The notes under the pieces: generated by a model
Databases searched by the model: none
Told to the model about the DNA's origin: nothing
Seen by the model: only the letters and a program-made list of their open reading frames with translations
Program-made: the position numbers and the translations under genes
Assembly: GCF_004103715.1 (NCBI RefSeq)
Contig: NZ_CP035282.1
Coordinates: forward strand, 1,292,673-1,356,672
Direction: 5' to 3'
From: Acidilutibacter cellobiosedens
GTDB lineage: Bacteria > Bacillota > Clostridia > Tissierellales > Acidilutibacteraceae
DNA length: 64,000 bases
Shown: piece by piece, positions 1 through 64,000 of the stretch
How positions within the stretch are numbered: the stretch's first letter is position 1
How the letters are laid out: each line of letters begins with the position of its first letter

Positions 1-1
1 A

Positions 2-1060
2 ATTCTTATATACACTTTAATATTATATGTATATTTTGGGAAGATAGTTTTAACCCAGCAGTGGCCTATAGGTTTGGTGTCGAATTTGGTTTTGTGGTAT
101 ACTACTTTAAGCATAGGGGTTATATTTTTGATATATCCCTTAAAAGTTGATAACAACTGGGCAAAATATTTTATAAATTGGTTTCCTAAAATTATTCTTC
201 CGATTCTTATAATGATGTTTGTTTCTATGGGAATAAGAGTGAGAGCTTATGGAATTACTGAAAACAGATATTATGTGTTGGTGCTGGGAATATGGGTATC
301 GGCTATAATGCTGTATTTTATATTTGCAAAGGAGAAAAGAAATATTATAATTCCCGTTACTTTCTCCGTAATAGTTTTGAATTCTATTTTTGGGCCTTTA
401 AGCGGTTTTTCCGTATCCAAATACAGTCAAAACCGAAGATTTGTTCACATATTGGAGAAAAACAATATGATTGAAGACGGAAATATCGTGAAATCACAAG
501 GAAGTATTTCTGCGGATGACAGAGCCGAAATCAGCAGTATATTGGATTATTTTGAAGATAATCACAGCCTTGAGGATATAAAATACCTTCCGTCAGGCTT
601 TGCTATGGGAGATATGAATGAAGTACTGGGATTTTCATATGTTAAAAAAGCTTCCGACGGAAGAGGCGAATATCTGTATTACAGCAGCTATGAAAACGAG
701 GGAGCCATAGATGTAAAAGATTATGATTATTTTATGGATTCAAATTCTTTATACAGAAAATCCCTTGAGGTCGAAGGCATTCGGGCGGAATATGATATAA
801 ATTCCTTTGCATTTAGCCTTGTCAGAAACGGCAAAGTCATATACACTAAGGATTTAAACGAATACGGCCGGACAATATATGAAAACAATAAAAATACTGA
901 GGGAAAATCCACCGATCCAGCCGAAATGACCTTTACGGATGAAAATGACGATTTTAAAATCAAATATATAATCAGGAGTTTATCGGGAAAACTTGAAGGA
1001 GATCCAGCAAAATTTCATTTACAAAACATGGAGATAAATATCCTGTTGAAGATTAAATAA
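2..1060 (+). CDS. DUF4153 domain membrane protein (5' end outside window)
   Basis: The reading frame is open from the first base of the window, so this is the C-terminal part (about 352 residues) of a longer protein; a TTG at 74 is only an internal codon. The first ~135 visible residues hold four or so hydrophobic membrane segments, with the motifs YFGKIVL, QQWP and IRVRAYGITENRYY that are characteristic of DUF4153 proteins. The remaining ~200 residues are hydrophilic and probably face one side of the membrane. DUF4153 proteins are large multi-pass membrane proteins of unknown biochemical role. It stands alone here; the next gene has its own promoter. The family call is confident, the function is unknown. 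Confidence 0.8.
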   Translation: MLIYTLILYVYFGKIVLTQQWPIGLVSNLVLWYTTLSIGVIFLIYPLKVDNNWAKYFINWFPKIILPILIMMFVSMGIRVRAYGITENRYYVLVLGIWVSAIMLYFIFAKEKRNIIIPVTFSVIVLNSIFGPLSGFSVSKYSQNRRFVHILEKNNMIEDGNIVKSQGSISADDRAEISSILDYFEDNHSLEDIKYLPSGFAMGDMNEVLGFSYVKKASDGRGEYLYYSSYENEGAIDVKDYDYFMDSNSLYRKSLEVEGIRAEYDINSFAFSLVRNGKVIYTKDLNEYGRTIYENNKNTEGKSTDPAEMTFTDENDDFKIKYIIRSLSGKLEGDPAKFHLQNMEINILLKIK

Positions 1061-1102
1061 GATTATTTAATGGATATTCAAGTATTTTATTAATTTTAAT
1101 AA

Positions 1103-1131
1103 TTGACAGTATTTAAATTTTATGATATTTT
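1103..1131 (+). promoter_or_regulatory. Sigma-A type promoter ahead of the rsgA leader
   Basis: A perfect -35 TTGACA (1103-1108) is followed after exactly 17 bases by TATTTT (1126-1131). Transcription would begin near 1138, leaving a leader of about 185 bases before rsgA. Confidence 0.55.
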
Positions 1132-1162
1132 AAATTTATATTAAAGAAAGGAGTGGTGTCTT

Positions 1163-1219
1163 ATGATGATGAGAATATATTTTAATTTTAATAACACTGC
1201 TCTTGGGATGTTGATTTAA
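1163..1219 (+). CDS. Possible 18-residue leader peptide upstream of rsgA
   Basis: A short ORF begins with three consecutive ATG codons at 1163, just after a strong AAGGAG ribosome binding site (about 1148-1153), and encodes MMMRIYFNFNNTALGMLI before TAA. It is rich in Phe, Tyr and Asn. The stop codon lies 26 bases before a terminator-like hairpin and about 100 bases before rsgA. Its position between a good promoter and a hairpin suggests a regulatory leader ORF, but no homologue is known to me, so coding is inferred only from the ribosome binding site and the position. Confidence 0.4.
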   Translation: MMMRIYFNFNNTALGMLI

Positions 1220-1245
1220 TTTCATATAAAATGATTTTTATTACT

Positions 1246-1292
1246 CCCTGGGGCAGGATATAATTTTTTATGCTGTTTCACAGGGTATTTTT
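1246..1292 (+). terminator. Terminator-like hairpin (attenuator) in the rsgA leader
   Basis: CCCTG plus GGGCAG (1246-1256) can pair with CTGTTT (1273-1278) and CAGGG (1281-1285) around an AT-rich loop, with a two-base bulge. The stem is followed by TATTTTTAT. It lies after the short leader ORF and before rsgA, so it could act as an attenuator. Three G-U pairs weaken it. Confidence 0.4.
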
Positions 1293-1322
1293 ATGCCCAA
1301 AATAATAACTGGGGGTAATAAA

Positions 1323-2390
1323 TTGAATAACAATTTGTTTGAATTAGGATTGAATGAAGAAATAATTGAAGAATTTAAACAGTATTATAAGGATGGATAT
1401 ATAGGAAGAGTTATCACAGAATATAAGGGAATGTATAAGGTTATAACCGAAAATGACATAATTTTATCACAGATATCGGGGAAAATTTCTTTTGAAGCTG
1501 TGGATAGGAATGATTATCCGGCAGTGGGAGATTGGGTGGTATTGGACAGAGATAGATCGGACAGAGGAAATGCGGCCATTCATGGAATACTTCAAAGAAA
1601 AAGTAAACTTTCCAGGAAAGTTGCCGGAACCGATATAGATGAACAGATTATCGCTTCGAATATAGATATAATATTTATCTGCATGTCATTGAATCAGGAT
1701 TTTAATTTAAGAAAGCTTGAAAGATATATAAGCATTGCATGGAACAGCGGCGGAACTCCTGTGGTGGTTCTGACCAAATCCGATTTGTGCGAAGATATTT
1801 CGGAGAAACTTACGGAAGTTGAAAAAGTAGCCATCGGAATAGATATAATACATGTCAGTTCATTAACATATGAAGGTCTGGAAGAGTTGAAGAAATATTT
1901 AACTTTTGGGAAAACCGTAGTATTTATAGGTTCTTCCGGAGTGGGAAAATCAAGTCTCATTAATTTATTGTTAGGCCAAGACAGATTAAAAACAAACGAA
2001 ATAAGGGAGTCTGATGATAGAGGAAAGCATACTACTACTCATAGGGAGCTTATTCTTCTTCCGGAAGGAGGAGTTGTTATAGACACTCCGGGAATGAGAG
2101 AAATACAGCTTTTAGATGAAGAAGAAAGTATTGAAGATGCCTTTTCCGATATAACGGAAATATCCAAACACTGTAGGTTTTCCGATTGTAAGCATGATAA
2201 GGAGCCGGGTTGTGCAGTTGTAAAAGCTATAGAAGAAGGGGTTATTTCTAAGTCAAGACTTGACAACTATAACAAATTAAAAAAAGAAGCAGAATTCATT
2301 AAAAGAAAAATGGACAGAAAAGCCGAATTAAAATATAAGAAGGAAATAATCAGAAGGAATAAAAAGATAAGAAATAATAATAAAATTTAA
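1323..2390 (+). CDS. rsgA: Ribosome small subunit-dependent GTPase A (RsgA)
   Basis: RsgA is a circularly permuted GTPase that binds the 30S subunit and aids its late maturation. The 355-residue protein shows an OB-fold N-terminal part, then the motifs in permuted order: G4 TKSD near residue 151, the P-loop GSSGVGKS at 203-210, and G3 DTPG near 254. A zinc-binding C-terminal knuckle follows (Cys284, Cys289, His291, Cys297) and a basic tail. The length matches the longer RsgA type. I place the start at TTG 1323, because GGGGG at 1311-1315 gives a proper spacing; an upstream in-frame ATG at 1293 has no ribosome binding site and falls right after the hairpin. It is preceded by a promoter, a short leader ORF and an attenuator-like hairpin. 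Confidence 0.93.
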   Translation: MNNNLFELGLNEEIIEEFKQYYKDGYIGRVITEYKGMYKVITENDIILSQISGKISFEAVDRNDYPAVGDWVVLDRDRSDRGNAAIHGILQRKSKLSRKVAGTDIDEQIIASNIDIIFICMSLNQDFNLRKLERYISIAWNSGGTPVVVLTKSDLCEDISEKLTEVEKVAIGIDIIHVSSLTYEGLEELKKYLTFGKTVVFIGSSGVGKSSLINLLLGQDRLKTNEIRESDDRGKHTTTHRELILLPEGGVVIDTPGMREIQLLDEEESIEDAFSDITEISKHCRFSDCKHDKEPGCAVVKAIEEGVISKSRLDNYNKLKKEAEFIKRKMDRKAELKYKKEIIRRNKKIRNNNKI

Positions 2391-2467
2391 GGGGACAATT
2401 TTTTAGATATAAGGATATTAACATTCAGAAATAAAGCTATAGATAATTTGATAAGGGAGATTTTAAT

Positions 2468-3085
2468 ATGGCTTTAAAAGCCGAGATAATAAAAAAAGAG
2501 CAATATAAAATTAGTAAATGGTCAGGAGGAACTACTACTCAATTAGCTATTTATCCCAAGGAAGCTAAATATGAGGAAAGAGATTTTAAATGGAGGTTAA
2601 GCTCGGCAGAGGTAAATATAGAAGAATCTACCTTTACCAAACTTCCTGAAATTCATAGAATTATAATGATAATTGAAGGAAAGCTGAAGTTAGAACATTT
2701 AGGACATCATAGTTGTATTCTCTATCCTTTTCAGCAGGATTCTTTTGAAGGAGATTGGGAAACAAAAAGTTGGGGAAAGGTAAGAGATTTTAACTTAATG
2801 TTTACTGATGAATGTAAGGGAAAGTTAGATTCAGCTCATATTAATAAGAATCAAGATTATTTTTGTTTATTTCCTCTAAAAGATAAAAAGTTTTTTCAAT
2901 ATACTAAGGCAGTATATTGTGTATGGGGTAAGATAAATATTAAAGTTTCGGAAGAAGAAAATTATATTCTCGAATCGGGAGATACAATATTATTGAATAT
3001 TAAAGATAAGGAGAACATGAGTATTGCAATTATCGGAAAAGAAGATTCGGATATTATACTTATGGATATATTGGTATATAAATAA
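2468..3085 (+). CDS. HutD/Ves family protein
   Basis: This 205-residue protein carries the hallmarks of the HutD/Ves cupin-like family: WSGGTTTQLAIYP near residues 18-30, FKWRLSSAEV near 45, the LPEIHRIIMIIEG block near 65, and DFNLM near 110. Ves of E. coli is cold-inducible, and HutD occurs in some histidine-use operons; no enzymatic activity is established. There are no hut genes nearby, so a role in histidine breakdown cannot be argued from context. A GGGAGA ribosome binding site precedes the ATG by a normal distance. It stands alone, 77 bases after rsgA. Confidence 0.82.
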   Translation: MALKAEIIKKEQYKISKWSGGTTTQLAIYPKEAKYEERDFKWRLSSAEVNIEESTFTKLPEIHRIIMIIEGKLKLEHLGHHSCILYPFQQDSFEGDWETKSWGKVRDFNLMFTDECKGKLDSAHINKNQDYFCLFPLKDKKFFQYTKAVYCVWGKINIKVSEEENYILESGDTILLNIKDKENMSIAIIGKEDSDIILMDILVYK

Positions 3086-3194
3086 TAGTTCAATGATAAA
3101 TACAACTATTTTATAATTTTTTGTTTATAGTAAAGAATGGAAGGAATATATTAGAAGTAATAAATGAAGAATGGATAGACTGTTTTTTATATTA

Positions 3195-3223
3195 TTTACA
3201 TTGTGAATATATTCTGATATAAT
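3195..3223 (+). promoter_or_regulatory. Sigma-A promoter of the CNNM-type transporter
   Basis: TTTACA (3195-3200), 17-base spacer, perfect TATAAT (3218-3223). Transcription from here gives a leader of almost 200 bases before the transporter gene, holding a short ORF and a terminator-like hairpin. Confidence 0.65.
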
Positions 3224-3265
3224 TTTTAATTAAGCAGTATTATTTTGGGAGGTGAAATTAATCAA

Positions 3266-3346
3266 ATGGATGACAACCCTGACAGTTGTTTGTGTCGGAT
3301 AGTAAAAAGCAGAAAAAGGCAGACATTTTTTAAACAGAGACAATAA
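3266..3346 (+). CDS. Possible 26-residue leader peptide upstream of the CNNM-type transporter
   Basis: An ATG at 3266 follows GGGAGGTG (about 3248-3255) by roughly ten bases and opens a 26-codon frame. The peptide starts MDDNPDSCLCRI and ends in a basic stretch rich in Lys, Arg and Gln. The TAA stop (3344-3346) sits exactly at the foot of the 5' arm of the following terminator-like hairpin, so a ribosome at the stop would cover that arm. This geometry is what a translation-coupled attenuator would need. Coding is inferred; I know no described homologue. Confidence 0.4.
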   Translation: MDDNPDSCLCRIVKSRKRQTFFKQRQ

Positions 3347-3392
3347 ATTCCTTGAATTAAAATAGAAAATCGAGGGAGTTTTTGTCTTTTTT
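3345..3392 (+). terminator. Terminator-like hairpin in the transporter leader
   Basis: AAATTCCTT (3345-3353) can pair with AGGGAGTTT (3373-3381), nine pairs including two G-U, followed by a T-rich run that continues to 3392. It lies inside the leader of the CNNM-type gene, so it would act as an attenuator rather than a gene-end terminator. Confidence 0.45.
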
Positions 3393-3426
3393 GTTTTATT
3401 TAAATTTTTGAGGAGGTTGAATTTGT

Positions 3427-4725
3427 TTGTTTACTCAAATTGTGTTTTTATTTATACTAATTTTATTTAATGCCTTTTTTGCTGCTTCAGAGATTGCGGT
3501 ACTATCTTTAAATAATAATAAAATAAGGATTATGGCTGAGAATGGAGATAAAAAAGCTATCCTTATTAATAATTTTATAAAAGATCCTGAGAAATTTCTT
3601 GCTACTATTCAAATAGGCATAACTTTGGCAAACCTTTTATCAAGTGCATTTGCAGCGGACACTTTCGCTGATAAACTTGCTATTGCTGTAGAAAGAACTG
3701 GTTTGCCTATACCTTCAGCCGTATTAAAGCCAATGGCGGTTATTGTTATTACAATAATTTTATCATATTTTACTTTAGTCATAGGTGAATTAGTTCCTAA
3801 AAAATTTGCTTTGCAAAAACCGGAGAAGATATCAAGATTTGCTGTAGGACCTTTAACTGTTCTATCATTTATAGCATTTCCTTTCGTGAAATTTCTAAGT
3901 TTTTCTACCAATACTTTTATAAAGATTTTAGGCGGAGATCCTAATGCTGCTGAAGATAATATAACTGAGGAAGAAATTAGAATGATGGTAGATGAAGGAG
4001 AAGAAAGTGGAGCCATCCAAGAAGATGAAAGAGAAGTCATAAATAATATTTTTGATTTCGATGATAAATTCGTTTCTGATGTCATGACTCACAGAATGGA
4101 TGTATTAGCCGTACCTATCGATTCGGAGCTGGATAAAATAGTAGATTTAATAACTGAAGAAGGTTTTTCACGAATACCTGTTTATGAGGAATCTATTGAT
4201 GATATTGTGGGAGTTCTTCATGCTAAAGATTTAATGAAATTAGTTAAAGAAGACATTCACAAGGATTTTGATGTAAAAGATATAATGAGAGAACCATACT
4301 TTGTCCCTGAGTTTAAAAATGTAAGTGCGTTATTCAAGGAGTTAAGGCAAAACAAAGTTCATATGGCTATCGTTATTGATGAATATGGCGGTACTTCGGG
4401 AATAGTGACTATGGAAGATTTATTGGAGGAAATTGTGGGAAGCATTTTAGATGAATATGACGAAGAGGAGAAAGTCGAATATGAGAAATTAGATGAAAAT
4501 ACTTATATGTTTGATGGAACTATAAGTTTGGATAAAGTTGAAGATATAATGAATATAAAGTTGCCTACCGAGAAGTATGAAACATTGAGTGGATATATTA
4601 TCGGGCAAATAGGGAAGATTCCATCTTTTGAGGATAAAACGGCCATAGAGCTGGATAATATTGTATTTAAAGTAGAAGAGGTAGAAGAAAGGAGAATTTC
4701 AAAGATTAAATCCTGCAGAATTTAG
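3427..4725 (+). CDS. CNNM/CorC-type (hemolysin-family) transporter with CBS domains
   Basis: The 432-residue protein has the full layout of the HlyC/CorC/CNNM family: an N-terminal DUF21 membrane domain of about four segments (residues ~1-175, with SEIAVLSLN and GELVPKKFALQKPE), a pair of CBS domains (~205-330, with VMTHRMDVLAV and IVIDEYGGTSGIVTMEDLLEEIVG), and a C-terminal CorC_HlyC domain. Members are linked to magnesium or cobalt efflux and to membrane integrity; substrate cannot be read from the sequence. The start is TTG at 3427, ten bases after AGGAGG. The gene has its own promoter and a leader with a short ORF and a terminator-like hairpin, suggesting regulated read-through. Confidence 0.9.
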   Translation: MFTQIVFLFILILFNAFFAASEIAVLSLNNNKIRIMAENGDKKAILINNFIKDPEKFLATIQIGITLANLLSSAFAADTFADKLAIAVERTGLPIPSAVLKPMAVIVITIILSYFTLVIGELVPKKFALQKPEKISRFAVGPLTVLSFIAFPFVKFLSFSTNTFIKILGGDPNAAEDNITEEEIRMMVDEGEESGAIQEDEREVINNIFDFDDKFVSDVMTHRMDVLAVPIDSELDKIVDLITEEGFSRIPVYEESIDDIVGVLHAKDLMKLVKEDIHKDFDVKDIMREPYFVPEFKNVSALFKELRQNKVHMAIVIDEYGGTSGIVTMEDLLEEIVGSILDEYDEEEKVEYEKLDENTYMFDGTISLDKVEDIMNIKLPTEKYETLSGYIIGQIGKIPSFEDKTAIELDNIVFKVEEVEERRISKIKSCRI

Positions 4726-4816
4726 AAGGTATGTTTAATTTCACGCTCTTACATTATCGTAGCTTTTGTGATAGAATTGTACAAAGATTTATTTTAATAA
4801 GAAGGAAGGTTATTAT

Positions 4817-5401
4817 ATGGAAAAGCATATACCAACAAGGCAGGAAGCTTTTGAATTATTAAAAGAATATAACAAGGGGGAGAGTTTAATACATCATGGA
4901 CTGGCAGTCGAAGCCGTAATGGTTCATTTTGCAGAGCTATTTGGTGAAGATAAAAATAAATGGGGAATTATAGGATTGGTTCATGATTTGGATTATGAGA
5001 TGTACCCTGATAAGCATTGTATAAAGGTTAAAGAAATATTGACTGAAAGAAATTGGCCCGAAGATTATATTAGAGCAATACAAAGCCATGGCTGGGATAT
5101 CTGCGTTGATATAAAACCCGAAGAAAGGATGGAAAAAGTATTATATACCATAGATGAATTAACTGGTTTGATAACGGCTACGGCCCTTTTAAGACCAAGT
5201 AAGAGTGTTATGGATTTAGAAGTAAAATCGGTAAAGAAAAAATGGAAGCAAAAGAGTTTTGCTGCAGGAGTTGACAGAGAGACAATAAAAAGAGGAGCAG
5301 AACTTCTTGGTATGGATTTAGATTTTATGATAGAAGAAACAATTAAAGGGATGAGAGATGTTGCCGGAGAAATAAACTTAAAAGGTTCAATTGAGGAATG
5401 A
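4817..5401 (+). CDS. HD-domain hydrolase
   Basis: This 194-residue protein has the HD superfamily metal-binding signature: His in IHHGLAVEA (near residue 26), the HD dyad in GLVHDLDYEMYP (near 57), and a later Asp in YTIDELTGL (near 113). HD proteins are metal-dependent phosphohydrolases; the substrate is not predictable here. Related proteins are usually annotated as HD or HDIG domain-containing hydrolases. AGAAGGAAGG precedes the ATG. The gene is followed by a strong terminator. Confidence 0.85.
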   Translation: MEKHIPTRQEAFELLKEYNKGESLIHHGLAVEAVMVHFAELFGEDKNKWGIIGLVHDLDYEMYPDKHCIKVKEILTERNWPEDYIRAIQSHGWDICVDIKPEERMEKVLYTIDELTGLITATALLRPSKSVMDLEVKSVKKKWKQKSFAAGVDRETIKRGAELLGMDLDFMIEETIKGMRDVAGEINLKGSIEE

Positions 5402-5434
5402 ATTAAGGAAAACACGATTTTCATCTGAATTATA

Positions 5435-5476
5435 AAAAAGGTGGATTTTCTATAATTGTAGAAAATTCACCTTTTT
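5435..5476. terminator. Bidirectional intrinsic terminator
   Basis: Eighteen-base arms (5435-5452 and 5459-5476) with one mismatch and a TAATTG loop form a stem beginning in AAAAA and ending in TTTTT. It lies between the HD gene and the convergent DUF4489 gene and can serve both. Confidence 0.8.
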
Positions 5477-5569
5477 ATAATTAGATAACCATGCTAATAG
5501 TTAATATATTCACCTATCTGTTTTTAATACGATTAATGCTATATTAATTAAATTTTCTAATAGTAGTAA

Positions 5570-6127
5570 TTAACAATGCTCAGTTGCCAAAACAGTTAAT
5601 ACTCCATTAGTAACATTAAACGTTCCAACAACTGCTGCTAACAATGAAGATCCTTCTACAGATACTCTATATGTGCAGCAATCACTGCCGCAAAAATCAC
5701 CGTCACATACTTCAAAGTTTACTGGTATAGTACTTCCTATAGCTACTGCAACTCCTTGGAATAAGTCGAAGGTATAAATTTCTGTTTCCGGAACGTTTCC
5801 ACATCGTTTAAATACTCTGAAAGTTAGAGTGAAACCAAGAGCAATTGCTGTTCCAAAACTAACCAGTGCTGAAAAGCTTAATTTTACTTTTGGTTTATCA
5901 AAACACTCTAAATCTATAGAAACGGTACCCAAAGTTTTGGGAACAGGTGTAGAATCTAAAATATTTATTATTGGTATAGAAGTTGCACCTGATACGTTTG
6001 CACAATTAAATGTTGTTTGATGAGGTTCTTGACATTTACATGGCTTAGGCTCCTCACAACATTCTGTAGGATAAAAGTAAAATTTGCTTCCTGGATTTTT
6101 ATTAACAGGACCTTGAATTCTATTCAT
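5570..6127 (-). CDS. DUF4489 domain protein, probable spore-surface protein
   Basis: The 185-residue protein has a short Cys-rich N-terminal tail (CCEEPKPCKCQE near residue 25), then beta-strand-rich hydrophobic sequence with repeated TVSIDL, VKLSFSALVSFG and VNFEVCDGD blocks and a CCTYRVSVEG motif. This matches DUF4489 proteins, which are common in spore-forming Clostridia and have no assigned activity. It has no signal peptide. GGGG precedes the ATG on the minus strand. It is divergent from the collagen-like gene, whose N-terminus has the same kind of CxCK motifs, which hints that both proteins assemble on the same structure. Confidence 0.75.
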   Translation of the reverse strand: MNRIQGPVNKNPGSKFYFYPTECCEEPKPCKCQEPHQTTFNCANVSGATSIPIINILDSTPVPKTLGTVSIDLECFDKPKVKLSFSALVSFGTAIALGFTLTFRVFKRCGNVPETEIYTFDLFQGVAVAIGSTIPVNFEVCDGDFCGSDCCTYRVSVEGSSLLAAVVGTFNVTNGVLTVLATEHC

Positions 6128-6469
6128 ATATATAACCCCTTTCTTCTAAATTAACCTTTCTTATATATTTTATTTGCTTATCTGCTTTTCTAATTATAAT
6201 ATATTAAACATATAAAATAATGTTACACAACAATTTTAAATAAAATTTGTTTTTATGGCCCATGGTAAAGATATATTTTACCTTAAATATAAATTTTCCG
6301 TAAAGTGTGTTTCAAGAAAGGCTTTCTTATTTTATATATAAAAATTTTGGACGTAAGGTAGAAATGGTGTAACAAATTTGTGAACTTTACATAATTTATA
6401 CCGAGAAATGAATATAGTTTATTTTAAACAATGTATGCAGATTAAAAGAATAATAAGGAAGGGATGCTA
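6128..6469. promoter_or_regulatory. Divergent control region of the DUF4489 and collagen-like genes
   Basis: This 342-base AT-rich stretch holds no ORF. It contains an inverted repeat GGTAAA/TTTACC (6264-6282) and AAGAAA/TTTCTT (6314-6328). CATAATTTA at 6390-6398, with AC 16 bases upstream (6372-6373), resembles a mother-cell sigma-K promoter for the collagen-like gene. The match is short and unproven. Confidence 0.35.
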
Positions 6470-7903
6470 ATGGGTTATCGAATAGATTCTAAAAATAGAG
6501 AGTATGTGGAATATCAAAATTGTAATTGCGTAGAATCGGAACCGCGTAAATATGTAAGACCGGATCCGTGTAAGTGCAAAAGACCAGATCACTGTAAATG
6601 CATAGAGATAGTATGCCCTCCAGGACCAAGAGGACCACAAGGACCTCCAGGACCAAGAGGAGCAACGGGACCACAGGGACCAGCAGGAGCAACAGGAGCG
6701 CAGGGACCACAGGGCCCGCAAGGTCCAGCAGGAGCAACGGGAGCGCAAGGACCGCAAGGACCAATAGGTCCACAAGGACCAGCAGGAATAACGGGTCCGC
6801 AAGGAATACAAGGTCCACAAGGACCAGTAGGACCACAAGGTCCGGTAGGAGCGCAAGGACCAATAGGAGCAACAGGACCACAGGGACCAGCAGGTCCAGC
6901 GGGAGCAACAGGAGCGCAGGGACCACAGGGACCAGCAGGCCCAGCAGGAGCAACAGGAGCACAGGGACCAGCAGGCCCAGCGGGAGCAACAGGAGCGCAG
7001 GGACCACAGGGACCAGCAGGCCCAGCAGGAGCAACAGGAGCACAGGGACCAGCAGGCCCAGCGGGAGCAACAGGAGCGCAGGGACCACAGGGACCAGCAG
7101 GCCCAGCGGGAGCAACAGGAGCACAGGGACCACAGGGAGCACAGGGACCAGCAGGCCCAGCAGGAGCAACAGGAGCACAAGGGCCACAGGGTATAACAGG
7201 AGCTCAAGGCCCACAAGGACCGCAAGGACCAGCAGGCCCAGCAGGAGCAACAGGAGCGCAGGGACCACAGGGACCAGCAGGCCCAGCGGGAGCAACAGGA
7301 CCACAGGGACCAGCAGGCCCAGCAGGAGCAACAGGAGCACAAGGGCCACAGGGTATAACAGGAGCTCAAGGACCTTTAGGGCCTCAAGGACCACAAGGTA
7401 TAACAGGACCTGCAGGACCGACAGGACCGCAAGGACCGGTAGGACCACAAGGAATACAAGGACCAGTAGGTCCGACAGGACCGACAGGACCTGCGGGAGG
7501 ATTGTCAACTTATGGATATTTCTATTCACCTGGAACAAGTTTAGGAACAGGCATAATACTCGGCGGAGCTGAGATTCCTTTGACTAATGATGGAGTAGTG
7601 GTTGGATTGACACATATCGCTCCAAGTCCTGATGTAATAGTAAATGCTACTGGAGATTATGAAATAGAATTTTTAGTATCAACAACCGTGGGTGTTAATG
7701 CAACATTTGCAATAGCAGTAAATTCAGTAATTCAGACGGAGATTAACTATACTGCCTTAGTAGCTTTAGGTCAGGTTAAAGGTCAGGGAATATTATCATT
7801 AGAAGCTGGAGATTCAATATCAATAGTAAATAATTCTTTAATATCTGCAACACTGTCACTTAGTTCTGCAGTTTCAGTTTCATTACTTGTAAAAATGGTT
7901 TAG
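6470..7903 (+). CDS. Collagen-like (BclA-type) repeat protein, probable exosporium or spore-surface filament
   Basis: The 477-residue protein has a Cys-rich head (residues ~17-49 with CNC, CKC and CKC motifs), an unbroken Gly-X-Y collagen region of about 97 triplets (~50-344), dominated by GPQ, GPA, GAT and GAQ, and a 133-residue C-terminal beta-rich domain resembling the trimeric C1q/TNF-like tip of BclA. Such proteins form hair-like filaments on Clostridium and Bacillus spores, and the many Thr residues in GAT triplets are typical O-glycosylation sites. ATG 6470 is better spaced from AAGGAAGGG (6455-6463) than ATG 6464. DNA in the repeat is far richer in G+C than its surroundings because it is built from 36- and 45-base units. 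A glycosyltransferase follows. Confidence 0.88.
6617..7500 (+). repeat. Collagen-encoding tandem repeat tract
   Basis: About 880 bases of 9-base-periodic sequence. In the central part (about 6890-7350) two higher-order units alternate: 45 bases (encoding [15 protein letters not shown]) and 36 bases (encoding [12 protein letters not shown]). Near-identical copies at DNA level point to recent expansion and a tract that may vary in length between strains. Confidence 0.85.
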
Positions 7904-7917
7904 AAAGATTTTTTAAT

Positions 7918-7957
7918 AAAAGAATAGCTCTTTGAATTTTTAAAGGGCTATTCTTTT
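7918..7957 (+). terminator. Terminator after the collagen-like gene
   Basis: AAAAGAATAGCTCTTT (7918-7933) pairs with AAAGGGCTATTCTTTT (7942-7957) through one G-U pair; the 3' arm ends in a short T run. Some read-through into the glycosyltransferase 14 bases later is likely. Confidence 0.6.
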
Positions 7958-7970
7958 AAAGGAGGATTTT

Positions 7971-9065
7971 ATGAAAAAAAATATTACAATTAGTTTGTGC
8001 ATGATAGCAAAAAATGAAGAAGATGTATTATATAGATGTTTAAATTCTGTGGCAAGAGCTGTTGATGAGATAGTAATAGTCGATACGGGCTCAACAGATA
8101 AAACCAAAGATATAGCTCAGAATTTTAATGCACATATATATGATTTCCCCTGGGAAGATGATTTTTCAAAAGCACGTAATTTTTCTTTTGGAAAAGCAAC
8201 AAAAGATTATATATTATGGATGGATGCAGATGATATAATGAAAGAAGAAGATATGAGAGAATTAATAGACTTAAAAAGTAAATTTGATACTACAATAGAT
8301 TCAGTTACTATGAATTATGTATTAGAAGAAGATGAAGATGGGAATTCTGTATTTTCTTTACGCAGAAACAGACTTGTCAAAAGAGCAAACAATTATATGT
8401 GGATTGGAGCGGTTCATGAATATTTGAATGTTTATGGCAACATTATAAATTCAAATATTTCCATATATCATAAAAAGGTAAAAAACAGTGGAGACAGAAA
8501 TTTAAAAATATATGAGAACAGATTGAAGAATGGAGAAATGTTTAATACGAGAGATATATTTTATTATGGGAATGAGCTTTATTATAATAACTTTATTCCT
8601 AAGGCCATAGCACAGTATAAAAAATTTTTGGAAACAGAGGATGGCTGGGTGGAAGATAAAAAAACTGCTTGTGCCAATCTGGCGGATTGTTTTTACAGAA
8701 TAGGTGATTTCAAGAATGAATTGAGATATTCATTTAAAAGTTTCGAGTATGGGATTCCCAGAGCTGATTTCTGCTGTAGAGTAGGATATCATTTTTTAAA
8801 CAATAAGCAATACGATGAAGCTATATTTTGGTATAGTTTGGCGACCAATCTTCCTTTAGAAGAAAATAGCTGGGGATTGATAAATAATATATGTTTTACG
8901 TGGCTTCCTCATATACAGCTATGTGTTTGCTATTCTGCAAAGGAAGAATACGAGAAAGCATACCGCCATAATAAAATTGCAGAAAAATATGCTCCAAACA
9001 GTAATATGGTAAAGCAAAACAAGATGTTCTTGGAAAAGGTGTTGTCGATTTCGAGCAGATTGTGA
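7971..9065 (+). CDS. Family 2 glycosyltransferase with TPR-like C-terminus
   Basis: The 364-residue protein starts with the GT2 signature ISLCMIAKNEEDVLYRCLNS, followed by IVDTGSTDKT near residue 37 and the metal-binding DxD in LWMDADD near 85. The C-terminal ~170 residues are helical and TPR-like (GNELYYNNFIPKAIAQYKKF, NKQYDEAIFWYS). This architecture matches SunS/BclA-type glycosyltransferases that modify spore or peptide substrates. It begins directly after the collagen-like gene with its own AAAGGAGG site, so modifying Thr residues of that protein is the natural inference. No membrane segment is seen. Confidence 0.85.
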   Translation: MKKNITISLCMIAKNEEDVLYRCLNSVARAVDEIVIVDTGSTDKTKDIAQNFNAHIYDFPWEDDFSKARNFSFGKATKDYILWMDADDIMKEEDMRELIDLKSKFDTTIDSVTMNYVLEEDEDGNSVFSLRRNRLVKRANNYMWIGAVHEYLNVYGNIINSNISIYHKKVKNSGDRNLKIYENRLKNGEMFNTRDIFYYGNELYYNNFIPKAIAQYKKFLETEDGWVEDKKTACANLADCFYRIGDFKNELRYSFKSFEYGIPRADFCCRVGYHFLNNKQYDEAIFWYSLATNLPLEENSWGLINNICFTWLPHIQLCVCYSAKEEYEKAYRHNKIAEKYAPNSNMVKQNKMFLEKVLSISSRL

Positions 9066-9090
9066 TAACAGGTGATAATATGATAATAAA

Positions 9091-9127
9091 CCCGTATAAT
9101 TCGATATAGAGGATATGCGGGTTTTAG
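9091..9127 (+). terminator. Terminator after the glycosyltransferase gene
   Basis: CCCGTATA (9091-9098) pairs with TATGCGGG (9114-9121) with one G-U pair, followed by TTTTAG. Confidence 0.6.
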
Positions 9128-9275
9128 AATTTTATATATTTTATTTAGTGTTGTATAATTGTATAACTGTTTTCTTTGTTGAATGGTGGGGTATTATAAT
9201 ATTGGTTGTTTTTTGATTATATTAATTATAGTTTTACCATATAAGAAAATCGGAACTTTGGGAGGAACATAGTTT

Positions 9276-10217
9276 ATGAAGAAATTTGCGACTTTTATTT
9301 TATTTTTTTTGATTATTGCTGTTACTGTTACGGGATGCGGAAATATAAGAAATAAAGATTATATGTTTGAAGATAATGGGAAATACAAAGTAGTTACTAC
9401 TACAACTATGCTTACAGATTTGGTAAAGAAAATAGGAGGTAAATACATAGACGTTTATGGCTTAATGGGACCGGGGATAGATCCTCATTTGTATAAAGCA
9501 AGTGCAGGGGATGTTATACTAATGCAAAAAGCTGATATGATAGTATATGGAGGTCTAAATTTGGAAGGAAAAATGGGAGAAGTATTTGAAAATTTGAGAG
9601 ATATAGACAAACTGGTAGTTTGTGCTGCTGATGGAATAGATAAAAAAAATTTGATTAAAGTTGATGGTGATTCAAATGTTTACGACCCTCATGTTTGGTT
9701 CGATGTAAATATATGGGAAGATGAAGCAATAGAGGTTGCAAAAGGATTAAAGAAACTGGATAAAAAACATTCGAAAGAATTCGATGCCAATTTAGAGAGT
9801 TATCTTTCAGAACTAAAAGAACTGAATAATTATATAGTTAAAAGAGTATCAGAAATTCCTGAAGATAAAAGAATACTTATAACTGCTCACGATGCATTTA
9901 ATTATTTTGCGAAAGCATATGGGTTTAAAGTTAAAGGGCTTCAGGGTATAAGTACTTCAGCTGAAGCAGGGACCTCAAATGTACGCCAGTTGTCCGATTT
10001 TATCGTAGAACATCAAATTAAAGCCGTATTTATTGAAACCTCAATACCGAAGAAAAACATGGAGGCATTGCAAGAAGCTGTGGAAGCTAAAAATTTTCAG
10101 GTTAAAATCGGAGGAGAATTATATTCGGATTCTCTGGGAGACCCGGATACCAGTGCAGGGACGTATATAGGCACATTCAAACATAATATTGATACTATTG
10201 TTGATGCATTAAAATAA
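9276..10217 (+). CDS. troA: Metal ABC transporter substrate-binding lipoprotein (TroA/MntA type)
   Basis: The 313-residue protein has a lipoprotein signal peptide ending in TVTGC (Cys at residue 21). It contains the cluster A-I metal-binding layout: His in GIDPHLYKAS (near 72), His in YDPHVWFDV (near 139), Glu in STSAEAGT (near 230) and Asp in SLGDPDTSAGTY (near 290). Such proteins bind manganese, zinc or iron; the DPHLYK motif and the neighbours favour manganese, by inference. GGGAGG precedes the ATG. First gene of a four-gene operon with ATPase and two permeases. Confidence 0.88.
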   Translation: MKKFATFILFFLIIAVTVTGCGNIRNKDYMFEDNGKYKVVTTTTMLTDLVKKIGGKYIDVYGLMGPGIDPHLYKASAGDVILMQKADMIVYGGLNLEGKMGEVFENLRDIDKLVVCAADGIDKKNLIKVDGDSNVYDPHVWFDVNIWEDEAIEVAKGLKKLDKKHSKEFDANLESYLSELKELNNYIVKRVSEIPEDKRILITAHDAFNYFAKAYGFKVKGLQGISTSAEAGTSNVRQLSDFIVEHQIKAVFIETSIPKKNMEALQEAVEAKNFQVKIGGELYSDSLGDPDTSAGTYIGTFKHNIDTIVDALK

Positions 10218-10243
10218 ATAATTAAAGTAGAGGGGATGAAAAG

Positions 10244-10981
10244 GTGGACAATAATGAGTATATAGTAAAAGTTGAAGATATGACCGTGGTATATCAGGTT
10301 AAACCTGTTTTATGGGATATAGATCTTAAAATACCAAAAGGGGTTTTAATGGCAATAGTAGGCCCTAACGGAGCAGGGAAATCTACACTAATTAAGGCTA
10401 TGCTTGGACTCATTAAACCTATATCAGGAAATGTATTATTTGACGGTAAACCATATAAAGAACAGAGAAGCCATATAGCTTATGTGCCTCAAAGCGGGAG
10501 TGTTGATTGGGATTTTCCTACAAATGTATTGGATGTAGTTCTTATGGGGCGTTACGGAGCATTAGGATGGATAAAGAGACCTTCTCATGATGATAAGATT
10601 AAATCAATAGAAGCCTTAGAGAAATTAGGAATGAAGGAATTTGCAGACAGGCAGATAAGCCAGCTTTCCGGAGGACAGCAGCAGAGAGTTTTTCTTGCAA
10701 GAGCTCTTGTTCAAGATGTTGATATATATTTTATGGATGAACCCTTTAAGGGAGTGGATGCGAAAACTGAAAAGGCGATAATATCTCTTTTAAAGGAACT
10801 AAGGGAAAGAGGCAAAACTGTAATAGTAGTGCATCATGATCTTCAAACTGTTCCGGAATATTTTGATTGGGTAACTTTGCTGAATACTCAAATAATAGAT
10901 AGCGGTCCTGTTAATGTGGTATTTACTGAAGAGAATTTAAAGAAAACTTATAGAAGTACCGGACAAATTTTGAAAAGGTAG
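10244..10981 (+). CDS. troB: Metal ABC transporter ATP-binding protein (TroB/MntB type)
   Basis: A 245-residue ABC ATPase with Walker A GPNGAGKST near residue 43, Q-loop VPQSGSVDWDFP near 83, signature LSGGQQQR near 144, and Walker B VDIYFMDEP near 165. The sequence VPQSGSVDWDFPTNVLDVVLMGRYG is typical of metal-chelate-type importers. Start is GTG at 10244 after GAGGGG. It energises the two permeases encoded just downstream. Confidence 0.9.
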   Translation: MDNNEYIVKVEDMTVVYQVKPVLWDIDLKIPKGVLMAIVGPNGAGKSTLIKAMLGLIKPISGNVLFDGKPYKEQRSHIAYVPQSGSVDWDFPTNVLDVVLMGRYGALGWIKRPSHDDKIKSIEALEKLGMKEFADRQISQLSGGQQQRVFLARALVQDVDIYFMDEPFKGVDAKTEKAIISLLKELRERGKTVIVVHHDLQTVPEYFDWVTLLNTQIIDSGPVNVVFTEENLKKTYRSTGQILKR

Positions 10982-10988
10982 GGATAGT

Positions 10989-12119
10989 ATGGATATATTA
11001 CAGATAATTTTGAGAGATTATACTTTAAGAATAGTAGCATTGGGTTCCGGAATTTTAGGGATAATAAGCGGAGTTGTGGGAAGTTTTGCGGTTATCAGAA
11101 AGGAGAGCTTGATAGGAGATTCGGTTTCTCACTCGGCTCTTTTGGGAATTGCTTTGGTTTTTCTTATTACTCAAACTAAGACAACTGAATTTTTGCTTTT
11201 CGGTGCTCTGATGTCCGGTCTTGCCGCTACATTTTTAATTCTTTTTATAGTAAGATATTCAAGAATAAAATTTGATAGTGCTTTAGCTTTAGTACTTTCT
11301 GTTTTTTTCGGAGGTGGAATAGCACTTTTGACCTATATTCAGAAAATACCAAATGCAAATCAAGCTGGACTGGATAAATTTATTTTTGGTCAGGCGTCAA
11401 CTTTATTGAAAAGAGAAGTTTGGATGATGGGAGTCCTTGGAATTATAATAATAACTTTGATTATTATATTTTGGAAGGAATTTAAAATAATTTCTTTTGA
11501 TCCTGAATTTGCAGAAAGTATTGGGTTTTCAGTCAAAAAAATAACTATGATCCTTTCGGGAATAACAGTAGCAACTATAGTTGTAGGTCTTCAAACTGTG
11601 GGAGTTATTTTGATGAGTTCTATGCTTATAGCTCCGGCTGTGGCTGCCAGACAGTGGACCGATAAACTTTCCGTTATGGTTATATTATCAGCAATGTTTG
11701 GAGCAATATCGGGAATTTTAGGAACTATATTAAGTTCAATAGTATCCGAGCTTCCCACAGGACCTATGATAGTAATGGTTATAAGTGTAATAGTGATGAT
11801 AAGTTTATTATTTGCACCGAACAGAGGGCTTATATGGAAATATTTTAAAGAAAGGAAAAATCAAAAAGAGGTAAGCGAAGATAAGATTTTAATTAATTTA
11901 TATAATTTAGCAATGAATCACAAGGAATTGTATCACGGTCATGAAATTTCGGCAATAAAACCTTATAGTGCAAAAGTAAAAGGAGAATCACAGATTGTTT
12001 ATATATTACAGAATTTGTCGGAAAGGAATCTTGTACAGAAAGATATTTTTGATAAATGGAAGATTACCGAAGAGGGGATAAAATACGTTCAAGATTATTT
12101 TGGAAAGGAGGAAGAATAA
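10989..12119 (+). CDS. troC: Metal ABC transporter permease with C-terminal winged-helix-like tail (TroC type)
   Basis: Residues ~1-285 form an ABC-3 family permease with about eight membrane segments (GSFAVIRKESLIGDSVSHSALLGIAL near 32, ending SLLFAPNRGLIWK). The remaining ~90 residues are soluble and look like a winged-helix domain (DKILINLYNLAMNH, IVYILQNLSERNLV, DKWKITEEGIKYVQDYF), similar to DtxR-like fusions known in some TroC proteins. The tail could sense cytoplasmic metal or gate the transporter; that is inference. The stop is immediately followed by the ATG of troD. Confidence 0.87.
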   Translation: MDILQIILRDYTLRIVALGSGILGIISGVVGSFAVIRKESLIGDSVSHSALLGIALVFLITQTKTTEFLLFGALMSGLAATFLILFIVRYSRIKFDSALALVLSVFFGGGIALLTYIQKIPNANQAGLDKFIFGQASTLLKREVWMMGVLGIIIITLIIIFWKEFKIISFDPEFAESIGFSVKKITMILSGITVATIVVGLQTVGVILMSSMLIAPAVAARQWTDKLSVMVILSAMFGAISGILGTILSSIVSELPTGPMIVMVISVIVMISLLFAPNRGLIWKYFKERKNQKEVSEDKILINLYNLAMNHKELYHGHEISAIKPYSAKVKGESQIVYILQNLSERNLVQKDIFDKWKITEEGIKYVQDYFGKEEE

Positions 12120-13232
12120 ATGCAGCCACAGTTGGAAATTCAAATTATTGCGGTAATAGTATCGGTAGCGTGTTCTCTTCCGGGAGTGTTTTTAGTACTG
12201 AGAAAGATGTCAATGATGTCCGATGCAATAACCCATACAATTTTGCTTGGAATAGTAATAGCTTTTTTTATGGTCCATAGTCTTACATCGCCTCTGCTTA
12301 TAATAGGAGCCGCCGCAGTAGGAGTTCTTACTGGATTTTTAACTGAAATGCTTCATAATACCAGGCTTATGTCGGAGGATTCGGCTATAGGAATTGTATT
12401 TCCATTTCTTTTTAGTATAGCCATTATAATAATTTCAAAATATGCAGGCTTGGTTCACCTGGATACGGATTCGGTATTGTTAGGAGAATTGGCTTTTGCT
12501 CCATTTGACAGGATGAGAGTGTTTGGGATAGATATAGGGGCCAAAGCTATTTATTCCATGGGAGCAATTCTTATTATGAATATTTTATTTGTAACTATAT
12601 TCTTCAAGGAATTAAAAATAGTAACTTTTGATCCTACCTTAGCTTCAGTTTTGGGATTTTCTCCAATACTAATACATTATCTTCTTATGACAGTTGTTTC
12701 TATAACGGCAGTAGGGTCTTTTCAAGCAGTAGGTTCAATTTTGGTTGTAGCATTTATGATAGGCCCTCCCGTAATAGCATACCTTCTTACAGATAATTTA
12801 AAACACATGGTTTTAATAGCAGCTTTGGCAGGAGCAGCAAGTGGAATATCAGGATATCAATTTGCATCCATTTTTGATATATCCATAGCAGGGTCTATGG
12901 CAATTATGGTTGGGACAATATTTTTAATAGTATTTATATTTGCTCCTGAGAGAGGACTTTTGACTACTATAAAAAGAAGAAAACATCAAAAAGTAGATTT
13001 CGCGGAGAAATCTTTGATATTTCATATATATAACCATGAAGGCACTGATAATGAGTATATAGAATGCGGAGTAAATACTATTAAAGATCATCTTCATTGG
13101 GATAATGATTTTTTGAATTTTATAGTAGAAAAATTAAAAAGGGAAGAAAAAATATGTATAGAAGATAACGTAATAAAGTTAACCAAATCGGGAAGAGAAT
13201 ATGGAATAAAAAGTATGAGTCAGTTATTTTAA
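12120..13232 (+). CDS. troD: Metal ABC transporter permease with C-terminal winged-helix-like tail (TroD type)
   Basis: The 370-residue protein repeats the design of its neighbour: an ABC-3 permease (residues ~1-280; LPGVFLVLRKMSMMSDAITHTILLGIV near 20, ending FIFAPERGLL) followed by a ~85-residue soluble tail with SLIFHIYNHEG, FLNFIVEKLKREEKI and VIKLTKSGREYG, resembling a degenerate winged-helix domain. The pair would form the heterodimeric membrane channel. A hairpin (13239-13266) follows. Confidence 0.86.
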   Translation: MQPQLEIQIIAVIVSVACSLPGVFLVLRKMSMMSDAITHTILLGIVIAFFMVHSLTSPLLIIGAAAVGVLTGFLTEMLHNTRLMSEDSAIGIVFPFLFSIAIIIISKYAGLVHLDTDSVLLGELAFAPFDRMRVFGIDIGAKAIYSMGAILIMNILFVTIFFKELKIVTFDPTLASVLGFSPILIHYLLMTVVSITAVGSFQAVGSILVVAFMIGPPVIAYLLTDNLKHMVLIAALAGAASGISGYQFASIFDISIAGSMAIMVGTIFLIVFIFAPERGLLTTIKRRKHQKVDFAEKSLIFHIYNHEGTDNEYIECGVNTIKDHLHWDNDFLNFIVEKLKREEKICIEDNVIKLTKSGREYGIKSMSQLF

Positions 13233-13238
13233 GAATTG

Positions 13239-13266
13239 GAGATTAATTTTTAATGAAATTAATCTC
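13239..13266 (+). terminator. Stem at the end of the tro operon (T-tract missing)
   Basis: GAGATTAATTT (13239-13249) pairs perfectly with AAATTAATCTC (13256-13266). Instead of a T-run, the sequence switches at once to GC-richer DNA, so the terminator may have been cut by an insertion. Confidence 0.5.
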
Positions 13267-13438
13267 TATCCGACAGCCAACAGACGATAATGTATACTCT
13301 AATTATACCGCTGTTACCGCCCGTTGGAAAGGATGTCGCTTTGACAGAATGCTTGTTTCAAACTCTGCCTTGCTTATCGGCATCATGTTGAAGCAAGCGG
13401 GCAAAGGTGGACACAATATCGCCCTCCTTGCTACCTTT

Positions 13439-13676
13439 AGCACAAATATTACAAGATTTTTTTACGCCGCAATTTCTAATCGCACAGTCCCCACACATTT
13501 TTTCTGAATGAGTATCAGAATGGCAACCCAAGCAAAACATATCATCTTTTGAAAATACACAAGTGTCAGTTGAATACTCTTTTGCCAATCTGATTTGTTC
13601 TTCATCATTATTGTTGAATTGTGGCAAGGTAAACAAGACATTCGCCACAATTCAAACCACAATATGCTAAATCCAT
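13439..13676 (-). pseudogene. DUF3795 family protein, frameshifted and truncated
   Basis: Translation from ATG 13676 (overlapping the upstream stop as TAATG) gives a Cys-rich start with CGLNCGEC, but runs into TAA after 22 codons. Homology continues in another frame with NNDEEQIRLAKEYSTD, CLGCHSD, MCGDCAIRNCGVKKSCNIC; dropping one base near 13612-13616 joins both parts. The protein breaks off after ICA, where the usual C-terminal CxxYPC block is replaced by unrelated sequence. DUF3795 proteins are small Cys-rich, probably metal-binding proteins of unknown function. Both lesions suggest a decayed gene; a sequencing error could explain the frameshift but not the truncation. Confidence 0.65.
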
Positions 13677-14026
13677 TAAAACAACTCCTCCCCTAAATAC
13701 TTGTCATGTGGCACTACCAAGCATTTTTCGATAGCTTTCCAATAGCTTTCGTACAGGCTTTTTTGTGCAGTACCATAGTTCTCAATAGTATCAAACTCCC
13801 AATAAAGCATATAACGAACACTCTTTACAATACGGGTTACCTTATGTGGTGGAAGTCCCTCTTTGATCAAAGAAAAATCGTTAATATTGTGTGTTCTTTT
13901 AATAAAGCGTAGCAGTAATACACCCTCTAACTGCTTCATGAATTGGACAGCTTCTTTCATGAGAGTTTCAAATTCATTAACTTTGTCTGGCTTGACTTGG
14001 TAAATACATATTTCAGAAAATGACAT
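13676..14026 (-). CDS. Small alpha/beta-barrel (ABM-like) monooxygenase-family protein
   Basis: A 116-residue protein starting MSFSEICIYQVKPDKVNEFE, a pattern typical of the dimeric alpha-beta barrel superfamily (antibiotic biosynthesis monooxygenase-like), with a later LYWEFDTIENYGTAQKS segment. Activity is unknown; many such proteins are detoxifying or quinol-type oxygenases. AAAGGAGGG precedes the ATG on the minus strand, with a perfect -10 TATAAT and a palindrome further upstream. It is translationally coupled to the broken DUF3795 gene. Base composition is higher in GC than the flanks, consistent with acquisition. Confidence 0.6.
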   Translation of the reverse strand: MSFSEICIYQVKPDKVNEFETLMKEAVQFMKQLEGVLLLRFIKRTHNINDFSLIKEGLPPHKVTRIVKSVRYMLYWEFDTIENYGTAQKSLYESYWKAIEKCLVVPHDKYLGEELF

Positions 14027-14048
14027 CCTTTTTCCCTCCTTTGCCTTT

Positions 14049-14088
14049 ATTATATCTCATGGAATGCGACATGTGTATGTCGCATTCC
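14049..14088 (-). promoter_or_regulatory. Promoter with operator-like palindrome for the ABM-like gene
   Basis: On the minus strand a perfect TATAAT (complement of 14049-14054) lies just ahead of the ABM-like gene. Six bases upstream begins a perfect 12-base inverted repeat (GGAATGCGACAT / ATGTCGCATTCC, 14061-14088, loop of four), covering the spacer and the poor -35. This is a typical layout for a repressor or MerR-like activator site. No regulator gene is adjacent. Confidence 0.55.
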
Positions 14089-14142
14089 TAAAAATAAATG
14101 ATTTGCCGCTTTTTACCCTTGTCACTATTGCACAAGCAGGGC

Positions 14143-14192
14143 TGGTGTATATACACCAACACATTTTTAAGATTTTCCTGTACGGGAAAATC
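14143..14192. repeat. Cluster of two further palindromes
   Basis: A perfect 16-base palindrome TGGTGTATATACACCA (14143-14158) is followed by GATTTTCC/GGAAAATC arms (14171-14192). Downstream is a GC-richer stretch (14205-14240) with GGGCTAGCCACCCCAAA. No ORF of note runs through. It may be a remnant of a mobilisation or origin region; that is speculation. Confidence 0.4.
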
Positions 14193-14450
14193 TCAAAAAT
14201 TGTTTGTTGGGCTAGCCACCCCAAACCCGGCTTAGGAGCAGTATCACCTTCAGGATCAGATATATTTCTACTGCCGCTAAACATTTTTTAGAAATCTTTA
14301 AATCATAAATATGAAATTTTTAGTTGATTTAATTACAAGACATGCGGTAAAATAGTATTCATAATATGAAGATATCATATTCGCCAATAGAAAGGCGGAT
14401 TTAATTTATTAAGAAAATAATATTTTCTAATATAGAAGGAGAGAATAGCA

Positions 14451-14675
14451 ATGTCAAATGAAATCAAATATGAAGTTATCGAAAAAATAGGGGTGATTTC
14501 AGGCGTGGATAAAAAGTGGCAGAAGGAATTGAACTTAATAAGCTGGAATGGCAGAGAGCCTAAATATGATATCAGAGACTGGGATTCAAGTCATGAAAAG
14601 ATGGGTAAAGGAGTCACTTTTACAAGAGATGAATTAAAAAGGCTAAGAGATATATTAATTGATCTTGAGCTTTAG
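14451..14675 (+). CDS. YdbC/PC4-like single-stranded nucleic-acid-binding protein
   Basis: A 74-residue protein matching the YdbC family: IGVISGVDKKWQKELNLISWNGREPKYDIRDW, then GKGVTFTRDELKRLRDIL. YdbC of Lactococcus has a PC4-like fold and binds single-stranded DNA; its cellular role is not clear. AGAAGGAGAG precedes the ATG. A TTGATT-18-TAAAAT promoter lies at 14324-14353. It is followed 24 bases later by msrA, so the two are probably cotranscribed. Confidence 0.85.
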   Translation: MSNEIKYEVIEKIGVISGVDKKWQKELNLISWNGREPKYDIRDWDSSHEKMGKGVTFTRDELKRLRDILIDLEL

Positions 14676-14699
14676 GTATAAAAATGAGGAGGGAAAGAA

Positions 14700-15170
14700 A
14701 TGAAAGATATAGTTTTTGCAGGAGGATGTTTTTGGGGAGTGGAAGAATATATGTCGAGAATAGAAGGAGTTGTAGATACAAAGGTCGGTTATGCTAACGG
14801 TATCAAAGCTAATCCTTCTTATGAGGAAGTATGTACTGGGACAACAGGTCACGCCGAATCATGCTATGTAAAGTTTGATGAAAATAAAATCACCCTTGAG
14901 GAACTTCTTCACAGGTTTTGGAAAATAATTGACCCTACATTGGTGAATAGGCAAGCTGGAGATACAGGAGAGCAATACAGAACAGGAATTTATTACATTG
15001 ATGAGAAGGATTTGCCGATTATACTTAAAACCTTGGAAGAAGAGAAAAATAAATATGAAAAACCCATAGTCACGGAAATAGAGCCATTAAAATGTTTCTA
15101 CGACGCGGAAGAATACCACCAAAAATATTTGAAAAAGAATCCGAATGGATATTGTCATATTAAATTTTAG
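14700..15170 (+). CDS. msrA: Peptide-methionine (S)-S-oxide reductase MsrA
   Basis: MsrA reduces the S-epimer of methionine sulfoxide in proteins. The 156-residue protein carries the active-site GGCFWG with catalytic Cys10, and the conserved [19 protein letters not shown], and [10 protein letters not shown] blocks. Two C-terminal cysteines (near residues 132 and 152) are candidates for resolving Cys. GGAGGG precedes the ATG. It is grouped with the free-methionine-R-sulfoxide reductase, giving a small oxidative repair operon. Confidence 0.95.
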
Positions 15171-15237
15171 ATGAATTAAGTAAAATATGAGGAATAGGAA
15201 TAGACAGCTATACCTTATTTAAGGGGGAGGAAATGAT

Positions 15238-15735
15238 ATGTTTAAACTGGAAACGGTCAATGGCATGAACGATGAGGGAAAATTAGAATATATGAATATT
15301 TTGCTTAAGGGACAAGTTAGTTCGGAAAAAGACAGCATAGCAATTCTTTCAAATGCTTCTGCAATTATCATGTCCTGTGTCGACAGGCTTAATTGGTCTG
15401 GGTTTTATATAATGAGGAACGGAGTTTTGGTTTTAGGACCGTTTCAAGGGCTTCCCGCATGTAATAGAATTGAGATAGGAAGTGGAGTATGCGGAACAGC
15501 AGTTGAGGAAAAAAGAGTATTGAGAGTAGATGATGTACACCAGTTTTCCGGCCATATTGCCTGCGACAGTGCTTCTCAGTCGGAACTTGTTCTTCCAATA
15601 ATTAAAAAAGGCAGAGTTTACGGAGTACTGGATTTGGACAGCCCTGAAAAAAGCAGGTTTACTGAATTGGAAGAAAAATATTTTTTGAAATTTGTAACGA
15701 TATTAATTGATCATGTGGATTGGGAAACAGTTTAG
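15238..15735 (+). CDS. Free methionine-(R)-sulfoxide reductase (GAF-domain fRMsr)
   Basis: This 165-residue protein is a single GAF domain with the fRMsr features: NWSGFYIM near residue 58, GPFQGLPAC near 75, GSGVCGTAVEE near 90, HIACDSASQSELVLPI near 108 and GVLDLDSP. The three conserved cysteines in LPAC, GVCG and HIACD are those used for catalysis. It reduces free Met-R-O, complementing the MsrA next to it. Start ATG follows GGGGGAGG. Its stop overlaps the stop of the convergent recX gene by a few bases. Confidence 0.9.
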   Translation: MFKLETVNGMNDEGKLEYMNILLKGQVSSEKDSIAILSNASAIIMSCVDRLNWSGFYIMRNGVLVLGPFQGLPACNRIEIGSGVCGTAVEEKRVLRVDDVHQFSGHIACDSASQSELVLPIIKKGRVYGVLDLDSPEKSRFTELEEKYFLKFVTILIDHVDWETV

Positions 15736-16346
15736 AAGAGAATTTTATTTAAAACATTTCTTATGCAATCATATGAATATCCCTTTCTTTGAAGATATCC
15801 TCCTAATTTTCTGTATATTTTTTCCTTTGAGTCATTTTTATAGGACGATATCTTTTTATTTGCCAATTCCAAGGCTCTTTCAAATTCCTCATCAGATTCT
15901 TCATTAACTACTTCTTCCAATATTTCTTTTGATATTCCCTTCATAGATAATTCATATCTAATTCTTTTAATTCCCAATCCATTAAGTTTACTTTTTTCTT
16001 CAAAATATATTTCTGCAAATCTTCTATCATTAATTAAATTTTGGTCTTTTAAATATAGGACAGTATTTTCAATTATTTCTTTTTCATATCCTTTTTCGGA
16101 CATCCTGTCTATAATTTCCTTTTCTGTTTTCCATCTGTAGGAAAGAAGATTTAAAGCATAATTTTTTCCTTTATTCAATTCTTCAGACTTTAAAACATTT
16201 TCTACCCATTCCTGAGAAACCGTCATATCTTCTTTTAAGTCATATTTATATGATATCTCCGAAGACAAGCCGAAGGCAAAACTATCATCTATATAGATAT
16301 TTACCCGTTCTTTATTTTTTTGAGATTCTATTTTCGTTATTTTCAT
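15732..16346 (-). CDS. recX: Regulatory protein RecX
   Basis: RecX binds RecA filaments and tempers recombination and SOS induction. The 204-residue protein shows the three-helix RecX repeats: ALNLLSYRWKTEKEIIDRMSEKGYEKEIIENTV near residue 65, DRRFAEIYFEEKSKLNGLGIKRIRYELSMKGIS near 107, and a last repeat ending GYLQRKGYSYDCIRNVL. No recA is in the window. An inverted repeat sits just upstream of the gene (16370-16408). Convergent with the fRMsr gene, overlapping by four bases. Confidence 0.9.
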   Translation of the reverse strand: MKITKIESQKNKERVNIYIDDSFAFGLSSEISYKYDLKEDMTVSQEWVENVLKSEELNKGKNYALNLLSYRWKTEKEIIDRMSEKGYEKEIIENTVLYLKDQNLINDRRFAEIYFEEKSKLNGLGIKRIRYELSMKGISKEILEEVVNEESDEEFERALELANKKISSYKNDSKEKIYRKLGGYLQRKGYSYDCIRNVLNKILF

Positions 16347-16369
16347 ATATTCTCCTATTCTCCTTAAAT

Positions 16370-16408
16370 ATTATCTCAGTGAGAAGAAAATTTTCCCACT
16401 GAGATAAT
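16370..16408. repeat. Inverted repeat between the transglutaminase gene and recX
   Basis: ATTATCTCAGTG (16370-16381) and CACTGAGATAAT (16397-16408) form perfect 12-base arms with a 15-base AT-rich loop. It follows the stop of the transglutaminase-like gene on the minus strand but lacks a T-tract, so it is either a weak terminator or an operator or hairpin in the recX leader. Confidence 0.55.
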
Positions 16409-16424
16409 TATATTTGAGTGGTTG

Positions 16425-17777
16425 TTATATTTCGTGAACTTCAACGGATTTAACAAAGGTCTTATATTCATTGGATTTCAAGGGCCTGTCGGAGTATTCT
16501 ATTTCTCCGACCTGATTATCGTAAGGGTCATGCCTTAAAAATTTTCTTTCCGGATAGAAATCATAATGAAAATCTGAGTTAGCAACCATTCTAAAGGGGT
16601 CAAGATTTCCAAAATAAAAATTCCATCTTTCCTTATCATTATTTCTTAAAGCTCCTCCTCCAAAGGATGGATCGGCAAACAGCCAACCGTAAGGTTCAAC
16701 ATAAAATTCAGCCCAATCATGACATCCCGCTGAGTAAGGATCCACATGAAGTCCGGATTGCCATTTGGCAGGGATACCGATTATCCGGCATAATGTAATA
16801 AATAGTATGGCCTGTACTCCGCAATCTCCCTTTTGATTATATGCACAATATTCGGGTATATTTGTAATTGCTGCATATTGTCTCATATATGAATATTGTA
16901 TATTTTCGGTAATATAATCATATATACGCCTTGCCCTTAACAGAGGATTGGTTTCTTTTCCTACTATTTCCTTCGCTAAAGATACAAGAAACGGAGTGAA
17001 TCTTATATGAGGCGGCCATTCTTCGGTACAGAAATTAGGCTGATATGCCGATACCTTTGATGGATCCGGATTAACGTATTTTATATGATTTTCATATGAA
17101 TATTCTACGAAAAATGTATCCCCTCCCTTAACTTTTTCTTCAAAGAAAATAGTTCTTTGAGGGTATTGAAGGGGTGAGATATATTTTGCTTTATGAGAGG
17201 TACTCAATATTTTTATATCTTTAATCTGCCTTGCTGCCCGGGGTATAGGAAGATGGACATTTACAGTTTCTCCTATTCTTGATAATTCCTTATCCAATTT
17301 AATTCCTGCCATGACCTGAATGAAATATTTCTTCTCTCCTTTTTCAATTATTTCCTTTACTGTTTTATTTAAGAGAGAACTTCCTGAGGAATTTTCTTCT
17401 TTTTGTATTAATCTTGACTTAAAATCAGAATTTACTTTAACAATATTCTCCAAGAATCTGTGATGAAACATTATTTTACCATTTATATATATCCAATCGG
17501 CATATCTTTCATCCTTTAAAAATTCGAGTTCTTCTTTTGTAAAATTTTTAATCTTTGATTGGGCGTAATTTAAGGCAGATTCGTAAGTAAAATCATAATC
17601 TTCTTTTAATCTTTCGATTCTGCCTCTTTCAAAGATTAGTCGTTGTTTTAAAATGTCGGGAATATTTCTTTTTAAATAAATATCGATAAGTTTCTGAGAT
17701 TTTTGAAAATCTCCAAAATAAACGGTGTTCTTTAAATCTTCCGGCAGATCTACCGTAAGAAATTTTAATTTATTCAT
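16425..17777 (-). CDS. Transglutaminase-like cysteine protease-fold protein
   Basis: A 450-residue protein without signal peptide or membrane segment. The N-terminal ~170 residues are helical. The C-terminal half contains a transglutaminase core: GDCGVQAILFITLCR (catalytic Cys near residue 317), HDWAEFYVEPYGW (His near 355) and ADPSFGGG (Asp near 370). Such domains act as peptidases or cross-linkers on unknown substrates. I choose ATG 17777, six bases after GGAGGG, over ATG 17783, which abuts the Shine-Dalgarno sequence. Single-gene unit on the minus strand. Confidence 0.85.
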   Translation of the reverse strand: MNKLKFLTVDLPEDLKNTVYFGDFQKSQKLIDIYLKRNIPDILKQRLIFERGRIERLKEDYDFTYESALNYAQSKIKNFTKEELEFLKDERYADWIYINGKIMFHHRFLENIVKVNSDFKSRLIQKEENSSGSSLLNKTVKEIIEKGEKKYFIQVMAGIKLDKELSRIGETVNVHLPIPRAARQIKDIKILSTSHKAKYISPLQYPQRTIFFEEKVKGGDTFFVEYSYENHIKYVNPDPSKVSAYQPNFCTEEWPPHIRFTPFLVSLAKEIVGKETNPLLRARRIYDYITENIQYSYMRQYAAITNIPEYCAYNQKGDCGVQAILFITLCRIIGIPAKWQSGLHVDPYSAGCHDWAEFYVEPYGWLFADPSFGGGALRNNDKERWNFYFGNLDPFRMVANSDFHYDFYPERKFLRHDPYDNQVGEIEYSDRPLKSNEYKTFVKSVEVHEI

Positions 17778-17918
17778 AATCATCCCTCCGCTGTTGATGT
17801 TTATCTTGATTATATAACAGATATTATACTTTATAAAGAAAAAGAATTTTATTTTTAGAAGGTTTTTAGAAGTATATATAGAATATCATATGGGAATATA
17901 TTCTATGTGGAGGTAAAT

Positions 17919-19325
17919 ATGAACAAAGCGTCTATAATAAATGAATTACAGGAAATCATATCTTATGGGAAAAGAGAAAGAGATAAGATACTAAATTCCT
18001 CTGAAAACATAAATTTTTCTTTATATGAAAAAGTAACTGCCTTTGAAGAAGACAAAGTAAGGAAAAGCGAACATAGTACAGACAATTGGCAAAATAAAAT
18101 TTTTTATGCCGATAATATAAAAGTAATGGAATTCCTCTTAAAGAATGGTTACAAAGGGAAAATTGATTTAATATATATAGATCCTCCTTTTTTTTCTGAA
18201 ACAAATTATAACAGGAGAATTATACTAAATGATGGAGAGAAAGATATTTTCATCAAACATTTTGCTTATGAAGACAGATGGAGAAAAGGAATAAAAAATT
18301 ATCTTGAAGAGTTGACCGTAAAATTATATTTGATGAGGGATCTTTTAAGCTCTAAGGGCAGTATATATGTTCATTTGGATTGGCATATAGTTCATTATAT
18401 AAAGGTATTAATGGATGAAATATTTGGAAGAGAAAATTTTGTTAATGAGATAATATGGAGTTATAAATCAGGAGGAGTAGGTAAAAGACATTTTTCTAAG
18501 AAACACGATACTATTTTATTTTATTCAAAGACTAAAAATTATATATTTAATGTTCAGAAAGAAAAATCCTATAACAGAGAATTAAAACCTTATAGATTTA
18601 AGGGAGTAAAAGAATTTAAGGACGATATTGGCTGGTATACATATGTAAACACAAAGGATGTTTGGAATATAGACATGATAGGAAGAACATCAAAAGAAAG
18701 GGTGGGTTATGATACTCAAAAACCGAGGAAACTCCTTGAGAGAATTATTTTATCTTCTACAGATGAAAATTCCATTGTGGCAGATTTTTTTGCAGGCAGC
18801 GGTACTACCGGAGTTGTGGCAGAGAAACTTAAAAGAAAATGGATAATGTCAGATCTGGGAGCGACATCTATTGCAGTGATGAAGGAGAGACTTATTGAAG
18901 AAAGGGCAAATAGATTTAATTTATATAGAATACCTCACGAGGAAGACGACAGTATTGACTTCAAAATTAAAATAAAAAAAAGATGTCCCTGGGATTTTTT
19001 TAATGAATGTTTGGAAATAGAAATAGAGGATTATGAAATAAAAGACATATCAAAACTTCCTGTTAATAGGAAATATTGGTTAAAGATAAAGGATATTTTA
19101 GAGAAAGACTCTTTTGAATTTGTGGAATATATAGCAGTGGATACGGACTATAAGGGAGCTTTTTTCTCTTTTAAGCAGGAGCACTATAGGACTTATGGAA
19201 ATAAGAGAGGTTCTTTTAATAAGAATATACTATTAAAATTGGAGAAAAACTTAAAAAAAAGGAATATAGCGGTACAATTGATAGATGTATTTGGAAATGA
19301 AAAAATTAAAATAATCAATTTATAA
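17919..19325 (+). CDS. Solitary site-specific DNA methyltransferase (beta-class, Mod-like)
   Basis: The 468-residue protein carries the amino-methyltransferase motifs in beta-class order: motif IV IDPPF at ~87-91, and the SAM-binding motif I FFAGSGTTG at ~290-298, followed by KRKWIMSDLG. The N-terminal part resembles type III Mod or orphan adenine methyltransferases. It would methylate adenine N6 (or cytosine N4) at an unknown site. No restriction endonuclease, specificity subunit or helicase lies beside it: neighbours are a transglutaminase and a peptidase. ATG 17919 fits GGAGG at 17909-17913. It may serve regulation or defence against phage restriction, which is inference. Confidence 0.88.
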   Translation: MNKASIINELQEIISYGKRERDKILNSSENINFSLYEKVTAFEEDKVRKSEHSTDNWQNKIFYADNIKVMEFLLKNGYKGKIDLIYIDPPFFSETNYNRRIILNDGEKDIFIKHFAYEDRWRKGIKNYLEELTVKLYLMRDLLSSKGSIYVHLDWHIVHYIKVLMDEIFGRENFVNEIIWSYKSGGVGKRHFSKKHDTILFYSKTKNYIFNVQKEKSYNRELKPYRFKGVKEFKDDIGWYTYVNTKDVWNIDMIGRTSKERVGYDTQKPRKLLERIILSSTDENSIVADFFAGSGTTGVVAEKLKRKWIMSDLGATSIAVMKERLIEERANRFNLYRIPHEEDDSIDFKIKIKKRCPWDFFNECLEIEIEDYEIKDISKLPVNRKYWLKIKDILEKDSFEFVEYIAVDTDYKGAFFSFKQEHYRTYGNKRGSFNKNILLKLEKNLKKRNIAVQLIDVFGNEKIKIINL

Positions 19326-19366
19326 TATACAATTGATTTTATTTTAAAAATGAAAGGAGCGAGGGC

Positions 19367-20824
19367 ATGGAAAGAATTTTGAAAAAATTAGATCCGGAAA
19401 GAGTATTTTATTATTTTGAGGAAATAACTAAAATACCAAGATGTTCGGGGGAAGAGAAAAAGATAAGTGATTACTTAGTAGATTTTGCCAAAAAGAACAA
19501 ATTGGAAGTTATACAGGATGAAGCCTTAAATGTAATTATTAAGAAAAAAGGAACTTTAGGTTATGAGAACTCTCCGGTAGTAGTTTTACAGGGACATATG
19601 GATATGGTAGGAGAAAAAAATGAAGGAGCTGATCATGATTTTTCAAAAGATTCCATTGAAATATTTATAGAAGGCGATTTTATAAAAGCAAAAGAAACAA
19701 CTCTCGGAGCCGATGATGGAATTGCTGTGGCGATGTCTTTGGCTATACTCGAATCTAAAGATATTCCCCATCCTCCTTTAGAGGTACTTATTACTACTAA
19801 TGAAGAAACAGGGATGAATGGTGCCATGAGTTTAAACCCTGAATTTATAAGAGGAAGAATATTGATAAATTTAGATTCCGAAGAAGAAGGGATTCTTCTT
19901 GTCAGTTGTGCGGGAGGAGAAAGAAACAAGGTAACGATTCCTATAATATGGGAAGAAAATAAAAAGGAAATGGAAGGCTATATTATTAAAACCGAAGGAT
20001 TGCTGGGAGGACACTCGGGAGCAGAAATTAATAAGGGAAGAGGAAATTCAAATAAGATATTGGGAAGGATACTTAATTCAATTAATGAAAAATTAGGAAT
20101 TAATTTGTACAGAATATCTGGTGGAGCTAAAACCAATGCTATTCCTCGTACTGCAGAAGCAGGAATTGTTGTAGAAAAGGGTAAAACGGGAATATTAAAA
20201 AAAGAAATCAGTGTTATTGAGGATGAATTAAAAAATGAGTTGAGATGTACGGACAAGAATATAAAAATAACGTTAAATTTAGATACAGAGGAGATTAACA
20301 AAATATATTCCAAAAGTACATCGGATAATATAATAAATTTTTTGATGCTTACTCCAAATGGAGTGAAAACTATGAGCGGAGAAATTTTAGGACTTGTAGA
20401 AAGTTCTTCCAACATTGGAATAGTACATTCTACAGAAAAAGAAGTAATTTTTGAATCGTCTATAAGAAGTTCAAAAAAGAGTCTGCAAAAATATATATCA
20501 AGAATAACAAAAATAGCAGGAGAAGTTTCCGGAGGAAGATGGGAGAGCTATTCTTCTTATCCTGCATGGGAATATAATCCCAACTCATATATAAGGGATT
20601 TATTTAAAAATACCTATAAAGATATTTATGGAAAGGATATAAAAATTGAGGCTATTCATGCAGGTCTTGAATGTGGACTTTTTAAAGAAAAATTTGAAGA
20701 CATGGATATGGTATCCTTAGGACCAGATATGGTTGGGGTACACACTCCTGAGGAGAGATTAAGTATCTCTTCCACTAAAAGAACTTGGGAATTGCTAACA
20801 GAGGTTTTAAAAAAAATCAAATAA
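19367..20824 (+). CDS. pepD: Aminoacyl-histidine dipeptidase (M20 family, PepD)
   Basis: PepD is a zinc-dependent cytoplasmic dipeptidase with broad specificity that includes Xaa-His. The 485 residues match the usual length. Metal-ligand motifs are visible: LQGHMDMVGEK (His near 77), TTLGADDGIAVAMSL (Asp near 116), TTNEETGMNGA (Glu pair near 144), CAGGERNKV and the C-terminal IHAGLECGLFKEK and GVHTPEERL blocks. GAAAGGAGCGAGGGC precedes the ATG. It belongs with other peptide-degrading functions of the window. Confidence 0.93.
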   Translation: MERILKKLDPERVFYYFEEITKIPRCSGEEKKISDYLVDFAKKNKLEVIQDEALNVIIKKKGTLGYENSPVVVLQGHMDMVGEKNEGADHDFSKDSIEIFIEGDFIKAKETTLGADDGIAVAMSLAILESKDIPHPPLEVLITTNEETGMNGAMSLNPEFIRGRILINLDSEEEGILLVSCAGGERNKVTIPIIWEENKKEMEGYIIKTEGLLGGHSGAEINKGRGNSNKILGRILNSINEKLGINLYRISGGAKTNAIPRTAEAGIVVEKGKTGILKKEISVIEDELKNELRCTDKNIKITLNLDTEEINKIYSKSTSDNIINFLMLTPNGVKTMSGEILGLVESSSNIGIVHSTEKEVIFESSIRSSKKSLQKYISRITKIAGEVSGGRWESYSSYPAWEYNPNSYIRDLFKNTYKDIYGKDIKIEAIHAGLECGLFKEKFEDMDMVSLGPDMVGVHTPEERLSISSTKRTWELLTEVLKKIK

Positions 20825-20909
20825 TTTCATTTTTTTATATACTCATAGATTAAAATAGGGTATTATATGCATATAATTAATACAAAATATAATGAAAAGG
20901 AGAATGATT

Positions 20910-21311
20910 ATGAATAAAAAATTTGATGAAGAAAATTGCGGATGTGACCATCCTGAACATTCCCATGATTGCGGATGTGAACATGACGATGATACGGATA
21001 TAATTTATATAACATTGGATGATGGAAGTGAGATAGAATGTAGCATTATAAGAATTTTTGAAGTTGATGGAAAGGAATATATCGCTCTCCTTTCTATTGA
21101 CGATGATCAAGTTCTTTTGTACAATTATGAAGAAAATGAGGATGGCTTTGGACTTTCTTCAATTGAAGAGGAAGATGAATTTGAATCGGTTTCGGAGGCT
21201 TTCTATACGTTTTATGCTGATGAAGAAGGGGACTATGAGGATTACGACGAATATGACGAAGATGATGATGAAGATGAAGACGACGAGGACGATGAGGATT
21301 ATGATGAATGA
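20910..21311 (+). CDS. DUF1292 domain protein
   Basis: A 133-residue acidic protein. The N-terminus has a Cys/His-rich segment (CGCDHPEHSHDCGCEHDDD) that could bind metal. The DUF1292 (YrzB-like) core follows: IIYITLDDGSEIECSIIRIFEVDGKEYIALL and a SVSEAFYTF block. The last ~35 residues are almost only Asp, Glu and Tyr. Function unknown. ATG 20910 fits AAGGAG (20898-20903); earlier in-frame ATGs lie within or before that site. A strong terminator follows. Confidence 0.85.
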   Translation: MNKKFDEENCGCDHPEHSHDCGCEHDDDTDIIYITLDDGSEIECSIIRIFEVDGKEYIALLSIDDDQVLLYNYEENEDGFGLSSIEEEDEFESVSEAFYTFYADEEGDYEDYDEYDEDDDEDEDDEDDEDYDE

Positions 21312-21314
21312 TTA

Positions 21315-21365
21315 TTAATTAAAAGTACTTCAGTTAAAAACTGAAGTACTTTTAATTAAATTTTT
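21315..21365 (+). terminator. Intrinsic terminator after the DUF1292 gene
   Basis: Perfect 19-base arms (21315-21333 and 21341-21359) around a TTAAAAA loop, then ATTTTTA. One of the longest perfect stems of the window. Confidence 0.85.
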
Positions 21366-21387
21366 ATAAAAAGAAAGGGTGATTTAA

Positions 21388-22689
21388 TTGAAAAAAGAAT
21401 TGGATTTTTCTTACAAACTTTTAGATTTTGTAAATAACAGTCCAAGCTCATTCCATGTAGTCAATAATGTAAAAAGTGTATTATTAAAAAATGGATTTAA
21501 AGAGTTGAATTCGGGGGAAAGATGGGTTTTAGAAAAAGAAGGAAAATATTTTGTTACTAAAAATGATTCTGCTCTTATAGCATTTGTTGTAGGAAAAGGA
21601 GAACTGGGGAAATATGGTTTTAAACTAATCGGAGCACACACGGATTCTCCTACCTTTAGAATAAAACCCCATAGTGAAATAAAAACAGAAAATCAATATC
21701 TGAAGTTAAATACAGAAGTGTATGGCGGGCCCATTATAAATACATGGTTGGACAGGCCTCTTTCCATCGCAGGAAGAATTTCTGTAAAAGAGAAAAATTT
21801 TCTTAACCCGGAAACCTTTTTGCTGAATATAGATAAACCTATAGCCGTAATACCTAATCTGGCTATACACATGAATAGACAGGTAAATGATGGTATCAAA
21901 TTAAATACTCAAAAAGAAACACTCCCCATTTTGTCTGTTATTAATGAAAAATTTGAAAAAGATAATGCTTTTCTGGACCTTATAAGTGAAAATATAGGAG
22001 TAGATCCTGAATCAATCGGGGATTTCGACTTATTTTTATACGAATATGAAAAAGGGTGTATAGCGGGACTTAATGATGAATTTATTTCTTGTGGGAAGTT
22101 GGATGATTTGGCTATGGTTCATGGAGGACTTGAAGCGTTGATTGATAGCGAACCGAGTAATGAAACAAATGTATTGGTTTTATTTGATAACGAAGAAGTA
22201 GGGAGTTCCACAAAACAAGGGGCGGACAGCCCTATGCTTGAAAACCTTTTGGAAAGAATATGTATTTCTTTAAAAAAGGACAGGGAGGATTTTTTCAGAG
22301 CATTTAATAATTCTTTTTTAATTTCGGCAGATATGACTCATGCTCTACATCCTAATTATCCCGAAAAGCAAGATCCGACAAACAGATCCATTATTAACAA
22401 AGGACCGGCCATAAAAATAAGCGCCAATCAATCTTATACTTCTGACAGTGTAAGCAGCACTGTATTTCAATCTTTATGCAATGGAGCAGGAGTTCCTGTG
22501 CAGATATTCGTGAACAGATCAGATATGAGGGGAGGTTCAACTATAGGTCCTATTTCTTCAACTCATCTGGGCATTTCTTCCGTTGATGTGGGCAATCCGA
22601 TTCTTGCCATGCATTCCATAAAAGAACTGGGAGGAGTTTACGACCATTATTATATGTATAAAGTTTTTAAGGAACTATATAAAATATAG
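21388..22689 (+). CDS. M18 family aminopeptidase
   Basis: M18 enzymes are zinc aminopeptidases that prefer acidic or neutral N-terminal residues and act as large cytoplasmic complexes. The 433-residue protein shows LIGAHTDSPTFRIKP (His near 81), the KLDDLAMVHGGLEAL block (Asp near 233), FDNEEVGSSTKQGA (Glu pair near 269), ADMTHALHPNYPEKQDP and GPISSTHLGISSVDVG near the end. Start is TTG 21388 after AAAGGGTG. Close to an HAD hydrolase gene and likely cotranscribed with it. Confidence 0.92.
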   Translation: MKKELDFSYKLLDFVNNSPSSFHVVNNVKSVLLKNGFKELNSGERWVLEKEGKYFVTKNDSALIAFVVGKGELGKYGFKLIGAHTDSPTFRIKPHSEIKTENQYLKLNTEVYGGPIINTWLDRPLSIAGRISVKEKNFLNPETFLLNIDKPIAVIPNLAIHMNRQVNDGIKLNTQKETLPILSVINEKFEKDNAFLDLISENIGVDPESIGDFDLFLYEYEKGCIAGLNDEFISCGKLDDLAMVHGGLEALIDSEPSNETNVLVLFDNEEVGSSTKQGADSPMLENLLERICISLKKDREDFFRAFNNSFLISADMTHALHPNYPEKQDPTNRSIINKGPAIKISANQSYTSDSVSSTVFQSLCNGAGVPVQIFVNRSDMRGGSTIGPISSTHLGISSVDVGNPILAMHSIKELGGVYDHYYMYKVFKELYKI

Positions 22690-22708
22690 CTTAAAAGGTT
22701 GAGAAAAT

Positions 22709-23542
22709 ATGAAGTTCAAAATGATAGCTATCGATCTGGACGGAACTTTGCTTACAGATGACAAAAAAATTTCCAAGGAAGATTTAAAGGTTCTTAAATC
22801 CGCCATAAATCAAGGGTATGAGTTGATAATAGCTACAGGAAGAAGATATTATTCGGCAAAGAACTTGATAAGGGATTTAAAAGAGGATGTTGTTATTTTT
22901 GCTAACAATGGAAATATTGTAAGGAATACAAAGGATGATAAGGTGCTTATAGAAAAGTACTTAAATATTAAAGATTTTCATACTCTTATTAGAGAAGGCA
23001 GAAAGAGAGACCTATTTTCTATTGTTCATGCAAACGGATATGATAAAGGAGTGGATTTATTTATTGAATTAAACAAAGATGACAGCAGATATTATAATTA
23101 TATTGGGAAAAATGAAAGCAGATGCGTTCAAGTCGATGATTTTTTGTATGGTAATATTGAAAGGGTACTTACTGTAGTTTATATGGGAAATAAAGATAAA
23201 CTTAGGAAATTTAAATTTGAGATGGACAGTTTATATCCTCATAAATATAGATTTCATATGATGGAGAACATGTCTGTACAAGGTTTTCTCGAGGTGATGA
23301 ATCCCTTAGGCTCCAAATGGTTGAGTATTAGAGAATATGCAATGGGTAAAGGGATATTCCCTGATAGAATTATCTCTATAGGAGATGATGATAATGATAT
23401 AGAGATGATTGAAAAATCAGGGCTGGGAATTGCTATGAAAAATGGGACAGAGTCGGTAAAAAAATCTGCAGATATAATTACTGAGACTGATAATAATCAA
23501 GATGGAGTAGGGCTTACTTTAAAGAAAGTATTAAGGTTGTAA
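22709..23542 (+). CDS. Cof-type HAD-IIB phosphatase
   Basis: The 277-residue protein has the HAD motifs: IAIDLDGTLL at residue ~7 (nucleophile Asp), IATGRRY near 46 with an inserted IIB cap domain, a Lys/Ser block near 205, and SIGDDDNDIEMIEKSGLGIAMKNG near 226. Cof-type proteins dephosphorylate sugar phosphates and related metabolites; the substrate is not predictable. It starts 20 bases after the M18 peptidase gene. Confidence 0.9.
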   Translation: MKFKMIAIDLDGTLLTDDKKISKEDLKVLKSAINQGYELIIATGRRYYSAKNLIRDLKEDVVIFANNGNIVRNTKDDKVLIEKYLNIKDFHTLIREGRKRDLFSIVHANGYDKGVDLFIELNKDDSRYYNYIGKNESRCVQVDDFLYGNIERVLTVVYMGNKDKLRKFKFEMDSLYPHKYRFHMMENMSVQGFLEVMNPLGSKWLSIREYAMGKGIFPDRIISIGDDDNDIEMIEKSGLGIAMKNGTESVKKSADIITETDNNQDGVGLTLKKVLRL

Positions 23543-23573
23543 TATAAATAATAAAATTCTTGAAGGTGATTTG

Positions 23574-24536
23574 GTGGAGCACAAATTGAGATATAATTCT
23601 TATTCTCAATATCTGAAGGAAAGATTCGGAGAAAAGGTATATAAACTTCCTATCAATCTTCCCCTTACGTGTCCGAACAGAGACGGAGTGCTGTCCTATG
23701 GAGGATGTATCTTTTGTGGGGAAGAGGGAGGTTCTTTTGAAAACCTTCCTAATTATTTAACAATAAGAGAACAGATATTGAAGAATAAAGATTATATAAG
23801 GAAAAATTATAAAGCGAATAAATTTATAAGCTATTTTCAAAAATTTACAAATACTTATGTTCCCATGAATTATTTTAGAGAGATGATAGCAAATTCAATA
23901 GATGATGATATAGTAGGGATATCCTTATCTACCAGACCCGATTGTATAGGGGAAGAATACTTAGAGTATCTGTCAGATTTAAGCAAGAAAAAGGATTTAG
24001 AAATTACTTTGGAAATAGGACTTCAGACAGTCAACTATCATACCCTTAAGATAATAAACAGAGGGCATACTCTGGCTGAATTTATTGACAGCATATTAAT
24101 GTGTAAAAAATACAGTATTAGGACCTGTGTACATCTCATATTGAACTTACCTTGGGATACTATGGATGATGTAGTGGAAGCTGCTAAAATACTTTCTGCT
24201 TTGGATGTAAATGAAGTAAAACTTCATGCGCTTTATATCTTAAATGGGACTGTTCTCGGAGACATGTATAAGTCCGGGAAAATTCAATTGATTTCAAAGG
24301 ATGAATATATTGAACGTGTAATTACGTTTTTGGAATGGTTAAAGGATGACATCGTAATACAGAGAATTATAGGAAGAGCACCGGAAGAAGGTTCTTTGTT
24401 TGTTAATTGGAATGAAAGCTGGTGGAAGATAAGAGATGAGATAACAAAAGAAATGGAAAAAAGAAATACCTATCAGGGGAAGAAATGCCATTATCTTGCA
24501 GGAAAGGCATTAAAAAATTTTAAAAATATAAAATAA
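23574..24536 (+). CDS. TIGR01212-type radical SAM protein (YhcC family)
   Basis: The ~320-residue protein starts with LRYNSYSQYLKERFGEKVYKLPINLP, then a radical-SAM cluster region with Cys in TCPNRDG and GGCIFCGEEGGSF, and GLQTVNYHTLKIINRGHTLAEF near 155. These are typical of the YhcC/TIGR01212 family, whose reaction is not firmly established. Both TTG 23571 and GTG 23574 are possible starts; GTG is better spaced from AAGGTG (23563-23568). Probably the last gene of a run beginning with the M18 peptidase. Confidence 0.88.
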   Translation: MEHKLRYNSYSQYLKERFGEKVYKLPINLPLTCPNRDGVLSYGGCIFCGEEGGSFENLPNYLTIREQILKNKDYIRKNYKANKFISYFQKFTNTYVPMNYFREMIANSIDDDIVGISLSTRPDCIGEEYLEYLSDLSKKKDLEITLEIGLQTVNYHTLKIINRGHTLAEFIDSILMCKKYSIRTCVHLILNLPWDTMDDVVEAAKILSALDVNEVKLHALYILNGTVLGDMYKSGKIQLISKDEYIERVITFLEWLKDDIVIQRIIGRAPEEGSLFVNWNESWWKIRDEITKEMEKRNTYQGKKCHYLAGKALKNFKNIK

Positions 24537-24607
24537 AATAAAGGGAAAAGAGAGTCTGATGTAGAATAAAATAATAATATGTAATTATCAATGTGGAGGT
24601 GGTTAAA

Positions 24608-25045
24608 ATGGTTAAGTTTATTTGCGGAGAAAAGGGCAGCGGAAAGACAAAAAAACTGATAGAGATGTCAAATGCAGACATAAAAGCCGGAAACGGAAAC
24701 ATTGTTTTTGTAGCAATAGACCATAATCACATATTTAGCCTTGACTATCTTGTGAGGCTTATAAATGCCATGGAATTCAATATTGAAGATATTGAATCAT
24801 TCTATGGCTTTTTATGTGGAATTTTAAGTATGGATTACGATTTGGATAAAGTTTATGTAGATGGTATATATAAGCTGATTAAAATTGAGAAAAAGGATAT
24901 AGATTATTTAATAGAGAAATTAAATTTGTTGAGTGAGAAATTTGGAGTTGATTTTTATATTGGCTTGGGAGTAGGTTCAGATTATAAACTTAAACAAATT
25001 CCTTATAAGTCATCTGAATATATTATAGAAGTAGCGGGAGACTAA
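24608..25045 (+). CDS. Small P-loop ATP-binding protein of unknown function
   Basis: A 145-residue protein with a P-loop GEKGSGKTKK directly at the N-terminus (residues ~6-15), FVAIDHNHIFSLDYLVRLIN near 37, and a Walker B-like DKVYVDGIY near 85. It resembles short ATPase-like proteins found next to YhcC genes in Clostridia; I do not recognise a named function. ATG 24608 follows GGAGGTGG. A strong hairpin lies immediately after its stop. Confidence 0.65.
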   Translation: MVKFICGEKGSGKTKKLIEMSNADIKAGNGNIVFVAIDHNHIFSLDYLVRLINAMEFNIEDIESFYGFLCGILSMDYDLDKVYVDGIYKLIKIEKKDIDYLIEKLNLLSEKFGVDFYIGLGVGSDYKLKQIPYKSSEYIIEVAGD

Positions 25046-25075
25046 AAGCAGGAAATATTTCCTGCCTTTTAGTCT
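25039..25075. terminator. Shared terminator hairpin of convergent genes
   Basis: A 37-base near-perfect stem starting AGACTAAAAGCAGGAAA and closing with its complement (one bulged C). It overlaps the stops of the P-loop gene (+) and the DUF1540 gene (-). T-tracts on both sides are poor. Confidence 0.65.
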
Positions 25076-25250
25076 ATCCTTTTGTATTGGGATAAAATGT
25101 TGCACAATCAGTTTCTTGAGAAGATGATGCATTCCTGTGTTGTATTTCAATTTTTTCTGCAGTACAATAGTCCCCAGTCATATGATATGAACAAGTGTTT
25201 ACTACACATTTAACTCCTTCAATAGGTGAATTGTTCTTATTTGCTTTCAT
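25074..25250 (-). CDS. Small Cys-rich DUF1540 protein
   Basis: A 58-residue gene. It reads MKANKNNSPIEGVKC, then VVNTCSYHMTGDYCTA, and ends with ETDCATFYPNTKG. This spacing of four cysteines (Cys15, Cys20, Cys29, Cys49) and the IEGVKC and ETDCATF motifs are the DUF1540 signature, a family of small, probably metal-binding proteins common in Clostridia and often sporulation-associated. GAGGT precedes the ATG. Convergent with the P-loop gene, sharing its hairpin. Confidence 0.9.
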   Translation of the reverse strand: MKANKNNSPIEGVKCVVNTCSYHMTGDYCTAEKIEIQHRNASSSQETDCATFYPNTKG

Positions 25251-25484
25251 ACAATACCTCTTTTCTTATATTTTTAGTAGCTATAATTATTTTGTACTTT
25301 TTTAAATAAAGTATTCTAAAAAATAGTGGAAAAGTTTTTATTACAAAAGAATATTTGAACTTATATATAAAAGTGATATACTTAAATAAAGGGAAAAATT
25401 TAATTTTATTTTTTAACATAACATATGGATTTATTTTAAATAATATAATATAAATAATTAAGACATTAGATAGGGTGTTTTAAA

Positions 25485-26039
25485 TTGTCGACGTACCATA
25501 AAAAAGAAAGCATTTTTGATACATTTTTTAGCAACAGGAATTCTCTTATCATTCAGTATAAAAATGGAGATATAAGTAAAAGAGAATTTTTAGAGGGAAA
25601 TTTTGAGTTTGTCCAGAACATGAATGTCAAACCTTTTTCTAAAATAGACAGTTATGAAAAGGGGATGTATAATTACCAATATTATAATGTATTAGCAAAA
25701 TATTATACTATGCTTGCTAAGGAAATTAAAAAAAGCGGAAAAAATGAAAAGTATTATGTCTATTATATAAACAAGGGAGATTATTATTATCATGAAAAGG
25801 ATAGAGCTACATTTCAGCTTCTTAAATATTTAAATTATGAAAAAGTGGTAGCTTATTTTATAAAAGTGGAATCAAAATATCTCAAAAATAAACTTTATGA
25901 AATAGTTCTTATAGATCATAAGGATGCCATATTCCATTCGAAGAGCAGGTGGTTGATGGAGGCTCTTAAGAAAGAGGGAGTTTTTTTGGATGAGGAGAAA
26001 GTTTCATTAATTGACGGCTATATAAATGAAAAATATTAA
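25485..26039 (+). CDS. Conserved hypothetical protein (DUF6648-like)
   Basis: A 184-residue hydrophilic protein rich in Tyr and Lys, with FFSNRNSLIIQYKNGDISKR at its start and EKGMYNYQYYNVLAKYYTMLAKEIK in the middle. I recall similar proteins in Tissierellia-type genomes under DUF6648, but no function. There is no signal peptide, membrane segment or recognisable catalytic motif. Start TTG 25485 follows AGGGTG by seven bases. It is followed directly by a terminator. Confidence 0.6.
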   Translation: MSTYHKKESIFDTFFSNRNSLIIQYKNGDISKREFLEGNFEFVQNMNVKPFSKIDSYEKGMYNYQYYNVLAKYYTMLAKEIKKSGKNEKYYVYYINKGDYYYHEKDRATFQLLKYLNYEKVVAYFIKVESKYLKNKLYEIVLIDHKDAIFHSKSRWLMEALKKEGVFLDEEKVSLIDGYINEKY

Positions 26040-26064
26040 CGGGGAGAATTTTCCCCGCTTTTTT
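26040..26064. terminator. Bidirectional intrinsic terminator
   Basis: CGGGGA (26040-26045) pairs with TTCCCCG (26051-26057) and is followed by CTTTTTT. It separates the plus-strand hypothetical gene from the convergent MltG-like gene. Confidence 0.8.
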
Positions 26065-26071
26065 ATTTTAA

Positions 26072-26506
26072 TTATTTGCTCATCATACTTAATATCTCTT
26101 CAATTGTACTGTTTGATTTGATTTCATATTCTCCGGATTTAAGTTTTGTATCCAAATTCATTTCCTTCGCTTTGGCGAGAAATTCGTCTTTATCTTTTAT
26201 AAGTCCCTTTTCAAGCAAAATATTCGCAATATCGGGGCAAGGAGATCCTTGAGGAATTACTACCTTGACATTTACAATATTTGCTTCTTTGCTGTTATCT
26301 GATTTGTTATCTTTATCTGAAGGTTGGGATTTATCGGAAGAAATAGTTTCATTAGTTGCGGGACTTTTATCTGCCGTATTTTTTTTGAACATAATATTTA
26401 ATCTCCAAGTTATAACTCCGGCTACTACAACTATTGTTAATATAATCAGTATGTAATCAACGGCATCATACATAAAGTCCTTCATACGTTCGCCAAATTT
26501 TTTCAA
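26072..26506 (-). CDS. Membrane protein with MltG/YceG-type N-terminal domain, no catalytic domain
   Basis: The 144-residue protein has one membrane segment (residues ~15-36, YILIILTIVVVAGVITWRL), a Ser/Asp/Lys-rich linker, then VVIPQGSPCPDIANILLEKGLIKDKDEFLAKAKEMNLDTKLKSGEYEI, which is the LysM-like domain that precedes the catalytic domain in MltG endolytic transglycosylases. The catalytic domain is absent, so a peptidoglycan-binding or regulatory role is inferred. TTG 26506 fits AGAGG by eight bases; GTG 26515 lies against the Shine-Dalgarno sequence. Confidence 0.7.
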   Translation of the reverse strand: MKKFGERMKDFMYDAVDYILIILTIVVVAGVITWRLNIMFKKNTADKSPATNETISSDKSQPSDKDNKSDNSKEANIVNVKVVIPQGSPCPDIANILLEKGLIKDKDEFLAKAKEMNLDTKLKSGEYEIKSNSTIEEILSMMSK

Positions 26507-26601
26507 ATTTTCCACCTCTTTTTTTAAAAAGATTATGGTTTTATTGAGTTTTTATATATAATATGATTATAACATAACATAGAGAAAAAGGTGAGACAAA
26601 T

Positions 26602-27576
26602 TTGAGAGAAATAAAAATCAAGAAAAATGAAAGTAATCAAAGAATTGATAGATTTCTGAAAAAATATTTGGCAAAAGCTTCTCAAGGATTTATATATAAA
26701 ATGATCAGAAAGAAAAATATTAAATTAAATAACAAAAGAGTAAATCCCGAAGATATTATTAGAGAGGGTGATATAATTCAACTCTTTTTTTCGGAAGAAA
26801 CCATTGAAAAGTTTTTAATTGATAAGGAAGAGATAAAATTACCTATAATTCCGAGAATAATTTATGAAGATAATAATATTATCTTAGTGAATAAGTCCAA
26901 AGGGGTTCTTTCCCATTCGGACAAAAAAGGATATGAGGATAATATCGTGGACGAGATAATCGGATATCTTCACAGAAAAGGAGAGTATAACCCTAACCTG
27001 GAAACAACTTTTACTCCTTCTATATGTAATAGACTGGACAGAAATACAAGTGGGATAATAATCGGAGCTAAAAATTTTTCTTCTCTTCAGATTATAAATG
27101 AATCAATTAAAAATGGAGATATAAAAAAGTTTTATATATGTATGGTGAAAGGAGAAGTAGAAGGAGATTTTCTTTTAAAGGGATACCTGATTAAGGATGA
27201 GGGAAAAAACAAAGTAGAAGTATATAAAAATAAAGTGGAAGGTTCTAAAGAGATAATAACGGATATAAAGCTACTAAAAAAGGAAAAAGGATATTCTTTT
27301 CTTGAGATCCAACTGATTACAGGAAGGACTCATCAGATAAGAGCACATCTTTCATCTATAGGATATCCCTTGGTGGGAGATACAAAATATGGATCAAATA
27401 GTGTGAACAAACGATTCAGAGAAGAATATGGACTTAACAGCCAATTTCTTTATGCACATAAAATTATATTTAATGGACTTTCTCACCCTTTGGAATATTT
27501 AAATGGGAAGGAATTTACAGCAAAGGGCGGAAAAGTTCTTGAAAAAATTGAAAGGGAGTGGAAATGTGAATATTAG
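26602..27576 (+). CDS. RluA family pseudouridine synthase
   Basis: The 324-residue enzyme has an N-terminal S4 RNA-binding domain (~14-60: QRIDRFLKKYL, SQGFIYKMIRKKNIKLNNKRV) and an RluA catalytic domain with NRLDRNTSG (catalytic Asp146), and GRTHQIRAHLSSIGYPLVGDTKYG near 250. It converts uridine to pseudouridine in rRNA or tRNA; the exact site cannot be told. Start is TTG 26602. It overlaps the GTG start of the next gene by 11 bases, so the two are translationally linked. Confidence 0.92.
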   Translation: MREIKIKKNESNQRIDRFLKKYLAKASQGFIYKMIRKKNIKLNNKRVNPEDIIREGDIIQLFFSEETIEKFLIDKEEIKLPIIPRIIYEDNNIILVNKSKGVLSHSDKKGYEDNIVDEIIGYLHRKGEYNPNLETTFTPSICNRLDRNTSGIIIGAKNFSSLQIINESIKNGDIKKFYICMVKGEVEGDFLLKGYLIKDEGKNKVEVYKNKVEGSKEIITDIKLLKKEKGYSFLEIQLITGRTHQIRAHLSSIGYPLVGDTKYGSNSVNKRFREEYGLNSQFLYAHKIIFNGLSHPLEYLNGKEFTAKGGKVLEKIEREWKCEY

Positions 27577-28033
27577 GGATGCGAAAAAAGAGGATATAGA
27601 TGATATTGTCAAAATGTGGAAAGAGTTATCCGACTATCATAGAAATTTTTTGGATTATATGCATCTTACTGAAAATTGGGAGGAAAATATAAAAAACCTA
27701 TATAGCGAAGATTTAAATGATGCCAATAGAATATTTCTAATTGCAGAAGAAAATAACGAAAGAATAGGATTCTTAAGAGGAGAAGTGAGAATTGCTTTAA
27801 GCAATATTTTTATCGTTCCCAAATCAGGTTATATAAGTGATATATTTGTCTGTCAGAGATTTAGAGGAAGTAAAGTTGCTGAGTCTCTAATGAACCGAGC
27901 TATAAGGTGGTTTAGAAGAAATGGAATTTCTAATGTAAGACTAAATGTAAATTCGGAAAATATCAGGGCAATTAGATTTTATAATAGAATAGGGTTCAAA
28001 AGAGTTAATGAGACGTTAAATTTAAACGTTTAA
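27566..28033 (+). CDS. GNAT family N-acetyltransferase
   Basis: A 155-residue acetyltransferase starting MNIRDAKKEDIDDIVKMWKELSDYH. The acetyl-CoA-binding region is visible as YISDIFVCQRFRGSKVAESLMNRAIRWFRR, followed by the usual VNSENIRAIRFYNRIGFKR. The substrate is unknown. GTG 27566 follows GGGAG by seven bases and lies inside the end of the pseudouridine synthase gene; the longer frame from 27503 would overlap it by 74 bases and lacks a ribosome binding site. Confidence 0.85.
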   Translation: MNIRDAKKEDIDDIVKMWKELSDYHRNFLDYMHLTENWEENIKNLYSEDLNDANRIFLIAEENNERIGFLRGEVRIALSNIFIVPKSGYISDIFVCQRFRGSKVAESLMNRAIRWFRRNGISNVRLNVNSENIRAIRFYNRIGFKRVNETLNLNV

Positions 28034-28095
28034 TGTTTAAAAAAAGAAAAACTACATATCATATTACTGATTTTAAATTTAAGGAGGGTGATATA

Positions 28096-28524
28096 TTGAA
28101 AGTTAATGATATTATGACATCTCCTGCGAAATCAGTAAGAGTTAACAGTACTCTTGGAGAAGTTGCTGATGAGATGAAAAGACTTAATGTAGGAAGTATT
28201 CCTGTTTGTGACGATTCCAATAATCTTATGGGAATTGTAACAGACAGAGATATTGTAGTCAAGGGAATATCCCAAGGGCACAACAACGGAGCAACGGTGG
28301 AATCCGTAATGACTAAAAATCCTATTACTGTTAGTCCTGAAACAAGTATTGAAGAGGCAACTAATGTTATGAGTCATCATCAAATTAGGAGGTTACCTGT
28401 AACTGATAACGGAAGGCTGGTAGGAATCCTTGCCTTAGGAGACATAGCAGTATCAGACCATGTCGCTGATAAAGCAGGAGACGCTTTATCAAATATATCG
28501 GAGCCAGCAAGACCTGAGATGTAA
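28096..28524 (+). CDS. Two-CBS-domain protein
   Basis: A 142-residue protein made of a CBS pair: VNDIMTSPAKSVRVNSTLGEVADEMKRLNVGSIPV and MGIVTDRDIVVKG, then SVMTKNPITVSPETSIEEATNVMSHHQIRRLPV and LVGILALGDIAV. CBS pairs bind adenine nucleotides and act as energy or ionic sensors; this stand-alone type is of unknown partner. The start is TTG 28096 behind a perfect AAGGAGG (28081-28087); an ATG at 28033 gives a 21-residue longer form without a good site. Confidence 0.85.
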   Translation: MKVNDIMTSPAKSVRVNSTLGEVADEMKRLNVGSIPVCDDSNNLMGIVTDRDIVVKGISQGHNNGATVESVMTKNPITVSPETSIEEATNVMSHHQIRRLPVTDNGRLVGILALGDIAVSDHVADKAGDALSNISEPARPEM

Positions 28525-28532
28525 AACTATAT

Positions 28533-28580
28533 AAAAAAAGGCTTTCATTGAATCATTAATATATTAAGAAAGCCTTTTTT
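28533..28580 (+). terminator. Intrinsic terminator after the CBS gene
   Basis: AAAAAAAGGCTTTC (28533-28546) pairs with GAAAGCCTTTTTT (28568-28580) around an AT-rich loop; the 3' arm itself provides the T-tract. Confidence 0.8.
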
Positions 28581-28589
28581 ACTGCCCTC

Positions 28590-28649
28590 TTAACCTCCTC
28601 TTAACCTTTTCTTAACATTTTACTAATAGATTTTTGATAAACTTAAAAT
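28590..28649 (+). promoter_or_regulatory. Pho-box-like triple direct repeat and promoter of the chemotaxis receptor gene
   Basis: TTAAC occurs at 28590, 28601 and 28612, an exact 11-base period, within CTCTTAACCTC-like units. Such same-face repeats are the binding pattern of PhoP/OmpR-type response regulators. A -10-like TAAAAT lies at 28644-28649 with no -35, fitting an activator-dependent promoter. Confidence 0.5.
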
Positions 28650-28703
28650 ATCCTGAAATGCTCATAAACTTATTTCAACATCAGAGAAGAGGAGGATATA
28701 GTA

Positions 28704-30749
28704 ATGAAAATTACGACAAAGATGGTACTTGGATTTTCGATAATTTTTTTTGTTTTGTTATCAATAATAGCTTTTTACGGATATACAAATATTAATAAAC
28801 AGTTGACAGAAAGAATTAACTCTCAAGTTAAATCGGAATTAACTACTAACGTATCTTTACTTAATAATTGGCTTCTGGAAAAAGCCGAGGATTTGCAGAC
28901 TACAGCTATGATTATAAGCAATACTGCTCCTGAGAAGATTACTGCTGACTATGTTCAGCATTATAAAAAGGATCCGGACATGACTGATATGTATATAGGC
29001 TTTTCAGACGGCAATATGCTGGATGGTTCAGGTTGGACGCCGCCGTCGGATTATAATGTTGTCACCCGTGACTGGTACAAAAATGCACAAAAAAGTAAGT
29101 CAGTTGTATTTTCTGATCCGTACATAGATAAGATAACTAAGAAAATAGTTATTACGCCTTCAGTTCGAATAACAAATGAAAAAGGAGATATCGTCGGAGC
29201 GGTCGGAGCGGATATATTCTTGGCAACTTTGCAGAGCAGTGTAGATAATATGAAAGTTTTGAATGGCAAGGGATATGCGTTTTTGATTTACGGCAATGAG
29301 ACCTCAGGGTCATTTATCTCACACCCTATAGAAGAGTTGGAGGGAATTGATATTTTAAATCCAGGTGGCCAAGAATCAAAAATTAAAAACATAGTAGAGA
29401 CCCAAGGGCTAAATTTAAGGGATTTACAGGAAATGTTTAAAACTTTACTGTCAAAAAATTCTGGAGTAATTACTGTTAAATTTAAGAATGAAAACAAAAT
29501 TATTGCTTTTAAAAAATTGGTAAATTCAAACTGGGTACTTGCCGTATCTGCGCCTGAAAGATTATTTTATAACGAATTATCCGTTTTTAGGACAAATTAT
29601 TTCATTATTTTAATGGGGACCTTAGTATTAATGGCCATATTAATTGGGTGGTTTTCCAGATTTAAAATAGCAAAACCTATTTTGGTTCTCTCAGGATATG
29701 TGAAGAAAATGGGCGATAAGGATTTTACTGAGCCAATACCTCAAAATATCATAAAGTTGACAGATGAAATTGGGGACTTAGCCAAGTCAATGAATAAAAT
29801 GCAGCAGTCAATAAAGGAAATAGTTGCCGGAGTTATGGTGGAATCAGACATTGTCGATGATTCTGCAATTACTATTGATAAACATATTAACAGCTTGAAT
29901 TTACAGATTGAGGATGTTTCTGCAGCTACGCAGCAGTTATCTGCAGGCATGGAAGAAACCTCAGCATCGACTGAGGAAGTAAATGCTACCTCTATTGATT
30001 TGGAAGCAGCTATAGAACATATTGCAAAAAAGGCGGAGCAAGGCGCGATTACTTCTAATCAAATCAGTAAAAGGGCCGTTGAAATAATGAAAGTAGCATC
30101 ATCTTCCGAGACAAATGCACATAATATTTATTCCATTACACAAGAAAAAATGAAAGATGCTATTAAAAAGTGCAAAGAAGTTGAAAAGATAAATATATTG
30201 TCTGATTCAATTTTGGCCATAACGTCACAAACAAATCTACTTGCATTAAATGCTTCTATTGAGGCGGCAAGAGCAGGTGAGGCCGGTAAAGGGTTTACGG
30301 TTGTTGCCGATGAAATCAGAAAACTTGCGGAAAGTTCAAGAACTACGGTAAACTTAATACAAGATATAACAAAACCAGCAATTGACTCCGTCCAAAACCT
30401 TGTAGACAGTTCAAAGCAAGTGATGGAATTTATAGATAAACAGGTAATAATGGATTATAAAAAAATGGTGAAAGTCGGCGATCAATATAGCCAAGATGCT
30501 GTTAATTTTAACGAACTTGCAGAAGATTTTAATGCTACAACTGAAAAACTCCTGGTATCCGTCAAAAATGTGACTACAGCTATGGATGAAATTGCATCAA
30601 CTACTTCGGAAGGTGCAAACAGTACTACACTTATCGCACAGAAAACAGAAGATGTTGCTTCGAAAGTAAATGAAATTGTTAAACAAGCCGAAGCATCTAA
30701 GTCAAGTTCTGTAAAATTAAAAAAAATGGTTGCTCAATTCAAAATATAA
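28704..30749 (+). CDS. Methyl-accepting chemotaxis protein with dCache sensor
   Basis: The 681-residue receptor has an N-terminal membrane segment (residues ~8-27), an extracellular double-Cache domain (~30-290; [23 protein letters not shown] and [27 protein letters not shown] are typical of ligand-binding dCache_1), a second segment (~297-317), HAMP, and a cytoplasmic signalling domain with the conserved tip [26 protein letters not shown] near residue 515. The ligand is unknown; dCache domains often bind amino acids. It has a strong GGAGG site and a Pho-box-like promoter. No chemotaxis kinase genes are adjacent. Confidence 0.93.
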
Positions 30750-30919
30750 AATTATTTAATGCTATAGAAGCGAATACAAATAATTTCGGCGCATAAAGAG
30801 CCCTTCGAGCGCATAATTTCCATGGAGGACCCTTAAAAGTGTGCATTTAACTATGGACTGATAGCTAAGTAGTATCTATGAAAAATGGCAAACCACTATC
30901 ATTTTAATATCTGCAAACA
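30750..30919. other. Spacer between the chemotaxis gene and the GC-rich cassette
   Basis: No gene is visible. GCGCATAA occurs twice, 20 bases apart (30789-30796 and 30809-30816). Composition begins to rise here, so this may be the edge of the acquired cassette. Confidence 0.3.
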
Positions 30920-31690
30920 TTAAGCTGCGTTACGCCTGTAAGCCCTCATTGCAAGTAAATGTGCAACTACAAGAATACCAAGACACCATGCGAGCGCAAT
31001 CCAAATGTTATTGCCAACGGGCTGGCCTGACAATATTGCACGGATGGTTTCCACTATCGAGGTTACTGGTTGATTTTCGGCAAAGGCGCGAACAACCGGC
31101 TGCATCGTTTTAGTCGGTACAAAGGCTGAACTGATAAATGGCAGGAAGATAAGCGGATAGGAAAAGGCGCTTGCACCGTCCACTGATTTTGCGGACAGTC
31201 CGGCAATCGCCGCGACCCAAGTTAAAGCCAGCGTAAACAGCGTAAGTATACCAGCTACTGCAAGCCATGACAGTATTCCAGCCGACGAACGAAAGCCCAT
31301 AATCAGCGCTACTAGAATGATGACGACAACCGAGATTGCGTTGGATACCAACGAGGTCAGCACATGCCCCCACAGCACGGCTGAACGTGCTATCGGCATG
31401 GAATGAAACCGTTCAAATATGCCCCGTTGCTTATCGATAAACAGACGGTAAGACGTATAGGATATGCCGCTTGCAATCGCGATCAGCATAATGCCGGGCA
31501 GCAGGTAATTCACATAGTTATCCGTGCTGGTTTGGATTGCGCCGCCAAATACATAGACGAACAGCATCATCATCGCAATAGGCATGATGGTAACTGTGAT
31601 TATGGTATCCATGCTGCGAAAAATATGGCGCATGGAACGTCCAAGCATGACGCCCAGGTCACTGAAAAAGTGTTTCTTAATCGTTTCCAT
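30920..31690 (-). CDS. ABC-2 type drug-export permease (DrrB-like)
   Basis: A 256-residue membrane protein with six hydrophobic segments in the ABC2 permease pattern: IFRSMDTIITVTIMPIAMMMLFVYVFGG near residue 24, YVNYLLPGIMLIAIASGISYTSYRLFIDKQRGIFERFHSMPIARSAVLWGHVL, and SYPLIFLPFISSAFVPTKTMQPVVRAFAENQPVT. It pairs with the ATPase gene ending one base before. Codons are GC-rich (about half G+C), unlike the AT-rich neighbours, indicating horizontal acquisition. Substrate unknown; the family includes antibiotic and lipid exporters. Confidence 0.9.
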   Translation of the reverse strand: METIKKHFFSDLGVMLGRSMRHIFRSMDTIITVTIMPIAMMMLFVYVFGGAIQTSTDNYVNYLLPGIMLIAIASGISYTSYRLFIDKQRGIFERFHSMPIARSAVLWGHVLTSLVSNAISVVVIILVALIMGFRSSAGILSWLAVAGILTLFTLALTWVAAIAGLSAKSVDGASAFSYPLIFLPFISSAFVPTKTMQPVVRAFAENQPVTSIVETIRAILSGQPVGNNIWIALAWCLGILVVAHLLAMRAYRRNAA

Positions 31691-32449
31691 TTATTTTTCC
31701 TCCTTTTTGCTGATGATTGCGAGGAATATCTCCTCCAAGGTCGGCTGTTTCTCAACATACTCCACCTTTGCAGGCGGGAACAGCTTTTTCAATTCCGCCA
31801 GCGTACCGTTGGCGATAATCCTGCCCTCATGCAGAATGGCAATTTGATCTGCCAGTTGTTCGGCTTCCTCTAAATATTGCGTGGTCAGAAACACCGTCGT
31901 GCCATTATTAGCAAGCTTTTTGACTGCCTTCCAGACCTCAATACGTGCTTCGGGATCAAGTCCGGTGGTCGGCTCGTCGAGAAAAATAACTTGCGGTTTT
32001 CCTATAAGGCTCATTGCGATGTCGAGCCTGCGGCGCATACCGCCCGAATAGGTGGAAACCCTGCGGCCGGCGGCTGCGGCCAGACTGAAACGGTTTAGCA
32101 GATCTTCCGCCACCTGATGCGGATTTTTCAGGTGCCTTAGTTTAGCAATCATGATTAAATTTTCCCGCCCGGTCAAAATTTCGTCCACAGCGGCAAACTG
32201 CCCGGTCAGGCTAATGGACTGCCTCACACTGTCGGGCTTTGACACAACATCGAAGCCGTTTACGGTGGCGGTGCCTCCATCCAGCTTCAGCAGAGTAGTG
32301 AGTATCTTGACAATTGTTGTCTTGCCTGCGCCGTTGGAGCCGAGCAGAGCGAAAATACTGCCTTTTTCCACCTCAAAATCCACGCTCTTTAGAACATGAA
32401 GTTTCTTGTAGGACTTTTGCAGCCCTTTCACTTGAATTGCTTTTTCCAT
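31691..32449 (-). CDS. ABC transporter ATP-binding protein (DrrA-like)
   Basis: A 252-residue ATPase with Walker A GSNGAGKTT near residue 38, signature YSGGMRRRLDIAMS near 136, Walker B VIFLDEPTTGLDP near 155, and the switch region TTQYLEEAEQLADQIAILHEGRI. The C-terminal ~30 residues with PTLEEIFLAI are typical of DrrA-type exporters. It powers the permease immediately downstream. GC-rich like the rest of the cassette. Confidence 0.92.
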   Translation of the reverse strand: MEKAIQVKGLQKSYKKLHVLKSVDFEVEKGSIFALLGSNGAGKTTIVKILTTLLKLDGGTATVNGFDVVSKPDSVRQSISLTGQFAAVDEILTGRENLIMIAKLRHLKNPHQVAEDLLNRFSLAAAAGRRVSTYSGGMRRRLDIAMSLIGKPQVIFLDEPTTGLDPEARIEVWKAVKKLANNGTTVFLTTQYLEEAEQLADQIAILHEGRIIANGTLAELKKLFPPAKVEYVEKQPTLEEIFLAIISKKEEK

Positions 32450-32467
32450 CTCAATAATATCCCCCTT

Positions 32468-32818
32468 TTACTTTGTTTTATCCGTATCCTTTTTTATGGC
32501 CTTGTAAACTTCTTGGTTAACAGATTTCTGATAGATGTCAGCGTAAGTTTTTGAATCTTTGATCAGATTATCGCAGAAAGCCGCCACGTCACTGCCCGTC
32601 ACTTCGAGAACGCCCTTCCCCGAGGCCGCGCCCTCCTCAAAAAGATCTACAATCCCTGAGAGCAAGCCCGTCCCCTCGGTCAGCTCAACAGGGCCGACCT
32701 TAAAGAGATATTTTTGAATCTCTTTATAAACAATCTGATAATCCTGCGGGAGTGCTTTGACACGCGTCATATGCGCCCGCCACTCTTTTTTGCCTTCGAT
32801 GATATCTTGTATTCTCAT
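32468..32818 (-). CDS. DUF1048 protein (second copy)
   Basis: A 116-residue helical protein of the DUF1048 family: KEWRAHMTRVKALPQDYQIVYKEIQKYLF, and GVLEVTGSDVAAFCDNLIKD. DUF1048 genes are typically found between a PadR regulator and an ABC exporter, as here; no function is established. It is a paralogue of the gene just upstream, sharing the KALPxDYQ pattern, the EEGAASGKGVLEVTG block and the FC-L tail. Confidence 0.85.
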   Translation of the reverse strand: MRIQDIIEGKKEWRAHMTRVKALPQDYQIVYKEIQKYLFKVGPVELTEGTGLLSGIVDLFEEGAASGKGVLEVTGSDVAAFCDNLIKDSKTYADIYQKSVNQEVYKAIKKDTDKTK

Positions 32819-32827
32819 TTTATCCTC

Positions 32828-33175
32828 CTATTTACCTAATTTTTTAGCAATATTATTGTTGAGTTGTTCGCGCCACTTGTCACGAATAGACTTTGCCCCT
32901 TCTTCGCCGGCCAGCGCTGAACAGAAACCTTTGATATCGTCACCCAAAACCTCTTCCACACTTTGACCGTCTGCTGCCGATTCTTCAAGCAGGCCAAGCA
33001 CGCCATCGAGAATCGGCATGAGGTTGCGGCCGGTGAAATCTGCGTACGCCCAAAGATTCAAACCGATTTTGTCCCATGCCTCTTGATAATCTGCCGGAAG
33101 CTTTTTTACTCGCGAATCAAAAGCTTTCAATTCTTTAGTCATATCGTTGCCTGTAATTTTATCCCAAAAATTCAT
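32828..33175 (-). CDS. DUF1048 protein (first copy)
   Basis: A 115-residue DUF1048 protein: ELKAFDSRVKKLPADYQEAWDKIGLNLW, LMPILDGVLGLLEESAADGQSVEEVLGDDIKGFCSALAGEEG. It overlaps the PadR gene end by four bases and is followed by a second DUF1048 gene, suggesting tandem duplication and perhaps a heterodimer. GC-rich. Confidence 0.85.
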   Translation of the reverse strand: MNFWDKITGNDMTKELKAFDSRVKKLPADYQEAWDKIGLNLWAYADFTGRNLMPILDGVLGLLEESAADGQSVEEVLGDDIKGFCSALAGEEGAKSIRDKWREQLNNNIAKKLGK

Positions 33176-33513
33176 TGCTTTTCCTCCTTTAACTCGCTAA
33201 TTTTTGATGATACGAACTCCCATTTTTCCCAGAACTTCCGCAATTCCTCACGCCCCGCGTCATTGAGCGCGAAAAATTTTCGCGGCGGTCCCATGTCGGA
33301 GGGCTTTTTGGTGATGTCTACCAGTTTGTTTTTTTCAAGCCGGATCAGAATGGTGTACACCGTTCCCTCCACAACATCTGTGAAGCCGATGGCGTTCAGC
33401 TGCCGCGTGATTTCGTAACCGTAGGTTTCTTTGCGGCTTATTATTTCAAGGACGCAGCCCTCAAGCACGCCTTTGAGCATTTCCGTTAGGTTTTCCAGAA
33501 CAATCTCCCCCAT
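33172..33513 (-). CDS. PadR family transcriptional regulator
   Basis: A 113-residue winged-helix regulator: MLKGVLEGCVLEIISRKETYGYEITRQLNAIGF, EGTVYTILIRLEKNKLVDITKKPSDMGPPRKFFALNDAGREEL. PadR proteins usually repress an adjacent exporter operon and are released by the drug. It is the first gene of the five-gene cassette; its promoter overlaps an inverted repeat likely to be its own operator, so autorepression is expected. Confidence 0.93.
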   Translation of the reverse strand: MGEIVLENLTEMLKGVLEGCVLEIISRKETYGYEITRQLNAIGFTDVVEGTVYTILIRLEKNKLVDITKKPSDMGPPRKFFALNDAGREELRKFWEKWEFVSSKISELKEEKQ

Positions 33514-33550
33514 TGCTATTTTGTATGACTGATATGAAGTGATACTGACT

Positions 33551-33587
33551 ACTACTATATAGTATCACATAGTAGTTGGTTTGTCAA
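33551..33587 (-). promoter_or_regulatory. Cassette promoter with probable PadR operator
   Basis: On the minus strand a perfect -35 TTGACA (complement of 33582-33587) is 17 bases from TACTAT (complement of 33559-33564). Between and over the -10 lies an inverted repeat with ACTACTAT / ATAGTAGT arms (33551-33575), a good site for a dimeric repressor such as PadR. Confidence 0.65.
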
Positions 33588-33600
33588 TATTGATAAATGT

Positions 33601-33638
33601 AAATCCTATATTATACAAAATATAATATAGGATTTTTT
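33601..33638. terminator. Terminator-like stem upstream of the cassette
   Basis: Perfect 15-base arms AAATCCTATATTATA (33601-33615) and its complement (33621-33635), followed by TTT. No plus-strand gene ends here, so it may be a terminator separated from its original gene by the acquired cassette. Confidence 0.6.
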
Positions 33639-33803
33639 AGATTATGACTTATCTTTAGAGATTAAGTTTTATGGGGTTAAAATGGATAGCTGAGAAAAGT
33701 CGTCAGCTTAGCTGGTAGATGGCACAGAAACATTTTTGTATAGTCTATTTTTGATATATATTATATAATTATAATATAATAATTAAATTAAAGGGGGACA
33801 AAA

Positions 33804-34721
33804 ATGCAAGAATTATTGGACAACCTGGTTAAAATTAATCTGCCCTTAACTCATAAGGGAAAAGTGGCAAATTATATTCCTGCTTTGGCAAGAGCAGATA
33901 TAGACAATCTTGGAGTTTGTGTAATAGATATGTCCGGAAACTCATATGCTTCCGGAGATTATAGAACTTTATTTACCATACAGAGCATTTCTAAAACTAT
34001 TTCCTTTATGCTTGCACTTCTGGATACAGGCGAGGAAAAGGTTTTTACAAAAGTGGGAATGGAAGCAACGGGAGATAGGTTTAATTCTATATACAAGCTG
34101 GAAACAGCAGACGTATCCAAACCTTTAAATCCCATGATCAATGCGGGAGCCATAGCTGTTTGTTCTTTAATTAAAGGCAGAAATGGGGAGGAAAAATTTG
34201 AGAGGCTATTGAATCTTTTTAAAAAGATAACCGGCAATAAAGAGCTTAAAGTAAATGAAGAAGTATACAGATCAGAAAGAGAGACGGGGAACAAGAATAG
34301 GGCTATGGCTTATTTACTTAAGGATATGGGTATTTTAGAAGAAAATCCGGAAGAAATTCTAAATGTGTATTTCAAACAGTGTTCAATTGAGGTTAGTTGT
34401 GTAGATATAGCCAAAATTGGTCTTCTTCTTGCCAATGAAGGGAGACTGCCTTTTACAGGAGAGGAAATAGCCAGTAAACGTATTGCCAGAATTATAAAGA
34501 CTTTTATGGTGACGTGTGGTATGTATGATGCCAGCGGAGAATTTGCCATAGAAGTGGGAATTCCAGCTAAAAGTGGAGTAGGAGGAGGAATAATGGCCTC
34601 AGTTCCTCATAAAATGGGAATAGGAGCTTATGGACCTTCCCTTGACAATAAAGGGAATTCTGTAGGAGCCTGGGGGATACTTGAAGGCTTATCAGCAGAA
34701 TTAAACTTAAGCATATTTTAA
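33804..34721 (+). CDS. glsA: Glutaminase A
   Basis: Glutaminase hydrolyses glutamine to glutamate and ammonia. The 305-residue protein has the serine-dependent beta-lactamase-like fold motifs: IQSISKTISFML with the SxxK catalytic pair near residue 60, NPMINAGAIAVCSL near 110, VYRSERETGNKNRAMAYLLKDMG near 153, and GIPAKSGVGGGIMASVP near 250. Length matches the family. GGGGGA precedes the ATG. It lies between the acquired cassette and the sigma-54 activator gene; a role in amino-acid fermentation or acid tolerance is inferred. Confidence 0.95.
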   Translation: MQELLDNLVKINLPLTHKGKVANYIPALARADIDNLGVCVIDMSGNSYASGDYRTLFTIQSISKTISFMLALLDTGEEKVFTKVGMEATGDRFNSIYKLETADVSKPLNPMINAGAIAVCSLIKGRNGEEKFERLLNLFKKITGNKELKVNEEVYRSERETGNKNRAMAYLLKDMGILEENPEEILNVYFKQCSIEVSCVDIAKIGLLLANEGRLPFTGEEIASKRIARIIKTFMVTCGMYDASGEFAIEVGIPAKSGVGGGIMASVPHKMGIGAYGPSLDNKGNSVGAWGILEGLSAELNLSIF

Positions 34722-34865
34722 AAAAGTTGCAATATATTTCCTCTATATGTTTGTTGCTTTATTTTGATAACTATAAGTGCTATAATCTATGTGATAAAAA
34801 TATAAATTATTTATTGGAATAATTAGAAATTATTGAATAAAATTTTAAGTAAAGGGTGGGCCTAT

Positions 34866-36722
34866 ATGTTCAGTGACAATGAATATGTGAATGTGTTTAC
34901 GGATATGATGTCGGAAGGTTTTATAGTTATAGACAACGAAGGTAAAATACAAGTATATAATAAAAAAGCCAAAGAGATATTTGGAATAATATATAATCAA
35001 CATATAAGCCATGAAAGAGGAGCTATTAAAAAGGGAGATATTGTAATAATCGGAGACAATTCATTATCTCGGGATGACGGAAACCTTACTTATTCTTCAT
35101 TGAAATGCATAGGAATAGAAGATAAGGGAATAGACACGGGAGATGCATTAATAGCTGTGGGCGTTTATGATGTTTGCGGAGTAAAGCCCGTATATTTGCA
35201 TAAAAAGAAAGACAAACATCAGGAGACGCTAAAGTTTAAAACAAATTTCATTGATATGAATATCAGCGTAGTTATTGACTTTACAAATAAAATTATAACC
35301 ATCGAAATTGACGGAGAAAAATATACTATGAATTATATAAATGCTGTAGGACATATAGTTATATTAGATGGTAAAACAAAAAAAATGAAATTTTATCAGT
35401 CTCCCGGATATACAGCAAGAAGAGAAAGCATAAATGATATATTGAAGGGAGAAATCTATAGGGCCAAAGGAGAAAATTTTGAAATACTTAATATAATAGG
35501 AAAGGATATATTTGAAATACACAAAGGAAGTTCGACGATCAAGGAATTTTTGGAAGTAGCTAAAGGCAAAGATTTAAGTTATTCTGATGAGTTCAAGGAA
35601 ATCAATGGTATTCCTACGATGTGTACTCTTTTACCTGTTGATAAGAATGGTAAAAGAATAGGAGCTGCATTAATTGTTGAAGATATTTCTGAAATCAAGA
35701 GAGTAATAAAGGAGAGAGATGAGGCTCTTCAAAGTCTGGAAGAAGCTGAAAAGAAATTACTTGAAGGAAAAAGCCGACAGAAATATTTTCCTGAAATAAT
35801 CAGTGAAAGCAAAGAGATGGAATATGTAAAGAATCTTGCTATTAAGGCATCAAGAACTAATTCCACCGTATTGATAATGGGAGAAAGCGGAACAGGAAAA
35901 ACTCTTTTAGCAAAAGCTATTCATGATAACAGCAAAAATAAAAATAACCCTTTTGTTCACGTTAATTGTGGTGTAATAGCAGAAAGCCTTCTTGAAACAG
36001 AATTGTTCGGATATGAAGGGGGAGCTTTTACCGGAGCAAAAAACGAGGGCAAAAAGGGATTCTTTGAAATCGCTGAAGGAGGAACCATATTTTTAGATGA
36101 AATTGGAGAAATACCCTTGAGCTTACAAGTAAAACTTCTCCAATTTCTTCAAGATAAGAGTTTTTATCGTGTTGGAGGAACAAGGAAGATTAAAATTGAA
36201 ACCAGAATAATAGCTGCTACAAATAAAAATTTAGAGGAAGAAATGCTTAGAGGAAGATTTAGGGAAGATCTATATTACAGGATAAATGTATTTCCCATAT
36301 ATATACCTCCTTTAAGAGAAAGAAAAAATGATATATACCCATTAGTAAATTCAATGCTTCCAAATATTTGTAAGAGAATTGGAAGTGAAGATAAAAGGAT
36401 GTCTGGGGAAGCATTCAATATGCTTTTAAAATACCAATGGCCCGGGAATGTAAGAGAATTGGAAAATATTCTTGAAAGGGCAATAAATTTATCAGAGGGT
36501 AGTACCATTTTGTCCAAGAATTTGACCATAAATATAAAAGAACAGGATAATTTTAACGGGGATAGGATAGTTCCCTTAAGGGATATTGTAAAATATTATG
36601 AAAAGAAATCAATAGAAAATGCTCTTAAATATTTTAATGGGGATAAGAAAAAAGCAATGAATGCTTTAGACGTAAGCAAAACTACTTTTTATGAGAAGCT
36701 GAGAAAATATTCAATTAATTAA
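34866..36722 (+). CDS. Sigma-54-dependent transcriptional activator (enhancer-binding protein)
   Basis: The 618-residue regulator has an N-terminal PAS-like region (residues ~8-45), a long ~150-residue segment of unknown type (~60-220), another PAS-like block ending IGAALIVEDISEI (~260-280), a coiled linker, the AAA+ domain (~310-545; Walker A GESGTGKT at 339-346, GAFTGA sigma-54 contact loop at 386-391, Walker B GGTIFLDE at 405-412), and a Fis-type helix-turn-helix at the end (KKKAMNALDVSKTTFYEKLRKY). ATG 34866 fits AAAGGGTGG; the in-frame TTG at 34833 lies before it. A near-perfect sigma-54 promoter lies 278 bases downstream, ahead of the peptide transporter operon, its likely target. Confidence 0.93.
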   Translation: MFSDNEYVNVFTDMMSEGFIVIDNEGKIQVYNKKAKEIFGIIYNQHISHERGAIKKGDIVIIGDNSLSRDDGNLTYSSLKCIGIEDKGIDTGDALIAVGVYDVCGVKPVYLHKKKDKHQETLKFKTNFIDMNISVVIDFTNKIITIEIDGEKYTMNYINAVGHIVILDGKTKKMKFYQSPGYTARRESINDILKGEIYRAKGENFEILNIIGKDIFEIHKGSSTIKEFLEVAKGKDLSYSDEFKEINGIPTMCTLLPVDKNGKRIGAALIVEDISEIKRVIKERDEALQSLEEAEKKLLEGKSRQKYFPEIISESKEMEYVKNLAIKASRTNSTVLIMGESGTGKTLLAKAIHDNSKNKNNPFVHVNCGVIAESLLETELFGYEGGAFTGAKNEGKKGFFEIAEGGTIFLDEIGEIPLSLQVKLLQFLQDKSFYRVGGTRKIKIETRIIAATNKNLEEEMLRGRFREDLYYRINVFPIYIPPLRERKNDIYPLVNSMLPNICKRIGSEDKRMSGEAFNMLLKYQWPGNVRELENILERAINLSEGSTILSKNLTINIKEQDNFNGDRIVPLRDIVKYYEKKSIENALKYFNGDKKKAMNALDVSKTTFYEKLRKYSIN

Positions 36723-37136
36723 TGCGGAAATAAGGAATATGTACTTTTTTTAGGAAAAAATTTTAATGTTGATATAATGAAAAAATTCCAATAGCTATTG
36801 AATTAATTTGATTTTTTTATTACGAAAATTCGGAAAATAATATTTTGAGAATGCCTTTTTTATAACCCATAGGAAAGTCATGATCTCCTTAATATATGGT
36901 TGAACTAAAATGGGTTTCAAGGAATGTATCCTTAGTATATTAAGATTTGATAGAAGCTTTTTTTATATTAAAAATAGGAGTATGTAATGGATATCAGAAT
37001 TGGCATATTAATTGCTTAAATTAACATAAAAGAAATTTCAGAAAATTCTTATATTGTTTTACTATGAATAATTAATTAAGGAGGTATCAAAAAATATAGG
37101 GCTGCGATTAAAATATTAGAGGGGGGATGATACGGT
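36723..37136 (+). promoter_or_regulatory. Control region between the activator gene and the peptide transporter operon
   Basis: No ORF. It holds a 12-base palindrome CAATAGCTATTG (36789-36800), two direct repeats TCCTTARTATA (36886-36896 and 36929-36939, 43 bases apart, about four helical turns), and the -24/-12 promoter at 37000-37016. The repeats, 61-114 bases upstream of the promoter, are candidate activator sites. Confidence 0.5.
37000..37016 (+). promoter_or_regulatory. Sigma-54 (-24/-12) promoter of the opp operon
   Basis: TTGGCATATTAATTGCT has GG and GC exactly 12 bases apart and matches the -24 TTGGCA and -12 TTGCT elements. It lies ~120 bases before oppA and directly after the gene for a GAFTGA-type activator. 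Confidence 0.82.
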
Positions 37137-38972
37137 ATGAAAAGAATAATGGCTTTAACTATGGCATTACTGATTTTTTTGGTTGGCTGCGGATCAAGCA
37201 AAGAAGGGGACGACGAAGCACCTCAGGAGTACACGACAGCTTATGCGCAGGAAATAGAGACTTTAAATTATCTGGTTACCGCATCGGAAGTAGAATATGG
37301 GCTGGCGGCTAATCTGATAGATACTTTAGTTGATTATGACAGATATGGAGTGATAGTGCCTTGTTTGGCAACTGAATGGAAATTATCCGACGATAATTTG
37401 ACATGGACGTTTAAAATTCGTGAAGGAGTTAAATGGGTAACTAATGAAGGCAAAGAATATGCAGAGGCTACGGCACAGGATTTTGTAGATGCTATGAAGT
37501 ATATTTTGGATTCCAAAAACGAATCCCAAACGGCTAATGTAGTTTATGGCGTTATCAAAAATGCGGAAAAATATTATAATCAAGAGATTACGGATTTTGA
37601 AGAAGTGGGAGTAAAAGCGGTAGATAAATATACTCTTCAATATACTCTTGAAAAGCCTACACCTTATTTTTTGTCAATGCTTAATTATTCGTGTTTCTTC
37701 CCTGTTAACGGAAAGTTTTTAGCCGAAAAGGGAGATAGATTCGGTACGGACAATACGAATATTTTATACAATGGCGCTTATATACTGGAAACCTTTGAGC
37801 CTCAGATCAGAAGGATTCTTGTTAAAAATGAAAATTACTGGGATAAAGACAATATCTTTATTGCGAATATAAACTATATATATAATAAGGAATCATCTAC
37901 TTTATCGCCGGAACTGTTCCTTCGAGGAGAAGTAAGCTATGCCGATATTCCTTCTTCGGCTCTTGATGAATGGATGAAGGATTCTGAAAAAGAAGCTCAA
38001 ATTCGTCCCAATAGAACCAGTTTCTTTACTTATTTTTATGCATTCAATTTTGACCCTAAATTTTCAGAAGAATATGAACCACAGAATTGGAAAATTGCAG
38101 TTAATAATGTAAATTTCCGCAAATCAATATTTCATGCTTTAGACAGAAAAGCAGCTATGCTCACTGAAGAGCCTTATGATCCCGAAAAGCGGATAAGTAA
38201 CACAATAACGCCTAAAAATTTTGTAAGTGTAGATGGAGTTGATTACACTCAATTGGATGGTTTGGCCGAGATTTCAAATACCGATTCTTTCAATAAGGAT
38301 TTGACTTTGAAATATAAAGAAAAAGCGGTAACGGAGCTTAAAGAGGCAGGAGCAACATTGCCGATAAAGATATTAATGCCTTACAATACAAATAGTACAG
38401 AATGGGCTAATCGTGCTCAAGTAGTGGAACAACAACTTGAAGGCTTGCTTGGCAAAGATTATATTGATGTAATAATAGACTCAAAACCACCTACAGGATT
38501 TTTGGGAGAAGTGAGGCGTGCAGGAAAATATGCAATTCTTGAATGTAATTGGGGACCGGACTATGCCGATCCGGAAACGTATACAGGGCCTTTTATGGAG
38601 GAAGGAACATATAACTGGCCTGAATTAGCAGAAGGTTATAAAGAATCTAACGGTAAAAATAAATATGAAAATATGATAGTGGCAGCAAGAAATGAAGTAT
38701 TAGATATTAAAAAGAGATATACATTATTTGCAGAGGCAGAAAGTTTCTTTATAGATGAGGCTTTTGTTATTCCTTATGCAATTGGCGGCGGCGGATATTC
38801 GGCTTCTAAATTGAACCCCTTTGAATCTCCTTATTCACCCTTCGGCGTTTCTTCTTTAAGGTTTAAAGGACAAAAGGTTATGGAGAAGTCAATGAATTCG
38901 GAAGAATATGATAAACAATTGAAACAATGGGAGGAGAACCGTACTAAGGCATTAAAAGAAGCAGGTCAATAG
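37137..38972 (+). CDS. oppA: Peptide ABC transporter substrate-binding lipoprotein (OppA/DppA type)
   Basis: The 611-residue protein begins with a lipoprotein signal MKRIMALTMALLIFLVGC (Cys18) and continues as an SBP_bac_5 protein: ETLNYLVTASEVEYGLAANLIDTLVDYDRYG, PCLATEWKLSDDNLTWTFKIREGVKW, AQDFVDAMKYILD, YTLQYTLEKPTPYFLSML. It captures oligopeptides outside the cell. First gene of the sigma-54-linked operon, with a very strong GAGGGGGGATG-like ribosome binding site. A hairpin separates it from oppB, probably to keep its mRNA more abundant. Confidence 0.92.
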   Translation: MKRIMALTMALLIFLVGCGSSKEGDDEAPQEYTTAYAQEIETLNYLVTASEVEYGLAANLIDTLVDYDRYGVIVPCLATEWKLSDDNLTWTFKIREGVKWVTNEGKEYAEATAQDFVDAMKYILDSKNESQTANVVYGVIKNAEKYYNQEITDFEEVGVKAVDKYTLQYTLEKPTPYFLSMLNYSCFFPVNGKFLAEKGDRFGTDNTNILYNGAYILETFEPQIRRILVKNENYWDKDNIFIANINYIYNKESSTLSPELFLRGEVSYADIPSSALDEWMKDSEKEAQIRPNRTSFFTYFYAFNFDPKFSEEYEPQNWKIAVNNVNFRKSIFHALDRKAAMLTEEPYDPEKRISNTITPKNFVSVDGVDYTQLDGLAEISNTDSFNKDLTLKYKEKAVTELKEAGATLPIKILMPYNTNSTEWANRAQVVEQQLEGLLGKDYIDVIIDSKPPTGFLGEVRRAGKYAILECNWGPDYADPETYTGPFMEEGTYNWPELAEGYKESNGKNKYENMIVAARNEVLDIKKRYTLFAEAESFFIDEAFVIPYAIGGGGYSASKLNPFESPYSPFGVSSLRFKGQKVMEKSMNSEEYDKQLKQWEENRTKALKEAGQ

Positions 38973-38990
38973 AATAAGAGGTGAATGAAA

Positions 38991-39026
38991 TTAATGCAAG
39001 GGCTATAGCCATAGTCCTTGCATTAA
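38991..39026 (+). repeat. Intercistronic hairpin between oppA and oppB
   Basis: Sixteen-base arms TTAATGCAAGGGCTAT (38991-39006) and ATAGTCCTTGCATTAA (39011-39026), a single G-U pair and an AGCC loop. No T-tract follows. This fits an mRNA-stabilising or partial terminator element that raises binding-protein expression over the membrane genes. Confidence 0.65.
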
Positions 39027-39093
39027 AATTAACTTATATTGCGATCCTTTGAAAGCATAATTATCGGATGATAATCGGAAAGGAAGGAGAAAC

Positions 39094-40038
39094 ATGTTAA
39101 AATATTCGTTAAAAAGATTATTTCAATCTATGGTTACGCTATTAATTGTTATAACAATAGTTTTTTTCTTATTGCGTCTGATGCCGGAAGAGGGATATTT
39201 TGGAGATAGTTATGAAAAACTTGATGAAGCACAAAAGGAAGCAATATTAACTGGCATGGGACTTAGAGACCCTCTGCACGTACAATTAGTAAATTTTTAT
39301 AAAAACATTTTATCGGGAGATTTAGGAACATCGACCATATATAGGCCTAAAGTGCCTGTAATAGAAATACTCAAGAGTAAAATCCCATATTCTCTTGAGT
39401 TTGGGTTGTCTGCTATGGCAATTTCGTTGATTTGTGGAGTGTCTATGGGAATACTGATGGCACGAAGTAAAAATAAAGTTTGGGATAAAATCGGAACGGG
39501 ATATATTGTAATTATAAATGCTGTTCCCGCGGCAGTTTATTATTTATTTATTCAACTTTATGCCACTGATATTTTTAAGCTTCCGATTCTTTTTAAACAA
39601 AGTGATCACCTTAGCTGGATACTTCCCGTTATTTCCATGTCCTTAGGAAGCACGGCTTCTTATGCCATGTGGATGAGAAGATACATGGTAGATGAATTAA
39701 ATAGGGATTATGTAAAATTAGCAAGGGCTAAGGGATTTAAAGATAAAAAAGTCATGGTGAAGCATGTTTTGAGAAATGCCTTTGTGCCTATGGCACAATA
39801 TTTACCTGCTTCCCTTTTGTATACCATATCCGGTTCCATATATATAGAATCCTTATATTCAATACCCGGAATGGGAGGTCTTCTTGTAACGGCTATTCAA
39901 AGGCAGGATAATCCTTTGGTTCAGTCACTTGTTCTTATTTATTCTTCAATAGGCATAATTGGCCTTTTCCTTGGAGATATACTTATGGCATCCTTTGATC
40001 CCCGTATTAAATTAGAAGGCAAGGGAGGTGCGAGATAA
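39094..40038 (+). CDS. oppB: Peptide ABC transporter permease (OppB type)
   Basis: The 314-residue permease has six predicted membrane segments and the conserved binding-protein-dependent transport loop (YVKLARAKGFKDKKVMVKHVLRNAFVP near residue 210). The N-terminal MLKYSLKRLFQSMVTLLIVITIVFFLLRLMPE is typical of OppB/DppB. Its TAA stop overlaps the ATG of oppC, so the two are translationally coupled. GAAGGAGA precedes the start. Confidence 0.92.
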   Translation: MLKYSLKRLFQSMVTLLIVITIVFFLLRLMPEEGYFGDSYEKLDEAQKEAILTGMGLRDPLHVQLVNFYKNILSGDLGTSTIYRPKVPVIEILKSKIPYSLEFGLSAMAISLICGVSMGILMARSKNKVWDKIGTGYIVIINAVPAAVYYLFIQLYATDIFKLPILFKQSDHLSWILPVISMSLGSTASYAMWMRRYMVDELNRDYVKLARAKGFKDKKVMVKHVLRNAFVPMAQYLPASLLYTISGSIYIESLYSIPGMGGLLVTAIQRQDNPLVQSLVLIYSSIGIIGLFLGDILMASFDPRIKLEGKGGAR

Positions 40039-41030
40039 TGGGAATAGGAAACAAAAAAATAACTAAGCTCGCTGAAGGGATCAACGAATCTATTAAAACG
40101 GATGAAGCCTTGTTTGATTTTGAGGAATATGATGATTCCTTGGCAGAACGTACAGGATATTCCAATTACTCTTACTGGAGGTCCACATTTTATGTGTTTA
40201 TAAAAAATAGAGCCGCGTTATTTTTTTTAATCATAATGATCGCTCTTTTAGTTTTTACATTTATTCAGCCTATACTTCCCAATCAAAAGTCACCTACTCA
40301 AATTTATATTGATCCGGCTACCAATATGCAGCTTAGGAATCATCCTCCCGATTCGGAATTTATATTTGGGACAAATTCCATAGGTCAAGATCTCTGGTCC
40401 CGTATATGGAGCGGAACCCGTACCTCTTTAATGATTGGACTTTTAGTAGCTATATGGCAAGCTATAGCGGGAATTACCATAGGGGCATTGTGGGGCTATG
40501 TCAGAAGTCTTGATCGTTTTATTACTGAGGCTTATAATGTCATTGATAATATACCTACAACTATAATTTTGATATTGCTGACCTATATAATGCGTCCCAG
40601 CATAGGGACATTAGTTTTTGCAATGTGCATAACCGGATGGCGCGGAATGGCATTGTTTGTCCGTAATCAAATAGTAATTATAAGGGACAGAGAATATAAT
40701 TTAGCATCTAAATGTCTCGGAACTCCAACTCGAAGAATTATAACCAGGAACCTTCTTCCCTATTTAGTTTCCGTTATTATGCTGAGAATGGCTTTAGCTA
40801 TTCCGGAAGCCATAGGTTCCGAAGTATTCTTGACTTATATAGGCCTCGGGTTGCCAATAAGTATTCCATCCTTAGGGAATCTGATAAATGAGGGTAGAGT
40901 TGTTATGATGGTCTCATCGTTGCGTTATCAGCTAATATTTCCTGCAATAGTTATATCAATTATAACAATATCTTTTTATGTAATCGGAAATGTATTTGCC
41001 GATGCGGCTGATCCAAGAAATCACATATAG
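40038..41030 (+). CDS. oppC: Peptide ABC transporter permease (OppC type)
   Basis: The 330-residue permease has a soluble N-terminal ~55 residues, then membrane segments and the characteristic FGTNSIGQDLWSRIWSGTRTSLMIG motif of OppC/DppC, and the ATPase-contact loop REYNLASKCLGTPTRRIITRNLLP near residue 215. It ends ADAADPRNHI. It forms the channel with OppB. Confidence 0.93.
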   Translation: MGIGNKKITKLAEGINESIKTDEALFDFEEYDDSLAERTGYSNYSYWRSTFYVFIKNRAALFFLIIMIALLVFTFIQPILPNQKSPTQIYIDPATNMQLRNHPPDSEFIFGTNSIGQDLWSRIWSGTRTSLMIGLLVAIWQAIAGITIGALWGYVRSLDRFITEAYNVIDNIPTTIILILLTYIMRPSIGTLVFAMCITGWRGMALFVRNQIVIIRDREYNLASKCLGTPTRRIITRNLLPYLVSVIMLRMALAIPEAIGSEVFLTYIGLGLPISIPSLGNLINEGRVVMMVSSLRYQLIFPAIVISIITISFYVIGNVFADAADPRNHI

Positions 41031-41041
41031 GAGGGGATGAT

Positions 41042-42094
41042 ATGATGGAAGAGAATGTTATATTATCCGTAAAAGACCTTGTAGTTAAATTTAAATTAAG
41101 AGGGAGGATTTTAACGGCTATAAGAGGGATATCTTTGGATGCATATGAGGGCGAAAGCTTAGCAATAGTAGGAGAATCAGGATCAGGCAAATCAGTTTTT
41201 ACTAAGACCTTTATGGGGCTTTTGGATAAGAACGGATGGGTGGACTTCGGAAGCATAGAATATAAGGGTAAAGATATAACAAAATATAAAACTGAAAATG
41301 ATTGGATAAAAATTAGAGGGAAAGAAATAGCAATGGTATTTCAAGAACCCATGACTTCTTTAAATCCTCTTAAAACCATTGGAAAACAAGTTGAAGAGAC
41401 TATAATTCTTCATCAAGGGTTAAGAGGGGAAAATGCTAGAAAAGCAGCGGTGGATATTCTCAAGGATGTAGGAATTCCTGAACCGGCGAAAAGATATTCC
41501 CAATACCCTCATGAGTTTTCAGGAGGCATGAGACAGAGGGTTGTTATAGCGATTGCTATTGCCTGCAGACCCAATATTCTTATATGTGATGAACCTACTA
41601 CTGCCCTGGATGTGACTATACAAGCGCAGATATTGGAACTTTTAAAAAACTTAAAAAGAAAATATAGCCTCACCATTATATATATTACTCATGATTTGGG
41701 AGTAGTAGCTAATGTGGCAGACAGAATTGCCGTTATGTATGCCGGTGATGTTGTTGAAATAGGTACTTGTGAAGAGGTTTTTTATAATCCTCAGCACCCT
41801 TATACCTGGGCACTTTTGTCATCCCTTCCTCAGTTGGGGATTAAAGGCAAGGAGTTGTATACTATTAAAGGAACTCCTCCCAATTTGTTTAATGAGATAA
41901 AGGGAGATGCATTTGCTCCTCGTAATCCGAGAGCGTTAAAAATAGATTTTATTAAAAAGCCTCCTTATTTTTCAGTAAGTCCTACTCACAAAGTTAAAAC
42001 TTGGCTTTTGGATCCCCGTGCTCCAAAGGTAGAGCCGCCGGAGTCCATAAAGATGTTGAGGTCGCAATGGAAGGTGAATAATAATGGAATATAA
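41042..42094 (+). CDS. oppD: Peptide ABC transporter ATP-binding protein (OppD type)
   Basis: A 350-residue ATPase with Walker A GESGSGKS near residue 44, signature [14 protein letters not shown] near 160, Walker [13 protein letters not shown] near 180, and the OppD C-terminal extension ([35 protein letters not shown]). The extension lacks the usual CPFxxRC cysteines of many OppD proteins: the equivalent reads FAPRNPRA. Its 3' end overlaps the oppF start by 11 bases. Confidence 0.92.
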
Positions 42095-43034
42095 TAAGAG
42101 AGAAGTACTATTGGAAGTTAACAATTTATGCATAGAATTCGGAAGAAAAAAGAAAAACAGATTTAGAGCCGTTGATAATGTGACTTTTGAGATTTATAAA
42201 GGTGAGACTTTTGGACTTGTAGGAGAATCCGGCTCTGGGAAGACCACTATAGGGAGAGCAATTATGAGATTAAATGAAACATCTAAAGGGGATATAATTT
42301 TTAAAGGTCACCGTATTAATGGCAAGATCGGTAAAGAAATGGATAAGGAATTAACCAAAGAAATTCAGATGATATTCCAAGATCCTATGGCATCTCTTAA
42401 TGAAAGAGCAAAAGTGGATTATATAGTATCGGAAGGATTATATAACATAAAAAATTATAAGAATGAAAAGGAGAGAAAAGAAAAAGTTGAAAATGCTCTT
42501 TTAGACGTAGGGCTTATTCCGGAGTTTGCCAGTAGGTTTCCCCATGAATTTTCGGGAGGGCAGAGACAAAGAATAGGAATTGCAAGAGCTTTAGTAATGG
42601 AACCGGAATTTATTATAGCAGACGAACCCATATCTGCTCTTGATGTTTCAATACGGGCCCAAGTTTTAAATCTTTTGTCTAATCTTCAAAAGAAAAAAGG
42701 GCTGACTTATTTGTTTATAGCTCATGACCTGTCTGTCGTAAGGTTCATATCAGATAGGATAGGAGTAATCAGGAAGGGAAAGATAGTTGAACTTGCGGAA
42801 ACAGAAGAACTGTTTCAGCATCCTCTTCACCCTTATACTCAAGGACTTCTTTCTGCAATACCGCTGCCTGATCCTGTGAAGGAAAAGCATAAGATACTGA
42901 AGGTGTATGATCCGAAATGCCATGATTATGATAAGGATAAACCGGAATGGGTTGAAATAGGGAGAAATCATTTTGTTTTGGCAAATAAGAGGGAGCAGGA
43001 ACAATATAAGAAAGTATTAAAAGAGTTTAACTGA
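42084..43034 (+). CDS. oppF: Peptide ABC transporter ATP-binding protein (OppF type)
   Basis: A 316-residue ATPase with Walker [10 protein letters not shown] near residue 42, the OppF-type [25 protein letters not shown], signature [15 protein letters not shown] near 155, and Walker [15 protein letters not shown]. It ends with the OppF tail [16 protein letters not shown]. It forms the ATPase heterodimer with OppD. Confidence 0.92.
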
Positions 43035-43068
43035 GATTAAATTTGTAGTTAAGGAGTGATTTAAGAAT

Positions 43069-43896
43069 ATGAATATAAAAGACGATTTTACTCATGGAAT
43101 TATAATTAAAACATTGTGCCCATTGAAAAAAAGTCCCGAATTTGGAACGGAAATGGTGGATGAATCTTTATTTGGAAGGAAAATCAAAATATTAGAAAAT
43201 GTAGACAATAACTGGTATTATGTTGAGACTGACTATAGGTATAAAGGATATGTAAATAAAGATTATATATATGTAAATGATAAAAAAACAAAGAATTGGA
43301 TGGAAAATGCAAACCATACTGTTTGCTGGAATATCGTAGATGTAATGGCGGAACCTAAGTTCCAGTCATATCCTCTGATTCGGCTTACAAGAGGTGCTAT
43401 AATTAAATTGACGGGGAAGGAAGAGGAACAATGGGTTCAGATGGAATTCCCTCAAGGAGATAAGGGCTGGATTAGAAAGGATTTTGTAAAAGAGAAGGTG
43501 AACATAGGGTCTGTATATCGAGAAGAGGATATAAGAAGAAAAATAGTAAATACGGCTCTTTCTTATATGGGAACTCAATATAAATGGGGAGGAAAATCTC
43601 CATTGGGAATAGATTGCTCCGGCTTATGTGCCATATCATATTTAATTAACGGAATAATAATTTATAGGGATGCCCAGATAAAAGAAGAGTTTAATATGAG
43701 AAGAATAAAAAGGAAAGATATGAAATTGGGAGATATGCTTTACTGGCCTGGTCATGTGGCGATGTATATAGGAAATGAAAAATATATTCATTCTACGGGA
43801 AAGTCCAGTGGAGTTGTTATAAATAGTCTCAATGCTGAAGATGAAAATTATAGAGAGGATCTTGCAGATATAAAAGAAGTCGGAACGATATTTTAA
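43069..43896 (+). CDS. Cytoplasmic NlpC/P60 peptidase with SH3 domains (YkfC-like)
   Basis: The 275-residue protein has two bacterial SH3-like regions (~10-70 and ~85-140) and a C-terminal NlpC/P60 cysteine peptidase domain: YKWGGKSPLGIDCSGL (catalytic Cys183), WPGHVAMYIG (His229) and YIHSTG (His241). No signal peptide or membrane segment is present, so it acts in the cytoplasm. Bacillus YkfC, a gamma-D-glutamyl-L-amino-acid endopeptidase that recycles murein peptides, has this layout and also sits beside a dipeptide transporter. It follows oppF by 34 bases, so the operon may import wall-derived peptides; that is inference. Confidence 0.88.
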   Translation: MNIKDDFTHGIIIKTLCPLKKSPEFGTEMVDESLFGRKIKILENVDNNWYYVETDYRYKGYVNKDYIYVNDKKTKNWMENANHTVCWNIVDVMAEPKFQSYPLIRLTRGAIIKLTGKEEEQWVQMEFPQGDKGWIRKDFVKEKVNIGSVYREEDIRRKIVNTALSYMGTQYKWGGKSPLGIDCSGLCAISYLINGIIIYRDAQIKEEFNMRRIKRKDMKLGDMLYWPGHVAMYIGNEKYIHSTGKSSGVVINSLNAEDENYREDLADIKEVGTIF

Positions 43897-43969
43897 TAAT
43901 CCATTATCCTGAGATAACCATGTTTACAAAAAGCAAAAACAGTTATTTGATTGGATAATTATTATGTAA

Positions 43970-43998
43970 TTGACATTTTTGGAGATTAGTGATATCAT
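43970..43998 (+). promoter_or_regulatory. Sigma-A promoter of the manganese riboswitch-mntP unit
   Basis: Perfect TTGACA (43970-43975), 17-base spacer, TATCAT (43993-43998). Transcription would start near 44005, just before the aptamer. Confidence 0.75.
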
Positions 43999-44014
43999 AA
44001 ATAAACAATTTGAA

Positions 44015-44120
44015 AATACTCATGAGGGAGTAGTTAGCGCATAAAATGTGTGCGTGATAAGTCAACATGCTGACTGATAACAGTCTGGCTTGTCTTAAAT
44101 AACGAGACTCATGTATAACT
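44015..44120 (+). ncRNA. yybP-ykoY manganese riboswitch
   Basis: The aptamer shows the conserved core: GAGGGAGTAG (44024-44033) at the 5' side, GTCAACATG and CTGGCTTGTC in the middle, and AACGAGACTC at the 3' side. P1 forms from CATGAG (44021-44026) and CTCATG (44108-44113). Part of that 3' strand (CATGTATA, 44110-44117) can instead pair with TATACATG (44129-44136), a plausible switching element. yybP-ykoY RNAs sense Mn2+ and turn on exporters, matching the mntP gene downstream. Confidence 0.85.
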
Positions 44121-44164
44121 TTAACGGCTATACATGGTCTTGTGGGATTCTTTTTATTTATAAG

Positions 44165-44206
44165 CTCAGGTATTGCCGTAAGGATTATACCTGAGTTTTT
44201 CTTTTT
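44165..44206 (+). terminator. Riboswitch-controlled terminator
   Basis: CTCAGGTAT (44165-44173) pairs with ATACCTGAG (44187-44195), followed by TTTTTCTTTTT. It lies between the aptamer and mntP, so manganese binding should prevent it and let transcription proceed. Confidence 0.85.
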
Positions 44207-44235
44207 GTAAATACAAAATAACGGGAGGTTACAAA

Positions 44236-44631
44236 ATGAATTTATCAGAACTGTTTCTAATTGCTATCGGACTATCCATGGATGCATTTGCTGTATCAAT
44301 TTGTATTGGCTTATCTCTACAAACAGTCAGTCTGGAAAAGTCGCTAATTGTAGGATTGTATTTTGGTACGTTTCAAGCTGTAATGCCATTAATCGTCTAC
44401 TTCTTTGGTTTTCAGCCGGCAGATAAAATTGCAGCTTTCGATCACCGGATTGATTTTATTCTTCTTGGATTTATCGGCATTATCACATTATTATTTTCAA
44501 TGGCAGGCGTGAAAATAGGTAATGTATTTGGGTCGAAGTATAAATCAGGAGCTGAGCTTATTGGAGGTATTATTCTCATACTTATGGTATTAAAAATCAT
44601 ACTTGAACACACAGGAATACTTGTCATATAG
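44236..44631 (+). CDS. mntP: Manganese efflux protein MntP, internally shortened
   Basis: MntP exports manganese. This 131-residue protein starts normally (IGLSMDAFAVSICIGLSL with Asp16, one of the acidic residues known to be needed) and ends normally (FSMAGVKIGNVFGSKYKSGAELIGGIILILMVLKIILEHTG). Usual length is 180-190 residues with six membrane helices. Right after LLGFIG the sequence jumps to IITLLFSMAG, so about 55-60 residues are missing, including the acidic loop and the helix with the second conserved Asp (SIDALAVG type). The frame is kept. The joint falls at a short FIG motif that occurs at both ends of the missing block in normal MntP, suggesting a deletion between short repeats. Activity is doubtful. 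Confidence 0.85.
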   Translation: MNLSELFLIAIGLSMDAFAVSICIGLSLQTVSLEKSLIVGLYFGTFQAVMPLIVYFFGFQPADKIAAFDHRIDFILLGFIGIITLLFSMAGVKIGNVFGSKYKSGAELIGGIILILMVLKIILEHTGILVI

Positions 44632-44800
44632 ATAGTTTAATGATTTTTGTTTCTGAATGTTTTTGGATTCTTCACTGAATTGTGTTATATTTTTCATAAA
44701 TTTTCTATTTTAGAATACATAGTAAATTAATAAGGTTTGCAGGTTGATATAAATATTATGGATATAAAAGTTTTCAAACAGGCTGATTCAGAAAAGATTT

Positions 44801-44846
44801 TTGTAGTTTTTGAGTATTTATAGTATAATTTTGGTATACTATAAAT
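44801..44846 (+). promoter_or_regulatory. Promoter and operator-like palindrome of the nagZ-like gene
   Basis: TTGTAG (44801-44806), 17-base spacer and perfect TATAAT (44824-44829). A perfect 12-base inverted repeat, ATTTATAGTATA (44816-44827) and TATACTATAAAT (44835-44846), covers the -10 and the start point, the classical site for a repressor. No regulator gene is adjacent. Confidence 0.65.
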
Positions 44847-44871
44847 CTAAAAATAGAAATGGGTGAATATG

Positions 44872-46083
44872 ATGAAAAAAATGATTATCGTGGTTTTAGC
44901 CTGTTTATTGATTTTTCTTCTTGGCTGCAAAGGAAAGAATATAGATATACCTGATCCTAATGATGAGAAAAATTCAGAACATGTGGAAAATCCAGACGAA
45001 ATAGCTGAAAAAATAAAATCCATGACTATTGAAGAAAAAATCGGTCAACTTGTTATGATAGGAATTGAAGGAGAAAAGGCTGATGAAAATATAAAGGAAA
45101 TGATAGAAAGCCGACATGCAGGAGGCATTATTTTATTTTCCGGCAATATAAAGAGCGCAGACCAAACCTTAGAATTACTTAATAATTTAAAGGATTTAAA
45201 CAGGGGGAATATACCTTTATTCTTAGGGTTGGATGAAGAAGGGGGAAGAGTGACCAGACTTTCCAAAGAGTTTGTCAAGATTCCTTCTATGGAGGAAGTA
45301 GGGAATAAAAATGATAAAGATTATTCCTTTAGAATAGGAGAAGCTTTGGGAACAAGAGTTAAAAGTTTAGGTTTTAATATAGATTTTGCTCCTGTAATGG
45401 ATATAAATTCTAATTATAAGAATCCTGTTATTGGAGACAGATCATTTGGAGATAATCCCAAGATAGTCATAGAACAAGGAGCACAAGTAATGAGTGGAAT
45501 TAAATCCACAGGCGTCATATCCGTAGTGAAACATTTCCCAGGACATGGAGACACAAAAGTTGATTCCCATAAAAAACTTCCCGTAGTAGATAAAACTTTT
45601 GAAGAAATAGATAATTTTGAGTTGCTTCCTTTCAAGAAATCTATTGAAGAGGGAGTTGACGGGATAATGATAGCTCATATTTTATTCCCTAAAATTGATG
45701 GGGAGAATCCTGCAAGCTTTTCATATACCATAATAAACGATATATTAAGAGAAAAGCTTAATTACAGGGGAGTTATAATTACCGATGACATGACTATGGG
45801 TGCAGTGATGAATAATTATGATATAGGGGAAGCTTCTGTAAAATCTTTGAAAGCGGGAAGCGACATAATACTTGTATGTCATGGATATGAAAATGAACAT
45901 AAAGTACTTGACACAATAAAAGAAGCAGTAGAATCGGGGGATATTAAAGAAGAAGATATTGATAAAAAATTATATAGAATTTTAAAGCTAAAAGAAAAAT
46001 ATGTTAATGATGAAAGGATAAATGAAGTTAATATAGAAGATATAAACAGAAAAACCAGAGATATCTTATCATATGACAGATAG
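44872..46083 (+). CDS. nagZ: Glycoside hydrolase family 3 lipoprotein (beta-N-acetylhexosaminidase, NagZ-like)
   Basis: The 403-residue protein starts with a lipoprotein signal ending LLGC, then a GH3 domain: KIGQLVMIGIEG, GGIILFSGNI, LFLGLDEEGGRVTRL, GFNIDFAPVMDIN, VVKHFPGHGDTKVDSHKKLP (the His-containing NagZ loop) and IITDDMTMGAV with the nucleophile Asp. It removes N-acetylglucosamine from muropeptides; in Gram-positives such lipoproteins act outside the membrane in wall recycling. The last ~50 residues are a Lys-rich tail. ATG 44872 is better spaced from GGGTG than 44863 or 44869. Confidence 0.9.
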   Translation: MKKMIIVVLACLLIFLLGCKGKNIDIPDPNDEKNSEHVENPDEIAEKIKSMTIEEKIGQLVMIGIEGEKADENIKEMIESRHAGGIILFSGNIKSADQTLELLNNLKDLNRGNIPLFLGLDEEGGRVTRLSKEFVKIPSMEEVGNKNDKDYSFRIGEALGTRVKSLGFNIDFAPVMDINSNYKNPVIGDRSFGDNPKIVIEQGAQVMSGIKSTGVISVVKHFPGHGDTKVDSHKKLPVVDKTFEEIDNFELLPFKKSIEEGVDGIMIAHILFPKIDGENPASFSYTIINDILREKLNYRGVIITDDMTMGAVMNNYDIGEASVKSLKAGSDIILVCHGYENEHKVLDTIKEAVESGDIKEEDIDKKLYRILKLKEKYVNDERINEVNIEDINRKTRDILSYDR

Positions 46084-46140
46084 GATTTTTTCTGAAGAGT
46101 AAATTTTAGTGAAAGAATTGGATTGATGAGGTGTGTGAGT

Positions 46141-49100
46141 ATGCCAAAGAGGGTTGTATATTTTAGTGAGTTGAACAATGTTATGAAAGATGAATTACTT
46201 AAAAAGGGAAGGAGATATATAAGAGAAAATAAAGGGGATAGGTTCTACTATATACTTCCCAGCGGAAATCTAATTTTTGAATACAGAAAGATGTTTCTTG
46301 AAGGAATGCCCGGAGGATTTGATATAAATATAATTACATTTGATGACATTGCAAATAATATGATGAATTTAAAAAATAAAAAATATATTGATTCGGAGAT
46401 AAAAAAATCCATATTAAATAATATAATGAAGGAATTAAAGAATGAGGGAAAAATCAATTATTATGATGATATTGCCTTTACCAAGGGATTTATAAACGAT
46501 ATTTCGAAAATAATAGGAAAGATTAAACAGTCCTTAATTTCTCCGGAAGATTTTTTAAAGAGATGCCCGGATACTCAATATTATAAGGAAATAGGGCTTA
46601 TATATCAGGAATATGAACGTTTTTTAAATAAAAAAAATATTGCAGACAGAGAAGAAACTTTTTTTAATTTATTGGAAGACGAAAATAAGGCTAAAGGAAT
46701 CTTTGAAAATTTAGACTTTATAATAATAGATCAATTTTTTGATTTCAGGCCTCAGGAATTTCAAATACTTAAATTGATGACGGAAGTGAACCTGGACATA
46801 TATATAAATATGCCGTTTAAAACTGACAGATATTATAACACGGTCGGAAAAACCGTAGAGGATTTGGAAAGCATAGGATTTATCACAGATTTTAAGGATT
46901 ATAAAGAAAGAAATCATTTTGAAATTATAGGAAATAAGTTATTTGGGGAAGAAAGAGAAATCTTTGTTAAAAACGATAATATAAAACTGATTAAAGCTTC
47001 CGACAACTATGCTGAGATAAAAAGAATCGCTTATGAAATCAAAAAAACGGCTGATAAAGGAATAAAATTGAATGACATAGGATTGATATTGTGTTCAAAT
47101 GAATATTTAAATGTGGTTTTTAAGGTATTTAAAGAGGAAAAAATCAAATTTTCAATTAATGAAGAAAGAAAGCTTTCCGAAATTCCTCTAATAAGGGATA
47201 TTCTTAATATACTTATTTTAAAGATAAATAAATTTGACAGAAAAAGCATCATCAACAGAATAAAAAGTTATTATTTTAATCTTGCGGAAGAAGGAAGCAA
47301 AGGAGAATTTTTGTTAAGAAAATTTAAATTTAAAGATATTGACGATTTGATTTTGGCCATTGAAGAAGAAAAAAATATATTTTCCGATTTTATCAAAAAA
47401 GGTAGAGATGATATGAAGGACAACTTCAAGGAGATAGGGATTTTATATGAAGCCATAATTGGGATGAGAAAAGAGGCAGATTCCATTCCTGATCAGGGAA
47501 ATATAGATGAAATGATATGTTCTGTCATGGAGATAATAGAAAAATATGGATTAGAAGAAAAAATACTTGATATTTATAATGAAACGGGAGATTATGATAT
47601 ATTCTACAGAGATTTTATTTCCTATTCGAAAATGGCAGATATTCTTATGAAAATGAAAGAGAATATCCCCATGGTTTATGAGAACATTTCTTTTGAAAAA
47701 TTTTTTCGGATATTCAAAAATTATTTAGACGATGAAAACATAGTTGAAACTATTGGAGATAAGGATGGGATAAATATACTTACTCCGCTGACTTTAGAAG
47801 GAACTGATTATAATACGGTATTTATGGCCGGCCTTTCCCAAGAAAATTATCCCGATTTAAGAGATGAAAATTTTTTCTTTTCCGAGGAAAATTATTGGAA
47901 TTTAAAAGATATAGGAATAGATGTTAAAAATTATAATGAGAAAATGGACAAGGAAGGCTTTTTATTTGTACTTGGGATTACAAGATGCAGAGAAAGACTG
48001 TATTTAAGCTATTGTGAAAGTTCGGAAGATGAAGGGAGTATTCCATCCATATTTTTGGATGAATTTTTGAATTTATTTAAAGGAGACAAAATAGAAGAAA
48101 AAATAAATATAATTTCTGTAGATATGAATTATTTATTTGAACTGCCCTTTGGAGGATGTACGGCTGATGAAGGAAGAATCGGAAAGAATATAAAATGTGA
48201 AATTGAAAGGGAGAAAGGTAAATTTAATGAATACAATGGTTTTATCGATAGTAATGAAATCCAAAATGATATTGAGGGATTTCTCAGAAATAAAAAGTAT
48301 TCCGTTACCTTTTTTGAAACCTATGGAAAATGCCCTTATAGATTTCTGATGGACTATATTTTAAATATTCAGGGAATGGAAAGGGATATAAAAGAATTTA
48401 CCCCATTGGACAAGGGGAATATTTTTCATCAGGTATTGAAGGAATATTATATTTCCCATAAAAAGGATTTTGAGAAACATGTATCGGGAGAAAAGGCATT
48501 TGACATGAACAGTATTCCATCGGAGATAGAAAAAAGAGTTGTAAGTATTTTAAAAAGTAACGGAGTTAAAAATATAAATAAAGTTTGGCAGATCAGAATA
48601 AATTCCATTGCTGACTCTATTATTAAATTGATCGATTCGGATTTGAAAAGAATTGTTCAGGGAGGGGAAAAGCTTCTTCCTTATGATTTTGAAGTGGAAT
48701 TTGGTAAGGATTATGATTTTCCTTTGAATTTAAAAGACAGAACAATCAATATAATGGGGAAAATAGATAGGCTGGATAAATTTTACGGAGATGAAAAGTA
48801 TGTCATATACGATTATAAGACCAGCTCTTATGGAATTAGAAATATTGATGATATAACGAAAGGCATTTCTTTTCAATTACCCGTTTATATTATGAGTCAG
48901 AAAAACAAAAATATTGTGGCGGGAGCTTATATAATTATATCCAATGGAAACGTGAGATTTCAAATAGTTAAGGAAGAGGGGAGAAAATTATTTGGTCCGA
49001 AAAGGAGGAGTGGAATTTTAAAACCGGAAGAGTGGACAAGTATTATGAATACGGAAATTGAAAATATGAATAATTATTTAAATAATATGGAGGAAGGGGA

Positions 49101-49164
49101 TTTTTCTATAAATCCAAGGGAATGTGATGATTACTGTCCATACAGGGAAATATGCAGATATTGA
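46141..49164 (+). CDS. addB: ATP-dependent helicase-nuclease subunit AddB
   Basis: AddB is the partner of AddA in processing double-strand breaks and contains a nuclease and an iron-sulfur cluster. The 1007-residue protein has a degenerate N-terminal helicase-like part (YYILPSGNLIFEYRK instead of a Walker A motif) and a C-terminal PD-(D/E)XK region (KGNIFHQVLKEYY near residue 765, KYVIYDYKTSS near 885). Cysteines in KCPYRF and in the C-terminal CDDYCPYREIC supply four candidate cluster ligands. It is shorter than the ~1150-residue Bacillus protein. ATG 46141 fits GAGGTG. It lies 14 bases ahead of addA. Confidence 0.88.
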   Translation: MPKRVVYFSELNNVMKDELLKKGRRYIRENKGDRFYYILPSGNLIFEYRKMFLEGMPGGFDINIITFDDIANNMMNLKNKKYIDSEIKKSILNNIMKELKNEGKINYYDDIAFTKGFINDISKIIGKIKQSLISPEDFLKRCPDTQYYKEIGLIYQEYERFLNKKNIADREETFFNLLEDENKAKGIFENLDFIIIDQFFDFRPQEFQILKLMTEVNLDIYINMPFKTDRYYNTVGKTVEDLESIGFITDFKDYKERNHFEIIGNKLFGEEREIFVKNDNIKLIKASDNYAEIKRIAYEIKKTADKGIKLNDIGLILCSNEYLNVVFKVFKEEKIKFSINEERKLSEIPLIRDILNILILKINKFDRKSIINRIKSYYFNLAEEGSKGEFLLRKFKFKDIDDLILAIEEEKNIFSDFIKKGRDDMKDNFKEIGILYEAIIGMRKEADSIPDQGNIDEMICSVMEIIEKYGLEEKILDIYNETGDYDIFYRDFISYSKMADILMKMKENIPMVYENISFEKFFRIFKNYLDDENIVETIGDKDGINILTPLTLEGTDYNTVFMAGLSQENYPDLRDENFFFSEENYWNLKDIGIDVKNYNEKMDKEGFLFVLGITRCRERLYLSYCESSEDEGSIPSIFLDEFLNLFKGDKIEEKINIISVDMNYLFELPFGGCTADEGRIGKNIKCEIEREKGKFNEYNGFIDSNEIQNDIEGFLRNKKYSVTFFETYGKCPYRFLMDYILNIQGMERDIKEFTPLDKGNIFHQVLKEYYISHKKDFEKHVSGEKAFDMNSIPSEIEKRVVSILKSNGVKNINKVWQIRINSIADSIIKLIDSDLKRIVQGGEKLLPYDFEVEFGKDYDFPLNLKDRTINIMGKIDRLDKFYGDEKYVIYDYKTSSYGIRNIDDITKGISFQLPVYIMSQKNKNIVAGAYIIISNGNVRFQIVKEEGRKLFGPKRRSGILKPEEWTSIMNTEIENMNNYLNNMEEGDFSINPRECDDYCPYREICRY

Positions 49165-49178
49165 GAGAAGGTGAAAAA

Positions 49179-52100
49179 ATGGGCTTGAATGAAGCTCAGA
49201 AGAAAGCGGTGGAAACCATAGGCAGAAATGTCTCCGTAAATGCAGGGGCTGGTTCAGGGAAGACCAAAGTTCTTACCGAAAGATATGTTTATATACTTGA
49301 GAATGGAGATCTGGAAGAGGGAAAAGAAATAGAATCTATCCTTGCTATTACATTTACCAAAAAAGCAGCCGGAGAGATGAAAGAAAGAATAAGGGGGCTG
49401 ATTAAAGAGAGATTTTCTCAAGGCGAAAAATGGAGGAGGCTGTACAGAGACTTGGAAAGGGGAAGTATATCTACAATCCATGGTTTATGCTCAAAGATGC
49501 TGAGGGAGAATCCGGTAGAAGCTGCCGTTGATCCTTCCTTTGAAATTTTGGACGAAGAGGGACAGGACAGGCTTTTATATGAAACCGTATACGGTTATCT
49601 TATAGAAAATGTAGAAAAAGATGATAGGGTATATAGGTTTATCTCAGAATTCAATGTCTATAATATTAATGAAATTGCAGAAATTCTTATAAAAATTTAT
49701 AATGAAGTTCGAAATGCCGGTATGACTTTTAAGGATTTAAGGGAAATTACTTTGAGGAATATTGACGAAATATCATTGGACAAAAATTTGATTGAGAAGA
49801 TTAAGGATGATTTTTTGTATCTTATAGAAAAGGGAAGAGCTAATTCCAAATATGCCAAGCTAAAAAATGATGAAGTATGGAATAATTTTAAGTCTTCAAG
49901 GGAAAACGAAAATATTGCGGATGCTTTGATATATCTTAAAGAATTTATAGGAAATATGAAGGGTGAAGAGGAAAGGATCGAAAGGCTGAAGGATAATGTG
50001 GACAAAGCAGTAATGATAAAAGAAAAGGACAGAAGATGGCTTTATGAAATTGTACTGGATTGTTTAATTGATATAGACAACAGATATTCCGGCAGAAAAA
50101 AGGAAGAAGGCGTTCTTGATTATGAAGACCTTCAAATAGAGGCTTTAAACCTCCTTAACAAGGAAACCATACTTAGAAAATATCAAAATAAATATAAATA
50201 TATTATGGTAGACGAATTTCAGGATGTCAATGAACTTCAGAAAAATATCATATACAAATTAGCTACTGAGAAATCCGATTTGGACAGACAAAATTTATTT
50301 ATAGTAGGAGACCCCAAACAGTCCATATATGGATTCAGGGGAGCTGACGTTCAGGTATTTTATGATGCAATGGAAGATATAAAAAGAGTATCGGAGATTG
50401 AGCCTATTGTATTAAAAGAAAATTACAGAACTGTGAATACGATTTTGAAATTTATAAATGAGATGTTCAAAAATATTATGGGAGATAAATATAATGAACT
50501 AAATTTTACCCATATATCTGAAAATCAAGTAGATGTAGAAATTCTTGAATGTGAAGATTTGGAAATCCCGTTGGGAGAGTCGGATTCCTATTATAATAAA
50601 GTATATGAAAGCAGAATTATAAGTAAAAGAATAAAGGAATTGGTTAAAAGCGGAAAATATACTTACGGAGACTTTGCCGTACTTTTCAGAAGTACTACAG
50701 ACGATTACATATATGAAGAAGCCTTGAGAGAATATGGCATACCATACTATAATTTGGGAGGTAAAGGATTCTTCAAACAGAAGGAAATAATTGATCTGAT
50801 GAACTGTATCAAAGGAATAAGCAATCCTTTTGATAATATTTCTTTAACAGGAGTGCTAAGAAGCCCAATGTTTGGTTTATCTGATGAAAGTATATATTGG
50901 CTTTTAAGGCAAGGCAAAAAGTCCATTTTAGATGCCATGAAGGATGGTTTGAATAATATTTCTTTTGACGAAAGGGAAAAGATTAATTATGCTTATAGTA
51001 CTCTGTCATCTTTTATTAGAAAGAAAAATTTAGTACAACTGAATCTTCTGGTAGAAGATATAGTGAAAAGTACTTATTATGCAGAAGGGTTAAAATTTTT
51101 AAGAGGGGGAGAACAAAGAGTAGGAAATATATATAAATTTATTGAAATGTCGAGGAAATTTTATGAAAAAGAAGAAGGAACTTTAGAGGATTTTATAGAT
51201 TATATTGATTACTTAAAAGAAAGAGGAATGGATGAATCCCAAGCTCAAATTCGATCTCAGGAAGAAAATGAAGTTAAACTGCTTACCATACATAAATCAA
51301 AAGGGTTGGAATTTAAGGTGGTAGTCATTCCGCAGCTGGCTAAAAAGTTTATGGAAGATAGTTCAAAAATTTTATTTGATAAAAGATATGGAATAGGGAT
51401 TAAAGACGAAGAAGTTTCACCTTTTTATGATCATTTGAAAAAGGTGGAGAGAAAAAAAGAAGAAGAGGAAAATAAGAGAATATTATATGTAGCCCTGACG
51501 CGGGGAGAAAAAAAGCTCATATTGGGGATGCAGGGGAAAAACGAGGGATTTAAAAGATTTCTTAGTGAATTTCTAAATTTAGTACAATATGATAAATACG
51601 GTTCTGTTGAGACAAATGACGAAAATCAGAATGAAGAAGAAGTGATTGAAAAGAAAAGTCTCAACCAGGATAATATTTATATTTCTCCTCAGGATTCGGA
51701 TAAAAGAGTTTTCAATTATTATTCTGTTTCTCAATATTTAAGCTTCAGGGAATGCAAAAGAAAGTTTTATATGAGTTATTACAGAAAATTACCGCTGAAT
51801 AACAGAAATTTCAATATTAATTCGGGAAACGGGCACATTATTAGTCCTACGTTAAGGGGAGAAATCGTCCATAAGTTTTGTGAATTATATTCAAAGAATA
51901 AGGATATCGACGAATTAATAGGTAATATAGCTGAATATTACGGAGTGGGGATGTCTAAGAATGTTTTTAATGAATTATATCCGTATATAGATAATTATTT
52001 AAAATATTATAATGAAGAATATGATAAAATTTATAGAGAAAAGAGATTTTATTATAATATGGAGAATAACTTTATATATGGAATTATCGATAGGATAAAT

Positions 52101-52430
52101 ATTATAGGAGGTAAGGGGGAAATATGGGATTTTAAAACGAACAGGACAGAAGATAAAATATCTCTGATTGACAGATATAGGCCTCAGCTTCAATTATATG
52201 CCAAGGCCCTTCACGATATTTACAATATAGAAGTAATAAGAGCAAAGCTCTTTTTACTGGAATCGGGAGAATTTGAAGATATAGATGTATCGGAGAATGC
52301 TTTAAAAGAAAATATGGGTAAGATAAAGGATTTTATTCATTTTGTTTCTGGAAACGATGAAATAGAAAAATATAGCAGAAATAAAGATTGCTATCAACAC
52401 TGTAATTTTTATAGAATATGTAACAGGTAA
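49179..52430 (+). CDS. addA: ATP-dependent helicase-nuclease subunit AddA
   Basis: A 1083-residue UvrD/Rep-type helicase with Walker A NAGAGSGKTKVL (near residue 22), motif Ia AITFTKKAAGEMKERI, motif II MVDEFQDVNELQ (near 345), motif III VGDPKQSIYGFRGADVQVF, VKLLTIHKSKGLEF (near 705), and ILYVALTRGEKKLIL. The C-terminal ~200 residues form the nuclease domain (LRGEIVHKFCELY, EIWDFKTNR near 985), ending with CYQHCNFYRIC. ATG 49179 fits AGAAGGTG. The pair replaces RecBCD, as usual in Firmicutes. Confidence 0.93.
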   Translation: MGLNEAQKKAVETIGRNVSVNAGAGSGKTKVLTERYVYILENGDLEEGKEIESILAITFTKKAAGEMKERIRGLIKERFSQGEKWRRLYRDLERGSISTIHGLCSKMLRENPVEAAVDPSFEILDEEGQDRLLYETVYGYLIENVEKDDRVYRFISEFNVYNINEIAEILIKIYNEVRNAGMTFKDLREITLRNIDEISLDKNLIEKIKDDFLYLIEKGRANSKYAKLKNDEVWNNFKSSRENENIADALIYLKEFIGNMKGEEERIERLKDNVDKAVMIKEKDRRWLYEIVLDCLIDIDNRYSGRKKEEGVLDYEDLQIEALNLLNKETILRKYQNKYKYIMVDEFQDVNELQKNIIYKLATEKSDLDRQNLFIVGDPKQSIYGFRGADVQVFYDAMEDIKRVSEIEPIVLKENYRTVNTILKFINEMFKNIMGDKYNELNFTHISENQVDVEILECEDLEIPLGESDSYYNKVYESRIISKRIKELVKSGKYTYGDFAVLFRSTTDDYIYEEALREYGIPYYNLGGKGFFKQKEIIDLMNCIKGISNPFDNISLTGVLRSPMFGLSDESIYWLLRQGKKSILDAMKDGLNNISFDEREKINYAYSTLSSFIRKKNLVQLNLLVEDIVKSTYYAEGLKFLRGGEQRVGNIYKFIEMSRKFYEKEEGTLEDFIDYIDYLKERGMDESQAQIRSQEENEVKLLTIHKSKGLEFKVVVIPQLAKKFMEDSSKILFDKRYGIGIKDEEVSPFYDHLKKVERKKEEEENKRILYVALTRGEKKLILGMQGKNEGFKRFLSEFLNLVQYDKYGSVETNDENQNEEEVIEKKSLNQDNIYISPQDSDKRVFNYYSVSQYLSFRECKRKFYMSYYRKLPLNNRNFNINSGNGHIISPTLRGEIVHKFCELYSKNKDIDELIGNIAEYYGVGMSKNVFNELYPYIDNYLKYYNEEYDKIYREKRFYYNMENNFIYGIIDRINIIGGKGEIWDFKTNRTEDKISLIDRYRPQLQLYAKALHDIYNIEVIRAKLFLLESGEFEDIDVSENALKENMGKIKDFIHFVSGNDEIEKYSRNKDCYQHCNFYRICNR

Positions 52431-52535
52431 GAAAATATTTTAAATTACCTTATTTAAGGGAATTGTTATATCGACAAAGTTAAATAATTGTTCTATACTA
52501 TAAATGGGATAATCTATCTATAAAGAGGTGTTTAT

Positions 52536-52742
52536 ATGTTAGTAGGAGGGATCTTATTATTAATATTAGGCTTTTATATGATATTTCGGAACAGGTATAG
52601 TTTAAAAAGAAGTGATGGAGGAATGCAAGTTCAGAAAAAAGATAAGGTTGAAAAAGACGGGTATTATAAATATACGGTGTTCATAGGTATTTTTGCTATT
52701 GTATTAGGGATATTCAGTATATTAAGCTATATTATTTATTAA
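52536..52742 (+). CDS. Small two-helix membrane protein
   Basis: A 68-residue protein with two hydrophobic segments (residues ~2-17 and ~47-66) joined by a basic loop. AAAGAGGTG precedes the ATG. No family is recognised. It lies 14 bases ahead of the larger membrane protein gene and is probably cotranscribed with it. Confidence 0.65.
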   Translation: MLVGGILLLILGFYMIFRNRYSLKRSDGGMQVQKKDKVEKDGYYKYTVFIGIFAIVLGIFSILSYIIY

Positions 52743-52756
52743 AGGGTGTTAATTAT

Positions 52757-54685
52757 ATGAAAAAAACTTTGATTCTAATTTTTTTAATACTTACTGTAAT
52801 AAATTCCTGCGGCTATTCTCAAGGTTACGAAAAAACCATTTTTATAGTTGTAGACCAGATGCCTATGGAAGCGGGAGAAAAAATAATGGGAGAAAATTAT
52901 GCGGGAGGTCTTATAAATACCAAAACTGTAACTCCATATAATCCTGTAAGTTTTTCTTTGAGCGTAGCAACAGGAAGAAAAGTGGGAATAGATGAAAGTA
53001 ATTTTAAAGGATTGCATAAAAATAGGGATGGAAGCATTAAAGTAATGGGTTATGATAGGATAGTAAAGTCGTTAAATGATAAGTATTCAAATTTTGTTTC
53101 GGAAGTTGATTTTTTTGGAGAAAAATTGAAAAATCAAGGGATAGGTTATATTGGCAATGGTCCTTCATCATTAATTGCTTGTGATAAAAAAGGAAATATT
53201 GAATCCGGGGAAACATATATAAATTATGATTTAGATTGGCTTGTAGATAAAACGAATAATATATTAAAAAAAGAAAATATTTTAATAATGGATTATGACA
53301 TATATGAGGAAAATGACGGAATTGAAATATTGAAGTCGTATTTAAATGAATATAAGGATTTAAATGTAATATTGGTTTCAAGAAATGTAGCAGATAATAT
53401 GAAAGGGATGTTAAACAAGTGGCTCTCTTTAATAATATATAAATCTGAAGGCGGAGAAAATGGCATATTGACAAGTTTATCAACGAAAAGAGAAGGAATA
53501 GTCACTCTGTTGGATATTTTCCCTCATGTGTTGTCCATTTACGGATTAGAAAGTAAGACTGCTATAGGAAAGAGTTTTAATATATCTCCTGTTGAAAAAC
53601 AGCCTATGGCTGCTGTAAAAAAGGTATTTGATAATACAATGGGGCAACTATGGAGTACTTATTTCTTTCATGGGATTATATATTATACATTTTGCTATTT
53701 TGCTTATTTTATAGTAAAAAGGAGATATGATAAATATAAGAATGCTGCCCTTTATTTTGATTTTATTGCGGTAATTATTTTTGTTTCATTTCTCTTAGGT
53801 TTTTTTAATATGCAGGGATATCCGATTGTATATATCCTTTTAGTACTGATGATTAGTTATCCCATATCATATTTTTTCAGGCAAAGAAAAATGAACACGG
53901 CATTCTTTTTTTCTACGGTTACATATTTATTTATGGTGCTGGGTATAATTTTCTTTCCTGAGGTTATATATAATTCTTTTGTAGGGTTTAACAATATAGT
54001 TTTCGGTTTTAGATACTATGGATTTAATAATGGTGCAATGGGAGTGCTTTTAGCTTGTTCTATCATCAGTTATTTCTCGGTAAAGAATATGATTAAAGAT
54101 AAGCTTTATAAGAATATACTTCTGATTTTATATTTTTCTTTAAACATAATTGCTTTATCTTCAAGAGTTGGTGCCAATACCGGAGGCTTTTTAGCCAGCA
54201 TAATTTTGTTTTTAATAATGATATATGAAGAGATATTTGAAAGAAACCTTACATGGAAGAGTATCTTAGGGTTATTTATTGTAGGATTTTTGATTATGTT
54301 TATTAATGTATATTTGGATTTACACAGTTTTGACAGAAGTCACGCAGGAGATTTATTATATAGAATAGAGTTTTTGGGCAGTAAAGAACTTTGGGATATG
54401 GTTAAATTGAAATTGAAGGAATTGATTTGGTTTACCATTACTCCTCCTTGGTGTATAGTGGCAGTAAGTCAAGTATTATCTGTAAGGAGCTTGTTTAAGG
54501 ATAATATTCAAATAAACCGTATTAAGGATATAAGGCCCGATGTATATAAGGAATATTTAATATTTATGGTAATCGGAGCTATATCACTTCTTATAAATGA
54601 TACGGGAATTATTTCATCTATATTTATGGTGGGTTATTTTTTAATATCCCTAATGGATGCAGATATAAGATCTTATGATTTATAA
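52757..54685 (+). CDS. Large membrane protein with alkaline-phosphatase-like outer domain (unknown function)
   Basis: The 642-residue protein starts with a signal segment ending INSCG, which could be a lipobox. Residues ~25-290 are extracellular, with IFIVVDQMPMEAGEKI, KTVTPYNPVSFSLSVATGRKVG, ILIMDYDIYE and IVTLLDIFPHVLSIYGLES, recalling the alkaline phosphatase superfamily fold, but the usual nucleophile Thr/Ser motif is not clear. About ten membrane helices fill ~300-640. I recognise no named family. It precedes tldD by 32 bases and may share an operon with it. Function unknown. Confidence 0.6.
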   Translation: MKKTLILIFLILTVINSCGYSQGYEKTIFIVVDQMPMEAGEKIMGENYAGGLINTKTVTPYNPVSFSLSVATGRKVGIDESNFKGLHKNRDGSIKVMGYDRIVKSLNDKYSNFVSEVDFFGEKLKNQGIGYIGNGPSSLIACDKKGNIESGETYINYDLDWLVDKTNNILKKENILIMDYDIYEENDGIEILKSYLNEYKDLNVILVSRNVADNMKGMLNKWLSLIIYKSEGGENGILTSLSTKREGIVTLLDIFPHVLSIYGLESKTAIGKSFNISPVEKQPMAAVKKVFDNTMGQLWSTYFFHGIIYYTFCYFAYFIVKRRYDKYKNAALYFDFIAVIIFVSFLLGFFNMQGYPIVYILLVLMISYPISYFFRQRKMNTAFFFSTVTYLFMVLGIIFFPEVIYNSFVGFNNIVFGFRYYGFNNGAMGVLLACSIISYFSVKNMIKDKLYKNILLILYFSLNIIALSSRVGANTGGFLASIILFLIMIYEEIFERNLTWKSILGLFIVGFLIMFINVYLDLHSFDRSHAGDLLYRIEFLGSKELWDMVKLKLKELIWFTITPPWCIVAVSQVLSVRSLFKDNIQINRIKDIRPDVYKEYLIFMVIGAISLLINDTGIISSIFMVGYFLISLMDADIRSYDL

Positions 54686-54717
54686 CATATTTTACGTTAA
54701 TAACGGGAGGTGTTAAC

Positions 54718-56148
54718 ATGGAAAAAGTTAAAATGTCTGAATTTTTAACAGATAAGAAGACTAAGTTAGAAGAATTGTTGGATATGCTTTTGAAGGATTA
54801 CAAATATGTATCTATTCTTGGGACAGATGTAAAGGGAAAGACATATTCCGTAAAGAAAACAGGGGTAGATATAGGGGATTCCATGTGGACAGAAAGAGGA
54901 TTTGTAATAAGGGTATTTAATGGAATCAACTATTCCGAATACTCGTTTAATGAATTGCCGGAAGATTTATCGCCAATAGTTGAGAAAATAAGGGGAATTT
55001 CTAAGGAAGATTTGAATAAGCTGAAATCTTCTTCTTTGGAGTTTATGGAGTATCCCTTAATACAGGAAGAAAATGCGGAAAAGAGTTTTTTGGGAGAAGT
55101 TGAAATTTTACCGGAAAAAATGAGTTCAAGAGAAAAAGTGGAAAGACTGCAGAGAATAAAGGATGAAGGGTTTAAATATTCTGATGAATTGGTGGACTGC
55201 AGGGTCAGCTATGAAGAAGTTCATGTTTCAAAAATATTTTTATCCCGCAATAAAAAGCTGGCTCAGTCTTATATATGGACTAACGGACAACTTGTAGCCA
55301 TTGTAAGAAGAAATGGAAATACTAAATTTGACTACAAAGGATATTCGGGACTTAAAGGAGTGGAAATACTTAACGAAATGAATGAAGGAGTCAAAGGTTT
55401 GATTGATGAAACAATTGAGCTTTTAGATAGTGAAAAAGTACAACCGGGAGAATATGATGTAATATGTACTCCTGAGATTTCGGGGTTGATAGCTCATGAA
55501 GCTTTCGGTCACGGGGTTGAAATGGACATGTTTGTAAAGAACAGGGCTAAGGCTGTGGAATATCTCAAAAAACCAGTAGCCTCCGAATTAGTTACTATGC
55601 ACGACGGAGCGGCAAGTGCGGTAGAGGTTTCATCCTATTTATTTGATGACGAAGGAGTAATAGGAAGCGATACAACAATAATCGACAAGGGAATATTAAA
55701 GACGGGGATATCCGATTTGCTTTCAGCATTGAAATTGGGCACTAAGCCTACGGGAAACGGCAAAAGAGAGTCCTTTGAGAGAAAAGCATATGCCCGAATG
55801 ACTAATACGTTTTTTGAGAAGAGAAGTTCTAAACTTGAGGATATGGTATCATCTATTGATTATGGATATCTTATAGATGTGGGAATGAGCGGCATGGAAG
55901 ATCCTAAAAATTGGGGTATACAATGTATGGTTCTTATCGGAAGAGAAATAAGGAATGGGAAATTTACGGGAAAGATTGTTTCTCCAATAGTGCTTACAGG
56001 ATATGTACCCGATTTGCTTCAGTCCATTTCAATGGTGTCCGATAAGGTGGAACTTTCCGGAACAGGAATGTGCGGCAAAGGATATAGGGAATTTGTTAAA
56101 GTTTCTGACGGAGGTCCATATATTAAAGCAAAAGTGAGGTTAGGATAA
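54718..56148 (+). CDS. tldD: TldD-family metalloprotease
   Basis: TldD and TldE form a heterodimeric zinc protease that degrades unfolded peptides and matures some ribosomal peptides. The 476-residue protein carries the TldD zinc motif HEAFGH (residues 260-265) in GLIAHEAFGHGVEMD, and a Cys/Gly-rich end (GTGMCGKGYREFVKVSDGGPYIK). Its stop overlaps the ATG of the partner gene by one base. GGGAGG precedes the start. Confidence 0.92.
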   Translation: MEKVKMSEFLTDKKTKLEELLDMLLKDYKYVSILGTDVKGKTYSVKKTGVDIGDSMWTERGFVIRVFNGINYSEYSFNELPEDLSPIVEKIRGISKEDLNKLKSSSLEFMEYPLIQEENAEKSFLGEVEILPEKMSSREKVERLQRIKDEGFKYSDELVDCRVSYEEVHVSKIFLSRNKKLAQSYIWTNGQLVAIVRRNGNTKFDYKGYSGLKGVEILNEMNEGVKGLIDETIELLDSEKVQPGEYDVICTPEISGLIAHEAFGHGVEMDMFVKNRAKAVEYLKKPVASELVTMHDGAASAVEVSSYLFDDEGVIGSDTTIIDKGILKTGISDLLSALKLGTKPTGNGKRESFERKAYARMTNTFFEKRSSKLEDMVSSIDYGYLIDVGMSGMEDPKNWGIQCMVLIGREIRNGKFTGKIVSPIVLTGYVPDLLQSISMVSDKVELSGTGMCGKGYREFVKVSDGGPYIKAKVRLG

Positions 56149-57452
56149 TGATAGATAATATAAAGAGGATATTAGAAGGTTCAAAAGAAATAAATGAATG
56201 GAAGATCGTCGAAAATAAAATTTCTTCCAAGGAAGTATTTTTTATAAAGGACAAAATTCAAATGAACAGAGGGAAAGATGTACTTCATTATAAAGTGACT
56301 CTATATAGGGATTTTGAAGAAGATAACAAAAAATACAGAGGTTCTTCCATAATCAATATCCATCCCACAATGAGCATGGAAGAAATAAAAAGCTGTATAG
56401 ATGATGCTTCTTTTTCCGCAGGTTTTGTTAAAAATGAATATTATCCCATACCAGAAGGAAATGCGGAGAAATTTTCAAAAACAAAAAGTAATTTCTGTGA
56501 GGGGAATATTTCGGACTGGATAGAAAAATTGTCTTATTCATTATATAAGGAAAATATATATGAAAAAGGTTTTATAAATTCTTCGGAATTATTTTTAGAC
56601 AGGATATGTACGAGAATTTTAAATTCTAAAGGTCTTGATGTTTCATTCAGCCAATATAAAGGTATGGTTCAAGTGGTAACAAGCTGGGAAGGGGATAAGG
56701 GTGAAATAGAGTTATACAATAGTATCAGATTCGCGGATTATGATGATAAAATGATTAGAGAGGAAATCAGAAAACAGTTGCTTTTATCTGAAGACAGAGC
56801 AAAAGCTTTACCTACACCCAGTTTAAATAAAGAAAATATTTTACTTACAGGAAAATCGGTTAAAGAATTTTTGGGATATTATTATTCGAAATCAAATGCC
56901 AAGGGAGTATACGATGGTATATCAACATTTAAAAAGGGAAGTAAAGTTCAAGGCAATGAAGTAAAGGGAGATTTAATTAATATGTCATTGAATCCGTTTA
57001 TGGAAAATTCTACAGAAAGTACTCCCTACGATGAAGATGGATTTAAGTTAGAGAAGATTGATATAATAAAAGACGGAGTGCTTTTAAGATATTGGGGAGA
57101 TGTCAGACACTCTTATTATCTTAATGCCGAACCTACAGGTAATATCGGGAATGTATTCTTTGCCGGCGGAAGTAAATCTGTTGATGAAATGAAAAAAGAG
57201 CCCTATTTGGAGCTTATAAGTTTTTCTGATTTCCAAATGGACGGATTGACAGGAGATTTTGGGGGAGAAATAAGACTCGGATTTTATTTTGATGGGGAAA
57301 ATACTGTTCCTGTAACGGGAGGCTCAATTTCCGGTAATATTATAGAGGTCGAAAAGAATTTAACTTTGTCTAAAGAAATAGAAAAGGAAAACAATTTTTC
57401 GGGACCTAAGGCCATTCAAATTCATGGCATAAATGTTTTGGGAATAAAATAG
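56148..57452 (+). CDS. TldE/PmbA-family partner subunit
   Basis: The 434-residue protein belongs to the PmbA/TldE half of the family: SSKEVFFIKDKIQMNRG, YSKSNAKGVYDGISTFKKGSKVQ, LRYWGDVRHSYYLNAEPTGNIGN, and TGDFGGEIRLGFYFDGENTVPVTGGSISGN. It has no HExxxH motif, as expected for the non-metal partner. It is directly coupled to tldD. No ribosomal-peptide precursor gene is seen nearby, so general peptide turnover is the likely job. Confidence 0.9.
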   Translation: MIDNIKRILEGSKEINEWKIVENKISSKEVFFIKDKIQMNRGKDVLHYKVTLYRDFEEDNKKYRGSSIINIHPTMSMEEIKSCIDDASFSAGFVKNEYYPIPEGNAEKFSKTKSNFCEGNISDWIEKLSYSLYKENIYEKGFINSSELFLDRICTRILNSKGLDVSFSQYKGMVQVVTSWEGDKGEIELYNSIRFADYDDKMIREEIRKQLLLSEDRAKALPTPSLNKENILLTGKSVKEFLGYYYSKSNAKGVYDGISTFKKGSKVQGNEVKGDLINMSLNPFMENSTESTPYDEDGFKLEKIDIIKDGVLLRYWGDVRHSYYLNAEPTGNIGNVFFAGGSKSVDEMKKEPYLELISFSDFQMDGLTGDFGGEIRLGFYFDGENTVPVTGGSISGNIIEVEKNLTLSKEIEKENNFSGPKAIQIHGINVLGIK

Positions 57453-57460
57453 GATATTAG

Positions 57461-57505
57461 GAAAGCAGCTTCTGATTATACGAAAAAGAAGCTGTTTTCT
57501 TTTTC
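57461..57505 (+). terminator. Terminator of the tldDE unit
   Basis: GAAAGCAGCTTCT (57461-57473) pairs with AGAAGCTGTTTTC (57487-57499) with one G-U pair, followed by TTTTTC. Confidence 0.75.
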
Positions 57506-57603
57506 ATTTTCAATGTTGAAAAAAACTTTGACTAATTATATAATATTCGTGTGGCTAAATATTAAAGTGTCTTATTGAATTCAGGGAAGAGGTGATTGCT
57601 AGA

Positions 57604-59334
57604 TTGATAAAAAAGTTTATTTCTTATTATAAGCCTCATAGAAAGCTATTCTTTATAGATATGTTATGTGCCTTTATTATTTCTGCATTGGACTTGGTTT
57701 TCCCCATAGTTTCAAGAAACTTTATCAACGATATTATTCCTAACGGGAAGATGCATTTGCTATACAAATGGTCAATTGTATTGTTCCTTTTATATATTTT
57801 AAGATATATATGCAATTATGTGGTTACTTACTGGGGACATGTTGTGGGTGTAAGAATAGAGTATGATATGAGAAGGGATTTATTTGCTCATTTGCAAACT
57901 TTATCTTTTAGCTATTTTGATAATAATAAAACGGGACATATTATGTCAAGAATGATAAATGATTTGAGAGAGATTTCCGAATTGGCTCATCACGGTCCGG
58001 AAGATATATTTATTTCTTTTATAATGATAGTAGGATCTTTTATTATCTTATTTGGAATTGAGTGGAGGCTGACTTTAGTCATATTTGCCTTTGTTCCGTT
58101 TATGATATTGTTTGCGATAAAGAAAAGAGTAAAATTAGAAAATGCTTTTAAAGATGTAAAAATGACTATTGCCAATGTAAATTCTCAGCTGGAAAACAGC
58201 ATTTCCGGAATCAGAGTTGCTAAATCTTTTACCAACGAACAGTATGAAATGGAAAAGTTTAACGGAGGCAACAAAAAGTTTAAGATTTCAAGAGAATCTG
58301 CATTTAAATATATGGCGGATTTTTCATCAGGGATTATATTTGTTTCGAATATTTTAAATCTTGTGGCCCTAAGTTTAGGCGGAATATTTGTGTACAAAGG
58401 AATTATCAATATCGGAGATTTAGTGGCATATATTTTATTTATAGGATTTTTTCTTCAGCCTATACGTAGGCTTACTGAATTTACTCAGCAATACGAAGAT
58501 GGAATGACAGGGTTTAAAAGGTTTATGGAAATAATGGATATAAAACCGGATATAGTAGATAGAGAGGGAGCTGTTGATTTAAAAAATGTAAAGGGAAAAA
58601 TTAGATTCAATAACGTATCTTTTAGTTATACAAACGGAGAAAATACCGTTCTTTCCAATATAAATCTGACAATAGAACCGGGGGAAACAATAGCTATTGT
58701 AGGACCTTCCGGGGCAGGAAAAACAACTTTATGTCATCTTATACCCAGGTTTTATGAAACCAATAGCGGAGAAATAACAATAGATGATATAGATATAAAG
58801 AATATAAAACTTAAATCTTTAAGACAAAATATAGGACTTGTTCAGCAAGATGTATTTCTTTTCACAGGAACTATAAAAGATAATATACTTTATGGAAATC
58901 CTCAAGCAACGGAAGAGGAAATAATTGAAGCTGCCCGAAATGCAAGTATTCATGATTATATTATGAGTTTACCAGAAGACTATGATACCTACATAGGAGA
59001 GAAGGGCATTAAATTGTCCGGTGGTCAAAAACAAAGAATATCCATAGCCAGAGTATTCCTAAAAAATCCGCCTATATTGATATTGGATGAGGCTACTTCC
59101 TCTTTAGACAATGCAACAGAAATTGCAATACAAGAATCTCTGAAAAAATTGTCTTATGGGAGAACAACCTTAATAATAGCTCATAGGCTTTCCACTATAA
59201 AAAATGCAGATGAAATTGTAGTTTTAACTAATCAGGGAATTATTGAGAGGGGCAGACATCAGGAGCTTTTGGATAGAGGAGGAGTATACTCCGAATTGTA
59301 TAAATCTCAATTCAAAGACTTAATGACCGAATAG
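57604..59334 (+). CDS. ABC exporter half-transporter (MsbA/LmrA type)
   Basis: The ~576-residue protein fuses six membrane helices (residues ~1-300, with FSYFDNNKTGHIMSRMINDLREISELAHHGPED) to an ATPase: Walker A GPSGAGKTT (near 365), Q-loop GLVQQDVFLFTGTIKDNILYG, signature LSGGQKQRISIARVF (near 475) and Walker B ILILDEATSSLD. It would work as a homodimer exporting lipids or drugs; substrate unknown. TTG 57604 lies nine bases from GAGGTG (57589-57594); GTG 57592 is inside that site. Confidence 0.9.
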   Translation: MIKKFISYYKPHRKLFFIDMLCAFIISALDLVFPIVSRNFINDIIPNGKMHLLYKWSIVLFLLYILRYICNYVVTYWGHVVGVRIEYDMRRDLFAHLQTLSFSYFDNNKTGHIMSRMINDLREISELAHHGPEDIFISFIMIVGSFIILFGIEWRLTLVIFAFVPFMILFAIKKRVKLENAFKDVKMTIANVNSQLENSISGIRVAKSFTNEQYEMEKFNGGNKKFKISRESAFKYMADFSSGIIFVSNILNLVALSLGGIFVYKGIINIGDLVAYILFIGFFLQPIRRLTEFTQQYEDGMTGFKRFMEIMDIKPDIVDREGAVDLKNVKGKIRFNNVSFSYTNGENTVLSNINLTIEPGETIAIVGPSGAGKTTLCHLIPRFYETNSGEITIDDIDIKNIKLKSLRQNIGLVQQDVFLFTGTIKDNILYGNPQATEEEIIEAARNASIHDYIMSLPEDYDTYIGEKGIKLSGGQKQRISIARVFLKNPPILILDEATSSLDNATEIAIQESLKKLSYGRTTLIIAHRLSTIKNADEIVVLTNQGIIERGRHQELLDRGGVYSELYKSQFKDLMTE

Positions 59335-59399
59335 TACAAGTTCCAAAAAAACTTATTTCCACATATAATGTTAATGAATTATGTGGAAGGGGGGGTTTT

Positions 59400-59714
59400 A
59401 TGGATAATCTATTATATCCGGAACTTTACTATAGGATATATCCCAAAGTAATTGATGTTATCAACAAAAACTTATCTATAATTTCAGCGGATACAGAGTT
59501 GACAGATGAGCAATTGAATAATATGGTAGAAGAAGTATATAGAGAAATGATACAGGAATGTCCTGAAATGCAGGAAGATCCAGGTGAACGAAAAATAAGA
59601 TCTTCAAGATATAGAATTCAGAGACCTTATTATGGAAGAGGAAGATTAGCAAGAGACATTATTTCAATAATACTTATTTCGGAATTGCTCAGAAGAAGGT
59701 ATATATATGGATAG
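59400..59714 (+). CDS. Small hypothetical protein, Arg-rich C-terminus
   Basis: A 104-residue protein. Residues ~1-55 are acidic and helical (LYPELYYRIYPKVIDVINKNL, QLNNMVEEVYREMIQECPEM), followed by a very Arg-rich part (SSRYRIQRPYYGRGRLARD) and a hydrophobic end (IISIILISELLRRR). GGAAGGGGGGG precedes the ATG and a strong terminator follows, supporting a real single gene. I do not recognise a named family; similar small proteins in spore formers are sometimes spore-associated. Confidence 0.6.
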   Translation: MDNLLYPELYYRIYPKVIDVINKNLSIISADTELTDEQLNNMVEEVYREMIQECPEMQEDPGERKIRSSRYRIQRPYYGRGRLARDIISIILISELLRRRYIYG

Positions 59715-59766
59715 TAATAAATAGGCAGCAGGGCGTTTTCCCTTTGCTGCCTATTTATTATTTTTT
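59715..59766 (+). terminator. Intrinsic terminator
   Basis: Sixteen-base arms TAATAAATAGGCAGCA (59715-59730) and TGCTGCCTATTTATTA (59745-59760), extended by GGG/CCC inside, followed by TTTTTT. One of the clearest terminators of the window. Confidence 0.9.
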
Positions 59767-59874
59767 GTCTTTTATTTATATTTAATTTTGATTTAATTGT
59801 AATAAATAAGTGTAAATATAATAGGGATGGTATAAAATATATAGGGATGATTTTATCTAAATTGAGATTATCTG

Positions 59875-59903
59875 TTGACTAATTCCTACTAAAATAGTAT
59901 GAT
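59875..59903 (+). promoter_or_regulatory. Promoter of the suf operon with possible IscR/Rrf2 site
   Basis: TTGACT (59875-59880), 17-base spacer, TATGAT (59898-59903). The spacer and -10 hold TACTA-AAA-TAGTA (59887-59899), a symmetric site of the kind used by Rrf2-family regulators of iron-sulfur genes. The regulator gene is not in the window. Confidence 0.55.
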
Positions 59904-59950
59904 ATAGATGTTAAAAGGTGATATAATATATATAAGGAGATGAGAAAATA

Positions 59951-60703
59951 GTGGAAAAACTATTGAATATAAAAGATCTTCATGTAGAAGTTGATGGCAA
60001 GGAAATACTTAAAGGGATTAATTTAGATATTAATAAAGGGGAAGTTCATGTAATAATGGGACCTAACGGTGGAGGAAAATCCACTCTTGCCAATACTTTA
60101 ATGAACCATCCTAAATATAAAATTTCTAAAGGAGATATTTATTTTGAAGGAGAAAGGATAAACGATCTAAAGACAGACGAAAGGGCAAAAAGAGGAATGT
60201 TCTTGTCATTTCAATATCCCGAGGAAGTAGCCGGCGTTACTGTAGAGAGTTTTTTAAGAACTGCAAAAATGGCCGTAACGGGAGAACCTTTAAAAATACT
60301 GACCTTTAGAAAAAGGCTGGAGGAAAGCATGAGACTTTTGGATATTGATAAATCTTATGCTAGGAGATATTTAAACGTAGGATTTTCCGGAGGGGAAAAG
60401 AAGAAAAATGAGATTCTTCAAATGGCTATACTTGAACCGAAGCTTTCCATCCTTGATGAGACAGATTCTGGCCTTGATGTAGATGCGGTAAAGGTAGTAT
60501 CGGAGGGAGTTAAACTTTTAGCCGATGGAGAAAAATCCATAATTATAATAACTCATCACAATAAGATATTGCAATATCTTCATCCGGATTACGTACATGT
60601 TTTGATAGACGGAAAGATAATTAAAACAGGAGATATGAGTATTGCAAAGGATATCGAAAATAACGGATATGAAAAATATAAAGAAGAAGTTTATCAACTT
60701 TGA
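59951..60703 (+). CDS. sufC: Fe-S cluster assembly ATPase SufC
   Basis: The 250-residue ABC-type ATPase has Walker A GPNGGGKST near residue 37, LSFQYPEEVAGVTVESFLR near 83 (SufC-specific), signature FSGGEKKKNEILQMA near 144 and Walker B SILDETDSGLDVDA. SufC drives the SufBCD scaffold. Start is GTG 59951 behind AAGGAG at 59934-59939. First gene of the suf operon. Confidence 0.95.
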   Translation: MEKLLNIKDLHVEVDGKEILKGINLDINKGEVHVIMGPNGGGKSTLANTLMNHPKYKISKGDIYFEGERINDLKTDERAKRGMFLSFQYPEEVAGVTVESFLRTAKMAVTGEPLKILTFRKRLEESMRLLDIDKSYARRYLNVGFSGGEKKKNEILQMAILEPKLSILDETDSGLDVDAVKVVSEGVKLLADGEKSIIIITHHNKILQYLHPDYVHVLIDGKIIKTGDMSIAKDIENNGYEKYKEEVYQL

Positions 60704-60719
60704 GGTGGTGTTTGTATAG

Positions 60720-62129
60720 ATGGAGACTAAAAAGAAAACATATGTGGATGATATAGACAGAGGTATTTATGATATAAAAAATAAGGTCAGGTACAGTTAC
60801 AAGGTAGAGAACGGGTTGACGGAAAAAATTGTGCGGGAGATTTCAAAAGAAAAGAATGAACCTAAATGGATGACAGATTTTAGACTTAAATCTCTTGAGA
60901 TATATAACAATATGGAATTGCCTCCTTGGGGACCGGATTTAAGTGACCTTGATATGGATAATATAGTTACTTATATAAGGCCTGATACGGATATGAAAAG
61001 CAGTTGGGATCAGGTGCCGAAAGATATAAAACGTACTTTTGATTTACTTGGAATACCTGAAGCGGAAAAGGAGTCTCTTGCCGGAGTGGGAGCTCAATAC
61101 GATTCTGAAGTGGTGTACCATAATATAAAAGAAGAGCTGGTAAAACAAGGAGTAATATATACTGATATGGAAACTGCAGTCAGAGATTATGAAGATATAG
61201 TCAAGGCACATTTCATGAAATGTGTTCCCCCGACTGATCATAAATTTGTCGCTCTTCACGGGGCAGTATGGTCGGGAGGTTCTTTCGTATATGTTCCAGA
61301 AGGAGTACAGGTTGATATTCCTCTTCAATCTTATTTCAGGATGAATGCACCGGGAATAGGACAGTTTGAACATACTCTGATAATAGTGGAGAAAGGTGCA
61401 CGGGTTCATTTTATAGAAGGATGTTCCGCACCTAAATATAATGTAAATAATCTTCACGCCGGCTGTGTGGAGCTGTTCATAGGAGAGGGAGCTACTTTAA
61501 GGTACAGTACCATAGAAAATTGGTCTAAGAATATGTATAATTTAAATACTAAGCGTGCTTTAGTTGAGAAAAACGGAACTATAGAATGGGTTACCGGTTC
61601 TTTTGGTTCGAAAGTATCTATGCTTTATCCGATGAGTGTATTAAAAGGAGAAGGAGCAAAATGTGAGTTTACAGGAATTACTTTTGCCGGAAAGGGTCAG
61701 TACCTTGATACAGGATGTAAAGTCGTTCATGCGGCTCCTCATACTTATTCCAATGTTAACTCCAAATCCATTTCCAAGAGTGGAGGAGTAGCCATATATA
61801 GAGATGTAATTAAGATAAATAAGGAGGCCCATCATTCCAAATCCACGGTGTCTTGTGAGTCCTTGATGCTGGATAATATATCAAGATCCGATACCATACC
61901 TGTTATGGATATATTAAATGATGAGGTGGATTTAGGTCATGAGGCAAAGATAGGAAGAATAAGCGATGAATCGATTTTTTACCTTATGAGCAGGGGATTA
62001 AGCGAGGAAGAAGCAAGAGCGATGATAGTAAGAGGATTCGTGGAGCCGATTTCAAAAGAACTTCCGCTGGAATATGCGGTTGAGATGAATAATCTGATTA
62101 AGCTGGAATTAGAAGGAACAATAGGATAG
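60720..62129 (+). CDS. sufB: Fe-S cluster scaffold protein SufB
   Basis: The 469-residue protein matches SufB throughout: EPKWMTDFRLKSLEIYNNMELPPWGPDL near residue 43, YVPEGVQVDIPLQSYFRMN near 193, HFIEGCSAPKYNVNNLHAGCVELF near 227, and SRSDTIPVMDILNDEVDLGHEAKIGRISDESIFYLMSRGLSEEEARAMIVRGF near the end. The Cys in EGCSAP, and the one in HAGCVE, are conserved in this family. Start 16 bases after sufC. Confidence 0.96.
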   Translation: METKKKTYVDDIDRGIYDIKNKVRYSYKVENGLTEKIVREISKEKNEPKWMTDFRLKSLEIYNNMELPPWGPDLSDLDMDNIVTYIRPDTDMKSSWDQVPKDIKRTFDLLGIPEAEKESLAGVGAQYDSEVVYHNIKEELVKQGVIYTDMETAVRDYEDIVKAHFMKCVPPTDHKFVALHGAVWSGGSFVYVPEGVQVDIPLQSYFRMNAPGIGQFEHTLIIVEKGARVHFIEGCSAPKYNVNNLHAGCVELFIGEGATLRYSTIENWSKNMYNLNTKRALVEKNGTIEWVTGSFGSKVSMLYPMSVLKGEGAKCEFTGITFAGKGQYLDTGCKVVHAAPHTYSNVNSKSISKSGGVAIYRDVIKINKEAHHSKSTVSCESLMLDNISRSDTIPVMDILNDEVDLGHEAKIGRISDESIFYLMSRGLSEEEARAMIVRGFVEPISKELPLEYAVEMNNLIKLELEGTIG

Positions 62130-62141
62130 GAGGATGAACTC

Positions 62142-63251
62142 ATGGCTGAATATATAAATGCTGTAAATAGACTTCCGTCTATAACATGGAGATGGGTGAA
62201 GGTCAATGAATTATATTTGGATAATTTAATCATTCCCGAAATAAAGGAATATGAATATCCTTATTTGAAATCAACTTCCCATGGAAATATAGAGATAAAA
62301 ACCGAAATAAAGAATATGGAATCTTTCTGTCCTTTGAAAGATGAAGGAAAGGATTACGGAGTATCTGAGGATTTGGTTAATTTTGCAAAGAAACATTATA
62401 ACAGTTCTCTTTTAATTCATGCGCCTAAAGGAGAAGTGCTGAAAGATCCTATTAAAATTTACCATATGATGGATAATAAAAATCCTAATTTGATTGATAA
62501 TAATATAATAATCGGAGAAGAAGACAGTGAGATAACGGTAATCATGGAGTATAACACAGAAAAGAACGTTAGAGCTTTCCATAATGGTATCACAAGAATT
62601 TATGCTAAGGATGGAGCTAAAATCAATATAATAAAGGTTCAAAATATGAATGAAGAGTCCAACCATTTTGATTCTAATATGTCGATCATAGGATATAACG
62701 GAGAGGTAAATTATATTTCTGTGGAAATAGGAGGAAAAGCAAGTATTACTAATTATGTAAATAATTTAAACGGTACCGAATCCAAGTCCCAAATAAAATC
62801 CATATATTTGGGGCGAGGTGATGAAATAAAAGATATAAATTATTTGATGAACCAGAGAGGAAGAAGAAGCCGAAGCAATATAGAAACAAGAGGAGTTTTA
62901 AAGGACAGGGCCAAGAAAACATTTAAAGCTACAATAGATTTTAAAAAGGGAGCTTCGAAATCAAAGGGAGCGGAAGAGGAATATGCTATATTATTGGATC
63001 CGACAGTTAAAGCAGATGCTGCGCCTCTGTTACTGTGCCAAGAGGACGATGTCGACGGGGCTCATGCTGCCAGTGCGGGAAGAATAGATGAAAACAAATT
63101 GTTTTATATTATGAGTAGAGGATTTAATGAAAAGGATGCAAGAAAACTTATAATAGAGGCTTCTTTCAGACCTATAATTGATGAAATCGTAGAAGATGAT
63201 TTGAGAGAAAAGATTCTTGATGAAATTCAAAGGAGATTAACCAATGAATAG
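62142..63251 (+). CDS. sufD: Fe-S cluster scaffold protein SufD
   Basis: The 369-residue protein is the SufB paralogue SufD: weak N-terminus, beta-helix core and the conserved end CQEDDVDGAHAASAGRIDENKLFYIMSRGFNEKDARKLIIEASFRPIIDEI. It pairs with SufB on a SufC dimer. GGAGGATG precedes the ATG. Its end overlaps the sufS start by eight bases. Confidence 0.94.
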   Translation: MAEYINAVNRLPSITWRWVKVNELYLDNLIIPEIKEYEYPYLKSTSHGNIEIKTEIKNMESFCPLKDEGKDYGVSEDLVNFAKKHYNSSLLIHAPKGEVLKDPIKIYHMMDNKNPNLIDNNIIIGEEDSEITVIMEYNTEKNVRAFHNGITRIYAKDGAKINIIKVQNMNEESNHFDSNMSIIGYNGEVNYISVEIGGKASITNYVNNLNGTESKSQIKSIYLGRGDEIKDINYLMNQRGRRSRSNIETRGVLKDRAKKTFKATIDFKKGASKSKGAEEEYAILLDPTVKADAAPLLLCQEDDVDGAHAASAGRIDENKLFYIMSRGFNEKDARKLIIEASFRPIIDEIVEDDLREKILDEIQRRLTNE

Positions 63252-64000
63252 AATAGATGATGCACAGATAGAAAAAATTAGAAAGGATTTTAAAGTTTTT
63301 TCTCAAAAGATAAATGGGAAAAAGATTGTCTATTTGGATAATGCCGCTACCACTCAGAGGCCGGAGAGCGTTATAAAAGCAGTTGAAAATTATTATGATA
63401 CTTCTAATGCCAATCCTCACAGAGGTGCCCATGCTTTAAGTATAAGAGCGACAAAGGTATATGAAGACGGAAGAGAAAAAGTAAGAAAGTTCATTAATGC
63501 TAAAAGTACCAAGGAAATAATCTTTACTAAAAATTCTACTGAAGCCCTTAATTTAATTGCTAATTCCTACGGAATGAATTTTATTAATAAAGATGATGAA
63601 ATAGTGATACCCATATCGGAACATCACAGTAATTTAATACCATGGCAAAGAGTGGCAAAGACAAAGGGTGCTGTATTGAAGTATATGTATATAGATGACG
63701 AAGGCAGACTAACGGATGAGGAAATAAGATCAAAGATTACGGAAAAAACCAAGTTAGTATCTATAGCTCATGTTACAAATACTTTAGGAGTAGTATATCC
63801 AATAGAAAAAATCATTGATTATGCGCATAAAAAAGGTGCAATAGTAGTGGTAGATGCTGCTCAAAGTGTTCCTCATATGGCTGAAGATGTACAGAAACTT
63901 GATGCGGATTTCATGGTTTTTTCAGGTCATAAAATGTTATCTCCCATGGGCATAGGGGTGTTGTACGGAAAAGAAAATATTTTGGAAAAGATGCCCCCTT
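63244..64000 (+). CDS. sufS: Cysteine desulfurase SufS (3' end outside window)
   Basis: SufS takes sulfur from cysteine for Fe-S cluster assembly. The first 252 residues are visible: IVYLDNAATTQRP near residue 29, NPHRGAHALS near 57, EHHSNLIPWQ near 126, VVVDAAQSVPHM near 201, and the PLP-binding Lys230 in FSGHKMLSPMGIG. The catalytic Cys lies beyond the window. ATG 63244 overlaps the end of sufD, so the genes are translationally coupled. A sufU gene would be expected next. Confidence 0.95.
   Translation, partial: MNRIDDAQIEKIRKDFKVFSQKINGKKIVYLDNAATTQRPESVIKAVENYYDTSNANPHRGAHALSIRATKVYEDGREKVRKFINAKSTKEIIFTKNSTEALNLIANSYGMNFINKDDEIVIPISEHHSNLIPWQRVAKTKGAVLKYMYIDDEGRLTDEEIRSKITEKTKLVSIAHVTNTLGVVYPIEKIIDYAHKKGAIVVVDAAQSVPHMAEDVQKLDADFMVFSGHKMLSPMGIGVLYGKENILEKMPP

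Follow-up and report, generated by a model that had tools for sequence, protein, structure and literature searches.

An internally deleted mntP behind a conserved manganese riboswitch in Acidilutibacter cellobiosedens, a probable case of early exporter gene decay

The closest published case that we found is BP3410 of Bordetella pertussis, a Mn exporter under Mn-riboswitch control that is reported to be silenced by an in-frame change within the gene (PMC8546581); it belongs to the calcium:cation antiporter family and its change is a reverting 30-nt duplication, whereas the change at the locus analysed here would be an irreversible deletion. In S. Typhi, YiiP, one of two redundant Mn exporters, was probably lost via a two-residue deletion (PMC11176087); YiiP, however, is a CDF-family protein under other regulation, and MntP is the exporter kept there. 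The GDT1/UPF0016 family likewise includes a Mn exporter behind this riboswitch class: its member MneA makes an E. coli mntP mutant less sensitive to Mn, and of the 333 bacterial UPF0016 genes screened, 328 are reported behind such an element (PMC7380456). One gene of this family is present in A. cellobiosedens, although it belongs to another Pfam family and lies at another locus than mntP. With regard to the RNA sensor, published work describes a mechanism in which Mn2+ stabilises the P1.1 helix, preventing termination (PMC6754395; PMC11087558), and a UCA motif in L3 whose A contacts Mn2+ (PMC6754395). A limited literature search returned no published internally deleted or pseudogene mntP.

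Here we analyse the mntP gene of Acidilutibacter cellobiosedens (GCF_004103715.1), whose 3.74-Mb genome consists of a single contig. All coordinates (Table 1) refer to the window, a stretch of 64,000 nt corresponding to positions 1,292,673-1,356,672 of NZ_CP035282.1 on the forward strand. MntP function is taken here to need both conserved Asp residues; our limited literature search found no published demonstration of this requirement. The 131-aa protein encoded in the window matches PF02659 (Mntp) with 68.3 bits, compared with a gathering score of 24.4, in two stretches, aligned in the genome search to positions 2-53 and 109-152 of the 152-position profile, and its gene is the sole PF02659 gene of the genome. 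In the alignment it retains the first Asp motif, GLSMDAFAV, and the C-terminal part, likenesses to MntP that are joined by a Mn-type riboswitch word in front, found also in 27/118 relatives. In contrast, it misses the equivalog cut-off of NCBIfam NF008546 (52.8 bits vs 214), falls short of the ~185-210 residues and six helices of functional MntP, and departs from the arrangement of one Asp motif per half, the second Asp being deleted. As judged from these comparisons, the gene is an mntP by descent whose product has neither the pair of Asp residues, the second being lost, nor the length of a functional MntP.

Table 1. Positions and strands of the features of the mntP locus, and of the second riboswitch of the same genome, with the basis of each assignment
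Feature	Position	Strand	Basis or remark
sigma-70-like promoter TTGACA-17-TATCAT, TG before -10	43970-43998	+	11/12 consensus bases
Mn2+ riboswitch aptamer, yybP-ykoY type	44014-44115	+	covariance model, pair covariation
P1.1, AUGAG with CUCAU	44022-44026 with 44108-44112	+	
aptamer L1 core, GGAGUAG; CGAGA	44027-44033; 44103-44107	+	
aptamer L3 core, UCAACA	44062-44067	+	metal-sensing A placed at 44064 by inference from PMC6754395
alternative hairpin taking up P1.1 3' strand	44103-44142	+	MFE and centroid folds; putative switching role
terminator-like hairpin and TTTTTCTTTTT, T run	44165-44206	+	folds; like hairpins in L068, L082
ribosome-binding site GGGAGG	44223-44228	+	sequence
mntP, internally deleted	44236-44631	+	131 codons and stop, frame open
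G54V	44395-44397	+	G in 118/118 relatives
F61P	44416-44418	+	F in 113/118 relatives
W71R	44446-44448	+	W in 115/118 relatives
A73D	44452-44454	+	A in 111/118 relatives
deletion joint TTT ATC GGC (F79-I80-G81), where the third helix runs into the fifth	44470-44478	+	alignment, joint-site comparison
G118V	44587-44589	+	G in 117/118 relatives
second Mn riboswitch, own genome	L003:1501-1637 = G000:C1:3130116-3130252	-	RF00080 35.5 bits

An earlier note on this stretch had described an MntP without ~55-60 in-frame residues, the second conserved Asp among them, with a joint at a FIG motif, and had proposed a comparison with relatives. Both observations hold: the 118 distinct relative proteins read from the fetched loci, none of which is another with a different start, are all full-length at 183-211 residues, and the alignment places the joint in the FIG triplet. 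About 60 codons are gone in frame at this FIG/IG joint, leaving 60 residues fewer than in L061, the closest MntP among the 118 (75% identity over 129 columns, 74% over aligned residues), and 61 fewer than in L068 (68% over aligned residues), and in 14 near relatives 57-79 residues separate the parts matching residues 79 and 80 of the short protein. The deleted block holds most of the motif ATSIDALA, the Asp of which is kept by 118/118 relatives. We rejected the possibility that the missing block sits elsewhere in the genome, given the sole PF02659 gene and the lack of any match, up to E 10, to L061 residues 82-139 anywhere in A. cellobiosedens.

Helices are numbered here according to what we take to be the usual description of the family. 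At the third-helix joint site, the relatives have I in 106/118 and then G in 118/118; at the fifth-helix site, I in 118/118 and then G in 108/118. The run of identical DNA between the two sites averages 4.7 bases across the 118 relatives, reaching at least 6 in 31 of them and 10 at the longest, compared with a mean of 1.5 bases for random position pairs, of which 0.4% reach at least 6; this identity arises in part because both sites code Ile-Gly, a contribution that the random control leaves in. If such short repeats had recombined, or slippage had occurred between them, exactly this in-frame joint would result.

The searches that supplied the relatives covered 60 genomes (the own genome plus 59 others from its order), 249 genomes from the order, 391 drawn evenly from the class, and GTDB contigs; the own genome is included in every genome count. 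Matches to mntP were found in 17/60, 101/249 and 210/391 genomes (E<=1e-8 for the last), as well as in 455 stretches of GTDB contigs, of which 80 were kept; a search of the family Acidilutibacteraceae gave the A. cellobiosedens genome only. Two-ended matches pair query residues ~1-83 and ~77-129 with a gap between, and some matches extend beyond the joint to ~residue 101 on the third-helix side. Among the matches listed, best first, for relatives, order, class and GTDB contigs, there was no other near-full-length, single-stretch match to the 131-aa protein, on which ground a lineage of short MntPs was rejected. Short open frames with mntP matches occur at G084:C1:965729-965980 and G596:C211:5406-5666 (91 and 124 aa), and are possibly broken copies or contig ends. 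The L061 protein (L061:5001-5567) comes from a Treponema MAG and the closest leader, L068, from a Lachnospiraceae MAG; both are nearer than those found in the own order, and horizontal transfer of mntP is possible.

Upstream of the gene, promoter, aptamer, switching stem and terminator had all been taken as intact. In favour of the promoter reading, L068, L108 and L137 carry TTGACA at the corresponding position (L082 has TTGACC), although the promoter scan alone is weak, the region's 9 promoter-like sites comparing with 6.3 (sd 2.0) in shuffles. An exact-motif scan of the 330 bases in front of mntP detects the word GGGAGTAG in the 27 relatives, most of which also have TCAACA and AGAC, similarly spaced. 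We used 25 of the 27 to build a covariance model, with the A. cellobiosedens leader left out (hereafter R1); it scores this leader at 85.3 bits (E 5e-20) over 44020-44115. When pairing was assessed in 24 sequences, 84.9% of cells paired, compared with 75.1% in shuffled and 32-44% in slid versions, and both sides had changed in 20 of 29 pairs, where shuffles averaged 13.1; the shuffles leave relatedness in, and the structure was that of the A. cellobiosedens leader itself, giving it an advantage over the slid ones. P1.1 was paired in 96.7% of cells, with 3/5 of its pairs changed on both sides. The leader keeps each of the 22 columns that do not vary among the 25 relatives, 12 of them lying in the words used to pick the relatives and 10 being independent. 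The leader also folds better than its shuffles (z -5.5, 0/200), and, among the 27 leaders, that of L068 shares most bases with its last 230 (185 identical), with 173 for L082. The proposed yybP-ykoY aptamer is thus confirmed by R1 and covariation, despite being missed by RF00080, and by its motifs and pairing the leader reads as a Mn2+-type aptamer with the L1 and L3 cores, the sensing A and P1.1 all present.

The alternative hairpin appears in the folds and would act as the switching stem, and L082 has counterparts of both this and the terminator-like hairpin, L068 of the latter. The consensus terminator scan gave 0 sites in the mntP leader, in contrast to the folds, because it admits loops of up to 8 bases, compared with 13 here. 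By analogy with the described mechanism, we infer Mn2+-controlled antitermination at A. cellobiosedens mntP.

The coding sequence was also said to have kept its frame and both ends well, and here the open frame stands, but five strongly conserved residues are replaced. The alignment has 54 columns with at least 90% identity across the 118 relatives; of these the short protein retains 36 and has 13 deleted and 5 substituted, 41 columns lying outside the deletion. Leave-one-out counts over the retained columns gave 5/41, 4/30 and 2/22 violations at the 90, 95 and 98% levels, compared with relatives' means of 1.1, 0.32 and 0.07. The relatives' maxima were 3 at >=95% and 1 at >=98%, no relative of the 118 equalling the short protein, whereas at the 90% level three relatives from one divergent clade (L018-L020) exceed it with 10 violations each. 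Because of these counts, the constraint on what remains of the protein appears to be relaxed.

In a codon model of 17 sequences, omega on the branch of the short gene was 0.045, not raised with respect to the global value of 0.096 (2dlnL 2.7), and omega = 1 was rejected (2dlnL 39), the values being rough since synonymous sites are saturated. These rough estimates suggest that purifying selection held over most of the branch and that the decay phase, if real, was short; therefore, either the loss came late on the branch, which fits the earlier description of the deletion as recent, or the short form is still selected. In neutral simulations from the mntP sequence with point changes only, five of the 41 sites were hit after ~24 changes, and no new stop codon arose in 48.5% of the 4000 runs. 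As about half of the neutral runs stay stop-free, the open frame is no argument against decay.

The genome holds a second Mn riboswitch, the RF00080 match of which (E 2.8e-8) lies under the 45-bit cut-off. R1 recovers it at 28.7 bits (E 3.5e-5, or 0.002 over the whole genome), and a model of the mntP-type leaders matching an RF00080 element too ties the mntP leader and the second element together. A third R1 match, of 20.9 bits (E 0.2), falls within a 263-aa ORF and was regarded as a chance hit. About 50 bases downstream of the second riboswitch is a 372-aa ORF with two GDT1 domains, carrying EMGDKTQ and EFGDKTQ, i.e. both EXGDKT motifs; one CDF-family gene is also found in the genome. The GDT1-family gene probably takes over export as a backup, and the loss of mntP was probably tolerable because this second, intact Mn exporter gene has its own sensor.

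We consider it likely that a repeat-mediated deletion removed an essential part of MntP, that the exporter is dead and that its remnant is decaying behind a conserved riboswitch. The starting state would have been a normal riboswitch-controlled Mn2+ exporter gene, from which a ~180-base deletion between short direct repeats, formed by the Ile and Gly codons in helices 3 and 5, would have removed the last part of helix 3, the central loop, helix 4 together with the second Asp, and the first part of helix 5. With promoter, aptamer and terminator apparently intact, P1.1 should still be stabilised at high Mn2+, blocking termination and permitting synthesis of a 131-residue membrane protein, which is most likely unable to export Mn2+. 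An inactivating deletion between short repeats was one of the two readings of the earlier note, and the DNA matches at the joint sites, together with the changes at near-invariant residues, lend it support. Counting against inactivation are the open frame, the sound ribosome-binding site and leader, the low branch omega and the violations in L018-L020.

The other reading, a minimal working exporter with one Asp per subunit in a larger oligomer, would see in the protein a collapsed two-repeat transporter that has adapted through W71R/A73D and both Gly-to-Val changes. The open frame, the retained GLSMDAFAV, the conserved leader and the low omega speak in its favour, but the remnant is no clean half, helix 3 being joined to helix 5, and W71R and A73D place charges near the start of helix 3. 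No other one-stretch, near-full-query match was present among the matches listed. AlphaFold gave the short protein a pLDDT of 73.8 and pTM of 0.60 (five models 47.9-73.8), weaker than the 82.2 and 0.78 (64.3-82.2) of the full-length L061 control with the same 16 rows, a contrast which is itself weak because these rows describe the full-length form. Helices were modelled at 3-27, 33-56, 63-66 and 70-126 in the short protein, and at 3-27, 33-60, 62-90, 105-115, 117-128 and 133-186 in L061. A PDB sequence search yielded no match at E<=0.01, and the best structure comparisons remained at the uninformative level of helical bundles for both the full-length model (Z 9.9 with ENT1, rmsd 4.2, 154 aligned) and the short one (Z 7.2, rmsd 3.5, 93 aligned). 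The models do not suggest a well-packed new fold, and the minimal oligomeric exporter is disfavoured as an improbable, unsupported reading.

An adaptive loss, in which inactivation of the exporter raises cell Mn and was selected, as in B. pertussis, has a direct precedent in the 30-nt inhibitory duplication of BP3410 behind a working Mn riboswitch (PMC8546581), but the change here is a deletion and not a reversible duplication. As the GDT1 exporter gene remains and the change is a deletion, drift with redundancy is the simpler account, and we give selection for the loss little credence. Also improbable is an assembly or sequencing error masking a full-length mntP, since, although the family offers one genome only, that genome is a single contig, the identical runs at the joint sites of relatives (<=10 bases) are too short for an assembly collapse, and the conserved-site substitutions would not follow from an assembly slip.

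If the likely course, deletion followed by decay, is correct, the locus shows gene decay at an apparently early stage, with the regulatory RNA still conserved and the regulated protein without an essential part. Together with the riboswitch-GDT1 pair, it illustrates Mn exporter turnover behind one kind of RNA sensor, and the short mntP constitutes a natural construct for asking whether MntP requires both halves.

The leader also bears on the detection of Mn riboswitches. It shares with yybP-ykoY RNAs the GGAGUAG, UCAACA and CGAGA cores, the arrangement of the P1.1 helix and a terminator-like hairpin downstream, but belongs to a AGGGAGUAG subtype that RF00080 did not report here when 251 bases were searched with matches accepted to E 10, nor in the own-genome search. 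Rfam as a whole, whether at the gathering cut-offs or at E<=10, revealed no Mn riboswitch at this locus, and the miRNA and sRNA matches listed instead were taken as chance. Among nine motif-sharing relatives (L068, L108, L076, L135, L059, L021, L036, L037 and L122), RF00080 matched 0/9 at E<=0.01, with a partial match of 17.6 bits in L037 (181-base search). As relatives with the same motif are also missed and R1 matches the leader, the miss lies in the model and not in the sequence: RF00080 is largely blind to this subtype of mntP aptamer, and overlooks a mntP-type form of the Mn riboswitch. Four of these nine loci match RF02617, 'Streptococcus sRNA 10', below its cut-off, over the aptamer and hairpin, and RF02617 could in fact represent the streptococcal version of this riboswitch.
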